Below are positions 1-64,000 of a DNA stretch of 64,000 bases, in pieces. Below the pieces are notes generated by a model. That model ran no database searches. It was not told the origin of the DNA and worked only from the letters and a program-made list of their open reading frames with translations. The translations under genes and the position numbers were made by a program. The stretch's first letter is position 1; each line of letters starts with the position of its first letter. The DNA is from an uncultured Actinomycetes bacterium (GTDB lineage: Bacteria > Actinomycetota > Acidimicrobiia > Acidimicrobiales > RAAP-2): NCBI GenBank assembly GCA_903900235.1, contig CAIUMH010000134.1, positions 1 to 64,000 on the forward strand, written 5' to 3'.

Positions 1-1
1 C

Positions 2-757
2 TTGGACGATGTCCGCCGCGACTTCATCGCCAACGTCAGCCACGAGCTCAAGACTCCAATGGGTGCCCTTGGCCTCTTGGCCGAGACCCTGATGGACGAG
101 CGCGACCGCGACGTGGCCAGCCGGCTCGCTGCGCGCATCCACCACGAGGCCTTCCGGGTCAGTCGGATCATCGACGACCTCCTCGACCTCTCCCGCCTCG
201 AATCCGAGCTCGGCGACCCGAGCGATCCAGTCCCGGTCAACCTCGCCATCTTTGAGTCCATCGACCGGGTCCGATCGAGCGCCGAGCACCGAGGCATCCG
301 CCTCGATGTCGAGGAGCTCGACCCCCCGATCACCATCATCGGCGACCGACGCCAGATCGTCAGTGCCCTGCACGCCTTGCTTGAGAACGCCATCACCTAT
401 GCCGCCGAGGGCTCCGTGGTCTCCCTCACCGGAGCCGTGGGCGAGGCCGACACGCCAGCGAGCCCCGACGGCCGGCCCTCGGCCACCAGCGACTCCGCCC
501 TGCTCCAGAGCGGGCCCGTTGTGCGGCTTTCGGTGACCGATCGTGGGGTGGGAATCCCCGCCGCCGACCTCGAGCGGATCTTCGAGCGCTTCTATCGGGT
601 CGATCGAGGGCGAAGCCGGGAGACCGGGGGGACTGGTCTCGGGCTTTCCATCGTCCGGCACGTGGCAGCCAACCACCATGGCACCGTCGAGGTTGAGTCT
701 CGTGAGGGCGAGGGGTCCACCTTCACCCTGGTTCTGCCGATCCCGAGGATGCCCTGA
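2..757 (+). CDS. Sensor histidine kinase, SenX3/PhoR-like, 5' truncated by window edge
   Basis: H-box VSHELKTPMGAL, N-box ENAITYA, G-boxes DRGVGIP / GGTGLGLSIV; followed directly by an OmpR-type response regulator. Confidence 0.9.
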   Translation: MDDVRRDFIANVSHELKTPMGALGLLAETLMDERDRDVASRLAARIHHEAFRVSRIIDDLLDLSRLESELGDPSDPVPVNLAIFESIDRVRSSAEHRGIRLDVEELDPPITIIGDRRQIVSALHALLENAITYAAEGSVVSLTGAVGEADTPASPDGRPSATSDSALLQSGPVVRLSVTDRGVGIPAADLERIFERFYRVDRGRSRETGGTGLGLSIVRHVAANHHGTVEVESREGEGSTFTLVLPIPRMP

Positions 758-1488
758 TGTCCAAGACCAAGAAGCCCAAGGACCGCGTTCAGGACCGGCC
801 CATCCGCGTGCTGCTCGTCGAGGACGAGTCCTCCTTCATCGAGGCCCTCCAGATCGGCCTCGGCAATGAGGGCTTCGAGGTGACCGTGGCCACTGACGGC
901 GCCCAGGCCCTCGACCTGTTCGAGGAGACGAACCCTGACCTCGTCCTGCTCGACCTGATGATCCCCAAGATCTCCGGCCTCGACGTCTGCCGACAGATCC
1001 GAGCCACGTCGACGACACCCATCATCATGGTGACGGCCAAGTCCGAGGAGATCGACACCGTCGTCGGCCTCGAGGTCGGTGCCGACGACTACGTGACCAA
1101 GCCCTACCGGCTGCGCGAGCTGGTGGCCCGGATGCGCGCCGTTCTGCGCCGCACCTCAGCCGAGCAGGACGTGGCCGACGTCAATGTGGCCGCCGAGACC
1201 GGTGGGCTGCGCCTCGAGCCCGAGACCCGGCGGGCCTTCGTCCGCGGCGACGAGGTCCAGCTGCGGCGCAAGGAGTTCGAGCTGCTCAGACTGCTGATGG
1301 AGAACTCTGGACGAGTGCTGACCCGCGACGTGCTGATCGATCGAATCTGGGGCAGCGACTATGTCGGTGACACCAAGACCTTGGACGTCCACATCAAGCG
1401 GCTCCGCGCTCAGGTCGAGGAAGACCCGAAGGCTCCAACCCTGATCACCACCATCCGAGGGGTCGGCTACCGCTTCGACGGCAGCTGA
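757..1488 (+). CDS. OmpR-family response regulator (RegX3-like)
   Basis: Receiver domain (VEDESSF, LLDLMIPKISG, VTAKSEE, GADDYVTKPY) plus C-terminal winged helix (VLIDRIWGSDYVGDTKTLDVHIKRLR); start overlaps kinase stop. Confidence 0.92.
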   Translation: MSKTKKPKDRVQDRPIRVLLVEDESSFIEALQIGLGNEGFEVTVATDGAQALDLFEETNPDLVLLDLMIPKISGLDVCRQIRATSTTPIIMVTAKSEEIDTVVGLEVGADDYVTKPYRLRELVARMRAVLRRTSAEQDVADVNVAAETGGLRLEPETRRAFVRGDEVQLRRKEFELLRLLMENSGRVLTRDVLIDRIWGSDYVGDTKTLDVHIKRLRAQVEEDPKAPTLITTIRGVGYRFDGS

Positions 1489-1494
1489 CCGGGC

Positions 1495-2805
1495 TCAGGC
1501 GACCGGTACCTCGATCACCAGCTGGCCCTTGAGGTACGGGGCCAACACCTCGGGCAGGTGCACGCTGCCGTCGGCTTGACGGCCGGTCTCGACCAGGGCT
1601 GCCCAGATCCGAGCCCAGGCCAGCGCCGAGCCATTGACCGTGTGGCAGAGCACCGGGCTGCCGCCGGCCGCAGGCCGATAGCGGACATTGGCCCGGCGAG
1701 CCTGGTAATCGCGGAACCAGCTGACGCTCGAGACCTCGAGCCAGCGATCGACGCCGGGTGAGTAGACCTCGAGGTCAAAGGTCCTCGCCGCCGAGCCGCC
1801 GATGTCCCCGCAGCACAGGTCGAGGATCCGATACTCCAACCCCAGGCTCCGCAACAGTCCCTCGGCCCGTTCGAGGATATCGAGGTGGGCCGCGTGGGCC
1901 TGCTCGGCCGTGACGTAGGCGAAGAGCTCGACCTTGTCGAACTCGTGGACCCGGAGCAGGCCGCGAGTGTCGCGGCCGGCGGCCCCAGCCTCGCGGCGGA
2001 AGCAGGCAGTCTGGGCCGTGAAGCGGATGGGCAGATCGGCCTCTGCGAGGATCTCACCACGGTGCATCGAGGTCAGCGGCACCTCGGCGGTCGGGATGGC
2101 CCAGAGGTCATCGCGCTCCATGAGGTAGGCCTCGTCAGAGAACTTCGGAAGGTGGCCCGTCGCGGTCAGCGTCTCGGTCAGGGCGAAGGTCGGAGGTCGG
2201 ATCTCCTCGTAGGCATCGAGATGGGCGTCGAGGGCCAGCTGGCCGAGGCTCCGCAGCAGCCGGGCCCCGAAGCCCCGGTAGAGGGGGAACATCGACCCGG
2301 CGATCTTGGCCCCACGCTCCATGTCGAGCAGGCGCAGCTGCTCGCCCACCTCCCAGTGCGGCACCCGTTGGTGCTCGGCGTAGGTCGGCTCAGGATCGCC
2401 GACGTCGGAACCGGGCCACCAGCGCTCGGTGACCACATTGTCGTCTTCGCTGAGCCCGTCGGGTGCCTCGTCGGCCGGCAGGTTGGGGATGACCAGCAGC
2501 AGGGAGCGCACCTGCTCTCCGACCTCTTCCGCCTCATGGGCCGCCGCACGCTCGGCGTCGCCGAGCTCCCGGCTCCGATCGGCCAGGGCCGAAGCCGCCG
2601 CCTCGTCGCCGACCTTCTTGGCCGCCCCCACCTCTCTCGAGAGCGACTTGACCTCGGCCCGCAGTGCCTCCTGGCGCTGCATCAGGGCCCGGTGGGTGGC
2701 ATCGAGCGCGATGACGGCCTCGATCTCCGAGGCCGGTACACCCCGTCGGGCGAGGGCCGCGGTGACCTGGTCAGGCTCGGAGCGGATGAGATGGAGGTCG
2801 ATCAC
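1495..2805 (-). CDS. serS: Seryl-tRNA synthetase
   Basis: Class II aaRS motifs (FRREAGAAGRDTRGLLRVHEFDKVE; NGSALAWARIWAALVE) and N-terminal coiled coil; probable GTG start at 2805 (VIDLHLIRSEPDQV) rather than the track's 3087. Confidence 0.95.
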   Translation of the reverse strand: MIDLHLIRSEPDQVTAALARRGVPASEIEAVIALDATHRALMQRQEALRAEVKSLSREVGAAKKVGDEAAASALADRSRELGDAERAAAHEAEEVGEQVRSLLLVIPNLPADEAPDGLSEDDNVVTERWWPGSDVGDPEPTYAEHQRVPHWEVGEQLRLLDMERGAKIAGSMFPLYRGFGARLLRSLGQLALDAHLDAYEEIRPPTFALTETLTATGHLPKFSDEAYLMERDDLWAIPTAEVPLTSMHRGEILAEADLPIRFTAQTACFRREAGAAGRDTRGLLRVHEFDKVELFAYVTAEQAHAAHLDILERAEGLLRSLGLEYRILDLCCGDIGGSAARTFDLEVYSPGVDRWLEVSSVSWFRDYQARRANVRYRPAAGGSPVLCHTVNGSALAWARIWAALVETGRQADGSVHLPEVLAPYLKGQLVIEVPVA

Positions 2806-2851
2806 CTCACAAGGGTAACAACGGCGGGCTGCCGGGCCGTATCGTGGAGCC

Positions 2852-3814
2852 ATGGCGGCGAGCATCGTGATCGAAGACCTCGTCGTCCGCCACGGTGAGT
2901 TGACCGCCGTCGACCACCTCTCCCTCGAGGTCGCCGAGGGAGGCGTCATGGCTCTGCTCGGGCCCAATGGCGCCGGCAAGACCTCGACGGTCGAGACCCT
3001 CGAAGGCCTTCGGGCTCCGAGCGCCGGACGGGTCCGGGTCCTCGGCCTCGACCCGATCTCCGAGCGATCCCGGCTCGTGGCCGACATCGGGGTGATGCTC
3101 CAACAGGGTGGCGTCTATCCCGTCATGACCCCGGATCAGGCCCTCCGTCTCTTCGCCGCCTACTACGCCGATCCGCTCGATCCGGCCGACCTCCTCGAGC
3201 GACTTGGACTCGCTGAGGTGGCCGCAACGCCATGGCGACGACTCTCCGGCGGCGAGCAGCAGCGGCTGTCACTCGCCCTCGCCCTCGTGGGGCGGCCCCG
3301 GGTCCTGTTCCTCGACGAGCCGACCGCCGGGGTCGACGTCCACGGTCGAGCCACCATCCGTGAGGTCATCGCCGAGCAGGCGAGCCAGGGGGTCACGATC
3401 TTGCTGACCACCCATGAGATGGCGGAGGCCGAGGCAGTGGCCGATCGGGTGGCCATCATCCACCGCGGCCGCCTGGCGGTCAGCGGAACCATGGACGAGC
3501 TCACCTCTGGTGGGGTCCGCTTCGGAGCCCCGGCCGGCCTCGACGTGGCGGATCTGTCGGCGGCGCTCGGTGCCACGGTGATCGAGACGGTCCCGGGGTC
3601 CTATGCCATCGACGCCGACACCTCCGGATCACTCGTGGGCGACCTCGCCGGGTGGCTGGCCAGCCGGGGCCTCTCGCTCTCCGACCTGCGCAGCGGGGCG
3701 AGCCTGGAAGATGCCTACCGGGCGGTGGTCGGCGAGCTCGCCCTGGCCGAGGCGTCGGTCGATCGGGGCCTCTCGGGCCGGCCTGCGACCAGCGGACGTC
3801 GGAGGCGACGATGA
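2852..3814 (+). CDS. ABC transporter ATP-binding protein
   Basis: Walker A GPNGAGKTS, signature LSGGEQQRLSLA, Walker B VLFLDEP. Confidence 0.93.
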   Translation: MAASIVIEDLVVRHGELTAVDHLSLEVAEGGVMALLGPNGAGKTSTVETLEGLRAPSAGRVRVLGLDPISERSRLVADIGVMLQQGGVYPVMTPDQALRLFAAYYADPLDPADLLERLGLAEVAATPWRRLSGGEQQRLSLALALVGRPRVLFLDEPTAGVDVHGRATIREVIAEQASQGVTILLTTHEMAEAEAVADRVAIIHRGRLAVSGTMDELTSGGVRFGAPAGLDVADLSAALGATVIETVPGSYAIDADTSGSLVGDLAGWLASRGLSLSDLRSGASLEDAYRAVVGELALAEASVDRGLSGRPATSGRRRRR

Positions 3815-4545
3815 AGGCCCTGCTGGCCCAGACTCGAGCCGAGGTCACCATGACGCTCCGGCGCGGAGAGACCCTGCTGCTCACCCTCGGCATCCCCCTC
3901 CTGCTCCTCGTCTTCTTCTCCGAGGTCCGCATCCTGCCCACGCCGGGCATCGCCTCGGTTGACCTCGTGACCCCGGGGATCCTGGCGCTGGCCATCATGT
4001 CGACCTCGATGGTCTCGCTGGGCATCGCCACCGGGTTCGAGCGGGGCTATGGCGTCCTCGAGCGCCTTGGGGTCACACCCCTGGGCCGCGGCCGACTGCT
4101 GGCGGCGAAGATGCTGGCGATCGTGGCCATCGAGGTGCTCCAGGCGCTGTGCATCGTCGGCGTCGGGCTGCTGCTCGGCTGGCACCCCACCGGCGGCCTC
4201 ACCGGAGGTCTCGTGGCGGCGGCGGCCTGCCTGCTCGGCTCGGTGGCCTTCGGAGGGCTTGGCCTGGCGATGGCGGGACGACTGCGGGCCGAGGTGAACC
4301 TCGCCGCTGCCAACGGCCTCTACCTGGTCCTGTTGCTGCTCGGCGGCATGGTGGTGCCACTCTCGTCGCTGCCCGTTGGCATCCGCTCCGTGGCCGAGGT
4401 GCTCCCCGCCGCCGCGCTGTCGAGCACGCTCCATGAGGCCATCGGGCCGGTGTCGGGCTACACCGGGTGCTGGATCGTGCTCGTGGTCTGGGGTCTCGGT
4501 GCTCCGCTGCTCGCCGTGGCGACCTTCCGTTTCCGGGGTGACTGA
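3811..4545 (+). CDS. ABC-2 type transporter permease
   Basis: ATG at 3811 overlaps the ATPase stop; hydrophobic multi-TM ABC-2 protein (MKALLAQTRAEVTMTLRRGETLLLTLGIPLLLL). Confidence 0.88.
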   Translation: MKALLAQTRAEVTMTLRRGETLLLTLGIPLLLLVFFSEVRILPTPGIASVDLVTPGILALAIMSTSMVSLGIATGFERGYGVLERLGVTPLGRGRLLAAKMLAIVAIEVLQALCIVGVGLLLGWHPTGGLTGGLVAAAACLLGSVAFGGLGLAMAGRLRAEVNLAAANGLYLVLLLLGGMVVPLSSLPVGIRSVAEVLPAAALSSTLHEAIGPVSGYTGCWIVLVVWGLGAPLLAVATFRFRGD

Positions 4546-4546
4546 C

Positions 4547-5167
4547 TCAGCGAGCTGAGACGCCGGCCCGGAGGAGGGCTGGGGTGGTGGGTCCTCGGTG
4601 GACACCGGTGACGATCCCTCGGCCATTGACGAAGACCGTCTCGGGTAGGCCAAAGAAGCCGAACTTGCCCGCCGTCACCGCGTAGTCGGGGTCCCGGCCC
4701 ACGGGGAAGTCGATGCCAGTAGAGGCCACGAAGGCCCGAGCGGCCGCGGTGGTGTCCTGGCCGTCAATGCCGATGACTGCCGCCCCACCGGCATCGCCGG
4801 CCGCGATCGCCTTGGCCAGACCGGGCATCTCGCGCTGACAGGGTCCGCACCAGCTGGCGAAGAACACCAGCACCAAGGGTGTGCCATGTCCTCCGCCCGA
4901 TGCCGGGACGGCCACGATGCCGTGGCCGTCGAGGTTGGCCAGGCCGAAGGCCGGGACCCGGTCGCCCACCTTGATCATCGCCGCCGATGTCGATGAGTCG
5001 GTGCTCTGGGTGTGGCGGCCCATCAGGAGCGAGGCGGCACCGATGAGGACCAGCACGATGCCGATCAGGCCCCAGATGATAAGGCCGCGCACGGCCGGTG
5101 GTGACTCGGCCGGAACGACGGCTGCCTCAGTCCCCGCCGGTGGGGCGGGGTCAGTGGGAGCCGACAA
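4547..5167 (-). CDS. TlpA-like membrane-anchored thioredoxin/redoxin
   Basis: N-terminal TM and WCGPC active site (FFASWCGPCQREMPGL). Confidence 0.88.
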   Translation of the reverse strand: MSAPTDPAPPAGTEAAVVPAESPPAVRGLIIWGLIGIVLVLIGAASLLMGRHTQSTDSSTSAAMIKVGDRVPAFGLANLDGHGIVAVPASGGGHGTPLVLVFFASWCGPCQREMPGLAKAIAAGDAGGAAVIGIDGQDTTAAARAFVASTGIDFPVGRDPDYAVTAGKFGFFGLPETVFVNGRGIVTGVHRGPTTPALLRAGVSAR

Positions 5168-6083
5168 GGTTCGCCACCAGCACGTCGGCGGCCATGGCCA
5201 CGAAGAGCAGAGTCAGATACGTGATGGAGAAGTGGAAGATCTTCATCGCCGCCTTCTCTCCCGCCTCGCCCCGCTTGGCCTGCTGATAGAGCCGCATGGT
5301 CATCACGATGAAGCCGAGGTTGAGCACCAGCGCCACCACTGCATAGAGCAGACCGAGATCGGCCACCGGGCCGAGCAGCATGGTGCAGGCCGCCAGGGCG
5401 ATCGTGTAGATCAGCATCTCGAGGCTGGTGCGCTCCATCGAGGCCACCACCGGCAGCATCGGCACATCGGCCGCCGCGTAGTCGTCGCGATAGCGCACGG
5501 CCAGAGCCCAGAAGTGAGGTGGCGTCCAGATGAAGATGGCCAGGAACATCAGCACCGGTGCCCACGCCAGCGAGTCGGTCACCGCCGACCAGCCGACCAG
5601 GACCGGCACCGCTCCTGCCGCTCCGCCGATCACGATGTTCTGTGAGCTACGACGCTTGAGCCAGATCGTGTACACGAAGACATAGAAGAGGGTGGCCGAG
5701 ACCGCCAAGACGGCCGAGAGCAGGTTGACCAGGCCCCAGAGCTCAACGAAGGCCAGGATCTCTAGGCCGATGGCGAAGATGAGTGCCGCCCGAGGCGTCA
5801 TCACGCCGGTGACGAGGGGTCGCTTCTTGGTCCGCTCCATGAGCCGGTCGATGTCGCGGTCGATCACCATGTTCATGGCATTGGCACCACCGGCGGCCAG
5901 GGTACCTCCCACCAGGGTCTCGAGCACCAGCCAGATCGACGGCCAGCCCTTCTGGGCCACCACCATGGTCGGTACCGTCGTCACCAGCAGCAGCTCGATG
6001 ATCCGGGGCTTTGTGAGCGCCACGTAGCCCGCGACGGTGGTCCGCCATGAACTCGTGGGTGCCTCGAAGACCTCTGCGACCAT
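5151..6083 (-). CDS. ctaB: Protoheme IX farnesyltransferase
   Basis: UbiA/CtaB motif NMVIDRDIDRLMERTKKRPLV; divergent from ctaA; start probably 6083 (or 6104). Confidence 0.93.
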   Translation of the reverse strand: MVAEVFEAPTSSWRTTVAGYVALTKPRIIELLLVTTVPTMVVAQKGWPSIWLVLETLVGGTLAAGGANAMNMVIDRDIDRLMERTKKRPLVTGVMTPRAALIFAIGLEILAFVELWGLVNLLSAVLAVSATLFYVFVYTIWLKRRSSQNIVIGGAAGAVPVLVGWSAVTDSLAWAPVLMFLAIFIWTPPHFWALAVRYRDDYAAADVPMLPVVASMERTSLEMLIYTIALAACTMLLGPVADLGLLYAVVALVLNLGFIVMTMRLYQQAKRGEAGEKAAMKIFHFSITYLTLLFVAMAADVLVANLVGSH

Positions 6084-6165
6084 GGTGTCTGAGCATAGGG
6101 CCATCCCGATGTACCCGCCTCGCTGGAAGAACTTGTCGTCAAGCCCGGTGTGTAGGGTCGATGGG

Positions 6166-7128
6166 GTGAGCCGCTCCTCGACCACCACGCGCCTGATCGC
6201 AAGCCCCCAGACGGTGACCCGACTCTCGCTGGCCTCGTTCATCGGTCTGGCGCTGATCGTGGTCTCTGGCGCTGCCGTCCGGCTCACTGGCTCGGGCCTC
6301 GGCTGTCCGGACTGGCCCACCTGCTACCGCAACCGGCTCACCGTGTCGACGTCGCTGCACCCTCTGATCGAGTTCTCCAACCGCATGGTGACCGTGTTCC
6401 TGGTGGTGGTCATCGCCGCCCTGGTCATCGCCGCCCACCGCCGAACGGTGAGGCGCCGTGATCTGATCTGGCTCAGCTGGGGTCTGGTCGGAGGCGTCGT
6501 CGGCGATGCCGTCCTCGGTGGCATCGTCGTCTACACGAAGCTGAACCCCTACCTCGTCATGGTCCACATGTGGTTCTCGCTGGCCCTGCTGAGCCTCGGT
6601 GTCGTGCTCTACCACCGCTCACGCTACGACTATGCCCCCCAAGCGCGCGCCGAGATCGTAAGCCCAGCGACCCGCAAGGTGGCGTGGCTGCTCGACGGGA
6701 TCTTCGTGCTGATCGTGATCGCCGGGACCGCCACCACCGGTGCCGGCCCTCACGCCGGCGGCAGCGAGGGCCAGGTCTTGGCCAAGCGCATCCCGGTCGC
6801 GCTGCGCGACATCGTGATGGTCCACTCCTCGCTCGGCGTCATCTTCCTCGGCGTGGTGGCCGGGATGTTCCTCGTCCTCGAGGGCACCGGGGCACCGTCG
6901 AGGCTGCGCGGAGCAGCCAAGCGGCTCCTCATCGTGGGCTTCGCCCAAGGGATCATCGGGTTCGTGCAGTACGCCACGCACCTTCCCCCCCTGCTCGTCG
7001 AGCTCCACGTCCTCGGGGCCACATCGCTGACCATCGGGGTGACCACGTTCCAGTTGACCCAGGTGGCCCGGGACAAGGATCCTGACTACGCCGCCCAACG
7101 AGCGCTAGCTGGGAGTCCCGCCGTCTGA
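6166..7128 (+). CDS. ctaA: Heme A synthase (COX15/CtaA family)
   Basis: GSGLGCPDWPTC, conserved His-bearing TM helices; probable GTG start at 6166. Confidence 0.88.
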   Translation: MSRSSTTTRLIASPQTVTRLSLASFIGLALIVVSGAAVRLTGSGLGCPDWPTCYRNRLTVSTSLHPLIEFSNRMVTVFLVVVIAALVIAAHRRTVRRRDLIWLSWGLVGGVVGDAVLGGIVVYTKLNPYLVMVHMWFSLALLSLGVVLYHRSRYDYAPQARAEIVSPATRKVAWLLDGIFVLIVIAGTATTGAGPHAGGSEGQVLAKRIPVALRDIVMVHSSLGVIFLGVVAGMFLVLEGTGAPSRLRGAAKRLLIVGFAQGIIGFVQYATHLPPLLVELHVLGATSLTIGVTTFQLTQVARDKDPDYAAQRALAGSPAV

Positions 7129-7159
7129 TCGCAATGGGCCCGGGATGACCCGCCGCCGT

Positions 7160-8374
7160 TCAGGCGACGGTGAAGGCCAGGGGAAGCGAAGACGGACCCC
7201 AAATCCCGAAGGACGGAGGCTTCCAGGTCACCGGTCCGGCCAGCTCGACGGTGGCGAAGCGCTCGAGCAGCACCTCGAGCGAGGTCTGCAGCTCGGCGCG
7301 AGCCAGCGCCGCTCCGAGGCAGCGGTGGATGCCCGAACCGAAGGTCATCTGCTCGACCGGCCGGCTCGAGTGGAAGTCGAGCTCGTTCGGGTCCTCGAAG
7401 ACCGCAGGGTCCCGGTTGGCCGCCGCCAGATGGGCCGAGATGAAGGTGCCCTCGGGGAACGTCACCCCGCGGTACTCGACGTCCTCGGCCGCCACCCGGA
7501 CCGTGAGGCGGACCGCTCCGAGATAGCGCAGTGACTCCTCGATGGCCCGCGGGATGAGGCTTCGGTCGGCCCGCAGCTCAGCCCAGCGATCCGGCCGGGT
7601 GGCCAGCACCGCCATCAGGCATCCCAGCTGGTTGCGAGTCGTGTCGGTCCCGGCCATCAGCACGGCCTCGGCCAGCATGCACAGCTCAGAGGTGTCGAGG
7701 CGGTCGCCCTCGGATTCCATGGTGATCAGGTCACTCAGCAGGTCATCGCCCGGCGTCCCTCGGCGCTGCTCGACCAGGGCGGCGATGTAGTCAGCCAAGG
7801 ACCGCGATGCTGCCTCGATGGCTGGGTAGTCCTCGCTGAGGTTCCCGTTGAAGATCTTGAAGATCCCCGTCGCCCACTCACTGAAGAGCCGCCAGTCCTC
7901 AGCCGGCGCCCCAAGCACCTCACAGATGATCGGGATCGGATATGGCTCGCAGACCTCAGCCACCAGCTCGATCCGACCGGCGGCGAGGTGCGGCTCGAGG
8001 AGGTCGCTGATCACCCGGCGCATGGCCGGGCGGTGCCGGTCGGCGGCAGCAGGGGTGAAGGCCGGCGACACGAGGCGTCGAAGCCGGGTGTGCTCGTCGC
8101 CCTCCATGCTCAAGATAGAGGGTCGACGGCTGGCGAAGAATTCACTCTCTGGGCCCTCGACGCCGTTCATCTCCCGGATCCTCGACAGCGCCGAGTGGAA
8201 GCGTCGGTCACGCAAGATGGCGGCCACGTCAGCCTGGTGGAGCACGGCGACACCGAGGTCGGTCCGGGCGATCCAGGACTCGGCGGCGACGCTGTTGGCC
8301 TCCTCGAGTGCCTCCAAGCGATCGAGCTCATCGGTCTTGAGCACGGGCAGGTCGAGGTCGAAGACGGAGGTCAT
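7160..8374 (-). CDS. Cytochrome P450
   Basis: Heme-binding FGSGIHRCLGAALARAE; I-helix AGTDTTRNQ; K-helix ESLR. Confidence 0.95.
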   Translation of the reverse strand: MTSVFDLDLPVLKTDELDRLEALEEANSVAAESWIARTDLGVAVLHQADVAAILRDRRFHSALSRIREMNGVEGPESEFFASRRPSILSMEGDEHTRLRRLVSPAFTPAAADRHRPAMRRVISDLLEPHLAAGRIELVAEVCEPYPIPIICEVLGAPAEDWRLFSEWATGIFKIFNGNLSEDYPAIEAASRSLADYIAALVEQRRGTPGDDLLSDLITMESEGDRLDTSELCMLAEAVLMAGTDTTRNQLGCLMAVLATRPDRWAELRADRSLIPRAIEESLRYLGAVRLTVRVAAEDVEYRGVTFPEGTFISAHLAAANRDPAVFEDPNELDFHSSRPVEQMTFGSGIHRCLGAALARAELQTSLEVLLERFATVELAGPVTWKPPSFGIWGPSSLPLAFTVA

Positions 8375-8461
8375 CTCCTCAGGCTACGCCCGCCGGTCCG
8401 AGCCGGTCGATCGACGCGGGATGGGACGGTCATCTCGAAGCGATACGCTCGCTGCGTCCCT

Positions 8462-8537
8462 GCTCCCATCGTCTAGTGGCCTAGGACGCGGCCCTTTCAA
8501 GGCTGAAACACGGGTTCGAACCCCGTTGGGAGCGCCA
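8462..8537 (+). tRNA. tRNA-Glu (TTC), CCA encoded
   Basis: Acceptor GCTCCCA/TGGGAGC, anticodon loop CTTTCAA, T-arm CGGGTTCGAACCCCG, 3' GCCA. Confidence 0.93.
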
Positions 8538-8603
8538 TGCCTCGCGCCCTGGCGCGCCCGAATCACTGATCCAGCCCACCTCAATGGTCCAAGCGGCATG
8601 TCG

Positions 8604-9521
8604 CTAGGGGGCGGCCAACCCTGCTGGCTCGTCGCTGGCATCCGCCGAGGTCGACCGCTGCCATGGCTTCTTGGTCACGATCAGGAACGTGCACATGGCC
8701 AGGGCCACGAACAAAAGCGTCCACCCGAGCGCCACCGTCGGGAGGCCCACGTACTTGAGCCCAGAGGCCAGCACGGCAAACCCGATGATCGGTCGGATGA
8801 TCCCATCGGGGGCTCGCGACGAGAACAATGAACCGACGATGACCGCTGGGATTGCGCCGATGAGCATCGATGTCGTGACCGAGACCTCGACGTGGCCGAA
8901 GAGCAATGCGCCGCAGGCGGCGGCCACGGTGAGCGGCACGGCCTGGGTGATGTCGGTGCCGACGAGCTTCTTGGCACTGATCGCCGGGTAGAGGAAGAGC
9001 ATCAGGACGATCATCATCGAGCCCGACCCCACCGAGGTCATGCCCACCACGAAGCCACCGATGAGGCCGATGGCCAGGGTCGGCAGCGGCCTGACGACGA
9101 CATCGGCCACCGAACCGGTCCGGGCGTTGTGGCCCCGGCGGTCCATGATCGCTCGGACGACCATCGAGGCCACCCCGACGAGCAGGGCGATGCCGAGGAC
9201 CAGCTGCACGGTGTCCTCCGCTCCGGAGCTGTTACCCAGCAGATGCAGGAGGTAGGCGCCGACGAAGGCGGCCGGGACTGACCCCAGCGCCAGCCACTTG
9301 ACCAAGTGGAGGTTCACCGTGCCTCGGCGAAGGTGCACGGAGGCGCCGAAGGGCTTCATCAGCACGGCGGCGACCAGGTCGCTCGAGATCGCCGTCGAGG
9401 GCTTGACGCCGAAGACCATGATCAACATCGGCGTCATGAGGGCCCCTCCGCCGACGCCCGTCATGCCAACGAGGAGGCCGATCACGGCACTGCCGAGGGC
9501 GATGTACGGGTCGAGGTGCAT
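8604..9521 (-). CDS. TSUP (TauE/SafE) family sulfite/organosulfonate permease
   Basis: Two-fold repeat glycine-rich motifs GVGGGALMTPMLIMVFGVKPSTAISSDL and SVGSGSMMIVLMLFLYP...KLVGTDI; start at MHLDPYIALG (9521). Confidence 0.9.
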   Translation of the reverse strand: MHLDPYIALGSAVIGLLVGMTGVGGGALMTPMLIMVFGVKPSTAISSDLVAAVLMKPFGASVHLRRGTVNLHLVKWLALGSVPAAFVGAYLLHLLGNSSGAEDTVQLVLGIALLVGVASMVVRAIMDRRGHNARTGSVADVVVRPLPTLAIGLIGGFVVGMTSVGSGSMMIVLMLFLYPAISAKKLVGTDITQAVPLTVAAACGALLFGHVEVSVTTSMLIGAIPAVIVGSLFSSRAPDGIIRPIIGFAVLASGLKYVGLPTVALGWTLLFVALAMCTFLIVTKKPWQRSTSADASDEPAGLAAP

Positions 9522-9563
9522 GACGATCTCCTGTCGGTGGGGTTGCGAGGAACGATGATAAAT

Positions 9564-9594
9564 TATTATTTCTAGTGGTTCACTAGAAATAATA
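9564..9594. promoter_or_regulatory. Perfect 14-bp inverted repeat (TATTATTTCTAGTG-GTT-CACTAGAAATAATA), candidate operator
   Basis: Read directly; lies between divergent TSUP and aldolase genes. Confidence 0.7.
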
Positions 9595-9658
9595 GCAGAC
9601 AACACCAAGGTGAACACTCCTCCTACGATGAGAGCGCACGCCGTCACGAGGAGCCTCC

Positions 9659-10441
<783 letters not shown>

Positions 10442-10449
10442 CCTCGCCG

Positions 10450-11244
10450 TCAGCCACCTAAGGGATCGACCGCCGGCAGCGTCGCCTTGATGGCCCCCAA
10501 GAGCGTCTCGCGATGCTCCTCGTCGAAGAGCGAGACGTGGTTGCCGGAGATGGGCATGACCCGGCAGTGCTCTCCCACGATCGTGCTCCACCAGAGATCG
10601 GGCTTCGCGTAGTACGCAACGCTCGCCGCGGTGGCGTACACGGTCACCGGAATGGTCGACTCCACGAGGACGATCAAGGCCGCCACGCGCATGTTGGCCA
10701 CGATCGAGGGGTTGAGGTAGCGAGCGATCTCGCCATTGGGTCGTTCCTTGAGCAGCTGCGCTCGACGACGACGCGGCACCACGACGCTCAGGGCCCACTT
10801 GCTCCGCCAGAGGATCCTGCTGAGTGGACCACGTCGGATGAGCTTCCATCGGACCCCAGCCGTGCGCTCGGCGCGCAGCATCCGGGCGAGCCAGGGCAGG
10901 GAGGAGGGCCGGAGGCTGGGCCACTCGCTCGCGGCGTCGATCACTCCGAAGAACGCCACCGTCCGACCGAGCTGCTCGAGACGGGTGGCGACGACGTATC
11001 CCAAGCGACCGCCGAGCGACCAGCCCAGCAGGTGCACAGGCCCGTCGGGCTGAGCTGCCATGATCGACGACGCGGCCGTCTCGATCCAGTGCTCGTAGCG
11101 GGCCCGTGGGGACACCGAGTCATCGAAGGGAGCGGCAGCAACCGCAATGATGTCCCACTCGGGGAGAGCGACGGCTAGGAGGGAGTCGTGGTCGGCATCG
11201 ACCTCCCAGACGTGGATGGAGAACATCAATGGTGGCTGGTTCAT
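10450..11244 (-). CDS. Thioesterase-domain / alpha-beta hydrolase protein
   Basis: Nucleophile elbow LLGWSLGGRLGY, C-terminal catalytic His context ISGNHVSLF. Confidence 0.8.
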   Translation of the reverse strand: MNQPPLMFSIHVWEVDADHDSLLAVALPEWDIIAVAAAPFDDSVSPRARYEHWIETAASSIMAAQPDGPVHLLGWSLGGRLGYVVATRLEQLGRTVAFFGVIDAASEWPSLRPSSLPWLARMLRAERTAGVRWKLIRRGPLSRILWRSKWALSVVVPRRRRAQLLKERPNGEIARYLNPSIVANMRVAALIVLVESTIPVTVYATAASVAYYAKPDLWWSTIVGEHCRVMPISGNHVSLFDEEHRETLLGAIKATLPAVDPLGG

Positions 11245-11327
11245 CGCAGGGCCTCACGGATAGCCCGACAGGGATGCCTCGGGGAGTCCAACCGTAGTGC
11301 CCACGTCGGGGGCCTACTCCTGACTGC

Positions 11328-12449
11328 TCAGGTCTCGGCCACCGGGCCGGTGAGACGCTTCTCCATCGACCCGAGGTGCCACACGGCGATGGCCAGGATC
11401 CAGGTGAGCGCGAACACGCCGACGACCACGAAGCCGAGCACGTTGAGGTCGATCGACGTCACTGCTCCGAGAACCGGGCCACCGGCGTGGAGCTGGGTGC
11501 CGACCAGGCTCAGGATCTCGATGGTGCCGATCACCACGGCCACCGCCACCGAGACCACCGTGATGATGAGGTTGTAGTAGATCTTCCTCGCCGGCGTCGA
11601 CAGGGCCCAGCCGTAGGCGAAGTTCATGAAGCAGCCGTCGATGGTGTCGAACAAGCTCATGCCGCCGGCGAAGAGCAGCGGAAGGCTGATGATGGCCCAG
11701 AAGGGTAGACCGCCGGCCACGGCGGTGCCCGAGACCACCAGGAGGCCGACCTCGGTAGCGGTATCGAAGCCGAGACCGAACAGCACGCCAAGCGGGTACA
11801 TCTTCCACGGCTCATCGACCCTGCGGGCCAATGGGGCGAGGATCTTGTTCATGAACCCCCGTTCGGCCAGACGCCGCTCGACCTCGTCCTCGTCGTAGCG
11901 ACCGCTGCGCAGCTCGCCCATGGCTCGGATGATGGCCACAAGGATCACCACGTTGAGGGCGGCGATGCCGTAGAGGAAGGTCCCCGAGATCACGGTCCCC
12001 ACCACCGAGGTCACCTGGTGCAGACCCGAGGCCGAGTCGGTCAGGGCGGATCCCAGGCCCCGGACGCCGGCGGCGAGCAGCACCGTGAGCACGAGGACCA
12101 CTGTGGAGTGGCCAAGCGAGAAGTAGAAGCCCACGCTCAGCGGCCGGCGACCCTCGGCCATGAGCTTGCGGGTGGTGTTGTCGATGGCGGCGATGTGGTC
12201 GGCGTCGAAGGCGTGGCGGATGCCGAGGGTCAGGGCGAGGACTCCGGTTCCCACCCCGAAGACCTCGGTCTTCGAGATCCGGTAGTGATGTCCCGAGGCC
12301 GCAAGGAGCAGCAGGCCACCGACACCGAGCAGGCCGAGGATCACGACGGCCATGGCCACGAGCCGGAACCGCTCCGAGGCTGTCAGCGCCCCTCGGCCCG
12401 TCACGCTCGAGGCGACCGAGTCCGTCGGGCGGTCAGCGATCTGGGTCAC
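11328..12449 (-). CDS. NiCoT family nickel/cobalt transporter
   Basis: NiCoT signature RHAFDADHIAAIDN; FSLGHSTVV; LGFDTATE. Confidence 0.93.
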   Translation of the reverse strand: MTQIADRPTDSVASSVTGRGALTASERFRLVAMAVVILGLLGVGGLLLLAASGHHYRISKTEVFGVGTGVLALTLGIRHAFDADHIAAIDNTTRKLMAEGRRPLSVGFYFSLGHSTVVLVLTVLLAAGVRGLGSALTDSASGLHQVTSVVGTVISGTFLYGIAALNVVILVAIIRAMGELRSGRYDEDEVERRLAERGFMNKILAPLARRVDEPWKMYPLGVLFGLGFDTATEVGLLVVSGTAVAGGLPFWAIISLPLLFAGGMSLFDTIDGCFMNFAYGWALSTPARKIYYNLIITVVSVAVAVVIGTIEILSLVGTQLHAGGPVLGAVTSIDLNVLGFVVVGVFALTWILAIAVWHLGSMEKRLTGPVAET

Positions 12450-12451
12450 TC

Positions 12452-12485
12452 TTGCAACCTATTCGCAAGAGCGGGGGACTCGCAA
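12452..12485 (-). promoter_or_regulatory. Candidate leaderless promoter (TTGCGA-N18-TAGGTT-N6-GTG) overlapped by a Nur-box-like operator TTGCAA-CCTAT-TCGCAA (12452-12468)
   Basis: -35 is complement of 12480-12485, -10 is complement of 12456-12461, GTG start at 12449; extended arms TCTTGC...GCAAGA at 12450-12470. Confidence 0.55.
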
Positions 12486-12592
12486 CACCTTGGCGATCCC
12501 ATCGATGGCCATCGCGAAGGAGAGGGTCGCGGTCCCGGTGTAGAGTACTAGTCCGCTCATCGCTTACCCGGCGCTGAGCGGAACGAGGTCAC

Positions 12593-12667
12593 GGACCTGT
12601 GGTGCAGTCTGGAGTGCACGCCGCCCTGTCAAGGCGGAGGTCGCGGGTTCAAATCCCGTCAGGTCCG
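12593..12667 (+). tRNA. tRNA-Asp (GTC)
   Basis: Acceptor GGACCTG/CAGGTCC, anticodon loop CTGTCAA, T-arm GCGGGTTCAAATCCCGT. Confidence 0.93.
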
Positions 12668-12703
12668 CTCGGATTCCAGGGGTTCGCCCCGGGATGATGA
12701 TGA

Positions 12704-12779
12704 GGTCGGGTAGCTCAGTTGGCAGAGCGCGCGCCTGAAAAGCGCGAGGTCACCGGATCGACGCCGGTCCCGACCACCA
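12704..12779 (+). tRNA. tRNA-Phe (GAA), CCA encoded
   Basis: Acceptor GGTCGGG/CCCGACC, anticodon loop CTGAAAA, T-arm ACCGGATCGACGCCGGT, 3' ACCA. Confidence 0.93.
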
Positions 12780-12917
12780 GGTGTGGGTTCCCCGAGGAGC
12801 CCGTCAAGATTCCTCACGTGCCGGCTCGTGCTGCTTGGACCTGTCGATCTGGCAGGTCGAGAAGCGCTCCCTGCCGTTGTGGGTGACCGCCTCATGCTGA
12901 GGCCAGCAGAGCCTGAC

Positions 12918-14213
12918 TCACGGGCCGAGCAGCGCAGCGGGGATGACGGCGATCCCATCGGTGCGTCGATACGCGAACTCGCCCGTGGTGATGACCGCCG
13001 CATCGACCAAGTCGTCACCGATCTCCCGTTGCAACCACGTGAGGTGGCGCACGTCGTCGTCGTTGACGTCACCGGACAGCTTGACCTCGAGCGCCACGAT
13101 CTGACCCCCAGGGCCCTCGACGATCAGATCGATCTCGTGGTTCCCTCGGTGCACTCGAAGGTGGCTCGTCCTCGCGTCGATCGCGTCAGCGAAGACGCGG
13201 ACGTTGAGCGTGACGAGCGACTCGAACAGTGCCCCGAGGAACGTGCCATCGCGGAAGTTGCCGCCGCCTACAAGGTTGGGTCCGAGGAGCGACCTCTTGT
13301 CCAGCCCGAGCAGCGTGGCGGCCAGTGCCGGATCCGCCAGCTGGTGCTTTGGCGCCATGCCAAGCTGCCCAAGGTGGTTCCTCGACGGAATCCATGCAGG
13401 CACCGGCTCGACGATCCACATCCGTTCGAGGGCATCGCGGTAGGCGGAGGCCGTCTGCTTCGCCGGTGACGTGCCGTCCTTCGGGGTCGCGGCGTTTCGG
13501 ATTCGATCGGCAGCTGCGGTGGTGGAGATCGCAGCGGCATAGGCCGCCATCCACCTTCGGAGGGCGACGGGTTTCCTGAGGGTCATGCCCAGCTCCGCGA
13601 AGTCCTGGTCCACGATGCGGTCGACGTAGCCCCGGAGCTGCGCACTTCGGAGGCGATCCGAGAGCGACCGGATCGCCGGGAACCCCGATCGGAAGATCTC
13701 GTCTACGTACTCCTCGAGGTTGGTCGTAGTCTGTCCTCGGACCTCCGGTCGCGATCCCGCCACCATCTCCGTCAGGCTTACCGTGGCGGCCCCAACTCCA
13801 CGCTCGAACAACGTCATCGGTCGCATCCGGAGCCGCACGATCCGCATGGCCCCCGTGTGCGTCGGAGCCGATGACGGCGAGGCCGAGCCCGTCAGGATGA
13901 ACTGGCCGGGCGACGTGTCGGCGTCGACGGCGCGACGGATCAGGTCCTGTGATGGTGGGTAGCGCTGCCATTCGTCGAAGAGGATCGGCGTTGGGGATCT
14001 CAGCAACTGGCCGAAGTCAGCCTCGGCGAGTTCCCGGACGTGGGGTCGGTCGAGCTCGAAGACGGTTGCTGCCTTCCGTGATGCCGTCGCCGTCTTGCCC
14101 ACCGCCTTCGGCCCTTCGATGGCAACGGCGGAGAGTCCTTGGAGGTATGCATCGAGGACGGCGTCGACGACCCGCTCTCGATAGGCGTCACTCCGGTCCA
14201 TGGCGTGCTCCAT
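12918..14213 (-). CDS. ATP-binding protein, AAA + DUF4143-like
   Basis: Walker A GPKAVGKTATA, Walker B PILFDEWQ, C-terminal VHRGNHEIDLIVEGPGGQIVALEVKLS nuclease-like domain typical of the DUF4143 ATPases. Confidence 0.85.
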   Translation of the reverse strand: MEHAMDRSDAYRERVVDAVLDAYLQGLSAVAIEGPKAVGKTATASRKAATVFELDRPHVRELAEADFGQLLRSPTPILFDEWQRYPPSQDLIRRAVDADTSPGQFILTGSASPSSAPTHTGAMRIVRLRMRPMTLFERGVGAATVSLTEMVAGSRPEVRGQTTTNLEEYVDEIFRSGFPAIRSLSDRLRSAQLRGYVDRIVDQDFAELGMTLRKPVALRRWMAAYAAAISTTAAADRIRNAATPKDGTSPAKQTASAYRDALERMWIVEPVPAWIPSRNHLGQLGMAPKHQLADPALAATLLGLDKRSLLGPNLVGGGNFRDGTFLGALFESLVTLNVRVFADAIDARTSHLRVHRGNHEIDLIVEGPGGQIVALEVKLSGDVNDDDVRHLTWLQREIGDDLVDAAVITTGEFAYRRTDGIAVIPAALLGP

Positions 14214-14217
14214 CACA

Positions 14218-14269
14218 AAACTTTACCATTTCGTCGACTCAAACTTTACCTTTTCGTCACTTCAAACTT
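14218..14269. repeat. Direct tandem repeat, 23-bp period, about 2.3 copies (AAACTTTACC[A/T]TTTCGTC)
   Basis: Copies at 14218-14235 and 14241-14258 (one mismatch), partial third at 14264; immediately upstream of the DUF4143 ATPase start. Confidence 0.75.
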
Positions 14270-14460
14270 GGCCATACCGAGCCCTCGAGTGCGGTGGAGT
14301 GGTGCACCTCCACGTGCCGGATCAAGGTCCAGATCGAACCAGCCTCCGCCGAGGTCAGAAGGCCGCCGAGCTGGTGGTCCAGCCCTGCCACCGCCTCGCC
14401 GAGCTGCCGGTAGATGGCCTGCCGCGTCGGGCGTCCAGGAGCGGCTTTGTCGAGTTTCAC
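14257..14460 (-). pseudogene. N-terminal remnant of a Fic-family protein
   Basis: Frame reads VKLDKAAPGRPTRQAIYRQLGEAVAGLDHQLGGLLTSAEAGSIWTLIRHVEVHHSTALEGS...; HHSTALEG resembles the Fic inhibitory-helix context, then stops before any HPFxxGN Fic core. Confidence 0.55.
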
Positions 14461-14547
14461 CAAAGATGACCACAACACGACAACTTCTGTCTGCCGCCGC
14501 CTCGAGGTGCTCCGCGAGCCACGAGCGCCGACGGCTAGGTTCGCCTC

Positions 14548-15804
14548 ATGGATCCGACCTACTCCCCTGACGCCGAGGCCTACCGGGCCAAGATCGCCGC
14601 CTTCCTCGACGAGCACCTGCCGGCCGGCTTCACCGGCCTCGGGTCGATGGAGGCCGACGAGGCCCGGGCCTTCGCCGCCGAGTGGCGCACGACCCTGCAC
14701 GCCAACCGGCTCCTCGCCGCCTCCTGGCCCGCCGAGTACGGGGGCGGGGGCCTGAGCGAGCTCGAGCAGGTGATCCTGGCCGAAGAGTTCTACCGGGCCG
14801 GAGCCCCCATGGGCACCGAGAACGACACCTTCGGCATCCAGATGGTGGGCAACACCATCCTGCAGTGGGGCACCGACGAGCAGAAGGCGCACTTCCTGCC
14901 CCGCATCCTCTCGGGCGAGGACCTCTGGTGTCAGGGCTACTCCGAGCCCAACGCCGGGTCCGACCTCGGCAACGTGGGCACCCGAGCCACGCTCGACGGC
15001 GACGAGTGGGTGATCGAGGGCCAGAAGATCTGGACCTCGGCCGGCCACTTGGCCAACTGGATCTTCGTCCTTGCCCGCACCGACGCCGATGTGGTCAAGC
15101 ACAAGGGCATCACCTTCCTGCTCGTGCCCATGGATCAAGAGGGTGTCGAAGTCCGGCCCATCAGGATGATGACCGGGGACTCAGAGTTCAACGAGGTCTT
15201 CTTCACCGGAGCTCGCACCAGCGTCGACAATGTCGTCGGAGGCGTGAACAACGGCTGGTCGGTGGCCATGACCCTGCTCGGTTACGAGCGGGGCGAGGCG
15301 GCCGCCACCTTCCCGATCATGTTCCGCACCGAGATCGATCGGCTCATCGCCCTGGCTGGCGAGTCCGGTCGCGGGGACGATCCCGTCATCCGCCAGCGGA
15401 TCGCCGCCGCCTACAGCCGGGTCGAGGTCATGCGCTTCCTCGGCATGCGCACCCTGACGAAGTTCCTCGCCGGTGGCCACCCCGGCCCCGACGCCTCGAT
15501 CTTCAAGCTCTTCTGGAGCGAGCACCACAAGGTCACCACCGAGCTGGCCATCGACATCCTCGGCCCTGAGGCCATGGTCCCCTCGGGCCGGTGGCCGATG
15601 AGCTCGTTCCACACCGACCAGCCCGGAGCCGCCAACTCGAGCGCCTCGTGGGCCGGGAGCTTCATGGTGGCCCGGGCGGGGACGATCTATGCCGGGACCT
15701 CACAGGTGCAGCGCAACATCATCGGCGAAATGGTCCTCGGCCTGCCCAAGGAGCCCGCAGGCCCTCGCGGTACCTGGCGCGAGCTCCAGGGCCAGACGGC
15801 CTGA
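14548..15804 (+). CDS. Acyl-CoA dehydrogenase family protein
   Basis: WPAEYGGGG, CQGYSEPNAGSDL, GQKIWTSAGHLANW, C-terminal AGTSQVQRNIIGEMVLGLP. Confidence 0.95.
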   Translation: MDPTYSPDAEAYRAKIAAFLDEHLPAGFTGLGSMEADEARAFAAEWRTTLHANRLLAASWPAEYGGGGLSELEQVILAEEFYRAGAPMGTENDTFGIQMVGNTILQWGTDEQKAHFLPRILSGEDLWCQGYSEPNAGSDLGNVGTRATLDGDEWVIEGQKIWTSAGHLANWIFVLARTDADVVKHKGITFLLVPMDQEGVEVRPIRMMTGDSEFNEVFFTGARTSVDNVVGGVNNGWSVAMTLLGYERGEAAATFPIMFRTEIDRLIALAGESGRGDDPVIRQRIAAAYSRVEVMRFLGMRTLTKFLAGGHPGPDASIFKLFWSEHHKVTTELAIDILGPEAMVPSGRWPMSSFHTDQPGAANSSASWAGSFMVARAGTIYAGTSQVQRNIIGEMVLGLPKEPAGPRGTWRELQGQTA

Positions 15805-15821
15805 GCTGCGAGCAGGTCCGC

Positions 15822-16379
15822 CTAGAGCGCTTCGGCCCTGCGGACCTCGATCGCCAGGTCGGCCCGAGCCCGAGCGACACGTGACCGGATGGTGCCGATC
15901 GGCACCTCACAGGCGGCCGCAGCCTCGGTGTAGCTGAAGCCCAGCATCTGGGTCATGACGAAGGCGGTGCGGCGATCGTGGTCGAGGCCGTCAAGCAGGA
16001 CGGTCACGCCCGAAGGCGTGTGGTCGGCGGTCTGTATCCCAGTGAGGTGCTCGCCGACCAGCCGGTCGACGAGCCGTCGCGAGCGGTAGCTCTTGCGAAA
16101 GTCATCAGAGCAGGTCCGTCGGGCAATCCCGGCCAGCCAGACCTTGACCGGGCTGTCTCCTCGGAACTGCCCGAGTGCCTGGAGCGCACGCAGGTAGGTC
16201 TCCTGCGTGAGGTCATCCGCCTCGCCACGTCGGCCCACCAGCGAGCACAGCCGCCAGACGTCCTGCTGGGTGGCCCGAACGAAGGCGGCGATCGCACGGG
16301 GGTCGCCCGAACGCGCCTCGATCGCCAGATGGGTCACAGGATCCACGGGGGTCAGGCTATCGTCAGGCCGCCAGACCAA
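15822..16379 (-). CDS. ECF-type RNA polymerase sigma factor
   Basis: Sigma-2 (DDLTQETYLRALQAL) and sigma-4 (GFSYTEAAAACEVPIGTIRSRVARARADL). Confidence 0.9.
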   Translation of the reverse strand: MVWRPDDSLTPVDPVTHLAIEARSGDPRAIAAFVRATQQDVWRLCSLVGRRGEADDLTQETYLRALQALGQFRGDSPVKVWLAGIARRTCSDDFRKSYRSRRLVDRLVGEHLTGIQTADHTPSGVTVLLDGLDHDRRTAFVMTQMLGFSYTEAAAACEVPIGTIRSRVARARADLAIEVRRAEAL

Positions 16380-16430
16380 TCACCGCAATATTCCGGGAAC
16401 TTCTCAGCCCCGAGGGACGACTTGTGTGAC

Positions 16431-17066
16431 GTGGATTGCACTCAAGCGATCGAGATCCTCTCGGCCGACCTCGACGGAGAGGCGGAGCTGACCGAGGTGG
16501 CGGCCGCCACCGCCCACGCGGCGCGATGCATGCCCTGCCGGTTCCTGCGCCGCGAGATGCTGCAGATGGATGCAACTCTGCGAGGCGATCCGGCGCCGCC
16601 CTCCCCTGACTTCGCCTCACTCATCGTCGATGCCACCAGGCGATCAGCCAAGATTCGCCGCCTCGTGGCTCGCGTGGCGCTGTTCGTGGTTGGCCTCGCG
16701 TTGCTCGCCGACGTGATCCCCCAGATCCTCGCCACCTCGAGTGATGCCCACATGGAGCACCACCTCGCCGTGTGGGGCCTCACCTTCTCCGTCGCACTGC
16801 TCACCATCGCCCTGCGGCCGTCGCTGTCTCGGGTGATCCGGCCGATCGCCACGCTGTTCGCCCTGTCGATGTTGGTGATCGCCGTCATCGACATCGGACG
16901 CGGCGAGACGCCGATGCTGGCCGAGACCCATCACCTTCTCGAGGTGGTAGGGGTCGCCCTGATCTGGGTGCTCTCCCTTCCGATCCGCACCCCGATCGAC
17001 GCCGCGCCCGCAGCCGGCCTGCGCCTCGTCACCGAGCCCGATGATGCCAGGACCGAGGCCAGCTGA
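16431..17066 (+). CDS. Putative zinc-finger anti-sigma factor with four predicted TM helices
   Basis: HxxxCxxC (HAARCMPC) after an N-terminal helical segment, then hydrophobic C-terminus; divergent from the ECF sigma gene; GTG start at 16431. Confidence 0.7.
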   Translation: MDCTQAIEILSADLDGEAELTEVAAATAHAARCMPCRFLRREMLQMDATLRGDPAPPSPDFASLIVDATRRSAKIRRLVARVALFVVGLALLADVIPQILATSSDAHMEHHLAVWGLTFSVALLTIALRPSLSRVIRPIATLFALSMLVIAVIDIGRGETPMLAETHHLLEVVGVALIWVLSLPIRTPIDAAPAAGLRLVTEPDDARTEAS

Positions 17067-17863
17067 TGCCGGCCCCAAGGAGGACCCCCATGCCCGCCAC
17101 CCAATCCGTCTCGTGCTGGATTCGCCGATCTATCCCCCTGCTGGTCGGCGGCATGCTGCTCGCCGCATGCTCGAGCACGCCACCCAAGCCTGCGGCGTCG
17201 ATCGGCACCGCTGGGACGCGCAACGTTCCTGCCGACATCGCGTCCATCCCGCTGACCACGCAGACCGGTGCCACCACCACCATCGGCAGCCTGGTCGGTA
17301 AGACGGTCTTCGCCGTTCCGTTCTTGACGCTCTGCCCAGACGTGTGCCCGTTCACCACCGGTAACCTGCTGAGCGTGCAGGCCTCCGTCGACGCAGCAAA
17401 GCAACGGAGCAACGTGGTGCTTCTCGAGTGGTCCGTCGATCCCGAGCGCGACACCCAGGAACGACTTGCCGCCTACGCCAAGATGGTTGGTGCGACCTGG
17501 ACCATGGTTCGCACCTCGCCGGCCAACACCACCAAGCTTGAGGCGTTCTTCGGTGCCACGGCCACTCGCCAATCAGTCGACGACCCGGCGCCCATCGACT
17601 GGATGACCCACCAGCCCATCACCTATGACGTCTCGCACTCCGACGGGTTCAACGTCATCAACACCAAGGGTGTCGAGAAGTTCATCTCCGGTGCCCCACC
17701 CGCCTTCCACGGCACCTTGAACCCGACGCTCAACTCCTACCTCTCGGCTGATGGCAAGGACACGCTCAAGAACCCGCCCAAGAACGGGTGGACACCATCG
17801 GACGCCCTCGAGGCCATTTCGTACGTGAGCGGCACGCAGATCTCCCTGAGCGCACCGAAGTGA
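17066..17863 (+). CDS. SCO1/SenC family copper-chaperone-like lipoprotein
   Basis: Lipobox LLAACSS; CPDVCPF CxxxC motif; VLLEWSVDPERDTQERLAAYA. Confidence 0.9.
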   Translation: MPAPRRTPMPATQSVSCWIRRSIPLLVGGMLLAACSSTPPKPAASIGTAGTRNVPADIASIPLTTQTGATTTIGSLVGKTVFAVPFLTLCPDVCPFTTGNLLSVQASVDAAKQRSNVVLLEWSVDPERDTQERLAAYAKMVGATWTMVRTSPANTTKLEAFFGATATRQSVDDPAPIDWMTHQPITYDVSHSDGFNVINTKGVEKFISGAPPAFHGTLNPTLNSYLSADGKDTLKNPPKNGWTPSDALEAISYVSGTQISLSAPK

Positions 17864-17864
17864 C

Positions 17865-18410
17865 ATGAGCGCACGGACCCGAGCTTTCACCCTCGGCGGC
17901 ATCGCGCTGCTGCTGACGGCCAACCTCGCCATCGGCGTGGTCTTCCTCGTCAGCCGCCCGAACGCTGCCACGACGATGGTGATGCCCGCACACCCGATGG
18001 CCATGACTGGCCACACGATGAGCGCCTCGTCGTGCACCCTGGTCTCCACCACCCAGCTGGCGGCAACCGTCGGTCGGATCGTCGAGACGCCAGCGCCGCG
18101 ATCGAACCCGCGCGAGACGGTCTGCGTCTATCCCATCTCAAGCTCGGCCCAACGAGTCCGGATCACGTACTCGATGTTCGTCTCCCCACGCGGGTTCGCC
18201 CGATGGGCCAGTGACGTCACGGCCACCGGGCACCTCGCCCGACACCTCTGCGGCATCGGCGACTCGGCCTACCTCGCCACGGTGCCCAGCCGGCACGGGA
18301 GCGTCACCGCCCTGACCATGCTCGTCGGCTCGACCCAGGTGCTCATCGAGGCTCCGGCACCGGCCAGCCGGGTCACCAGCCTGGCCCATGCCCTGGTCCC
18401 GGCCGTCTGA
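17865..18410 (+). CDS. Membrane-anchored secreted protein with Met/His-rich segment
   Basis: N-terminal TM then MVMPAHPMAMTGHTM; 1 nt after the Sco1 gene stop. Confidence 0.7.
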   Translation: MSARTRAFTLGGIALLLTANLAIGVVFLVSRPNAATTMVMPAHPMAMTGHTMSASSCTLVSTTQLAATVGRIVETPAPRSNPRETVCVYPISSSAQRVRITYSMFVSPRGFARWASDVTATGHLARHLCGIGDSAYLATVPSRHGSVTALTMLVGSTQVLIEAPAPASRVTSLAHALVPAV

Positions 18411-18640
18411 GGCTCACCAGACCTGGCGGGCCTCCTCGGCGAAGCCCTGGACCACGATGCGCTCAAGGCGGACCCTTGTCGTTCACTCCAACGCCGCCGC
18501 AGGCCTCCCTTGCCGTACCCCCAAGCGCGCTGAGCTTCTTAGGGATGCTGATCACCCTGCAGCGACTCCATCAAACCCGGCGCTGGCCTGGCGTGGACCC
18601 GTCCCTCAGGCAACCGCTTCGTTGAGTGGCAATACGGGCG

Positions 18641-19906
18641 CTATTGCGACCGGTCTTCGGTCGCGGCGCTGGGGGATGACCACCAGGCAAGCCGGCCCTT
18701 CAACCGCAACGCCGGCTTCTCGACGACGAAGTAGCTGATGGTGGCCACCAGGGTCGCCAGGGCAAGGGTCGGAGCAAAGACATGGAAGAAGGTCATCCAG
18801 TAGTGGTGGCCACGAATGAAGTTGCGAACCATGAACATGATGTTGAGATGCCACAGGTAGATGCCGTAGGACACCACGCCGAGAGAGGCTACGGGCCAGC
18901 AGCGCAGCAGCCATCGCACGACGGAGCGGTCTTGCGGTCCGAAGACGGCGGGGACGATCAGGAAGAAGGCCGTGAAGACGGAGAGCGGCTCAGCGAGCAT
19001 GCGAACGCGGAGGGAGGTGAAGTTGATGATGTGGTGATCGGTGATCAGCAGGCCGCTCACTACGAAGGCGCAGATCGCCAGCAGCCAGCTCATTGAGGGC
19101 ATCCAGCGGTTCGAGAGGAATCGAGGCTCGTTGCGGTGCCCTGCGTACCAGGCGCTAAGGAGTGCGATGAGCATCCCGGCACCGAAGAGGTCGATACGGG
19201 CGGGCAGCCAGGTTGACACAAGCGAGGAAAGGGGGGTACTCGTCGAGCAGTGTGGCTTGCAGATGGCGACCACGTGGCCATTGACAGCCTTGAAGATCGG
19301 CTGGCTCAACAGCCAGAACCGGACGCCGAAACTGATGACAAACATGCCTGCAATCCCGATGAGCTCACGCCTGAGCTGGCTGCGCTCCGTCTTCCTGCGA
19401 TATCCGATGGCTGCCGCATAGAAAGGCAGAAACAGATAGAAGGACATCTCGGTGCACAGCGACCAAGCCGGAGTGATGCCCAAGAAGATCTCTTGGGGAA
19501 AGTAGATCTGGAGAAAGAAGTAATGGGACACCAGGCCCTGCCAGCCTCCGCCAAGTGAGATCTGCCCCATGACCGAGAGCACCGTCAGCGCCAGCCAGTA
19601 GGCGGGGATGATCCGCAGGAGGCGACGCTCGAAGTAGCGAAGAGGGTTCGGTCGATCCAGGCCGGCCAAGTTGGAGACGGCGAAGGGCCGATAGAGGAGG
19701 AAGCCCGAGATCAGGAAGAAGATCGTGACCCCGACGTCGCCACGAGCAGTGAGGAATCCAAGAGGAGCGCGCATCGAGTAGCGCGACTGTGCTGCTGTGT
19801 GGAGCACCACCACGCAGACCACGGCGATGGCGCGGAGACCATTGAATCCAGCGAACTGCCGAGGCTTCACGAGCGAAATCGCCGGCGGGGCTGAGACCTC
19901 AGACAT
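18641..19906 (-). CDS. Acyltransferase-3 (OafA-like) family protein
   Basis: FNGLRAIAVVCVVVLHTA; FFLISGFLLYRPF; SLCTEMSFYLFLPF; start at MSEVSAPPAIS. Confidence 0.9.
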   Translation of the reverse strand: MSEVSAPPAISLVKPRQFAGFNGLRAIAVVCVVVLHTAAQSRYSMRAPLGFLTARGDVGVTIFFLISGFLLYRPFAVSNLAGLDRPNPLRYFERRLLRIIPAYWLALTVLSVMGQISLGGGWQGLVSHYFFLQIYFPQEIFLGITPAWSLCTEMSFYLFLPFYAAAIGYRRKTERSQLRRELIGIAGMFVISFGVRFWLLSQPIFKAVNGHVVAICKPHCSTSTPLSSLVSTWLPARIDLFGAGMLIALLSAWYAGHRNEPRFLSNRWMPSMSWLLAICAFVVSGLLITDHHIINFTSLRVRMLAEPLSVFTAFFLIVPAVFGPQDRSVVRWLLRCWPVASLGVVSYGIYLWHLNIMFMVRNFIRGHHYWMTFFHVFAPTLALATLVATISYFVVEKPALRLKGRLAWWSSPSAATEDRSQ

Positions 19907-20130
19907 CAATGTGATCCTACTTGGGCACACCGAACGTGGGCCGAGTCGATCACGTCGATGCCCGAAGAGATGGAGGACACCTCGAGGTTGCCGGCCACGA
20001 TGACCCAGCACTCCCAGCGCTCGTTCTTCCCCAGATCCACTCCGTCGAGGTTGGCTTGGTGAAGGGGGCGTCGTGACCAGGCCTTGGCCACCAGGTTGAG
20101 CACGCCACCGCCGGGGGCACAGAGGTCGAT
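19906..20130 (-). pseudogene. C-terminal remnant of an unidentified gene (possibly DUF2804-like)
   Basis: Open frame DLCAPGGGVLNLVAKAWSRRPLHQANLDGVDLGKNERWECWVIVAGNLEVSSISSGIDVIDSAHVRCAQ with no plausible N-terminus. Confidence 0.35.
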
Positions 20131-20212
20131 GGGCTGGTGAGTTCAGGCTCGTGGGTCACGGCACCGTTCACCACCTCCCATCGACCAGAAGTCGACCGCC
20201 CGCCCAGTCTGG

Positions 20213-20959
20213 CTAGCCCGCGGTCTCGAGCGAGTAGCTATCGCCAAAGTCGTCCTGGAGGACGTGGGCCACCTTGCCGGTGGTCTGGACCACTAGTGGC
20301 GAGGTGAGCTTGCGGGTGGCGTAGCTCCAACCGGTGGGCAGGGAGAGCTTGTCTGCGAGGCCGGGCAGCGCGGCGGCGGTCAGGGTCGGGTCGATCTGCT
20401 GGCTCCAGGACTGCATGACGTAGACGGAGCCGTCCGCGCTGGTGAGTTCACTGACCGTGCGTCCGGCCTTGAAGGTGAACGACGCCTTGCGATCAACCTC
20501 GTGGGTCACGTAGCGGGTCTGCGCCTTGGCGAGGTCGCCGAGGGCCACCGTGGCCTCCTCGTCCATCACAATGCCGCCGAAGGTGGTGGTGACCTTCTTG
20601 CCCGTCCGAAGCTTGGAGATCGAATCCATGGCCCAGTAGCGCGGACCATTGAGCAGGGCGATCGGTACCTTGTTCTCCTTGGCCAGGGCCGTGGTTTCTA
20701 GGGTCTTCCACTTCGCCTCCGGGCAATCGCTCATCGGGAATGAGCTGTACACCCGGGCGGTCGGACCGCCTGGCGCCGCCGGGTCGACGAGAAGGACCTC
20801 GCAGTAGCGCTTGGCATAGACGTCATCGACATGCGGGAGGGTGGTCGTCGTTGGCGCCGAGGTGCTCGATGTGGAGCACCCGGCCAAGACGAGCGCAATG
20901 GAGACGAAGGCCGCCAATCGGCGCACCGTTGTCTTGTCAGTTCGAGTGTCAGAAGCCAT
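20213..20959 (-). CDS. Putative lipoprotein of unknown function
   Basis: Signal peptide with lipobox LVLAGCSTS; start MASDTRTDK at 20959. Confidence 0.75.
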   Translation of the reverse strand: MASDTRTDKTTVRRLAAFVSIALVLAGCSTSSTSAPTTTTLPHVDDVYAKRYCEVLLVDPAAPGGPTARVYSSFPMSDCPEAKWKTLETTALAKENKVPIALLNGPRYWAMDSISKLRTGKKVTTTFGGIVMDEEATVALGDLAKAQTRYVTHEVDRKASFTFKAGRTVSELTSADGSVYVMQSWSQQIDPTLTAAALPGLADKLSLPTGWSYATRKLTSPLVVQTTGKVAHVLQDDFGDSYSLETAG

Positions 20960-21010
20960 GCGCTGAACGTAGCACCGCGAGGAACGCGATGCTCCGCTAC
21001 CTTGCCCCCC

Positions 21011-21631
21011 ATGGGCCTCTACCGCGATCACGTCGTCCCGAGGCTCGTCGAGCTCACGTGCGGTGCCAAGGGCATCGAGCGATTCCGCCAAGCAGCGATG
21101 GAGGGACTCTCCGGTCGGGTCCTTGAGATCGGCTTCGGCTCGGGCCTCAACATCCCCCACTACCCCGATGAGGTCACCGAGGTCTTCGCCGTCGAGCCGG
21201 CCGCCACGGCTCGGCGGATTGCCGAGGAGCGCATCGCTGCCGCCGCCATCCCGGTGCTCCATGTCGGACTCGACGGTCAAGCCGTCGAGCTGCCCGACGC
21301 CTCGTGTGATGCCGCCCTCTGCACCTTCTCGCTGTGCACCATCCCCGACCCCGGCCGCGCCCTGAGCGAGGTCGCCCGGATCCTGCGGCCCGGGGGGCGC
21401 CTGCACCTGCTCGAGCACGGTCGCTCCCCCGAGCCAGGCGTGGCGCGCTGGCAGCAGCGCATCGACCCGCTCGAGCGTCGACTGGCCGATGGCTGCCACC
21501 TGTCGCGCGATCCCGTAGCGCTGCTCGAGGATGCCGGCTTCACCCTCGAGCGCTGCGACCAGCGCTATGTCAAAGGCCCGAAGCCCTGGAGTTATTTCAC
21601 CGTGGCCGTGGGCGTCGTCGGGGCGATCTAG
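21011..21631 (+). CDS. Class I SAM-dependent methyltransferase
   Basis: VLEIGFGSGLNIPHYP, CTFSLCTIPDPGRALSEVARILRPGGRLHLLEHG. Confidence 0.92.
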   Translation: MGLYRDHVVPRLVELTCGAKGIERFRQAAMEGLSGRVLEIGFGSGLNIPHYPDEVTEVFAVEPAATARRIAEERIAAAAIPVLHVGLDGQAVELPDASCDAALCTFSLCTIPDPGRALSEVARILRPGGRLHLLEHGRSPEPGVARWQQRIDPLERRLADGCHLSRDPVALLEDAGFTLERCDQRYVKGPKPWSYFTVAVGVVGAI

Positions 21632-21774
21632 GGACAGCCCAGGCCCTCGCCGGCAGCGCAGGCGGGGCAGAGCCAGACCACTCCGTCCCCGGAGCTATAG
21701 GCCAGAGCTGGCACGCCGCCGCAGGCCGCGCAGGTGGCGTGGGATTCGGTGTCCTGGCGAGGCTCGTCCGTCAC
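21628..21774 (-). CDS. 48-aa putative zinc-ribbon protein (absent from the ORF track)
   Basis: Reads MTDEPRQDTESHATCAACGGVPALAYSSGDGVVWLCPACAAGEGLGCP with GTG start; two CxxC motifs; stop overlaps the methyltransferase stop. Confidence 0.5.
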   Translation of the reverse strand: MTDEPRQDTESHATCAACGGVPALAYSSGDGVVWLCPACAAGEGLGCP

Positions 21775-21783
21775 GTCGTCACG

Positions 21784-23016
21784 CTAGCGAGGGCGACCGC
21801 TGACCTCGAGCGGCACCACGAAGAGACGACGGGCACCGGTGCTGCATCCCGATGGGGTCGACTGGCCGGGATACCCCACGCAGGTGGGATTCCAGGCCGC
21901 CACCGCCATGTCGAGCGTCCCGTCCACCGTCAGTACCGAGCCACCTCCCGGGCCAACCGCCGTCGGTGTGCTCGTCAGGAACGGTCGGTTGGGCTGTCGG
22001 CATGGGCCAGACGGTCCGGTGCAGGTCGCCATGGCCTCGCTATAGCCGGCGGTGTTCCACGGCCCGGCAGAGAACAGCAGCCGATACCGACCCTGGATCT
22101 GCACCATCTCAGGGTTCTCGATGGTTGCCTCCCAGGGCAAGGACGCTGAGTCCTGGGTGAGGAGCAAGTGGGCCTTGCCGGTCAGGTGAAGGCCATCAGG
22201 GGTGAGCTGCTGAGCAAGCAGGACAGCGGCGAGCGGGCTCGAGCCATCGTTCGCCTTGTACGCCAGCCAGGGAGTGCCGTCGACCGGGTCGACGAACACC
22301 GATGGGTCGACGAGCCCCATGGTCCGTCCGAAGCGACTCGGTGGTTCGCAGCGCAGCGGACCGGTCGAGGTGGGCGGCGCGATGAACAGGGGAGGCGACG
22401 TCGGGTCCGTGGGCAACCTGATCGCCGTCGCCCGTCCGGCGTAGCGCTCATCGAGCACAGCCACGCCGAGACAGTACCGCCCAGTACTGGCGCTGCGCCC
22501 GGCGAAGTAGAGCACCCATCGCCCATCGAGGAAGGCGGCGGCGGGAGCGAGTTGGGTCCCCGGGAGGGTCCAGGAAGGGAGTCCTTGTCGGCCGTCGATC
22601 CCAAAGGCTGAGGATCCATAACGCAGACGGCAGGCCACCGAGCCGCCGGGGGTCGGGCACTGACCCATGGGCCATGCGTGGTATCCGGAGGTCGCGTGGT
22701 CCGAGACGAGCACCTGAAGCGAGTTGCCGAGGGGCGTGCCCGTGCTGATGGCCAGGAAGGCCGCTCCGGCCTTGATGATCGTGGGGTCTGGGGCGTCGCC
22801 AGTGCAGCTAGCAAGCCGCGAGCAGCGGTTCCAGGTCGGGCAGGACGGATCATCACGGGCCGGATGGCCGCAGGGGTTGCCGTCGAAGGCGGGTGTGGCG
22901 AGCGGACCGGCGGTGACGGTCGCCCGAGGAGCGGGTGCGCTCGAAGCCGTCACCATCGGCGCCATGAGGACGGCGAGACAGAGGACGGCGAGCGCGAGAC
23001 CGAGACGAGCACCCAT
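21784..23016 (-). CDS. Secreted five-bladed beta-propeller glycosidase-like protein (GH43-type)
   Basis: Signal peptide; DPTIIKAGAAFLAIST, VDPSVFVDPVDGTPWLAYKAN, TIENPEMVQIQGRYRLLFSAG. Confidence 0.7.
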   Translation of the reverse strand: MGARLGLALAVLCLAVLMAPMVTASSAPAPRATVTAGPLATPAFDGNPCGHPARDDPSCPTWNRCSRLASCTGDAPDPTIIKAGAAFLAISTGTPLGNSLQVLVSDHATSGYHAWPMGQCPTPGGSVACRLRYGSSAFGIDGRQGLPSWTLPGTQLAPAAAFLDGRWVLYFAGRSASTGRYCLGVAVLDERYAGRATAIRLPTDPTSPPLFIAPPTSTGPLRCEPPSRFGRTMGLVDPSVFVDPVDGTPWLAYKANDGSSPLAAVLLAQQLTPDGLHLTGKAHLLLTQDSASLPWEATIENPEMVQIQGRYRLLFSAGPWNTAGYSEAMATCTGPSGPCRQPNRPFLTSTPTAVGPGGGSVLTVDGTLDMAVAAWNPTCVGYPGQSTPSGCSTGARRLFVVPLEVSGRPR

Positions 23017-23059
23017 GACGCAAGAGTCTCTCAGATCTTCGTTCGGGCGAACGGTCAGA

Positions 23060-23548
23060 TCACCGGGCGAGCAGCTCGGCATTGACGGCGTTGAGTTCGA
23101 CGACCCATGCCATCTCGGCGAACGGCGTGCAGTGTTCCGCCGAGAGCTCCTCGACCGCCCACTCCGGGATAGGTCGGCCATTGGTCAGCGCTCGCTGCGC
23201 CGCGAATCGCGCCTCGAGCACGTTCACCCTCACCCCTGCGGCATCGATGCGGAGCGCCTCAGGGGTTCGCTCCACCAGGTGAGCAGCCTCTTCGAGGCCG
23301 CGACGGATCTGCCAGGTCATGGTGGCCAGGCGGCGGCCCAGGCGGCTCTCGGCGGCCGTCGGCCACAGCGCCGGCGCCAACTCGTCGACGGCCAGCCGCT
23401 TCTCGGCAGCGGTGCAGAGCCAGAGCAGTGCGCAGGTGGCATGGCGGGTGGCGAGACGGACCGGACGGTCGCAGACCATCAGCGTCCCCTTACCGCGAGT
23501 CGAGACCTCGAGGAGCACCTCGGGCGCTGGAAGGGAATGGTCGGACAT
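23060..23548 (-). CDS. OmpR/BTAD-type winged-helix domain protein
   Basis: TRHATCALLWLCTAAEKRLAVDELAPALWPTAAESRLGRRLATMTWQIRRGLEE resembles a winged-helix fold. Confidence 0.55.
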   Translation of the reverse strand: MSDHSLPAPEVLLEVSTRGKGTLMVCDRPVRLATRHATCALLWLCTAAEKRLAVDELAPALWPTAAESRLGRRLATMTWQIRRGLEEAAHLVERTPEALRIDAAGVRVNVLEARFAAQRALTNGRPIPEWAVEELSAEHCTPFAEMAWVVELNAVNAELLAR

Positions 23549-23587
23549 GGCCGGAAATGCTCGCACGCTGCTGTGACGGCGGTCGGG

Positions 23588-23866
23588 CTAGTCCGACTCC
23601 TCCTCGATGAGCTCAGGACCAGGTGACCTGCCCGTCTTGTCGTCGGTGTAGTCGTCGAGCGGGATCGGCGGAGTCATCCAGCTCTCGGAACCCTTGCCCT
23701 GGATGCCCTCTCCTTCGCGCACCAGGACCGGGCCGATGGAATTGCCCACGAACCGCAGGACCCAGGCATTGCGGCCGTTGGACCAGCGCAGGAAGGGCCG
23801 CAATAACGTAACGGTGGAGTGCTTCACGACAACGCGTTGACGAGGTGTCCTGTTACGTTTTGCCAT
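23588..23866 (-). CDS. Conserved-looking small hypothetical protein
   Basis: ORF with basic N-terminus MAKRNRTPRQRVVVKHSTVTLLRPFLRWSNGRNAWVLR. Confidence 0.5.
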   Translation of the reverse strand: MAKRNRTPRQRVVVKHSTVTLLRPFLRWSNGRNAWVLRFVGNSIGPVLVREGEGIQGKGSESWMTPPIPLDDYTDDKTGRSPGPELIEEESD

Positions 23867-24010
23867 GCTCACCCCCACCACATTCGCGTGTCACAACACT
23901 TCACCTTTCGAAAGAGTAGTGCCAGCCGGTAGAGAGCGGTCAGAACGCCGTCTTGCATCGGACAGGCGTTTGATGCTGACCTAACGTTCGGGGACTGTTC
24001 GAGGAGAGAC

Positions 24011-25195
24011 ATGGACGATCTGGGCTACAAGCCGTTCGATGCTGACAACCACTACTACGAGGCGCTCGACGCCTTCACCCGACATCTCGACCCCGCGCTG
24101 GGCTCGCGCTGCGTGCAGTGGTGCGAGATCGATGGTCGCCGCTACCACGTCGTGGGTGGCAAGGTCAGCCGGGCCGTCACCAACCCGACCTTCAACCCCA
24201 CCGCCCCTCCCGGCGCCATGCACGACTACTTCCGAGGCAACCCTGATGGTCGCAACCCGCTCGAGTTCCTGACCGTGCGCGAGGAGATCCGACCGGCCTA
24301 TCGCGATCGGGCGGCGAGGGTGGCCACCATCGCCGAGCACGGCCTGAGTGCGGTGTGGTTGTTCCCCACCTTGGCCATGCTCTACGAAGAGCTCCTGCGT
24401 GAGGATCCCTATGCCGTCTGCGCCACCTTCTCGGCCTTCAACCGCTGGCTCGACGAAGACTGGGGCTTTGACCGAGGAGACGACCGGATCTTTGCCGCTC
24501 CGTATCTCTCCCTGGCCGACGTGGACTGGGCGGTGGCTGAGCTTGAGTGGGCACTCGACCGAGGCGCCCGGATGATCGTGATGCGCGCCGCCGCCCCCAC
24601 CACGGTGACCGGCCGGCGATCGCCCTTCGATGAGTCATTCGACCCATTCTGGGCGCGGGTCAACGAGGCAGGAATCACGGTGGTGATCCACGCCGGCGAC
24701 AGCGGCTGGGCCACCAACGGCTATGCCGACGAGGGATTCGGAGCCACATTCTCGGGGGGCTGGAAGCCGTCCATCAAGTCCTTCGGGATCGAGCGGGCGG
24801 CTGGAGACTTCGTCATCACCAGCATCTTCGAGAAGCTCTTCGACCGGCATCCGAACGTCCGCATGGCCTCGATCGAGAACGGGTCCACCTTCCTTCCCGA
24901 TGTCTTCGCCAAGCTTCGCTCGACCCACAACAAGATGCCGGGCTACTTCACCGAGGATCCCACGCTCACCCTGCAGCGGAATTGGTGGATCAACCCGTTC
25001 TGGGAGGACGATGTCAATGAGGTGGTCGACCTGATGGGGCCTGAGCGCGTCCTGTTCGGCTCCGACTGGCCACACATCGAAGGTATGCCCGAGCCCCTCG
25101 ACTATGTCCCTGAGTTGGCCAAGCTGAGCGACGCCGATCGCCGCCGGGTCCTGCTCGACAACGTCACCGAGCTCACCGCCCCACGACCCGCATGA
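24011..25195 (+). CDS. Amidohydrolase family metal-dependent hydrolase
   Basis: FDADNHYYE, VVIHAGDSG, VLFGSDWPHIEGMPEP. Confidence 0.92.
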   Translation: MDDLGYKPFDADNHYYEALDAFTRHLDPALGSRCVQWCEIDGRRYHVVGGKVSRAVTNPTFNPTAPPGAMHDYFRGNPDGRNPLEFLTVREEIRPAYRDRAARVATIAEHGLSAVWLFPTLAMLYEELLREDPYAVCATFSAFNRWLDEDWGFDRGDDRIFAAPYLSLADVDWAVAELEWALDRGARMIVMRAAAPTTVTGRRSPFDESFDPFWARVNEAGITVVIHAGDSGWATNGYADEGFGATFSGGWKPSIKSFGIERAAGDFVITSIFEKLFDRHPNVRMASIENGSTFLPDVFAKLRSTHNKMPGYFTEDPTLTLQRNWWINPFWEDDVNEVVDLMGPERVLFGSDWPHIEGMPEPLDYVPELAKLSDADRRRVLLDNVTELTAPRPA

Positions 25196-26292
25196 CCAGC
25201 GACGCCTCCGCTCCCGCCGGCGTGACCGGCGGGTACCTGAACGGCGAGTGGCCCGACGCCGACTGGTCGACCGCAGCATCACCGGTGGACCTGTCCGTGC
25301 TGCTCGACGCGGCAGTCGACGACGATGGCCCGCTCGCCACCACCCACTCGGTGGTGGTCGTCCACCGGGGCCGAATCGTGGCCGAGCGGTACCACGGCAC
25401 CCTCGGGTCCTTCGTCTCCGAGCCGACTCCCGTGACCTCCGAGGTGCCCTTGCTCAGCTGGTCGATGGCCAAGACGATGCTCTGCGTCGTGGTCGGCATG
25501 CTGGTCGACGAAGGTCGCCTCGACCTCGATGCCCCCGCCGCCGTTCCCGAGTGGTCCGGCCCGGGCGATCCTCGCAGGGCCATCACCCTGCGGCACCTGC
25601 TCGCCATGCGTGACGGGCTCGCCTTCGCCGAGGACTATGAGGACTCCGGGGCCAGCGACGTCATCGACATGCTCTTCGGATCCGGCAAGGACGACATGGC
25701 CCACTTTGCCGCCGACCGGCCTCTGGCCGCCGAACCCGGCACCCGCTACAACTACTCCTCGGGGACGACGAACATCATCTCTCGGCTCGTCGGCGACCAT
25801 CTCGGCGGCCCGGACGCCATGGCCCGCTTCCTCGCCGAGCGGCTCTTCGGCCCGCTCGCCATGACGACGGCGACGCCCACCTTCGACGCGGCGGGGACCT
25901 TCGTGGCCTCGTCCTATGTCAACGCCACTGCCCGGGACTTCGCCCGATTCGGCCTGATGCTCTGTCGGGGCGGTCTTGCTGGGTCACAGCGCCTGGTCAG
26001 CGAATCCTGGATCGATGGGCTCCGAGTGCCGATCTCGCTCGATCCCGACGACGGCCGCTGGTACTCGCTCCAGACCTGGGTGGCCGGCGACCACCTCGGC
26101 ACCTTCTGGTGCAATGGCTTCGAAGGTCAGCGCATCGTGGCGGTCCCGCCACTTGACCTTGTGATCGTGCGCACCGGGGCCACCTCGTCCGACCACGCCG
26201 CCGAGCTCGACGACTGGTGCCGAGAGATCATCGAGGCCTTCGAAGCGGTCGAGCTCAGCGCAACCGCCACTCGAGGCGAGTCCCCGAACTGA
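25192..26292 (+). CDS. Beta-lactamase-family serine hydrolase
   Basis: SxxK SWSMAKTM, YxN YNYSSGTTNI; ATGA overlap with upstream gene. Confidence 0.9.
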   Translation: MTSDASAPAGVTGGYLNGEWPDADWSTAASPVDLSVLLDAAVDDDGPLATTHSVVVVHRGRIVAERYHGTLGSFVSEPTPVTSEVPLLSWSMAKTMLCVVVGMLVDEGRLDLDAPAAVPEWSGPGDPRRAITLRHLLAMRDGLAFAEDYEDSGASDVIDMLFGSGKDDMAHFAADRPLAAEPGTRYNYSSGTTNIISRLVGDHLGGPDAMARFLAERLFGPLAMTTATPTFDAAGTFVASSYVNATARDFARFGLMLCRGGLAGSQRLVSESWIDGLRVPISLDPDDGRWYSLQTWVAGDHLGTFWCNGFEGQRIVAVPPLDLVIVRTGATSSDHAAELDDWCREIIEAFEAVELSATATRGESPN

Positions 26293-27070
26293 ATCGCTCC
26301 TGGCCGGCAGCCAGGCTCTGCTTGTCGGTGCCGAGTGCCGTCATCAGGTAGGCCTGGTCGAGCGCCTGGCGTCGGGAGAGCTCTCTGGCCATCCAGAGGC
26401 TTCGCAGCGTGCCCTGGGTGACCAGGGCGGGTGACGCAGCGATGGTCCGAGCGATCCACATCGCCGCCTCGAGCAGATCTTCTGGTGCAGTCACCTCGGA
26501 CACCAGTCCCGACGCCATGGCTCGGGCCGCACTCAGCCGCTCCGAGGCGCCCATCAACGACATGCGCACGAGGTCGCCGAAGTCCATCTTCCCCACCAGT
26601 TGCATGGGCTCAAAGGCGGCGGTCATGCCGTAGGTGACGTGCGGGTCGAAGAAGGTGGCGGTGTCGGCGGCCACGATGACATCGGCCTCGCCGAGCAGGT
26701 AGAACGCTCCCCCGCAGGCGATCCCATTGACCGCGCAGACCACCGGCTTCCAGAGCTCGTTGGCCTTCGGGCACATCGCCTTGCCGGGGTCGTCGAACAT
26801 GAAGGGCGTGATGTAGCCGTCAAGGCCGTCGGATTCGGTGTCGATGTCCCCCATGGCCTCGGTCCGGTCGATCCCGGTGCAAAAGGCCCGGTCGCCGGCG
26901 CCAGTGACCAGGATGCAGCGCACCTCGTCGTCCTCGCGCAAGGTAGCCCAGAGGCTGGTGAGCTCAGAACGCATGGTGGCGTTGAACGAGTTCATCACCT
27001 CGGGTCGGTTGAGGGTGACGACGGCGACACCGTCAGCGATGTCGACGAGCAGGGTCTCGTAGGTGGGCAT
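26255..27070 (-). CDS. Enoyl-CoA hydratase/isomerase family protein
   Basis: VVTLNRPEVMNSFNATM, AVNGIACGGAFYLLGEADVIVAADTATF; 3' end overlaps the convergent hydrolase by 38 bp. Confidence 0.92.
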   Translation of the reverse strand: MPTYETLLVDIADGVAVVTLNRPEVMNSFNATMRSELTSLWATLREDDEVRCILVTGAGDRAFCTGIDRTEAMGDIDTESDGLDGYITPFMFDDPGKAMCPKANELWKPVVCAVNGIACGGAFYLLGEADVIVAADTATFFDPHVTYGMTAAFEPMQLVGKMDFGDLVRMSLMGASERLSAARAMASGLVSEVTAPEDLLEAAMWIARTIAASPALVTQGTLRSLWMARELSRRQALDQAYLMTALGTDKQSLAAGQERFSSGTRLEWRLR

Positions 27071-27113
27071 GGCCGACAGCCTAGGACTCGCCGATACGAC
27101 GAGCCGGGTTGGC

Positions 27114-27686
27114 TCAGGCCTCAGCGCCACCCTCGTAGTCGAATCCCAGGTCCGGCGCGCTGAGCACCGCCCGGAAGGCCCAGCCCTCGGCGGCCGCTAG
27201 GCGCTCGGCCGAACCGCCTCGGTCGACGATGGCGGTGAGGAGAACCACTTTGGCGCCGAACTCCTCGACCGCTCGGGCTGCCTCGAGCAGCGAGGTCCCT
27301 CGCGACACGGTGTCCTCAGTGATCACCACCCGGTCACCCGGCTCGAGCGCTCCAGCGATGCGGCCTCCGGCCCCATGGTCCTTGACCTCCTTGCGGACGC
27401 TGAAGATCTTGAGATTGCGGCCCTTGGTGGCGGCGATGCCACCGGTCACGAAGGCCACCGGATCTGCCCCCATGGTCAGGCCACCAATGGCGGTGGCGTC
27501 GTCGGGGATCAGCTCGAGAAGCGCCTCGGCGACGAGCACCATGGCCTCGGGCCGACAGACCGTCTGCTTCGAGTCGATGAACCAGCTCGAACGCTTGCCG
27601 GACTTGAGGACGAAGTCTCCGGTCTTCACGGAGTGCTCACGCAGGTGGGCGGCCAATGCCGCCCTGGTCGGATCAAGGTCGCTCAC
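27114..27686 (-). CDS. pyrE: Orotate phosphoribosyltransferase
   Basis: PRPP motif VVITEDTVSRGTSLLEAARAVEEFGA; GTG start at 27686 overlaps purM stop. Confidence 0.92.
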   Translation of the reverse strand: MSDLDPTRAALAAHLREHSVKTGDFVLKSGKRSSWFIDSKQTVCRPEAMVLVAEALLELIPDDATAIGGLTMGADPVAFVTGGIAATKGRNLKIFSVRKEVKDHGAGGRIAGALEPGDRVVITEDTVSRGTSLLEAARAVEEFGAKVVLLTAIVDRGGSAERLAAAEGWAFRAVLSAPDLGFDYEGGAEA

Positions 27687-28729
27687 AAGATCACCTTTCC
27701 ACTTCCCGGAACGGTCGTCCCGATGATGGCTGCCGTCACGCCCGAGGAGGCGAGGCCGGAGAGGACGTCGTGGGCTCGATCGGCCGCCACGGCCAGGATC
27801 ATGCCGATGCCCATGTTGAACACCCGGTCCATCTCCTCGGGAGCCACCGCTCCGAGGCGAGCGATCTCGCTGAAGATCTCCGGCACCGCGAGGGTCGAGC
27901 GATCCACCGTCGCGTCGAGATGCTCGGGAAGCACCCGGTTGAGGTTGCCGGGGATGCCACCTCCGGTGATGTGGGCGATGGCGTGGACGGCACCCGGGCA
28001 AGCCTCGAGCACATCGAGGATGGCGGGCGAGTAGATCACCGAGGGACGGAGCAGCTCGTCGGCCACCGTGACCTCGGCTCCCTCCCAGGCGGGGTCGTCG
28101 AGGGAGCGACCGGCCCGCTCAAGCAGCACGTGACGCGCCAACGAGTAGCCATTGGACCGCAGGCCCGGCGAAGCGAGGCCGATGAGGATGTCGCCAAGCT
28201 CCACGCGCCCCGAGCCCAGCTCTGTGCCTCGCTCGAGGACACCCACGGCAAATCCGGCGATGTCGAGATGATCAGCACCCATGACGCCGCCGTGCTCCGC
28301 AGTCTCTCCACCGAGCAGGGCGCAGCGGGCCTGGCGGCAGCCCTCCGCCACGCCACCGACGACCTCGGCGATCCGGTCAGGGTCGACAGCCCCCACGGCC
28401 ACGTAGTCGAGCAGGAACAGGGGCTCGGCGCCGATGCAGACCAGGTCGTCGACGCACATGGCCACGAGGTCGATCCCCACCGTGTCGAAGCGGTCGGCGA
28501 GACGGGCGACCTCGAGCTTGGTGCCCACACCGTCGGTGGACGAGACGAGCACGGGGTTAGGGGTGCGGCTGGTGTCGAGGGCGAACATGCCACCGAAGCC
28601 GCCGATGCCACCGAGGACCTCAGGACGAGAAGTGGAGGCGACAACATCCTTGATGGCCTCGACAGCGGCGTCGCCTGCGGCGATGTCTACGCCGGCGGCG
28701 GCATAGGTAGCACTCGACTGTTCGGACAT
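27683..28729 (-). CDS. purM: Phosphoribosylformylglycinamidine cyclo-ligase
   Basis: TYAAAGVDI, LVSSTDGVGTKLEVA, LLGGETAEHGGVM, HITGGGIPGNLNRVLP. Confidence 0.95.
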   Translation of the reverse strand: MSEQSSATYAAAGVDIAAGDAAVEAIKDVVASTSRPEVLGGIGGFGGMFALDTSRTPNPVLVSSTDGVGTKLEVARLADRFDTVGIDLVAMCVDDLVCIGAEPLFLLDYVAVGAVDPDRIAEVVGGVAEGCRQARCALLGGETAEHGGVMGADHLDIAGFAVGVLERGTELGSGRVELGDILIGLASPGLRSNGYSLARHVLLERAGRSLDDPAWEGAEVTVADELLRPSVIYSPAILDVLEACPGAVHAIAHITGGGIPGNLNRVLPEHLDATVDRSTLAVPEIFSEIARLGAVAPEEMDRVFNMGIGMILAVAADRAHDVLSGLASSGVTAAIIGTTVPGSGKVIL

Positions 28730-28731
28730 GG

Positions 28732-30197
<1,466 letters not shown>

Positions 30198-30201
<4 letters not shown>

Positions 30202-30260
30202 CCGATCGCCTCCGGGTGCACCGGTGGCGCCAGCCGGACGGCAGCGAAGGTGGGGCGCAT
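30198..30260 (-). CDS. Candidate 20-aa leader peptide/uORF of purF
   Basis: ATG at 30260 reads MRPTFAAVRLAPPVHPEAIG, TGA overlaps the purF GTG start as GTGA; TACGAT -10-like at 30270-30275. Confidence 0.4.
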
Positions 30261-30296
30261 CAGGACCCCATCGTACTCATCGCGAGACCGGGTGAC

Positions 30297-31475
30297 TCAA
30301 CCGGCCTCGGCGTCCGACGCGCTCGAGCGTCGCAGGCTGAGGGACTTGAGCCGCAGCGCGTTGCGCTCCACCACCCACCAAGAGGCCAGGGCGAAGGGGA
30401 CGGTCAGGAGCAGGGTCAGCACGAGGACCACGGGGCGCGGCCAGTGCTGGTCGAGGAGGGCGATGACGAACAACTGCACGGGGAAGCCATAGAGGTAGAC
30501 CCCATAGGAGTAGTCGTGGACGGTGCCGACCCGACGGAAGGGCAGGTGAGCTCCCAGCCACAGCACCGGGTAGACCAGCGCCGGGATGAAGACTTGGGTG
30601 ATCGTGATGCACAGGGCGAGGCGGTCGGTCGAGGGCGTCAGCCACAGCGAGCCATAGGCCACGGCCGAGCAGCCGATCGCCAGCCAGCCCGAGTCGGGCA
30701 CCGAATCGCGGTAGAGGTAGAGCAGCGTTCCGACGAGGAACACCGCCAGGAACTTCAGGATGTTCATCGGCACCCAGTTGTAGAACACGTTGAAGTGGCT
30801 GTTCCACCCCGGGACGAGGGCAATGGCCCCGATCGCCACGAAGATTCCTCCCGTCAGCACCACCACCGAGAGTCGGCGTCTGAGCAGTCCGACCAGAGCC
30901 AAGCCGGCCAGCACCAGGTAGCAGATGAACTCGTAGTAGAGGGTCCACAGCGAACCGTTGTGCATGGTGCCCGAGATCCAGATTTGGCGCATCTCGAGCC
31001 ACCAGTTGCTGAGCACGTAATTCACCGGCGACGTCGTGGGGAGAAAGATGTGCCTCGTCGGGGAGAAGTAGTGGCCGAGGCCGGCGTGGGGGGTCCCGCG
31101 GTGGATGACAAGCCACACGATGGGCCCGAAAAAGAAAGCGGTCATCAGTAGCGCCACCCAGAAGCCGGGGAAGATCCGGAGCGCTCGCATCCAGAGGAAC
31201 CGCAGGGTCCCGTGGGTCTCGGCGCTGCGAGCGATCAAGTAGCCGGAGATCCCGAAGAAGCCGAATACCGCCACCGACCCGAGTTCCCCATTGTGGAAGA
31301 TGGCAATCTGTGCGCGGCTCAGGTCGTATACGTGGCTCACAATGACGGAGATGGCCAGCACTAGGCGCATGAAGTTCAGGCTGTTGTCCTTGAGGGACAA
31401 TGCCTCTCCGAGGCTGCGATACGGGGAGCCTCGTCGAACGATGGCCCGACGATAGCCAATGCCTGACCTCTCCAC
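30297..31475 (-). CDS. Acyltransferase-3 family protein
   Basis: NSLNFMRLVLAISVIVSH, VFGFFGISGYLIARSAE, WTLYYEFICYL; start uncertain (31475, 31490 or 31535). Confidence 0.88.
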   Translation of the reverse strand: MERSGIGYRRAIVRRGSPYRSLGEALSLKDNSLNFMRLVLAISVIVSHVYDLSRAQIAIFHNGELGSVAVFGFFGISGYLIARSAETHGTLRFLWMRALRIFPGFWVALLMTAFFFGPIVWLVIHRGTPHAGLGHYFSPTRHIFLPTTSPVNYVLSNWWLEMRQIWISGTMHNGSLWTLYYEFICYLVLAGLALVGLLRRRLSVVVLTGGIFVAIGAIALVPGWNSHFNVFYNWVPMNILKFLAVFLVGTLLYLYRDSVPDSGWLAIGCSAVAYGSLWLTPSTDRLALCITITQVFIPALVYPVLWLGAHLPFRRVGTVHDYSYGVYLYGFPVQLFVIALLDQHWPRPVVLVLTLLLTVPFALASWWVVERNALRLKSLSLRRSSASDAEAG

Positions 31476-31522
31476 AAGGTGGACGCTCACCCCGTGGGAT
31501 TTCAAAATTCTACCTCCTCGCC

Positions 31523-31563
31523 TTGTCTCGACCAAGACTCGGCGGTATGTTCGAGAATCGAAC
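31523..31563 (+). promoter_or_regulatory. Candidate promoter TTGTCT-N17-TATGTT overlapped by palindrome GTTCGA-GAA-TCGAAC (31549-31563)
   Basis: Read directly upstream of the GT2-methyltransferase gene, in the divergent intergenic region. Confidence 0.4.
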
Positions 31564-31594
31564 GGATCGTCATCCGGTCCGAGGGGGGCCCACT

Positions 31595-33052
31595 ATGACA
31601 GAAGGTACGGCAGCGAGGTCACAGGAAAACGTCGGCGTCGTGGTGGTGGCCTATAACGCCGCATCGACGCTCACCCAGGTCCTCGACCGCCTCCCCGAGT
31701 CCTTCCGGTCGCGCGTGGCGGACATCATCGTCTGCGACGACGCCAGCTCCGACACGACCTACGAGATCGGTCTCCAGTACAAGGAAACCAGCGACCTTCC
31801 TCTCACGGTCATCCGTCGGCCCCAGAACCTTGGCTATGGCGGCAATCAGAAGGCGGCCTATGCCTGGGCTATCGAGCGCGGCCTCGACATCGTGGTGCTC
31901 CTCCACGGCGATGGCCAGTATGCGCCCGAGGTCATCGAGGACATCGTGCGCCCCTTCGCCGAGACCGACGCCGACGCCGTCTTTGGTTCGCGCATGTTGC
32001 GCAAAGGTGGCGCCCGTTCCGGCGGCATGCCGATGTACAAGTTCGTCGGCAACAAGATCCTCAGTACCTTCTCCAATGCGGTCACCGGTCTCGATCTCTC
32101 CGAGTGGCACAGCGGCTACCGGGCGTATCGCACCAGCGCTCTGGCCGAGATCCCACTGTCGGTGAACTCCGACGGCTTCGACTTCGACACCGAGATCATC
32201 CTCCAGTTGCTCGAAGCCGGAAAGAAGATCGTCGAGGTGCCAATCCCCACCTACTACGGCGACGAGATCTGCTACGTCGACGGCATGGGCTACGCCAAGG
32301 ACGTCGTCATCGACGTCCTGCGCTACCGCTCCCACAAGATGGGCTTCGGCTCCGGCGAGCTGGCCTTCGCCGAGGAGGGCTACGACCTCAAGCTGTCCTC
32401 GTCCGCCGACTCGTCCCACCAGCAGCTGCTGACCTGGCTCGACGAGGGCGGCCCCAAGCGAATCCTCGACCTCGGGTGCTCGCACGGACAGTTCGGCGAA
32501 CTGCTCCGGCTCCAAGGCCACACCGTGATCGGCGTCGACATGGAGAAGCTCGATGGCGTCTCCGAGCGCCTCGACGGGTTCGTGGAGGCCAACCTCAACG
32601 ACGGGCTGCCGGCCGAGGTGGGCAGTGACTTCGACGTGGTCATCGGCGCCGACGTCTTCGAGCACCTCGCCGAGCCACTCAACCTGCTCGTCGACGTCCA
32701 GCGCGTCCTGAGCCCTCGAGGTGTCATCCTCGTGTCGATCCCCAACGTCGCTCACTGGTACGCACGAGGCAAGGTGCTCGCCGGATCCTTCGACTACGAG
32801 CGACGCGGCATCTTCGACTCAGGTCACCTTCGCTTCTTCACCCGCAAGAGCTTCGAGCGCCTGGCCAACAAGGCCGGGCTGCGCGTGCGGCGTCAGGTCG
32901 GAGTCGGCCTGCCCATCGCCGTGATCGACCGCGGTGGCCCATCGCCGAGCCGATCCATGCGGACCCTCGGGACCCTCGACCGGACCGGACTCAAGTTGGC
33001 TCCCGGCCTCTTCTCGTATCAGCTGCTCTTCGAACTCGAGCCCGTCGAGTAG
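31595..33052 (+). CDS. Bifunctional GT2 glycosyltransferase / class I SAM methyltransferase fusion
   Basis: GT2: VVVAYNAASTLTQVLDRLP, VCDDASSDTT, LHGDGQYAPE; MT: ILDLGCSHGQFGELLRLQGHTVIGVDMEKLD, DVVIGADVFEHL. Confidence 0.9.
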   Translation: MTEGTAARSQENVGVVVVAYNAASTLTQVLDRLPESFRSRVADIIVCDDASSDTTYEIGLQYKETSDLPLTVIRRPQNLGYGGNQKAAYAWAIERGLDIVVLLHGDGQYAPEVIEDIVRPFAETDADAVFGSRMLRKGGARSGGMPMYKFVGNKILSTFSNAVTGLDLSEWHSGYRAYRTSALAEIPLSVNSDGFDFDTEIILQLLEAGKKIVEVPIPTYYGDEICYVDGMGYAKDVVIDVLRYRSHKMGFGSGELAFAEEGYDLKLSSSADSSHQQLLTWLDEGGPKRILDLGCSHGQFGELLRLQGHTVIGVDMEKLDGVSERLDGFVEANLNDGLPAEVGSDFDVVIGADVFEHLAEPLNLLVDVQRVLSPRGVILVSIPNVAHWYARGKVLAGSFDYERRGIFDSGHLRFFTRKSFERLANKAGLRVRRQVGVGLPIAVIDRGGPSPSRSMRTLGTLDRTGLKLAPGLFSYQLLFELEPVE

Positions 33053-33091
33053 TCCACGAGACCCGCACGAGCCAGGAATAGTATCGACAGA

Positions 33092-33111
33092 GTGCTCCGG
33101 CCAAGGAGCAC
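33092..33111 (+). other. 5'-UTR hairpin GTGCTCC-GGCCAA-GGAGCAC just upstream of RBS GGAGGAG
   Basis: Perfect 7-bp stem read directly; TAGTAT -10-like at 33079-33084. Confidence 0.45.
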
Positions 33112-33120
33112 ACGGAGGAG

Positions 33121-34008
33121 ATGGGTGCGATGACAGACAGCGCAACAGCTGGGAACCTCCACGAGGTGATCGATCTCCCGGCCCTGAACGCACAGCTCCC
33201 TGCACTCAAAGCGGCCTATGCCGCCGGCGCGCCCTTCCCCCACATCGCCTTCGAGGACTTCTTGAACCCTGACATCCTCGCCGATGCCATCGCCGAGTTC
33301 CCCGCCTCCGACAGCGAGGAGTGGAAGGCCTACGCCCACGTCAACGAGCGCAAGTTCTCCAACACCCACCCCGAGACCTGGGGCCCGACGCTGCAGTCCA
33401 TCCTCGGCGCGCTCAACTCCGACGAGTTCATCGCCTTTGTGGGCGAGCTCACCGGCATCGAGGGCATGTTCGCCGACCCGACCCTTGAGGGTGGTGGCCT
33501 CCATCAGTCGATGCGCGGTGGCTACCTCAACGTCCACGCCGACTTCACTGTCCACCCCCTCCATCAGAACTGGCGGCGTCGGGTCAACATCCTCGTGTAC
33601 TTCAACGAGGACTGGGATCCATCCTGGGGCGGCGATCTCGAGCTGTGGAGTCGGGACATGAAGACCTGCGGCAAGAAGGTCGCCCCAATCGCCAACCGCT
33701 CGGTCATCTTCACCACCGAGGCCGACACCTTCCACGGCCACCCTGAGCCGATGACCCTGCCGGAAGGTCGAGCTCGCCGCTCGCTGGCGCTCTACTACTT
33801 CAGCGTCGATGACCACGCGGTGGTCCAGTCCACCGAGTACCGCGCTCGCCCGAGCGACGGCAATGCCCACGGTTTCGCCATCTGGGCTGACAAGCACCTC
33901 CTGCGAGCCTTCGACTGGTCCAAGCGCCACCTCGGCGTGTCCGATGACCAGGCCCGCAAGGTGCTCGATCTCATCGACCGGCTGAAGGGCTCCCGCTCAA
34001 AGGGCTGA
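33121..34008 (+). CDS. 2OG-Fe(II) oxygenase
   Basis: HxD...H triad context NVHADF ... TFHGHPEPM and RRSLALYYFS; RBS GGAGGAG. Confidence 0.85.
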   Translation: MGAMTDSATAGNLHEVIDLPALNAQLPALKAAYAAGAPFPHIAFEDFLNPDILADAIAEFPASDSEEWKAYAHVNERKFSNTHPETWGPTLQSILGALNSDEFIAFVGELTGIEGMFADPTLEGGGLHQSMRGGYLNVHADFTVHPLHQNWRRRVNILVYFNEDWDPSWGGDLELWSRDMKTCGKKVAPIANRSVIFTTEADTFHGHPEPMTLPEGRARRSLALYYFSVDDHAVVQSTEYRARPSDGNAHGFAIWADKHLLRAFDWSKRHLGVSDDQARKVLDLIDRLKGSRSKG

Positions 34009-35947
34009 GCCCTCCGCTCCGCCCCACCACGCAGGAGGTGGCGGCGGCGATCCCTGAAGTCGTCGCCCGGCCGGCGCAGGCCATCATCTCCGCCGCCGAG
34101 ATCGTCGCCGGAGTCGACGTCGTAGTGAGGTGCCATACCCAGGCTCGATGCTCCAAGCGGGGGGTGACGCCGGTGGCGGCCGTGATCAGTACGGCGAACT
34201 CTGCCGGATGATCGCCGCGGTCATAGGCGGGCAGCTCGGGCTCATCGGGCTCGACCACCGTGGTCGTCCCCCATTGGCGCAGGGCGATCGACACCTTGGC
34301 CACCGATCGTGCCGTGAGCCAGGTGGCCGGGTCCCACCCGGTGTCGGTGTGACTGAGCACGACATAGCCCGGCCGTTCACGGCCAGCCCGGCTCGGGTCG
34401 CTGCGAGGACCATCGCCGCCCACGAGCGAGTAGCCCATCGTGTCGACCGCCTGCCAGGCCAGCGGGGCCTGCAGTCCCCCGAAGACCACGGGATAGGTCA
34501 GGATCACCCGGCCTGCCGGCTGGTGGCGGCCAGCCGTGTCGAACCATGCCGGGAGCACCACTGGGGTGGCCGTCAGCGGCGAGGCGGCGATGACTCGAGC
34601 ACCCTGGGGAAGCATCGCTGCCACCACCAGCACCCCGGCAGCCAAGCCACCGAGGACTGGGGCCACGAGGCCCACCGGCCAGCGACGGCGTCCCTGTGCC
34701 TCGACGAGGGCCTGCAGCGCTCGAGCGGCGAGCGCCACCACGGCGATCAGGCCGAAGAGCACCACTGCGGTGAACCGGATCGGCAGGACGTTCTGGACTA
34801 CCGGCACCCGAGCCAGGATCCGCCACGGGACCCAGAAGTCGTTGAGCCTCCGATCAGGTGTGAGGCAGCACCAGACACCGACTGCGCCGACCGCGGCGGC
34901 AACCCACGCCCGCCAGGATCGCCGGCACAGCACCAGCCCCGCGAGCACCGCCACCAGGGCACTCCATCCCAGGTACTGCATCTGGCCGATGGCCGGGCCC
35001 TGATAGCCGCCGAAGCGGTGCACGGTGGTGGTCACGGCGTCCGGCGGGAACCACCGGACGAAGCCCTCGAGCGTGACGCCGAAATAGCCCGGAGGGGCGG
35101 CCAACCACACCAGGCCGCTCAGGTGCGCCGGGCCGGCGAAGGTCACCCACAGCGGATAGGCGAGCAGCACGACCGACACGCCGAGGCCCACGGCGGTGCC
35201 GAGGCCGAGCCGTCGGAGCGCCTCGCCGAGGCCGTCGGGCCGCCGCACCGCGGCGAGGACCCCGAGCACGACCAGGGCCACCAGAGCCGACAGTGCCGTG
35301 ACCACCAGCAGCTCGGTCGACAAGAAGTACTGCACCACCACCAGACCACCGAGCGCGCCGCCGAGCAGCACCGGCGAGCGCCGGCGATCGGTGAGCAGGA
35401 GGTCAAGGCAGAGCACCATCAGCGGCGGGGTGACGAGCACGAAGTTGAGCCAGCCTGAGATCAGACCGGTCATCATGTAGAGCGAGAACCCCCAGGCCAG
35501 GCCCCCGACGAAGGCGATCGGCATCGACTCCACCCACCGGCGGAGCAGCAGGAGCATCCCGGTGGCTGAGAGCACCGGCAGAACGAACAGAGCGGCGTTG
35601 AGCGAAGCCACCGGGCCGGCCAACCACGAGAGGGGGGCCAGTGGGATGCCAAAGCCGAGGACGCTGGTGTCGTCGAGAAGGTTCAGCCCATTCGGCGGGA
35701 AGACCCTCGTGGCATGGAGCAGCGAGGCTCCGTGGGTCAAGGCCCACGCGGGATACTCGACGAACCAGAGGTAGCGAGCTGGATCTCCACAGCCGCAGAT
35801 CGACCTCGTGGTCGGATGGACGGCCACCACGTTCCACAGCACGACCAGCGAACCGAAGGCGTAGAGACCGATGCAGAGACCGATCGATCGGGCGGGCGAC
35901 CAGCGCGACACCACGACCTCGTCGATCCCGGCCTCGACCGTGGTCAT
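33971..35947 (-). CDS. Large polytopic membrane protein, CGCGD paralog 1 (GT-C-like)
   Basis: SICGCGDPARYLWFVEYPAWALTHG; multi-TM; RQWGTTTVVEPDEPELPAYD near C-terminus; paralogous to next three genes. Confidence 0.8.
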   Translation of the reverse strand: MTTVEAGIDEVVVSRWSPARSIGLCIGLYAFGSLVVLWNVVAVHPTTRSICGCGDPARYLWFVEYPAWALTHGASLLHATRVFPPNGLNLLDDTSVLGFGIPLAPLSWLAGPVASLNAALFVLPVLSATGMLLLLRRWVESMPIAFVGGLAWGFSLYMMTGLISGWLNFVLVTPPLMVLCLDLLLTDRRRSPVLLGGALGGLVVVQYFLSTELLVVTALSALVALVVLGVLAAVRRPDGLGEALRRLGLGTAVGLGVSVVLLAYPLWVTFAGPAHLSGLVWLAAPPGYFGVTLEGFVRWFPPDAVTTTVHRFGGYQGPAIGQMQYLGWSALVAVLAGLVLCRRSWRAWVAAAVGAVGVWCCLTPDRRLNDFWVPWRILARVPVVQNVLPIRFTAVVLFGLIAVVALAARALQALVEAQGRRRWPVGLVAPVLGGLAAGVLVVAAMLPQGARVIAASPLTATPVVLPAWFDTAGRHQPAGRVILTYPVVFGGLQAPLAWQAVDTMGYSLVGGDGPRSDPSRAGRERPGYVVLSHTDTGWDPATWLTARSVAKVSIALRQWGTTTVVEPDEPELPAYDRGDHPAEFAVLITAATGVTPRLEHRAWVWHLTTTSTPATISAAEMMACAGRATTSGIAAATSCVVGRSGGLSPLSGSPSAGR

Positions 35948-37932
35948 GAGCGAAGGTCGGGGACGGCGAGCAGACAGGAGGTGACCGTGGTGACCGCTCG
36001 CGGGCCACGGGGTCCAGCTCCGGCTAGGCAGGTGTCCACCGCCGACCGAGGGATCAGATGCGGCGGGCCGGCGGCGGAGAGACTCCAGACCCAGGCATGG
36101 GCCTGCCAGATCGGGGCCATGCCGGTCGCCAGGGTGAAGAGCGCAGTGGCCTTGGTGATCCGCTGGATCTGGTCATAGGCCGGCCGGTTCGGCTCGTCAG
36201 GGATGACGACCTTGTCGACCCCCCACTGCGACAATGCACGACGCACCAATCGGACACCTGAGGGGGTCAGCGGGTGGTCGGCGAAGGAGAAGGAATTGTC
36301 CCCGATCACCTGCTGGCCGGGCCGCTCGACCCCGGCGCGTTCGATCGCCCCGTCGGGACCACCTCCGCCGACCATCGAGTAGTGCATCGCGCCGACGGCC
36401 TGCCAGGCCATCGAACTCTCGATCATGGCGAAGGGGACCGGCAGCACGAGAAGCACCTGATGAGCCGGCAGGGTCGGGGCGACGTGGGCGAACCAGTCAG
36501 GCAGCGTCACGGGCTCGGCCGAGATCGGCAGCATGGTGCGCAGGTAGGTCGCCGGCTCGACCACAACGGCCAGGATCAGCACGCTGCCCACCAGTCCGCC
36601 GACGAGCCTCGGAAGGACCGGGGAGCCCTGGGTGGCGGCATGGCCACCGTGGCGACGAGGCTTGACCGCTCCCATGGCCCACGCCCGCGAGCGGTCGATG
36701 ACGATGGCCGCCATGGCTCCGGTGGTCATGAAGGTCATGATCAGGAACCGGCTCGGGATGATGTTCTCGAACAGCGGACGGCTGCCGAGCAGGTTCCACG
36801 GTGCCCAGTGGTGCAACCCAATCCCGAAGGAGGTCCAGGCGGTGAGCACCGAGAGGACGGCGAGCAGCCACATCCGCCGGTCCCGCCACCAGATGACCAC
36901 GCCAAGGGTGGAGACGACGGCAATCCCCCACCCGAAGTACTGGCCCGACAGGGTGACCCCCTGAGACCCCCCGACCCGGTGGGTGAACGCGAGGAAGCTC
37001 TTGGTCCATGGGGTGGCAACGAAGAGGGCCTTGAGGGTCGCCCCCTCGATGCCCAGCGAGATCGTCGGCCACACTCGACCTGAGATGTGGGCTGGCCCGG
37101 CAAGAGCGAACCAGGCCGGATAGGCCAGCAGCACGAGCGCGGTCGCGCTGCCGGTGGCGATCCCCACCAGGGCGTGCCGGGCGCGAGCGCGGGCCAGGTC
37201 GCGATGGTGCAGGCAGCCGAGCAGGACGAGGAGCAGGCCGACACCCACAGTCATGGCCGTGATCAGGAGCACCTCGGTGCCGATGAAGAACTGGAACGTG
37301 ACCAGCAGGCCAAGGGCCACGCCGACGAGGATCGGCCGTATCCGCTGGCGCACCATCAGCTCGTCGAGACACAGCACCACCAGCGGAGGGACGGCGGCCA
37401 TGCCCACCATCAGATGGGCGTCGCTCAGCGCCACGAGCGCCATCGACGAGAACCCATAGAGGGCACCGGCCACGAAGGCGGCCGGTGCCCAGCGCACCCA
37501 GCGGATGGCCAGGGCATACATGGCCATGGCCGACAGCATCGGGGCGAGCAGAAGCGAGACGTTGAGGGTGGCCACCGGACCGAAGAGCCAGGTGACCCCG
37601 GCCAACGGGATACCGAAGCCCAGCTCTGAGGTGTTGGCCAGCAGGTTCGTGCCGTGGGGATACGACATGGCCGTCGAGAACAGTGGGGAGAGGCCGTGGC
37701 TGATCGCATGAGCCGGCCACTCGAGGAACCACAGGAACAGGGCGGAGTCCCCACACCCGCACGTCGTGACCGAGCTCGGGTGCGTCGACCACACGTTCCA
37801 CCAGACCCCGAGCGAGCCGACGAGGTAGAGCATCGACGAGATCAGAAACGGCCGCCACCGAAAGCGATCGGTGGACGCCGGCGACCCACGCTGCGCCGTC
37901 TCCTCGCCGGTCATCTCCTGGACCAGGGTCAT
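35944..37932 (-). CDS. Large polytopic membrane protein, CGCGD paralog 2 (GT-C-like)
   Basis: TTCGCGDSALFLWFLEWPAHAISHG; SQWGVDKVVIPDEPNRPAYD; 4-bp overlap with paralog 1. Confidence 0.8.
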   Translation of the reverse strand: MTLVQEMTGEETAQRGSPASTDRFRWRPFLISSMLYLVGSLGVWWNVWSTHPSSVTTCGCGDSALFLWFLEWPAHAISHGLSPLFSTAMSYPHGTNLLANTSELGFGIPLAGVTWLFGPVATLNVSLLLAPMLSAMAMYALAIRWVRWAPAAFVAGALYGFSSMALVALSDAHLMVGMAAVPPLVVLCLDELMVRQRIRPILVGVALGLLVTFQFFIGTEVLLITAMTVGVGLLLVLLGCLHHRDLARARARHALVGIATGSATALVLLAYPAWFALAGPAHISGRVWPTISLGIEGATLKALFVATPWTKSFLAFTHRVGGSQGVTLSGQYFGWGIAVVSTLGVVIWWRDRRMWLLAVLSVLTAWTSFGIGLHHWAPWNLLGSRPLFENIIPSRFLIMTFMTTGAMAAIVIDRSRAWAMGAVKPRRHGGHAATQGSPVLPRLVGGLVGSVLILAVVVEPATYLRTMLPISAEPVTLPDWFAHVAPTLPAHQVLLVLPVPFAMIESSMAWQAVGAMHYSMVGGGGPDGAIERAGVERPGQQVIGDNSFSFADHPLTPSGVRLVRRALSQWGVDKVVIPDEPNRPAYDQIQRITKATALFTLATGMAPIWQAHAWVWSLSAAGPPHLIPRSAVDTCLAGAGPRGPRAVTTVTSCLLAVPDLRS

Positions 37933-37993
37933 CCTCGGCCTCCGCCGGCAGATCGGTGCACGAGACGATGGTACGGCAGCGCGGGCCCCGGGC

Positions 37994-39913
37994 TCAGGAG
38001 GCCGTCAGCCTCGGCGCCAGGCACTGCAGCATCGAGGCGACAGGGACGTCCGGATGCGTCTGGCAGACCTGGTAGCGGGCGACGAGGCTCTCGGACACTG
38101 CGGGGAGCGGGTCCGTCACCGGCCAGACCCAGGCGCCGGGCTGCCGGTGCGGGGCGCGGCCCATGATCGTGGTGAAGAAGCCGACCGCCCATGCGGTGCT
38201 GCGCGCTCGTGCGCCGGGACCGAGGGTCTCCTGGTCCGGCACGACCACCTTGGTCACCCCCCACCGGTGGATGGCGAGGCGTACGTCGAGGACCCGGGCA
38301 GAGATGAGCTGCGGCGACGGGACGAACAGGTAGGCGGCGTCGTTGAGCAGCCGGTAGCCCCTGGCCACCGAACCGGCTCGGGCAAGGGTGCCCGCCGGCC
38401 CGCCCACGCCGGCTTGCGCCCAGCGCATGGCGTTCTTGGCCTGCCAGGCCTGTGAGGCCTGCAAGCCAGAGAACGGCGCAGGATAGGTAAGCAGCACTTG
38501 GCCGGGGGGCAGGTGTGCACCTAGGACGCGGAACCACGTGGGCAGCGTCGATGGCACGGTGGCCAGGGGGAGCACCGGGGCCACCGTGACCACGTTGGGC
38601 ACCAGCAGGGCGGCGCACAGGCCGGCGCCGACTGCGGTGAGCCCCGCCGACGGCAACGAGGGCCGTAGCTCGGCCAGCCGATCGAGTCCCCCGTCGACCG
38701 CCCGGGCGGCAGCCACGATGACGCACAGCAGCGTCACCACCGTGAAGCGGTACTCGGCGATGTTGTTGAGGAACGCGATGTGACGCAGCGTGCTCCACGG
38801 GGTCCAGACCGTTCCGGGAGCCAATGACAAAAGCAGCGCCCCTCCCCCCACCGCGAGTGCGAACTGCAGCACTCGGTCTCGCCGGCAGAGCACGAGGCCG
38901 AGCAGGGCCGCCGCCACGAGCCCGGGACCCAGGTAGCTGTAGCTCGGCAGCACGGGGCCGATCCCCCCGAAGAACTTCTGGATCGCACCTCCATAGGGCG
39001 AACCGGTGGGCCAGACCAGGCTCTGGAGCGTCGTGCCCCACCTCCAGATCTTGGCGTCAGGCCCCCAGATATTGCCGCTGAGGTGGGCGGGGCCTTGGAA
39101 GTAGTACCAGGTCGGGTAGGCCAGGAGCACCACCGACACCCCAGCCGTCCAGGACGCCGCTGTCCCGACGCTGCGAGCAAGGGCTCCCTCGCCGGCACGG
39201 TCAGCGCGCACCGCCACCACCAGGGGCACAATCCCGGCCACCGAGACGATGGCGAAGATCAGCAGGATCTCCGGGCTGAGGAAGAACTGCCAGACCACCA
39301 GGAGCCCGAGGACCATGCCCGCCCGCCGCGGTGGCCAGCGATGCTGCCGGATCACGTCGTCGGCGAGGAGGATCATCAGCGGCGGCAGGGCGATGAAGGC
39401 GAGGTTCAGCTGGCCCGATGCCGCCGGATCGAGGACGAAGGTGGCGAACCCATAGGCCGCCCCGAGGACCAGGGCGACGACGGGTCGGCGGACGAGGCTC
39501 CGGAGCAGCACGAACATGGCCAATGCCGAGCAGGCCGGCGCGAGGAGCAGGGCCACGTTCAGCGAGATGACCGGCCCCGCCAGCAGGGTGAGCGGGATCA
39601 GCGGGATCCCCAACCCGAGCACGCTGGTGTCATTGAGCAGGTTGATGCCGGTCGGGTGGTTGAGCCACGCCGAGAAGAAGGGCGAGTGGCCATGCGTAAG
39701 AGCAAAGGCGGGCCACTCGAGGAACCACAAGAAGCGCGAGGCATCGCCGCACCCGCACACCGAGGTCGACCCCGGCGAGGCCGACCAGATGCCCCACCAC
39801 ACCACGACGGACACCAGCAGATAGAGAACGGTGGCGGCGAGCAACCAGCGCACCGATGAGGACCGGTGGGGAGGGCGGGCTCGAGCGGTGGGTGTCTCGG
39901 CGATGACCGTCAC
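37994..39913 (-). CDS. Large polytopic membrane protein, CGCGD paralog 3 (GT-C-like)
   Basis: SVCGCGDASRFLWFLEWPAFALTHG; HRWGVTKVVVPDQETLGPGA. Confidence 0.8.
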   Translation of the reverse strand: MTVIAETPTARARPPHRSSSVRWLLAATVLYLLVSVVVWWGIWSASPGSTSVCGCGDASRFLWFLEWPAFALTHGHSPFFSAWLNHPTGINLLNDTSVLGLGIPLIPLTLLAGPVISLNVALLLAPACSALAMFVLLRSLVRRPVVALVLGAAYGFATFVLDPAASGQLNLAFIALPPLMILLADDVIRQHRWPPRRAGMVLGLLVVWQFFLSPEILLIFAIVSVAGIVPLVVAVRADRAGEGALARSVGTAASWTAGVSVVLLAYPTWYYFQGPAHLSGNIWGPDAKIWRWGTTLQSLVWPTGSPYGGAIQKFFGGIGPVLPSYSYLGPGLVAAALLGLVLCRRDRVLQFALAVGGGALLLSLAPGTVWTPWSTLRHIAFLNNIAEYRFTVVTLLCVIVAAARAVDGGLDRLAELRPSLPSAGLTAVGAGLCAALLVPNVVTVAPVLPLATVPSTLPTWFRVLGAHLPPGQVLLTYPAPFSGLQASQAWQAKNAMRWAQAGVGGPAGTLARAGSVARGYRLLNDAAYLFVPSPQLISARVLDVRLAIHRWGVTKVVVPDQETLGPGARARSTAWAVGFFTTIMGRAPHRQPGAWVWPVTDPLPAVSESLVARYQVCQTHPDVPVASMLQCLAPRLTAS

Positions 39914-41778
39914 CTGGCTCCTCCCCTCGCCGTCGTCGAGTCGGAGAGCACGCAGCGTGCCCCAGCCATCGGGCCCCCGACACTCGCGACCGTACAGCGC
40001 CCGAGTCGCCGCTGACGACGGGTATCGACACCGACGGTGGGGTCGAGTGACCAGACCAATGCCTGCTGGTGCACCGCAGGCAGACGGCCGGTGGCCGCCG
40101 TGATCAGGGCCGCGGCGGCGACCGGCTGCAGGGGTCGATCGTAGGCCGGCAGGTCCCGATCGATCGGCAGCACCACCGTGGTGACCCCCCAGTCGTGGAG
40201 GGCCTGGGCTACCGCCGGGACGCTTGCCTCATTAAGTGCGGTCGACGGGAATGCCCCTGAGACCGTCATCAGGGCCTCCTGGGCGTGGCGATGGGTCCCG
40301 GCCATCGACGGATCGGAGCCCGGACCGTCGCCGCCGGCCATAGCGAAGCGGAAGCCAGGGACCACCTGCCAGGCCAGCGAGCTCTGCAGGGCCGAGAAGG
40401 CCACCGGGATCGGGAGCACAACCGGGCGGGGCCCGAGGCGATGAACCGTGGCAAACCACTGCGGAACCACCACCGGCTCGGCGGTCAGCGGCAGCGCGGG
40501 AGCGAGCACGGCGGCGAGAGGCGCCAACGCCAGCAGGCCGGCCCCAAGCCCGAGCCCGCGTCCTCGCCTCGGCCAGCGCGCTGCCACGGCGGCGACCAGG
40601 TGGTCGATGACGAGGCCCAGGCACATCGCCAGGCAGCCGATCGCCACGACCAGGAAGCGGACCGGCACCACGTCGCTGGCCAGTGGGAGGTCGGCGAGGA
40701 GCCCCCACGGCCGGAGACCACCACTGCCCAGGGAGAGGGCGAGGGCGACGGTCCCGATGGCACCGAACAGCCACAGTCGCCGATCGCGGCGGAAGGCCAC
40801 GAGGCCGATCGCCACCACCAGCAGCACCCCGGGGCCGATGAACTCGGCCGACACCGTCGGTCCCTGGTACGCCCCAACCCGGTGGGCGAAGGCCTCAAGG
40901 ACGGTCGAGGAGCTGCTCGGAACGACCAGCGAGTGAAGGCTGGCTCCAACCGACCTGAGCGAGGCCGAGGGGTAGTAGCTCCCGTGCACATGTGCTCTGC
41001 CTCGAAGCGCGAACCAGGTCGGCCAGGCCAGCACGACCACGCTCAGTCCAGCTGCGGTGCTCAGGCCGAGCAGCGCATGGCGACGGCGAGTGGGGCTCGG
41101 TCTGGCGAGCGACGAGCGGACCGCCACCACGAGCAGGCCGATGCCGCAGGCCAGGGCCATCATCGCCAGCACCTCGGTGGAGATGAAGAACTGCCAGGCG
41201 ACGAGGCCAGCGAGACCCAGGCCGACCAGCAGCGGCGAACGGCGCTGGGTGACCACCAGCTCGTCGAGGCAGGCCACGATCAACGGAAGTGCCACCAGCA
41301 TCCCGACCACGAGGTGGGCCTGGGCCAGGTTCATCAGGACGAACGGTGAGAAGCCGAAGAGCAGGCCACCGACGAACGCCGCTGGTCGCCACGCCACCCA
41401 CCGACAGATCAACGCGTACATCGCCATCGCGCTCACTATCGGGGCCACGGTGAGGGCGACGTTGAGCGAGACGACGGAACCGGCGAGAGCGGTGAGCGGG
41501 CTGAGCGGAATCCCGAGGCCCAGCTGCGTCGCACCGTCGAGGACGTTGACCCCTCCGGGATGCCACATCAACGGCGTCCACAGGGGCGTCAGACCGTGGC
41601 CGACGGCGTGGGCGGCGAAGCCCATGAACCACAACGAGTAGGCCGGATCCCCACAGCCGCACATCGAGGTGGTGCTCGGGTCGCTCGTCCAGACCGACCA
41701 GAAGACCCCGACACCGGCGGCGACATAGAGCCCGGCGGCGAGGATCGTCGAGCGCCAGGAGGACACCCGAGTGCTCAC
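39910..41778 (-). CDS. Large polytopic membrane protein, CGCGD paralog 4 (GT-C-like)
   Basis: SMCGCGDPAYSLWFMGFAAHAVGHG; HDWGVTTVVLPIDRDLPAYD; 4-bp overlap with paralog 3. Confidence 0.8.
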   Translation of the reverse strand: MSTRVSSWRSTILAAGLYVAAGVGVFWSVWTSDPSTTSMCGCGDPAYSLWFMGFAAHAVGHGLTPLWTPLMWHPGGVNVLDGATQLGLGIPLSPLTALAGSVVSLNVALTVAPIVSAMAMYALICRWVAWRPAAFVGGLLFGFSPFVLMNLAQAHLVVGMLVALPLIVACLDELVVTQRRSPLLVGLGLAGLVAWQFFISTEVLAMMALACGIGLLVVAVRSSLARPSPTRRRHALLGLSTAAGLSVVVLAWPTWFALRGRAHVHGSYYPSASLRSVGASLHSLVVPSSSSTVLEAFAHRVGAYQGPTVSAEFIGPGVLLVVAIGLVAFRRDRRLWLFGAIGTVALALSLGSGGLRPWGLLADLPLASDVVPVRFLVVAIGCLAMCLGLVIDHLVAAVAARWPRRGRGLGLGAGLLALAPLAAVLAPALPLTAEPVVVPQWFATVHRLGPRPVVLPIPVAFSALQSSLAWQVVPGFRFAMAGGDGPGSDPSMAGTHRHAQEALMTVSGAFPSTALNEASVPAVAQALHDWGVTTVVLPIDRDLPAYDRPLQPVAAAALITAATGRLPAVHQQALVWSLDPTVGVDTRRQRRLGRCTVASVGGPMAGARCVLSDSTTARGGAR

Positions 41779-43550
41779 CGCTTGGGAGCGCAGAGCTGCT
41801 GGCGCGCCCGGATCGGGTCGGGCGAGAAGCGCAGGAAGGTGTTCGCCACCGAGGCGACCACGTTGCCCAGGGCCCGGCCTGGGGTGAGCGGGGCGGTGAT
41901 GTCGTCGAGGTAGGAGTGCAGGCCTCCGCAGGCCAGCGCACCACGCGCCGCGTCGATCTGGAGTCGGGTGGCCGCGCCGGGGATCGCCGTCGTCCCGGTC
42001 AGGCCGAAGCGACCGAGCATCCAGGCCGGGCCGATGTACTTCTCATGGCCGGGCCGCGCATGGCGGAGCACGGTGACGTGGCTGCCGATTGGATTGGCCA
42101 GCGAGAAGGTGTCGAAGACGTAGACCTCGGGACCCGCAAGGTCGCCGACCACGCCGATGCCGGGGATGTTGGCCGCCAGGCGGAAGGGGAGCGGCGACCG
42201 GGCGGGCCGATGAGTCGCCGAGGCGAGTGGAGCGAAGGGGTTGGTGATGACGTCCATGCGCTGGGTACCCGCGGGCTGGCGTGCGGCCGAGACGGCCAGC
42301 GCCCTACCGGCTCGGCCTGACAGGGCCCGTCGATAGTCAGCCAGAGTGATCGGGTGGGCCTCGGCGGTGGCGGCGATCCAGCTGGCTCGCTCGTCGGAGA
42401 TGAAGATCGTCTGGAGGCCAAGGTGCGTCGGGACCGAGGGCACGTAGCGCAGGCCCACCACGCTCATCCCCGCCCAGACCACCATCGCGGCCGCCGCCAC
42501 CAGCAATGGGGTACGGCGTGGCTCAAGTGAGAGACCCATCGGGAGGCACAGGGCGAAGAGACCGGGGAGCAGGAGCCGTCCGTGCATGTAGTCGCCGCCG
42601 AGGTGGATGACATAGAGGGCGTCGAGGACGCCCACGAGCATCGGGGTCACCACCAGCAGCACGCCACGCCGATCCCCGGCGGCCCACCAGGTCCGGGCGG
42701 GGACCGCCACCAACACCAGACCGAGGACGAGCGGGAGCCACAGCAAGTAGGGATCGATCAGGTCGAGTGCATAGGTGGCTCCCTGTGACCACCAGGAGCC
42801 GGCCGCGTCCTTGGCCAGGCCTGTGGTGGGGATGAGTAGGGCGTAGTACGCCATCCGGAACAGCTCGTAGGCCGCCGGGACGATCGCAGCCAGCGCCACC
42901 AGGACACCCGCCGATCGGAGCCGGCGGGCATGGACCTCGACCGAGACCAGGCTGGCCACGAAGACCGCCGAGGCGATGGCCAGCTCGGGGCGAACCAGCA
43001 TCCCGAGACCCATCACCACCGCAGAGGTGCGCAGCAGCCGGGACTCATCGGTGGCCACAACCAGCAGCCAGAACGATCCGGCCAGCCACGCGAAGGCCAT
43101 CGAGGTCTCGAGGCCAGAGGTCGAGAACTCCCAGACCACGGGCACGGCCGACACCACGAGCAGGCCCAGCGGAGCCACCTGGACCGCGCCACGCCGAACC
43201 CGGAGGCGCTGGAGCGCTCGACCGCCGACGAGGAAGGCGACCAGCGTGCAGACGAGCCCGAGGAGCACTGAGAGCCACTCGAGCGAGGCGAACGGAGCAA
43301 GCAGATGGGCGATCCCGAGCGTGAGAACCCACAATGGGTCGGAGTCGGCCTCGACCCGCTCGCCGATGTTGTAGACGGGGCCGTGGCCGGCGAAGACATT
43401 GTGGAGGATCCGGAAGTTGATGAACGCGTCCTCGTCGACCCAGCGATAGACCCAGGCCCCGACCAGAGCCACCGTGGTCGGGATCGCTACGAGGATCCAG
43501 CCCATGGCGACCCCTCGACGGCTCACCGCTCTCCCCCTCGACCCGGCCAT
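41775..43550 (-). CDS. Arabinofuranosyltransferase-like (AftB-like) membrane protein
   Basis: WVDEDAFINFRILHNVFAGHGPVYNIGERVEADSDPLW matches the first-loop pattern I associate with mycobacterial AftB; 4-bp overlap with paralog 4; start 43550 or 43505. Confidence 0.65.
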   Translation of the reverse strand: MAGSRGRAVSRRGVAMGWILVAIPTTVALVGAWVYRWVDEDAFINFRILHNVFAGHGPVYNIGERVEADSDPLWVLTLGIAHLLAPFASLEWLSVLLGLVCTLVAFLVGGRALQRLRVRRGAVQVAPLGLLVVSAVPVVWEFSTSGLETSMAFAWLAGSFWLLVVATDESRLLRTSAVVMGLGMLVRPELAIASAVFVASLVSVEVHARRLRSAGVLVALAAIVPAAYELFRMAYYALLIPTTGLAKDAAGSWWSQGATYALDLIDPYLLWLPLVLGLVLVAVPARTWWAAGDRRGVLLVVTPMLVGVLDALYVIHLGGDYMHGRLLLPGLFALCLPMGLSLEPRRTPLLVAAAAMVVWAGMSVVGLRYVPSVPTHLGLQTIFISDERASWIAATAEAHPITLADYRRALSGRAGRALAVSAARQPAGTQRMDVITNPFAPLASATHRPARSPLPFRLAANIPGIGVVGDLAGPEVYVFDTFSLANPIGSHVTVLRHARPGHEKYIGPAWMLGRFGLTGTTAIPGAATRLQIDAARGALACGGLHSYLDDITAPLTPGRALGNVVASVANTFLRFSPDPIRARQQLCAPKR

Positions 43551-43643
43551 CTCTCCATTGTGACCTCGGTCAGGCGAGAGGTGGTGCGGTACCATCAGCC
43601 CGATGCCGAGGCCGTGCCGACGTCCGGGAGCGATGCGGTCGAA

Positions 43644-44795
43644 ATGACGGACGCCACCGACGCCCCAGTGAGCCCCCTCAGCAGCGAGGCTCCAACCCCG
43701 GTGCCTCGGTCGCGGGCCTTTCGTCTCGGAAACCGGCCTCCCCTCACCGGGATCCGAGCCCTCGCGCTGGCCACCGTCTTGATCTACCACTCGAACTTCA
43801 AGACCCTGCCGGGCACGTGGGTGGCGTTGCAGATCTTCTTTGTCCTGTCCGGCTTCCTGATCACTGCCATGCTGGCCTCGGAGGGCAAGCGCAAGGGCCG
43901 AATCAGCCTCTCGGGGTTCTACGCCCGGCGCGGGGTGAGGCTCGTGCCTCCGCTGCTCCTGGTCATCGCGCTGCTCGGCATCTACGCCAGCTTCATCCAC
44001 GTGGCCGATGCTGCCCACCGGGTCTGGGGTGATTCGCTGGCGGCGCTCTTCTACTTCGCCGACTACCGCCAGGCCTTCAACCACGCCCCGTTCTTCGGGT
44101 ATCTCGCCCAGACCTGGTCGCTCTCGGTCGAGGAGCAGTTCTATGTCCTCTGGTCGCTGCTGATGGTCGTGGCCGTCGTCACCAAGCATCACAAGCTGGC
44201 CTATGGGTTCGCCGTCATTGGCCTGGTGGCGAGCACGGTGGATCGGACGTGGATCGTGCTCCACGCCCACCCGTTCACCGCAGGGACATTCCTGCGTACC
44301 TACTACGCGTTCGACCCTCGAGCCGATGCCCTCTTCTTCGGCTGCCTGCTGGGCCTGCTGGCCGCCGATGGGTGGCTCCTGCAGTGGGCAAGGTGGGCCA
44401 AGGGCTCAATCACCGTCCTCGCCGGCATCTCCACGCTGTTCTTCTGCTGGATCCTCCAATACACCCATCTGTTCGACCGGTCAGTCGTGTTGTGGTGGAT
44501 CCCGGCCACCACGCTCGCCTCGGGGATCTTGATTGTGTACTTCGTCGTCTGCCCGACAAGCCTCGGATCGCGATTTGCCGGGATCGGCGTGCTGGTGTTC
44601 ATCGGCGACCTGTCCTACACGGTGTACCTGCTCCACTTCCCGGTGTACCTCGCCACCATGCCCAGCGAACTCCACTGGTCCTTCTGGCCCGCCCAGGCCC
44701 TGCGGCTGGTCATCATCTTCGGGATTGCCACCCTCAGCTGGTTCCTCATGGAGCGACCCCTGATGCGCTGGCGCGCCAAGTCCGCCGCTCGCTGA
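43644..44795 (+). CDS. Acyltransferase-3 (OafA-like) family protein
   Basis: LTGIRALALATVLIYHSNF, IFFVLSGFLITAML, WSLSVEEQFYVLWSLL. Confidence 0.92.
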   Translation: MTDATDAPVSPLSSEAPTPVPRSRAFRLGNRPPLTGIRALALATVLIYHSNFKTLPGTWVALQIFFVLSGFLITAMLASEGKRKGRISLSGFYARRGVRLVPPLLLVIALLGIYASFIHVADAAHRVWGDSLAALFYFADYRQAFNHAPFFGYLAQTWSLSVEEQFYVLWSLLMVVAVVTKHHKLAYGFAVIGLVASTVDRTWIVLHAHPFTAGTFLRTYYAFDPRADALFFGCLLGLLAADGWLLQWARWAKGSITVLAGISTLFFCWILQYTHLFDRSVVLWWIPATTLASGILIVYFVVCPTSLGSRFAGIGVLVFIGDLSYTVYLLHFPVYLATMPSELHWSFWPAQALRLVIIFGIATLSWFLMERPLMRWRAKSAAR

Positions 44796-44836
44796 GCGGC
44801 CGGTACTTTCCGAGGCACCAGCGATACGATGCGGCG

Positions 44837-46924
44837 GTGCGACCCAGCCCGCCCGCGCTAATCGAGCCACCGGTCGGCCAGCGCCATCGAGAGCCACCGG
44901 TCTCCACCATCCCGGCCCTCGACGGGGTTCGAGCTCTCGGCATCATGCTCGTCCTGCTCTTCCACGGTGGCCTGTCGTCGATGGGCGGTGGCTTCTTCGG
45001 CGTCGACGTGTTCTTCGTCCTGTCCGGCTTCTTGATCACCGGGCTCCTCCTCGCCGAGTACCGCCGACAGCGGACCATCGAGCTGCTGCGGTTCTGGGGC
45101 CACCGGATCCGTCGCCTGGTCCCCGCCCTCTTGGCCCTGTTGGCCGCCCTCTGCTGCTATGCCGTCTTCCTTGCCCCCCCCGACACGGTCGGCCAGCTGC
45201 GCAGCGATGCCTTCGCCACCATGCTCTACGGCAACAACTGGCACCTGATCAGCCAAGGCCAGGGCTACTTCGCCGGCCTCGCCCTCCCGCGACCCCTCCT
45301 GCACACCTGGTCGCTCTCGATCGAGGAGCAGTTCTATGTGATCTGGCCGCTGCTGGTCCTCGGGATCCTGCGGCTGACTCGATCACGCGGCGTACTGCTC
45401 GCGGTGGCGCTCGCCGGGGCCACCGCCAGCGCCGTGGAGATGTCCTGGCTCTTCGATGGAGGCAAGGGTCTCGACCGGGTGTACTACGGGACCGACACCC
45501 GGGCCCAGGCCGTCCTGATCGGCGCCGCCCTGGCCATCGTCCTCGCCCGGCCTCTGCGGTCGAAGCGGACCTCGGGAGCCGACTCGTCCACCCATCTGCT
45601 TCGCACTCTCGAGCTCGGACCGGCCAGCCGAGCAGGACTCGGGCTCACCGGCGCCGCGGCCCTCGCCGGAATCCTCGTTCTGGTCATCTCCACCGACGCG
45701 GCGACGACATGGGTCTTCCACGGCGGCTTCGCCGTCATCTCGGTCCTGACCGCCCTGCTCATCGCCTCGGTCGGCCTCGTCCCCCAAAGCCCGGTCGCCC
45801 GGCTCCTCTCGTTGCGGCCAGTCCGCTACGTCGGCGCCATCTCCTATGGCCTCTACCTCTGGCACTGGCCACTCTTCGTGGTCCTCGACCACGACCGCAC
45901 CGGCCTGAGTGGTTTCTGGCTCCTCATCCTGCGCCTGGCCGTCACCGGAGCCGTCGCTGCCCTCTCCTTCCACCTTCTCGAAATGCCCATCCGGCGAGGC
46001 GCCCTTCGAGGGTGGCGCGGATGGGTCGCCGCCCCCCTCGGAATCAGTGCAGTTGCCATCGCCATCGCCCTCGTGACAGCGGGAGCCGCACCGGGCATCT
46101 CCTCCTATGCCACCATCAAGCCCTCGATGGCAAAGGGGCCCATCAGGTACGTTGACCAAGGGATTGGGCCCAATGTCCCGGTCGTCGCCGCCGGGACAGA
46201 CGGGCCCGTGCGGATGCTGCTGCTTGGCAGCTCGGAGGCCACCTTCCTCGCCTTCGGCCTCGGGCCGATCTCGGCGGCCCACGGCGTGTCCTTCTCCGGT
46301 GACGGTGTCATGGGCTGCGGATTCATCCATGCACCCACCGTGCTGCACGGCTCCCTTGAACACGGGCTGGCCGGCAGCCGCGGGGCGCTGGCAAACCTGG
46401 TGCCCTGCTCCACCCAAGAGCAGCGCTGGACCGCCGACCTCGCCGCCTTCAATCCTGATGTCGTGGTCGTCGCCAACGGGGCCTACGAGGTCCGCGACCA
46501 CCGGATCGACGGCCGATGGACCCACGTCGGCGACCCGACCTTCGACACCCTGCTCACCCGGACCATCTCGAACGATGTCCGCCTGCTGTCGTCCCGGGGC
46601 GCCAAGGTGATCCTGCTCACCGCTCCCTACTACCGCCAGGTCGAGGCACCCGACGGTTCAGGCTGGCCCGAAGATGAGACGGTTCGGGTCGATCGCTACA
46701 ACCAGATCCTCCGGCACGTTGCCGCCCAGCACCCGGGCCAGGCCATGATCCTCGACCTCCACCGGCGGCTCGATCCCCACGGCCGGTTCACCCCGGTCAT
46801 CGGTGGGATCCAAGCTCGGATGTCCGACGGGATCCACCTGACTCCCGCTGGAGCGAAGCTTGTGGCCCCGTGGATCCTCGATGCCGCACGCCGCGCCGGG
46901 TTGACTGCTCGCCAGCAGGGCTGA
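44837..46924 (+). CDS. Acyltransferase-3 with C-terminal SGNH-like domain
   Basis: ALDGVRALGIMLVLLFHGG, VFFVLSGFLITGLLL, WSLSIEEQFYVIWPLL; C-terminal LLLGSSEA ... DGIHLTPAGAKLVAPW. Confidence 0.9.
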   Translation: MRPSPPALIEPPVGQRHREPPVSTIPALDGVRALGIMLVLLFHGGLSSMGGGFFGVDVFFVLSGFLITGLLLAEYRRQRTIELLRFWGHRIRRLVPALLALLAALCCYAVFLAPPDTVGQLRSDAFATMLYGNNWHLISQGQGYFAGLALPRPLLHTWSLSIEEQFYVIWPLLVLGILRLTRSRGVLLAVALAGATASAVEMSWLFDGGKGLDRVYYGTDTRAQAVLIGAALAIVLARPLRSKRTSGADSSTHLLRTLELGPASRAGLGLTGAAALAGILVLVISTDAATTWVFHGGFAVISVLTALLIASVGLVPQSPVARLLSLRPVRYVGAISYGLYLWHWPLFVVLDHDRTGLSGFWLLILRLAVTGAVAALSFHLLEMPIRRGALRGWRGWVAAPLGISAVAIAIALVTAGAAPGISSYATIKPSMAKGPIRYVDQGIGPNVPVVAAGTDGPVRMLLLGSSEATFLAFGLGPISAAHGVSFSGDGVMGCGFIHAPTVLHGSLEHGLAGSRGALANLVPCSTQEQRWTADLAAFNPDVVVVANGAYEVRDHRIDGRWTHVGDPTFDTLLTRTISNDVRLLSSRGAKVILLTAPYYRQVEAPDGSGWPEDETVRVDRYNQILRHVAAQHPGQAMILDLHRRLDPHGRFTPVIGGIQARMSDGIHLTPAGAKLVAPWILDAARRAGLTARQQG

Positions 46925-46977
46925 GACCGCACCTGCGGCGACAGACCGCTGCGAAGCGTCGCTGCTACATTTCACCC

Positions 46978-49095
46978 ATGGCAGAGACCTTGGCCGAGCC
47001 AGTCGACGCTCTCGACGACGTCTCCCACGATGAGCTCGGAGCCTCCGGACGACTTCTGTTCCGCCAGTGGGCGGTCGTCGGGACACTCTGCGTCCTGCCG
47101 GTCTACGCCTATGTCCTGTTCGCTCTCTTCAGCGGTGCGGCCTATATCAACCGGGCCGTCGGACCGAGCGGGGTCTACACGTACCAGGCCAGCTCGATGC
47201 TCCACGGCCACCTGTGGATGCGGCCCAGCAACCTTGGAATCGAGGGCTTCGTCCATGACGGCCGCAGCTACACCTACTTCGGGATCTTCCCGTCGCTGCT
47301 ACGCCTGCCCTTCGTCGCCATCTTCGGCACCCACGGCAACGCCAACTACACCGCTGGCTCGATGTTCTTGGCCTGGACGGCCACGGCGATCTTCACCGCC
47401 CTGCTGATCTGGCGTCTCCGGCTCATGACCCGAGGCCACGCCGCACTGCACCGACTCGAGGCCGCCAGTTACGGTGTCCTGCTGGCCAGCATCCTCGGTG
47501 GCTCGGTGATCGTCTTTTTGGCCTCGAGCCCTTGGGTCTACAACGAAGACTTCGCCTGGTCCATCGCCCTGAGCATCGGGGTGTTCTGGAGCTTGCTTGG
47601 GGTGATCGACAGCCCGACTTGGGGCCGCATCGCCGGCAGCGGAGCGCTCATCTTGGCCGCGAGCCTCAACCGACTCACCGCCGGCTGGGCCTGTGTGATC
47701 GCCGCCCTCGCCATCGGGGCCTGGTTCTGGTTGTCGAAGCGCCACACCGGAAATCGACAGTGGGTGCTGCCGGTGGTGGCCATCGGCATGATTCCGCTGA
47801 TCGTCAGCTGTGCCATCAACTACGCCAAGTTCGGCCTCCCCTTCGGACTCCCCATGGCTGACCAGGTCTGGGCGCAGGTCAACGCCCACCGCCGGGACTT
47901 CCTCGCCGCCAACGGCGGAAAGGCCTTCAGCTTCTCCTTCCTGCCGTCCACCCTCAATGCCTATCTGAACCCACTGAACCTCAGTGTGAGCGGGGTCTGG
48001 CCCTATGTGCAACCGCCCTCCACGCTGCCGAGGATCATCGGGTCGGCCACCTTCGACCAGACCTATCCGACCGCCAGCATCCCCGCCACCATGCCGCTGC
48101 TCACCGGCCTCGGGATCTGGGGGCTCGTGTGCACCCTGCGGCCACGGCCTCACGGTCGGATCGCCGAGGTCCGTTTCGTGCTCATCCCCGCCGTGATCGG
48201 CTGCGCCGGGGTGCTGCTGTGGGGCTACATCGCCAATCGCTACATGGCCGACTTCATGCCCCTGATCATCGTGGCGGCGAGCGTTGGTCTGATCGACATC
48301 GCCCGGCGGTTCGAGGGCCGTAGCCGTGCCGTTCGCCGCCGGTCCTTCGCCGTGCTGGTCGTGCTCGGCGTCCTCGGCGTGGGGGTCAACGCGGCGGTGT
48401 CCACTACGCCCTCCTCCTCGTGGTCGAAGGGCCAGCTGGTCAACCTGCTGTCGTATCAGCGCATCTTTTCGCCGGGAGCGCTGCGCAGCACGCTGACCGT
48501 CACCAACCACCTCCCCACCTGGGCTCCAGCCGGGCGCCTTTTCGCCACCCCCACCTGCTCGGGTCTCTACCGATCCAACGGCGAGAACTTCGCCGACGTC
48601 CCTGGCCAGCAAGCCGAACACCTCACCATGAGCCCGGTGATCCAAGGTCCGCAGTACGTCCATGATCTGTGGATTTCCATTTCGGTGCCCATCTCGCAGC
48701 TCCACGGCGACACCACCATCTTCCGCATGGGGCCCACCCGAATCGTCATGCGCCCGTTCGACCGCTGGGCCGTCGGCTTCTTCGTCGTCAACCCCGGTCG
48801 GCCCGACATCACGTGGCCCGTGGCCGGAGGGGGATGGTTCCCTCTGGTGCCCGAGCGTCGCTATGCCATGCAGATCGTCGCCGACCCGAACCTCGGCTCG
48901 ATCAAAGTCTTGTGGTACAACAAGCGATTCAAGGACCTCGGCATCCCGATGATCGACCATCTCATCACCACCAAGGCGCCTCAGCACGTCGTGGCGACCC
49001 CCCCGGCCGATCGAGCGACCGCCAAGGTGGTGGTCACCCCCACCGGACGGGTGCTGCCCCCCTACCCACTCTGCCGAGACCTGACCGGTCGCTGA
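46978..49095 (+). CDS. Polytopic membrane protein with C-terminal extracytoplasmic domain, family B copy 1
   Basis: TYQASSMLHGHLWMRPSNLGIEGFVHDGRSYTYFGIFPSLLRLP; CSGLYRSNGENF; paralogous to 51203-53296. Confidence 0.78.
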   Translation: MAETLAEPVDALDDVSHDELGASGRLLFRQWAVVGTLCVLPVYAYVLFALFSGAAYINRAVGPSGVYTYQASSMLHGHLWMRPSNLGIEGFVHDGRSYTYFGIFPSLLRLPFVAIFGTHGNANYTAGSMFLAWTATAIFTALLIWRLRLMTRGHAALHRLEAASYGVLLASILGGSVIVFLASSPWVYNEDFAWSIALSIGVFWSLLGVIDSPTWGRIAGSGALILAASLNRLTAGWACVIAALAIGAWFWLSKRHTGNRQWVLPVVAIGMIPLIVSCAINYAKFGLPFGLPMADQVWAQVNAHRRDFLAANGGKAFSFSFLPSTLNAYLNPLNLSVSGVWPYVQPPSTLPRIIGSATFDQTYPTASIPATMPLLTGLGIWGLVCTLRPRPHGRIAEVRFVLIPAVIGCAGVLLWGYIANRYMADFMPLIIVAASVGLIDIARRFEGRSRAVRRRSFAVLVVLGVLGVGVNAAVSTTPSSSWSKGQLVNLLSYQRIFSPGALRSTLTVTNHLPTWAPAGRLFATPTCSGLYRSNGENFADVPGQQAEHLTMSPVIQGPQYVHDLWISISVPISQLHGDTTIFRMGPTRIVMRPFDRWAVGFFVVNPGRPDITWPVAGGGWFPLVPERRYAMQIVADPNLGSIKVLWYNKRFKDLGIPMIDHLITTKAPQHVVATPPADRATAKVVVTPTGRVLPPYPLCRDLTGR

Positions 49096-49110
49096 GGAAG
49101 ATTCCTCAGC
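49091..49110. terminator. Bidirectional terminator candidate GCTGAGGA-AGAT-TCCTCAGC
   Basis: Perfect inverted repeat containing the stop codons of both convergent genes. Confidence 0.5.
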
Positions 49111-50767
49111 CCGCAGTGGTGTCGAGCAGAGCCATGTCCCCAACTCGGCCCACATAGCCGGGAGTCGAGGGCGAACTCGGCGTCCAGGTCTCGAGGACGA
49201 ACGAGGCGTCCTCGTGGCCCGAGGCCTGGTAGCCCGGACCGAATTGAGCTCGCCAGACCTTGTTGACCTTCGGCGAGAAGCCCTGCCGATCGAGCTCGTT
49301 CACCAACCCGATGAAACGCTCGACGTCGAGCAGCTTGGTCGATGCCGAGCCCGCACCGGCATCGCCGACGGCGACCACCTCTCCGGGTTGAAGGTGCGCC
49401 GCCACGAGGGCGGCGAGTCGTCCCACCTGCGGGTCCGAGACCGACGAGGTGGCCGGAATCGACAGGACCGCCGCCACGAAGGCCAGCGAGCCGGCCACCG
49501 TAAGCGCGGCCAGACCACACCGCAGCGGCCCGAGCCACCGAGGTGACCGCCACGATGCCGGAACTCCGAGGAGCAGGACTGCCACCACCGCCGCCAGCGG
49601 CACCACCACGGCCCACACCACGAGATAGCCGAAGATGAATCCCACGATCCGGCTGAAGGACTCGAGGAGGCCGAGGAGGCTGAGCAGCGAGACGAGGCCG
49701 AGGCCCGCCGCGAACCTGCGGTGCTGCCGCAGACCGACGACCACCGCCATGGCGGCGGCACCCACCGCCACGATCAAGACGGCGATCCCCAGCTCTGCAT
49801 GGGGAGGCTGGTTGCCCAGCAGGCGGGCCATCACTTGGGATGGGCCCACCAGCGTCGAGGCGGCCACGTCGACGAGCGCCCACCAGGCCGCGGAGAGCGG
49901 CTGCCCGCCGGCGTGGCTCGAAAAGTAGCGGATCAACTGGGTCATGTTCCCTGGATGACCGGTGAGCTGCTCGATCACTGGCGGGATCCACATCAGCACC
50001 AACAGCACCGTGCCCGCGCCCGCCAGCGACCGGGTCCGCCAGGTCGTCGGCCTCCGAGTGCCTCGCCCCATCACAAGCGAGACGATGCCTCCGATGCCGG
50101 CCACACCGACCAAACCGACGGCCAGCGGCCCTGACGAGATATTGGCCTGCAGGATCAGCGACCCCACCAACGCTGCTCCCATGACGCTGAGCCTCGATCC
50201 GTCGAGCGATGCCGCGCTCAGCAGGAGCAGGAGAAACAACGGCAGGATCACCACCATTGGGTTCCACGGGCTGACGAGGGCGCCGAGCGGACCCTCCGAA
50301 TAGGTCATGGCGCCCGGACCATGGGCGCACAGCATGATGCCGAGCCAGCACAGCACGATGGACACGAGAATCGTGCGGGTCGGCGTGGTCCGGCGGCGCA
50401 CCACCCACAGGGCAGCCAGGGCCGACAAGCCGCTCAGCAGCACAGCCCCGGCAAACAATGAGGAGGGTCGGTCACCAAGGATCCGGTAGACGAGGGACTG
50501 GGCGTAGAAGTAGGCCGGGCCCGGATGGTTCCAACCATCGTGGTCAAAGACACCGAGCTGCTGGCGCAGGGTCATCGCCCGACGGACGTGGAGGTCGATC
50601 AGGGCCAGATCATCAGGAAGCGTGATGGTCGGTCCGGCCGTGACCATCGTCCGGACCAGTGCCACGAGGTATGGGACGGCGACGGCGAGGAAGGCGACCG
50701 GGGTGAGCCACCGGCCGACCTTCGCGCCGGACCGACGATGGTGCTGCGCCCTGGCCTGCTGGTCCAC
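49106..50767 (-). CDS. Polytopic membrane protein, GT39-like
   Basis: DLALIDLHVRRAMTLRQQLGVFDHDGWNHPGPAYFYAQSLVYRILG; multi-TM; probable GTG start at 50767. Confidence 0.65.
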   Translation of the reverse strand: MDQQARAQHHRRSGAKVGRWLTPVAFLAVAVPYLVALVRTMVTAGPTITLPDDLALIDLHVRRAMTLRQQLGVFDHDGWNHPGPAYFYAQSLVYRILGDRPSSLFAGAVLLSGLSALAALWVVRRRTTPTRTILVSIVLCWLGIMLCAHGPGAMTYSEGPLGALVSPWNPMVVILPLFLLLLLSAASLDGSRLSVMGAALVGSLILQANISSGPLAVGLVGVAGIGGIVSLVMGRGTRRPTTWRTRSLAGAGTVLLVLMWIPPVIEQLTGHPGNMTQLIRYFSSHAGGQPLSAAWWALVDVAASTLVGPSQVMARLLGNQPPHAELGIAVLIVAVGAAAMAVVVGLRQHRRFAAGLGLVSLLSLLGLLESFSRIVGFIFGYLVVWAVVVPLAAVVAVLLLGVPASWRSPRWLGPLRCGLAALTVAGSLAFVAAVLSIPATSSVSDPQVGRLAALVAAHLQPGEVVAVGDAGAGSASTKLLDVERFIGLVNELDRQGFSPKVNKVWRAQFGPGYQASGHEDASFVLETWTPSSPSTPGYVGRVGDMALLDTTAG

Positions 50768-50847
50768 GGGCTCATGGTAGGTCGCGCCGGGCGGCAAAGG
50801 GCCGTGGGTAAGCCCCAGTTGCGAAGGTGAGGGCTAGATTCCGTTCG

Positions 50848-51210
50848 ATGACCCGGGTCGAGCAGTCGAGCAGCATCACGGAGGTCGGGCGCTCGAGCAT
50901 CGCGCCAGATCAGGGTCGGTTCACCCTCGCCCTGCTCGTCGGAGCCGCCGCAGCAGCGGTGACATTCATCTGGGTCCTGTTCGACCTCTGGTCGGGGAGC
51001 CTCTCGCTGACCCGGGTGGCCACCAGCGCTGCGGTCGTCGCCGTGACCTGGCGTGGCGCCCACCCCGGCGACTCCCCGATGGCCATGATCGGTCACCTCC
51101 ACCTGGGCTCGGGCCCGGCGGTCGTGCGCCCCTTCGGTGGCCCCGTCGCCGTCCGGGCAACCGGTGGCGGATCGGACATGGCCCTTTGTCAGTTGCGGGT
51201 CCATGGCTGA
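50848..51210 (+). pseudogene. Truncated, frame-disrupted N-terminal copy of the family B membrane protein
   Basis: AAVTFIWVLFDLWSGSLSLTR matches AAPFYLWALLDLFSGSVSLTR of the next gene; GGCCATGATCGGTCACCTCCACCTGGGCTCGGGCCCGG resembles GGCCATGATCCACGGCCACCTCTGGGTCCGGCCCGGG. Confidence 0.65.
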
Positions 51211-53296
51211 GGTGCCCGTCGCGGCGAGCCGTGCCGACCACCGACGTCCCGCCCTCGCGGCGCGGCGCGCCACCTGGGTGGCCACTGCGGTGGGGACCGC
51301 GTTGGCCGCGCCCTTCTACCTGTGGGCGCTGCTCGACCTCTTCAGCGGCTCGGTGTCGCTGACTCGCTCGGAGTCGCCGTCGAGCACCTACACCCTCCAG
51401 GCCCAGGCCATGATCCACGGCCACCTCTGGGTCCGGCCCGGGAGCCTCGGCATCGAGGGCTTCGTGGTCCACGGTCACACCTACAGCTACTTCGGCATCC
51501 TCCCGTCCCTGCTGCGGATCCCCATCCTGCTCGTCGCCCCGGACATCACGCTCACCGCCTTCACGGCCCCGATGATGATCGCCGCCTGGCTATTGCTCGC
51601 CGCCTCCCTCGCCCCGCTGGTCCTCGGCGTGCGCTCCCTGCTCCGCCGCGGGACCACCATGGGTCGTGCCGAGCAGCTCGGCATCGTCGCCCTGAGCGTG
51701 GCCATCCTCTCGGGCTCGGTGCTCGTCAACCTCGCCTCCAACCCCGCCGTCTACTCCGAGGACCTCGCCTGGTCCGTGGCCCTGTCCTCGTGGTCCATGG
51801 TCGCCCTCCTGGCAGTGTCCACCCGACCGAGCCTCCTTCGGGCCGGCGGCGTACTGATCGCTGTCGGTGCACTGGTGCTGACCCGGCCGACCACCGGGTG
51901 GGCGGCGGTCATCGCCGCGGTCCTCGTGGGGATCCGGCTCCTCGTCACGCATCGCGACCAGACCGGTCGCCGGGTGGGTGCGGCGGTGATCGGTGCCGGC
52001 CTGGCATCGTTCCTGGCCAGCGTGGTGATCATGGAGCTCAAGTTCGGCACGGTGTTCTCCCTGCCCATGACCCGGCAGGTCTGGGTGGCCGCCAACCCCG
52101 CCCACCGGGCGTTCCTCGTCGCCCACGGGGGCAGTGAGATGGGGCTGTCCTTCCTGCCGACGACCCTCGCCGCCTACCTCAACCCCCTCGGCCTCAGTGT
52201 CAGCGGCATCTTCCCCTTCGTCACCCTGCCCACCTCGCCGCCCGCCGCGCTGGCCGGGGCGCACCTCGACCAGACCCTGCTGACCGCCGGCCTGCCGCCG
52301 TCGATGCCCCTGCTGTTCCTCCTCAGCCTCGTGGGAATCGCCACGGCCGTCGCCCGGCGGACCCGGCGGTCGCTGGCCCCTGCGTGGCCCCTGCTGGTCG
52401 CCGGTGCCGCCGCCACGGTGGGCGTCTTGCTGCGCGGCTTCCTCTGCACTCGCTACCTCGCCGACTTTCTCCCGCTGCTGATCGTGAGCGGCACCATCGG
52501 CGCACTGGTCGTACTGCGTCGCCTCGACCGATCGAGCACCCGGGCTCGTCGGGTTGGGGTGGTGGCCATGGTCGTCCTGGCCGCGGCCAGCGTGGCGATC
52601 AACTGCGGCATCGCCGCCGCCCCCACCGAGCACTGGACCCAGGCTCAGGTGGTGAAGCTGGTCACCCTCCAGCGGGACCGCTCACTCGGCTCGCTGTCAG
52701 CGGCCGTCCATCAAGCCACGAGCCTCCCAACCTGGGCCCCGCTGGGCAGCCTCTATGACGTCGACCACTGCTCCGGCCTCTACGTGTCGAACGGCAACGA
52801 CTACTCCTCCATCCCCGCCGAGCAGCTCCAGCACGCCACCTTCCTGCCGGTCGAACAGGGCCCGGGGATCGTCTCGGAGATCACCGTGACGCTCCACGGT
52901 GCTCCCCGCAGCGTCCTGGCCACCGACGTGCCCCTCTTCGCCTTCGGTCGGGCCCGCCTGGTCCTGCGGCACGTGGCCGGACCGATCGTCACCCTCGCCC
53001 TGCTCGACGCGGGGCACCCGGACCTCATCTGGCCCTCGACCACAGGTGGCTATGCCCCGCTGATGGCGGGGCACCGCTACGGCATCCGCGTGATGGCCGA
53101 TCCCCACCTCGGTTCGCTGCGGGTCTGGTGGCAGGGCACCGCGCTGGGCTCGGATGGCAAGCAGGTGATCGCCCGACCGGTGGCCGGCTCGGGTCCCGGG
53201 ATCGTGCTCACCCACGGCAGTCATGACGGCGGGGTGACCGTCGCCGGCCACCTCGTCCGCTCCTCCACGGCCCTGTGCCGCAGCCTCTCGCGCTGA
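51203..53296 (+). CDS. Polytopic membrane protein with C-terminal extracytoplasmic domain, family B copy 2
   Basis: TLQAQAMIHGHLWVRPGSLGIEGFVVHGHTYSYFGILPSLLRIP; CSGLYVSNGNDY. Confidence 0.78.
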   Translation: MAEVPVAASRADHRRPALAARRATWVATAVGTALAAPFYLWALLDLFSGSVSLTRSESPSSTYTLQAQAMIHGHLWVRPGSLGIEGFVVHGHTYSYFGILPSLLRIPILLVAPDITLTAFTAPMMIAAWLLLAASLAPLVLGVRSLLRRGTTMGRAEQLGIVALSVAILSGSVLVNLASNPAVYSEDLAWSVALSSWSMVALLAVSTRPSLLRAGGVLIAVGALVLTRPTTGWAAVIAAVLVGIRLLVTHRDQTGRRVGAAVIGAGLASFLASVVIMELKFGTVFSLPMTRQVWVAANPAHRAFLVAHGGSEMGLSFLPTTLAAYLNPLGLSVSGIFPFVTLPTSPPAALAGAHLDQTLLTAGLPPSMPLLFLLSLVGIATAVARRTRRSLAPAWPLLVAGAAATVGVLLRGFLCTRYLADFLPLLIVSGTIGALVVLRRLDRSSTRARRVGVVAMVVLAAASVAINCGIAAAPTEHWTQAQVVKLVTLQRDRSLGSLSAAVHQATSLPTWAPLGSLYDVDHCSGLYVSNGNDYSSIPAEQLQHATFLPVEQGPGIVSEITVTLHGAPRSVLATDVPLFAFGRARLVLRHVAGPIVTLALLDAGHPDLIWPSTTGGYAPLMAGHRYGIRVMADPHLGSLRVWWQGTALGSDGKQVIARPVAGSGPGIVLTHGSHDGGVTVAGHLVRSSTALCRSLSR

Positions 53297-53339
53297 GCCC
53301 GCTGGTCGCTGGCGACACCGGGGCGGTACGGTCAGAGGC

Positions 53340-54338
53340 GTGATCGACCTCCACATGCACTCGAAGAAGTCCGACGGCAGCGACCGGCCTAGCCAGATGG
53401 CCCGCTACGCCCAGGCCGTCGGCCTCACCGCCGTGGCCCTGACCGACCACGACACCACCGAGGGCAATGCCCGCTTCCGCTCCGCCCTCGATGACCTCAA
53501 CGCCGAGCGCGGCACCTCCATCGACTTCATCCCCGGCTGCGAGATCTCCTGCAAGCACGAGGCGACCGGGACGAGCACCCACGTGCTGTGCTACTTCGTC
53601 GGCGACGACCCGCACTCGCCGGTCCAGTCCATGCTGGCCGAGCTTCGCGACGACCGCGACAACCGCAATGTCAAGCTGATCAGGCTCCTCCAGGAGCTCG
53701 GCTACACCAAGATCAAGAAGCGTCGGGTGGCCGAGATCGCCAACAAGCCGCTCGGCGAGGCCGGTCGGCCACACTTCGCCGAGGCGTTCCTCGAGGCCTA
53801 CCCGCCCGGGTGCGACGCCCCCGAGGTCGCCTTCCCCGACCTGCCGACGAGCTTCGCCACCATGCAGGAGGTCTTCGACGGCGTCCTCGACGCCTCCGCC
53901 CGGGGCTACATCGCGAAGGCCAACATCACCCCGGCGGCAGCCACGCTGGCGGCGACGGCATCGAACGCCGTGACCGTGCTCGCCCACCCGATCCTGACCT
54001 TCTGCAAAGCCCCCAAGGACGGGTCGTCCCTGACCCTGGCCGACAAGCATGACATCCTCGAGCCGATCTTCGCCGAGATGGCCGCGGCGGGAGTCTCCGG
54101 CGCCGAGGCCCACTACTCACGTAACTCCCCCGAAGAGACCGCCCTGCTGCTCGACCTCTGCCGCACCCATGGCCTCGTGGCTACGGGCGGCTCGGACTAT
54201 CACGGCGAGAAGAAGAAGGACCTCGAGATCGGGATCGGGATGCGCTTCTCGCGCGGCACCGACCGGGAGCTCAAGGTTCCCGACACGGCCATCGCCGAGC
54301 TGCGCTCTCGCCGGGTCGAGCCCGACGCTCCCTGCTGA
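53340..54338 (+). CDS. PHP-domain metal-dependent phosphoesterase family protein
   Basis: IDLHMHSKKSDGSDRP, ALTDHDTTEG, VLAHPI, GGSDYHG. Confidence 0.9.
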   Translation: MIDLHMHSKKSDGSDRPSQMARYAQAVGLTAVALTDHDTTEGNARFRSALDDLNAERGTSIDFIPGCEISCKHEATGTSTHVLCYFVGDDPHSPVQSMLAELRDDRDNRNVKLIRLLQELGYTKIKKRRVAEIANKPLGEAGRPHFAEAFLEAYPPGCDAPEVAFPDLPTSFATMQEVFDGVLDASARGYIAKANITPAAATLAATASNAVTVLAHPILTFCKAPKDGSSLTLADKHDILEPIFAEMAAAGVSGAEAHYSRNSPEETALLLDLCRTHGLVATGGSDYHGEKKKDLEIGIGMRFSRGTDRELKVPDTAIAELRSRRVEPDAPC

Positions 54339-56606
54339 TCAGCCAGCGGCGTCGAGGGCCGATTCGAGGGCCGTTGCCGAGCGCTGTGCCAGCGTGCTGA
54401 CCGCGAGGTCGAGCTGGCCGACAAGGACGAGCGAGTCTCCCCCGGTGTGACCGAGCACCCGGCAGGGCACGCCGGCGATCTCGGCCTGGGCAGCGACTGC
54501 CTCAGGGTCCGTCGAGGTCACGAGGAAGCGGCCTGGTCGCTCAGAGAACAGCCCCGCCGTCGAGACCCCGGTGGACACCGTGGCTCCCACGTCACCGGCG
54601 ATAGCCATCTCGGCCAGGGCAACGACCATGCCGCCCGAGCCGACGTCGTGGACCGAGCCCAGCAGGCCCGGGCGGCCAGCGGCGTGCTCCGCCACCATCC
54701 CGGCCACCAGTGCTGCGGTGGTGGCGAACTCGGCGAGGTCGAGGTCGAACAGCCGTCCGTCACGGTTGTTCAGGTAGTCCACCGCCAGCTGGCTCCCACC
54801 GAGCAATCCGGCGTCATCCGCCCCGAGCAGCAGTACGGTCTCCCCTTCTGACCAGCCCACCGACGGCGGCCGCTCGACGAGGTGTTCGACGAGGCCCAGA
54901 GTGCCGATCACGGCCGTCGGGTCGATGTCAGAACCACCGGACTCGTTGTAGAGGCTGACATTGCCGCCGATGACCGGCAGGCCGAGAGCCCGGCAGGCAT
55001 CGGCCATCCCGTCGATGGATTCCGACAGCTGCCACATGACCTCAGGGTGCTCAGGATTGCCGAAGTTGAGGCAGTTCACCACGGCCTCCGGCACGGCTCC
55101 CGTGCAGGCCAGATTGGCCACGCCCTCGGCCACCGTCGCCGCGGTGGCAGCCCGGGGATCGAGCGAGCCCCAGCGGGGGTTCGAGTCGGTCGACAACGAC
55201 ATTCCCCGACTCGAAGCCGGCAGGCCAGGGCCGGCGAGGCGGAGCAGGGCGGCGTCAGCTCCGGGGCCGATGACCGTATTCAGGAAGAGTTGGTGGTCGT
55301 ACTGGCGATAGACGGGAATGGGGTCAAGCAGCAACGACAGCAGGGCATCGGCGATATCGATGTCTTCCACCGAGGCCGACGGATCGATGGCGGCCCGGGC
55401 TGCTCGGTTCGCCGGCTCGACCAGCGGGCGCTCGTAGAGGGGAGCCTCATCGGCCAGTGAGGCTGCCGGAACCTCGCCGACGACCGCACCCCCCGCGTGC
55501 AGACGGAGCATGCCCACCGGCTCGCCCGCCTCGTCATAGTCCGGCTCGGTGACCCGGCCGATGACCGTGGCGGCCACCTCCCATCGACCACAGAGCTCGA
55601 TCACCATCGGCAGCGAATCAGGGGTGACGATGGCCAGCATCCGCTCCTGGGATTCGGATGTCATGACCTCCCAAGGCTCCATGCCGGGCTCGCGCCGGGG
55701 GATGGCGTCGACATCGACGTCCATGCCGACCCGTCCTCGAGCGGCGAGCTCGGAGGTTCCACACGCCAGACCGCCACCGCCAAGGTCCTGGATCCCGACC
55801 ACGAGCTTCTCGTCGAGCAGGGCCAAGCAGGCCTCGATCAGGCGCTTCTCCTCATAGGGGTCACCGACCTGGGTGGCCGGTCGCTTCGACTCATCGAGGC
55901 TGGCCGCGCCGTCCTCGCCTTCAAAGCCGGCCGAGGCCAAGACCGAGACCCCTCCGATGCCGTCGCGTCCCGTGGCCGAACCGAGCAGGACGGCGAGGTT
56001 CCCGGTGCCTGAGGCGATGCCGAGGACCAGGCGCTCGACAGGGAGGGCCCCGACGCAGAGCACGTTGACGAGCGGATTGGTCTGGTAGCAGGGGTCGAAG
56101 GTCAGCTCGCCACCGATGGTGGGCACGCCAACGGAGTTGCCGTAGCCCGAGATCCCCGAGACCACGCCCTCGATCAGCCAGCGCTGCCGGGCATCGTCTG
56201 GGGTGCCGAAGAACAGCGGATCCATGACGGCGAGCGGGCGGGCACCCATCGTGAAGATGTCACGCAAGATGCCGCCGACTCCGGTGGCCGCACCCTGGTA
56301 GGGCTCGATGGCGGAGGGGTGGTTGTGCGACTCGATGCGGATGGCGATGGCGATGCCATCGCCGGCGTCGATCACCCCCGCGTTCTCGCCCGGGCCCACG
56401 AGGACCTTGTCTCCGGTGGTCGGGAGGCGCTTGAGGTGGATGCGGGAGGACTTGTACGAGCAGTGCTCTGACCACATGACGCCGTAGAGGGCGAGCTCAA
56501 GGGGGTTGGGCTCTCGGCCGAGGACGGAGATGATGTCCTCAAGCTCGGTGTCCGTGAGCCCGAGGGCGCGGTGTAGCGGTTGGTCAGGGGAGCTCGACGC
56601 GGCCAT
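54339..56606 (-). CDS. purL: Phosphoribosylformylglycinamidine synthase, large subunit
   Basis: MWSEHCSYKSSRIHLKRLPT, GGILRDIFTMGARP, GNVSLYNESGG. Confidence 0.96.
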   Translation of the reverse strand: MAASSSPDQPLHRALGLTDTELEDIISVLGREPNPLELALYGVMWSEHCSYKSSRIHLKRLPTTGDKVLVGPGENAGVIDAGDGIAIAIRIESHNHPSAIEPYQGAATGVGGILRDIFTMGARPLAVMDPLFFGTPDDARQRWLIEGVVSGISGYGNSVGVPTIGGELTFDPCYQTNPLVNVLCVGALPVERLVLGIASGTGNLAVLLGSATGRDGIGGVSVLASAGFEGEDGAASLDESKRPATQVGDPYEEKRLIEACLALLDEKLVVGIQDLGGGGLACGTSELAARGRVGMDVDVDAIPRREPGMEPWEVMTSESQERMLAIVTPDSLPMVIELCGRWEVAATVIGRVTEPDYDEAGEPVGMLRLHAGGAVVGEVPAASLADEAPLYERPLVEPANRAARAAIDPSASVEDIDIADALLSLLLDPIPVYRQYDHQLFLNTVIGPGADAALLRLAGPGLPASSRGMSLSTDSNPRWGSLDPRAATAATVAEGVANLACTGAVPEAVVNCLNFGNPEHPEVMWQLSESIDGMADACRALGLPVIGGNVSLYNESGGSDIDPTAVIGTLGLVEHLVERPPSVGWSEGETVLLLGADDAGLLGGSQLAVDYLNNRDGRLFDLDLAEFATTAALVAGMVAEHAAGRPGLLGSVHDVGSGGMVVALAEMAIAGDVGATVSTGVSTAGLFSERPGRFLVTSTDPEAVAAQAEIAGVPCRVLGHTGGDSLVLVGQLDLAVSTLAQRSATALESALDAAG

Positions 56607-56978
56607 AGACCAAACCTATCGCCCACCACGAGGACCCGAGGACCCCGGTCCACGCAGGTCCCCCGGCTTCAGCCGACCGTTGTTCATCGTGTTCTCCGCT
56701 CATGTCTCACTCATGGAACCAACCTGGCGATGAACTCCTTGAAATTCAAGCAACAGGTTGGCTTCACCGCATCGGTACAAGAACTTGCAGAAATTATGGA
56801 TGCACACTCCCGCATGGGAGAAACTCCAGATCGCATTCTTCATCAGTTTAGAGAGGCGTCCCTGCCCCTCCGTAACTTTTGTCTACTTCATTTACCTATA
56901 AGGTAATAGAAATGACAGATCAATTCTTTACCATGATCTGATCTCAATGAACCAAGAACTACGGAACAAGGAGTTGAA

Positions 56979-57392
56979 ATGGCTGCACAGAAGACAGAGA
57001 TGAGCAAGGAGCACAAGGAGGCTCTGGCCCAGGGTCGACGCGAGGGTGCGGCGGTTCGTCGCTATCTCGAGGCCATCTCCGCCACCCGCGGCAAGCGTGG
57101 ACGCAAGCGCACCCCTGAGTCGGTCCAGCGCCGCATCAAGGCGATCGACACCGAGCTTGAGGGCAGCGATGCCCTCCAGGCCCTGCTGCTGCGTCAGGAG
57201 CGCAAGGATCTCGAGGTGGAGTTCAACCGTCTCGCCACCAAGCTCGACCTCAAGACGCTCGAAAAGGCGTTCATCAAGGCCGCCGGTCCCTATGGGAGCC
57301 GGAAGGGCATCGACTACTCGACCTGGCGCGACGCCGGCGTCGAGCCTTCAGTGCTCGTCAAGGCCGGGATCAAGCGCACCCGTCGCTCGTAG
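56979..57392 (+). CDS. Basic conserved-looking hypothetical protein
   Basis: AAGGAG RBS; charged MAAQKTEMSKEHKEALAQGRREGAAVRRYLEAISATRGKRGRKRTPESVQRRI. Confidence 0.75.
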   Translation: MAAQKTEMSKEHKEALAQGRREGAAVRRYLEAISATRGKRGRKRTPESVQRRIKAIDTELEGSDALQALLLRQERKDLEVEFNRLATKLDLKTLEKAFIKAAGPYGSRKGIDYSTWRDAGVEPSVLVKAGIKRTRRS

Positions 57393-57405
57393 CCGAGCGG
57401 AGCCC

Positions 57406-57429
57406 AGCCACCGTCAGCCGACGGTGGCT
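57406..57429. terminator. Bidirectional terminator candidate AGCCACCGTC-AGCC-GACGGTGGCT
   Basis: Perfect 10-bp stem, 4-nt loop between convergent genes, overlapping the purQ stop. Confidence 0.55.
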
Positions 57430-58094
57430 GCGGCTGCCGCTCCAAGGAACGAGCGCAGCAGGACCGCTCCGTCCTCGGATCCAAGTAGCGACGAGACCGC
57501 TCGCTCAGGGTGTGGCATAAGTCCGACCACATTGCCCGCCTCGTTGGAGATCCCGGCGATCGAGTCGATCGAACCGTTGGGGTTGTCCACGTAACGCAGC
57601 ATGATCCGGTCCTGGGACTCGAGCTGGCTCAGAGTGTCGAGGTCGCAGGTGTAGCTGCCCGAGAAGTGATTGATCGGCACCGACAGCCGCTGCCCCACCG
57701 TGGCAGACGACGTCAGGACCGACGACGTCGAGACCACCTCGAGCTCGCTCGGCTGGCAGAGGAACGTCAGGCCTCGGTTCTTCTGCAACGCTCCGGGGAG
57801 CAGATGGGCCTCACACAGCACCTGGAAGCCGTTGCAGATGCCCACCACCGGTCCGCCGGCTTCCGCAAAGGTCCGGACAGCCTCCATGATGGGGCTGAAC
57901 CGGGCGATGGCACCGGGACGCAGGTAGTCGCCGTGGGCAAACCCTCCAGGCAGGATCAGCCCGTCGAGCTGGCCGAGCGATGTGTCGGTGTGGAAGATCA
58001 GCCGACCTTCACCACCAAGGGCGTCGACCGCCCCAACCGCATCGTGCTCACAGTTGGTTCCGGGGAAGACGATGACGCCGATCGATGCGCTCAT
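57414..58094 (-). CDS. purQ: Phosphoribosylformylglycinamidine synthase, glutaminase subunit
   Basis: IGVIVFPGTNCEHDAV, LPGGFAHGDYLRPGAIA, GICNGFQVLCEA. Confidence 0.95.
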   Translation of the reverse strand: MSASIGVIVFPGTNCEHDAVGAVDALGGEGRLIFHTDTSLGQLDGLILPGGFAHGDYLRPGAIARFSPIMEAVRTFAEAGGPVVGICNGFQVLCEAHLLPGALQKNRGLTFLCQPSELEVVSTSSVLTSSATVGQRLSVPINHFSGSYTCDLDTLSQLESQDRIMLRYVDNPNGSIDSIAGISNEAGNVVGLMPHPERAVSSLLGSEDGAVLLRSFLGAAAAATVG

Positions 58095-58345
58095 CCGAGC
58101 GGTTCCACCTCGATGACGCTCTCCTCGATCACCGGGTTGGCCAGAAGCCGATCGGCGAGCGAGGCGGCCATCGATCGTGCTGCCTCGAGGTCGGCAGCGT
58201 CGAGCTCGACTCTGAAGCTGCGGCCAGACTCCACCGAGGCGACGGACGTGAAGCCCAGGGCGGGCAGTGCCCGCAGGATGGTCGCGCCCTCGGGATCTGC
58301 GATCCCATGGCGGAGGCGGACGTCGACGTGGGCAAGGAACCTCAT
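58091..58345 (-). CDS. purS: Phosphoribosylformylglycinamidine synthase, PurS subunit
   Basis: MRFLAHVDVRLRHGIADPEGATILRALPALGF; overlaps purQ and purC. Confidence 0.92.
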   Translation of the reverse strand: MRFLAHVDVRLRHGIADPEGATILRALPALGFTSVASVESGRSFRVELDAADLEAARSMAASLADRLLANPVIEESVIEVEPLG

Positions 58346-59253
58346 GGCCGGCCACCATACCAATCGCTGAGGTGCCTCCCGGTCATGCGCTCGTATGCGG
58401 CGACGTAGCGGGCGGAGGTCGTGGCCACCACCTCGTCAGGGAGCGACGGAGGCGGAGGCGTGCGATCCCAGTCCTGGGCGCTCAGCCAGTCCCGAAACGG
58501 CTGCTTGTCGAAGGCCGGTGGCGTCTCGCCCTCGACCACTTCGTCAGCCGGCCAGAGCCGCGACGAGTCCGGGGTGACGACCTCGTCGCACAGCACCAGG
58601 TGTCCGTCGATCACGCCGAGCTCGAACTTGGTATCGGCCAGGATCAGGCCGGCAGCGGCGGCCCGTTCGGTGGCAGCGGCGAAGAGCCGGAGACACAGCG
58701 ACGATGCCTCGGCAAGGCGGGCGTCGCCCACGATGCCGGCCGCGGTGGCGATGTCGATGTTCTCATCATGCCCCTCCTCCGCCTTGGTCGATGGGGTGAA
58801 GATCGGCTCGGGGAGTCGGCTGGCCAGGGTCAGCCCAGCGGGGGCGGCCATGTGATGGATGGTCCCATGCTCCCGATATTCCTCCCAGGCCTGGCCGGCC
58901 AGGAATCCTCGCACGATGCACTCGAGCGGGAGCATCTCGGCTCGTCGGACCAGCATGGTTCGGCCGTGCAGATCGCTGAGTCCGGCAAACCCCGTCACGG
59001 CCTCGTCGATCACCTCGGGATCACAGCTGAGCAGCGACCCTCGGGCTGCATCGCCGAGCTCGGCACACCAAAAGGCCGTCATGGCGGTGAGGACCCGGCC
59101 CTTGTCGGGGATGGGTTCAGCCATCACCACGTCAAAGGCGCTGATCCGGTCAGAGGCCACCATCAAGAGCCGGTCTTCGCCGAGGGCGTAGAGCTCGCGG
59201 ACCTTGCCGGTGTGGATGGGCTCGAGCCCGAGGTCGGAGAGGCTGGCAGCCAT
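58342..59253 (-). CDS. purC: Phosphoribosylaminoimidazole-succinocarboxamide synthase
   Basis: HTGKVRELYALGEDRLLMVASDRISAFDVV. Confidence 0.95.
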   Translation of the reverse strand: MAASLSDLGLEPIHTGKVRELYALGEDRLLMVASDRISAFDVVMAEPIPDKGRVLTAMTAFWCAELGDAARGSLLSCDPEVIDEAVTGFAGLSDLHGRTMLVRRAEMLPLECIVRGFLAGQAWEEYREHGTIHHMAAPAGLTLASRLPEPIFTPSTKAEEGHDENIDIATAAGIVGDARLAEASSLCLRLFAAATERAAAAGLILADTKFELGVIDGHLVLCDEVVTPDSSRLWPADEVVEGETPPAFDKQPFRDWLSAQDWDRTPPPPSLPDEVVATTSARYVAAYERMTGRHLSDWYGGRP

Positions 59254-60559
59254 CAGACCGTGATTCCCTCGAGGGCGGTCAGGTAGCGGTGACGGTGGGT
59301 GAGCATCCGGTCGAGGTCGAAGGCCCGGTCGAGCTCCGCAACGCTCAGAGTCACCTCGGCATCGGCCTCGACAATCCCTCGGAACTGCTCGCGTGACTCG
59401 ACGGCCGAGCGGGCAGCACGCTGCACGATCCGATAGGCATCATCACGGGTCATCCCATGATCGATGAGGGTCAGCAGCACCGACTGGCTGTAGACGAGGC
59501 CGAGGCTCCCCTCATTGAGGTTGCGCAGGGCACGCTCGTCATTGATCACGAGGCCGTCGACGAGGCCGGTTGCCTTGCGCAGAACATAGAGGGCCAGCAA
59601 ACAGGCGTCGGGCAGGACGACGCGCTCGACCGAGCTGTGCGAGATGTCTCGCTCATGCCACAACGCCACGTCTTCGAGTCCGGCCCCGAGGTAGCCCCGG
59701 AGCACCCGAGCGAGGCCGCAGAGCCGCTCGGAGAGGATCGGATTGCGCTTGTGCGGCATGGCCGACGAACCCTTCTGGCCCGGAGCGAACGCCTCTTCGA
59801 CCTCGCCGACCTCCGATCGCGCCATGTGACGGACCTCGGTGGCCAGATGCTCGATGGTGGCCCCGGTCGCCGCGATCGCCCACAGCAGCTCGGCGTGGCG
59901 GTCCCGGGCGATGACCTGGGTGGCAGGCACCGGCGTGAGACCCAATGCCTCGCAGACGAAGTCCTCGACCGATGGGTCGATGTTCGAGTACGTCCCCACG
60001 GCCCCCGAGAGCTTCCCAACTGCAATCGCCGCCCGGGCCCGGACCAGCCGCTCGCGGTCGCGCTCCGCGGCGAGGGCGAACAGCGCCATCTTCGCCCCGA
60101 AGGTCGTCGGTTCGGCGTGCATGCCGTGGGTCCGGCCCACCACGGGGACGTCGATCAGCTCCCGGGCCCGCCGAACGAGCACAGCCACGAACTCGGTCGA
60201 GGCCTCGATCAACAGATCAGCTGCCTTGGCCAGCTGCCAGCACAGCGCAGTGTCCACCACGTCTGAGGAGGTCAGGCCATAGTGAATCCACGTCCCCTCA
60301 GGGGCGCCGATCCGGTCCTGGACGATGTCCACGAAGGCAGCGGTGTCGTGGTTGGTGATGGCCTCTCGGGCGTCAACATCGGCCACGAAGGCTGCGTCGA
60401 TCTCGGGAGCTCGCGTGCGACAGGCGGCGGCATCGGCCACCGGGACGATGCCCAGCTGCGACAGCGCCTCGGCAGCGAGCAGCTCAACCTCAAGCATGGC
60501 CCCGAAGCGAGCCTCGTCGCTGAACAGGGCCGCCATGTCCTTGGGTGAATAGCGCGGAA

Positions 60560-60563
<4 letters not shown>
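59253..60563 (-). CDS. purB: Adenylosuccinate lyase
   Basis: GSSAMPHKRNPILSER signature; VGRTHGMHAEPTTFG. Confidence 0.96.
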
Positions 60564-63153
<2,590 letters not shown>

Positions 63154-63254
63154 TCATCTTAATCGAACGGGGTGGCCGGGCTCGTCCGCCGCGTGGCCGA
63201 ACCCGCCTGCCGATCCGCCAGGCGGACGACGCTCGCCGGGCGCGCTGGCGACGC

Positions 63255-63989
63255 TCAGCCGCACCGCCCCAGATCAGGGGGGCCAGCCCGCAGGAACAGC
63301 GGCCGGAGTCCCGGGCTGAACATGGCGACCCCCATGGTGCGGGCCTCGAGGAACCCCCGGTTGTAGTGGTCGAAGGCATTGACGTAGCGGAACAGGCCGG
63401 CGGCCACGTACAGGTTCTCTCCGCAGGCCAGCTGCCATGGCGTCAGCCGTGGCGCGTTGACGATCAGGCGACCGGCGGCCTCTTGGTCCACATGCCATCG
63501 CTCCGCGGTCGACCAGGCCGGCACCAGCGAGGCGACGAAGATCGCCACGACGGCCAGCCCCACGGCCACGCGGGCCCCGAGCGCTCTCGCCGGGCGCGGA
63601 CGCCCGTCGGGCGACCCCCAACGACGCGTGAGGTGAAGGACCACGCCGGCCCAGGCGATCCGCGCGGCGAACGCGTAGTACTGCGGGGTCCCGGAGGTGT
63701 AGTGGAGGCGACCGAGCGCGGTCATCAGCGCCACCGCCAGGCCGAAGGCGACCAGCGCCGCGGCGACCGGCACCCGCGGCCCCTGCCGATGCTCGCGCCC
63801 TGCCGACACCAGCACCATGGCGCTGGCCACGAGGAGCGCGCCGCCGAGCACGAGGGGGGCGATCCCGCCCGTCCCCGGAGAGAACGGGACGAGCAGCCCG
63901 AGCACCCGGAAGAAGAAGGGGGCCAGCGCACCGGGGTGGGCGAGCGAGGACAGGAGCGAGCAGTCTCGATGGGGAGGGCAGAAGTGCAT
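63255..63989 (-). CDS. Polytopic membrane protein of unknown function, probably continuing beyond the window
   Basis: Multi-TM ORF running to the window edge; C-terminus GLRPLFLRAGPPDLGRCG. Confidence 0.5.
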   Translation of the reverse strand: MHFCPPHRDCSLLSSLAHPGALAPFFFRVLGLLVPFSPGTGGIAPLVLGGALLVASAMVLVSAGREHRQGPRVPVAAALVAFGLAVALMTALGRLHYTSGTPQYYAFAARIAWAGVVLHLTRRWGSPDGRPRPARALGARVAVGLAVVAIFVASLVPAWSTAERWHVDQEAAGRLIVNAPRLTPWQLACGENLYVAAGLFRYVNAFDHYNRGFLEARTMGVAMFSPGLRPLFLRAGPPDLGRCG

Positions 63990-64000
63990 GCCCGCCGAGA

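Follow-up and report, generated by a model that had tools for sequence, protein, structure and literature searches.

A short palindrome abuts the start codon of nicT, a nickel/cobalt permease gene, in the stretch of actinobacterial DNA analyzed here (64,000 nucleotides, referred to as the window). Its sequence raises the question of whether nickel uptake in this organism is switched by a Nur-type repressor acting on the nicT promoter and, if so, through which protein and in response to which metal. The following features bear on this question:

11328–12449, minus strand: nicT, NiCoT nickel/cobalt permease gene, 373 aa, GTG start at 12449–12447
12449–12471, no strand: extended palindrome with 9-bp arms, 8/9 positions paired, from the sequence and the flanks of relatives
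12452–12468, no strand: Nur-box-like operator TTGCAA-N5-TCGCAA, from direct reading and the conserved 5-bp spacer at NicT orthologues
12456–12461, minus strand: candidate −10 hexamer TAGGTT, within the operator and separated from the start codon by 6 nt; the geometry recurs in relatives
12480–12485, minus strand: candidate −35 element TTGCGA, 18-nt spacer; TTGNNN occurs at 17–18 nt in relatives

The nicT gene, its palindrome, and its promoter

The nicT product scored 471 bits against the NicT model NF052500 (cut-off 450) and 362 bits against TIGR00802 (HoxN/HupN/NixA, cut-off 333), and matched the PF03824 domain. Between an upstream in-frame stop (at −12) and residue 16, GTG is the sole start codon. 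On the plus strand, TTGCAA (12452–12457), CCTAT, and TCGCAA (12463–12468) follow one another and abut this start. The original prediction had described the element as a Nur box with one deviation in a weak position, and on direct reading this was accurate to the base: the single departure from the Streptomyces coelicolor consensus tTGCaa-N5-ttGCAA (PMC3919588) falls at a lower-case position. The palindrome is longer than first noted, with extended arms at 12449–12471 that read CTCTTGCAA-CCTAT-TCGCAAGAG; relatives do not keep the letters of the outer 3 bp.

The minus-strand layout proposed earlier, TTGCGA-N18-TAGGTT-6 nt-GTG, was confirmed at 12485–12480, 12461–12456, and 12449–12447, and the TAGGTT hexamer does lie inside 12452–12468, in agreement with the idea of an operator covering the −10 element. 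A TTGNNN hexamer at 17–18 nt spacing was present in all four focal-genus members compared. TTGCGA at 12480–12485 is also a lone half-site, which relatives do not keep. TANNNT was found at exactly 6 nt before an in-frame ATG/GTG in 4 of 6 focal-genus members (0.7 expected), and at 6–7 nt in 53 of 67 members of the largest genus (5.8 expected); the signal was weaker in other genera (15/58 vs. 3.3 expected). No Shine-Dalgarno-like sequence was seen in those focal-genus and largest-genus nicT promoters that have TANNNT at 6–7 nt. This recurring −10/start geometry without a Shine-Dalgarno sequence favors the leaderless promoter that had been suggested for nicT, and the nicT transcript is probably leaderless.

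Divergent to nicT are tRNA-Asp(GTC) and tRNA-Phe(GAA) genes (12593–12779), adjoined by an AAA_14/DUF4143 ATPase gene (12918–14216, minus strand). The nearest relative, G033 (L037), keeps the same tRNA-Asp/tRNA-Phe arrangement beside nicT.

Conservation of the probable operator upstream of NicT orthologues

Within the 64-kb window alone, one match to the Nur box at ≤2 mismatches was found vs. 0.31 expected, which is insufficient for significance. Window-only matches of similar quality are common, appearing at ≤2 mismatches in 27 of 100 shuffles, and would allow the focal palindrome to be a product of chance; this reading is contradicted by conservation, fixed spacing, and genome-wide uniqueness, and its probability is negligible. 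In the 2.40-Mb focal genome, the palindrome alone matches the Nur box at ≤1 mismatch; a reversed-pattern control gave 0 sites. When the pattern was relaxed to TTGCRA-N5-TYGCAA with ≤1 mismatch, 6 sites were found genome-wide vs. 3 control sites, and the NicT site alone stood out, with 0 mismatches. In 4 of 6 focal-genus genomes there is exactly one exact TTGCRA-N5-TYGCAA site genome-wide, and it is located on nicT.

NicT is present in 146 of 172 genomes of the family. In 131 NicT upstream regions, the Nur-box pattern was matched exactly in 13 cases, at ≤1 mismatch in 34, and at ≤2 mismatches in 57. The corresponding numbers for the reversed pattern in the same regions were 0, 0, and 3, and for coding-stretch controls 0, 0, and 1–5. 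The conservation upstream of orthologous NiCoT genes on which the original prediction hinged was thus borne out (34/131 at ≤1 mismatch vs. 0 in controls). When spacers of 0 to 12 bp were tried, exact matches upstream of NicT occurred solely at 5 bp. The distribution among genera is uneven: all 6 NicT upstream regions of the focal genus carry the box at ≤1 mismatch, whereas the largest genus has it in 1 of 67. With the largest genus and 13 boxless low-identity NicT genes set aside (a post hoc exclusion), 46 of 51 NicT genes have a box at ≤2 mismatches, and about 5 of the 51 have none within this limit. Boxes are also found ahead of NicT in Streptomyces, Streptacidiphilus, Nocardia, and other named actinobacteria. 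Judged by its named relatives, the focal organism belongs in or near Acidimicrobiales.

The nearest relative, whose NicT is 88% identical, matches the focal operator at 17 of 17 positions vs. 34% identity across the 41 bp before the operator; in a second genome pair, the operator is 100% identical vs. 51% for the flank. Because the focal palindrome is conserved among NicT orthologues, it is far more than a chance match, and a chance palindrome was rejected on the grounds that the operator is kept against diverged flanks.

The idea that the Nur regulon of the focal genome extends further was considered and rejected: the other sites at ≤1 mismatch are near the control level, and those inspected, of which one falls within a glycosyltransferase gene and another precedes a gene for a metallo-beta-lactamase-fold protein, were unconvincing. 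Further boxes, for instance at sodF/sodN, did not materialize, as the genome-wide scan gave no other convincing Nur box, and none was recognised at the gene for nickel superoxide dismutase (NiSOD) in genome-wide pattern scans. The absence of sodF/sodN control limits the regulon and leaves the operator claim untouched.

The Nur-like regulator and its metal

The Nur/Fur-family regulator anticipated for this genome was found. The focal genome codes for two FUR proteins, one Zur and one Nur-like. The gene for the latter (G000:C143:56838-57281) encodes a protein, C143 FUR, for which S. coelicolor Nur (ScNur; 3eyy, E 8.8e-26) is the best match of solved structure, followed by 2fe3 (1.4e-17), and which groups with ScNur in a quick tree with long branches (SH-aLRT 97). 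By both the structure-relative search and the tree, C143 FUR is nearer to ScNur than to Zur, PerR, or Fur. The other FUR is closest to 3mwm and FurB and adjoins a ZnuA-like gene. Actinobacterial Zur proteins (ScZur 3mwm, M. tuberculosis FurB 2o03) share the superfamily with C143 FUR but form a separate clade, and have the second focal FUR as their best match.

Of the 146 family genomes with nicT, 37 have a Nur-like gene no more than about 1.5 kb away from it, as counted by hand from coordinates. The two genes are head-to-head in 31 genomes, and the box therefore often lies between them. In the focal genome, nur and nicT are on different contigs and are not adjacent. Autoregulation of nur in this genome was rejected; nur starts ~9 bp after a glycosyltransferase gene, and no box was found there. 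The palindrome could in principle belong to another repressor, either Zur, the one remaining FUR of the focal genome, or a metal sensor outside the FUR family. We regard this as highly improbable: the FUR genes that adjoin nicT in relatives are of the nur type and not zur, the site has the Nur-box consensus with the exact 5-bp spacer, and the operator type tracks the helix type of Nur (see below).

We take the Ni-site of ScNur to consist of His 70, 72, and 126, and its M-site of the four histidines 33, 86, 88, and 90. In the alignment, the Ni-site histidines 70/72/126 are kept in C143 FUR and in nearly all family relatives, and four cysteines are also kept in C143 FUR. At the M-site, 33 and 90 are kept, and the H of HGH corresponds to 88 if aligned without a gap; ScNur His86 aligns with Ala, though the local alignment is uncertain owing to a one-residue gap. 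The Nur-like FURs of the family (L148-L177, L201-L220) have Ala or Val at the position of ScNur His86 in nearly all cases. Because of this replacement the metal site does not fully match that of ScNur, and the metal site of the family proteins may differ from that of S. coelicolor Nur, for which a three-His Ni site is described (PMC7055735).

The focal genome contains a NiSOD gene (L178:1495-2363, on contig C112), the sole superoxide dismutase found among the families sought; no Fe/Mn-SOD gene was found. Since NiSOD is present and Fe/Mn-SOD absent, the supply of nickel is expected to be important. Across the family, 142 of 172 genomes have NiSOD. No NiFe hydrogenase was found in the focal genome, and urease was rejected, since its only match was weak and partial (27.5 bits) and was read as another amidohydrolase. 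The NiSOD gene is divergent to an S26-peptidase-like ORF, a candidate maturation peptidase (sodX).

Eight of the 13 boxless NicT paralogues (L044, L047, L049, L050, L051, L054, L062, and L082) are preceded by a sequence that matches a cobalamin riboswitch (E ≤ 0.05), and two of these matches exceed the Rfam gathering score; no riboswitch was found upstream of focal nicT. These genes resemble the focal system in having a NiCoT target under metal-related control, but they use a B12-responsive RNA switch that the focal gene lacks. The pattern suggests a split of the importers into box-bearing NicT for nickel and riboswitch-bearing NicT for cobalt/B12.

The same operator and repressor could also respond to cobalt, or to both metals, and serve as a cobalt-uptake switch. 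NiCoT permeases carry Ni and Co, M-site His86 of ScNur is replaced, and NiSOD was not detected in G033 (genome 91% complete), which has the operator site. We nevertheless consider a cobalt effector unlikely, given that the best solved relative of C143 FUR is the nickel-specific Nur, the Ni-site histidines are kept, nicT passes the nickel-transporter model, and the riboswitch-controlled paralogues look like separate cobalt importers.

Taken together, comparative sequence evidence indicates that a Nur-type FUR repressor, C143 FUR, very probably has its operator at 12452–12468, and that nickel-loaded Nur would block the probably leaderless nicT promoter. We infer binding by C143 FUR, nickel as the co-repressor, steric repression, and the position of the transcription start. 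When nickel is plentiful, a metal-loaded Nur dimer would bind TTGCRA-N5-TYGCAA, cover the −10 element together with the start of the leaderless promoter, and so prevent RNA polymerase from starting. When nickel is short, Nur would let go and the NicT importer would be made, with the imported nickel presumably feeding NiSOD among others.

Targets of S. coelicolor Nur include nikABCDE and sodF (Ahn et al. 2006, as cited in PMC7055735; PMC3919588), and at sodF the Nur operator overlaps the promoter (PMC3919588). The proposed focal switch is similar in its FUR-family regulator, 6-5-6 palindrome, nickel-uptake target, and promoter-overlapping operator. It differs in that a NiCoT permease takes the place of the nikABCDE ABC importer as target, the focal genome has no sodF, the M-site His86 is not conserved, and the promoter is putatively leaderless with the candidate −10 element inside the operator. 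A partial literature search found no work that connects Nur with NiCoT genes or with Acidimicrobiia. The nicT operator adds a new, well-supported case to a known kind of switch. The arrangement recurs in many related genomes, and would carry nickel control by Nur beyond the ABC importer of Streptomyces to the NiCoT permeases of an actinobacterial order whose members are known mainly from metagenomes.

A different probable operator in the largest genus

Most NicT promoters of the largest genus carry TTANTAGGA-N5-TCCNANTAA, a 23-bp palindrome with 9-bp arms, instead of the Nur box. A loose form of this pattern was found in 42 of 67 largest-genus promoters vs. 0 of 131 coding controls; a letter-free inverted-repeat scan with 9-bp arms was too noisy for use. 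The palindromes are located about 85–102 nt before the NicT core (L004-L033, L065-L108, L182-L200). Hybrids between the Nur box and the TTANTAGGA operator also exist, e.g., TTAATGCGA-ATAGT-TCCCATTAA.

The Nur-like proteins of the TTANTAGGA genomes have SPST in the recognition helix, and AKR replaces SRR in the preceding conserved stretch, while genomes of the same genus with an HLST-type Nur keep TTGCGA in the left operator half. It appears fairly likely that in this family, apparently of the Acidimicrobiales, the operator and the Nur helix changed together, via hybrids like TTAATGCGA-N5-TCCCATTAA, with the operator shifted by approximately one helical turn from the leaderless start. Because the change in operator and helix follows phylogeny, the association of operator type with helix type is a correlation from few events, short of proving co-evolution. 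The series from TTGCRA through the hybrids to TTANTAGGA offers natural material for studying the joint change of a FUR regulator and its site. Elsewhere in the family, the recognition helix is of the AAST type in the focal genus and of the HLST type in most other genera, both with TTGCRA-N5-TYGCAA. The TTANTAGGA-N5-TCCNANTAA palindromes, too, sit on leaderless-looking promoters.
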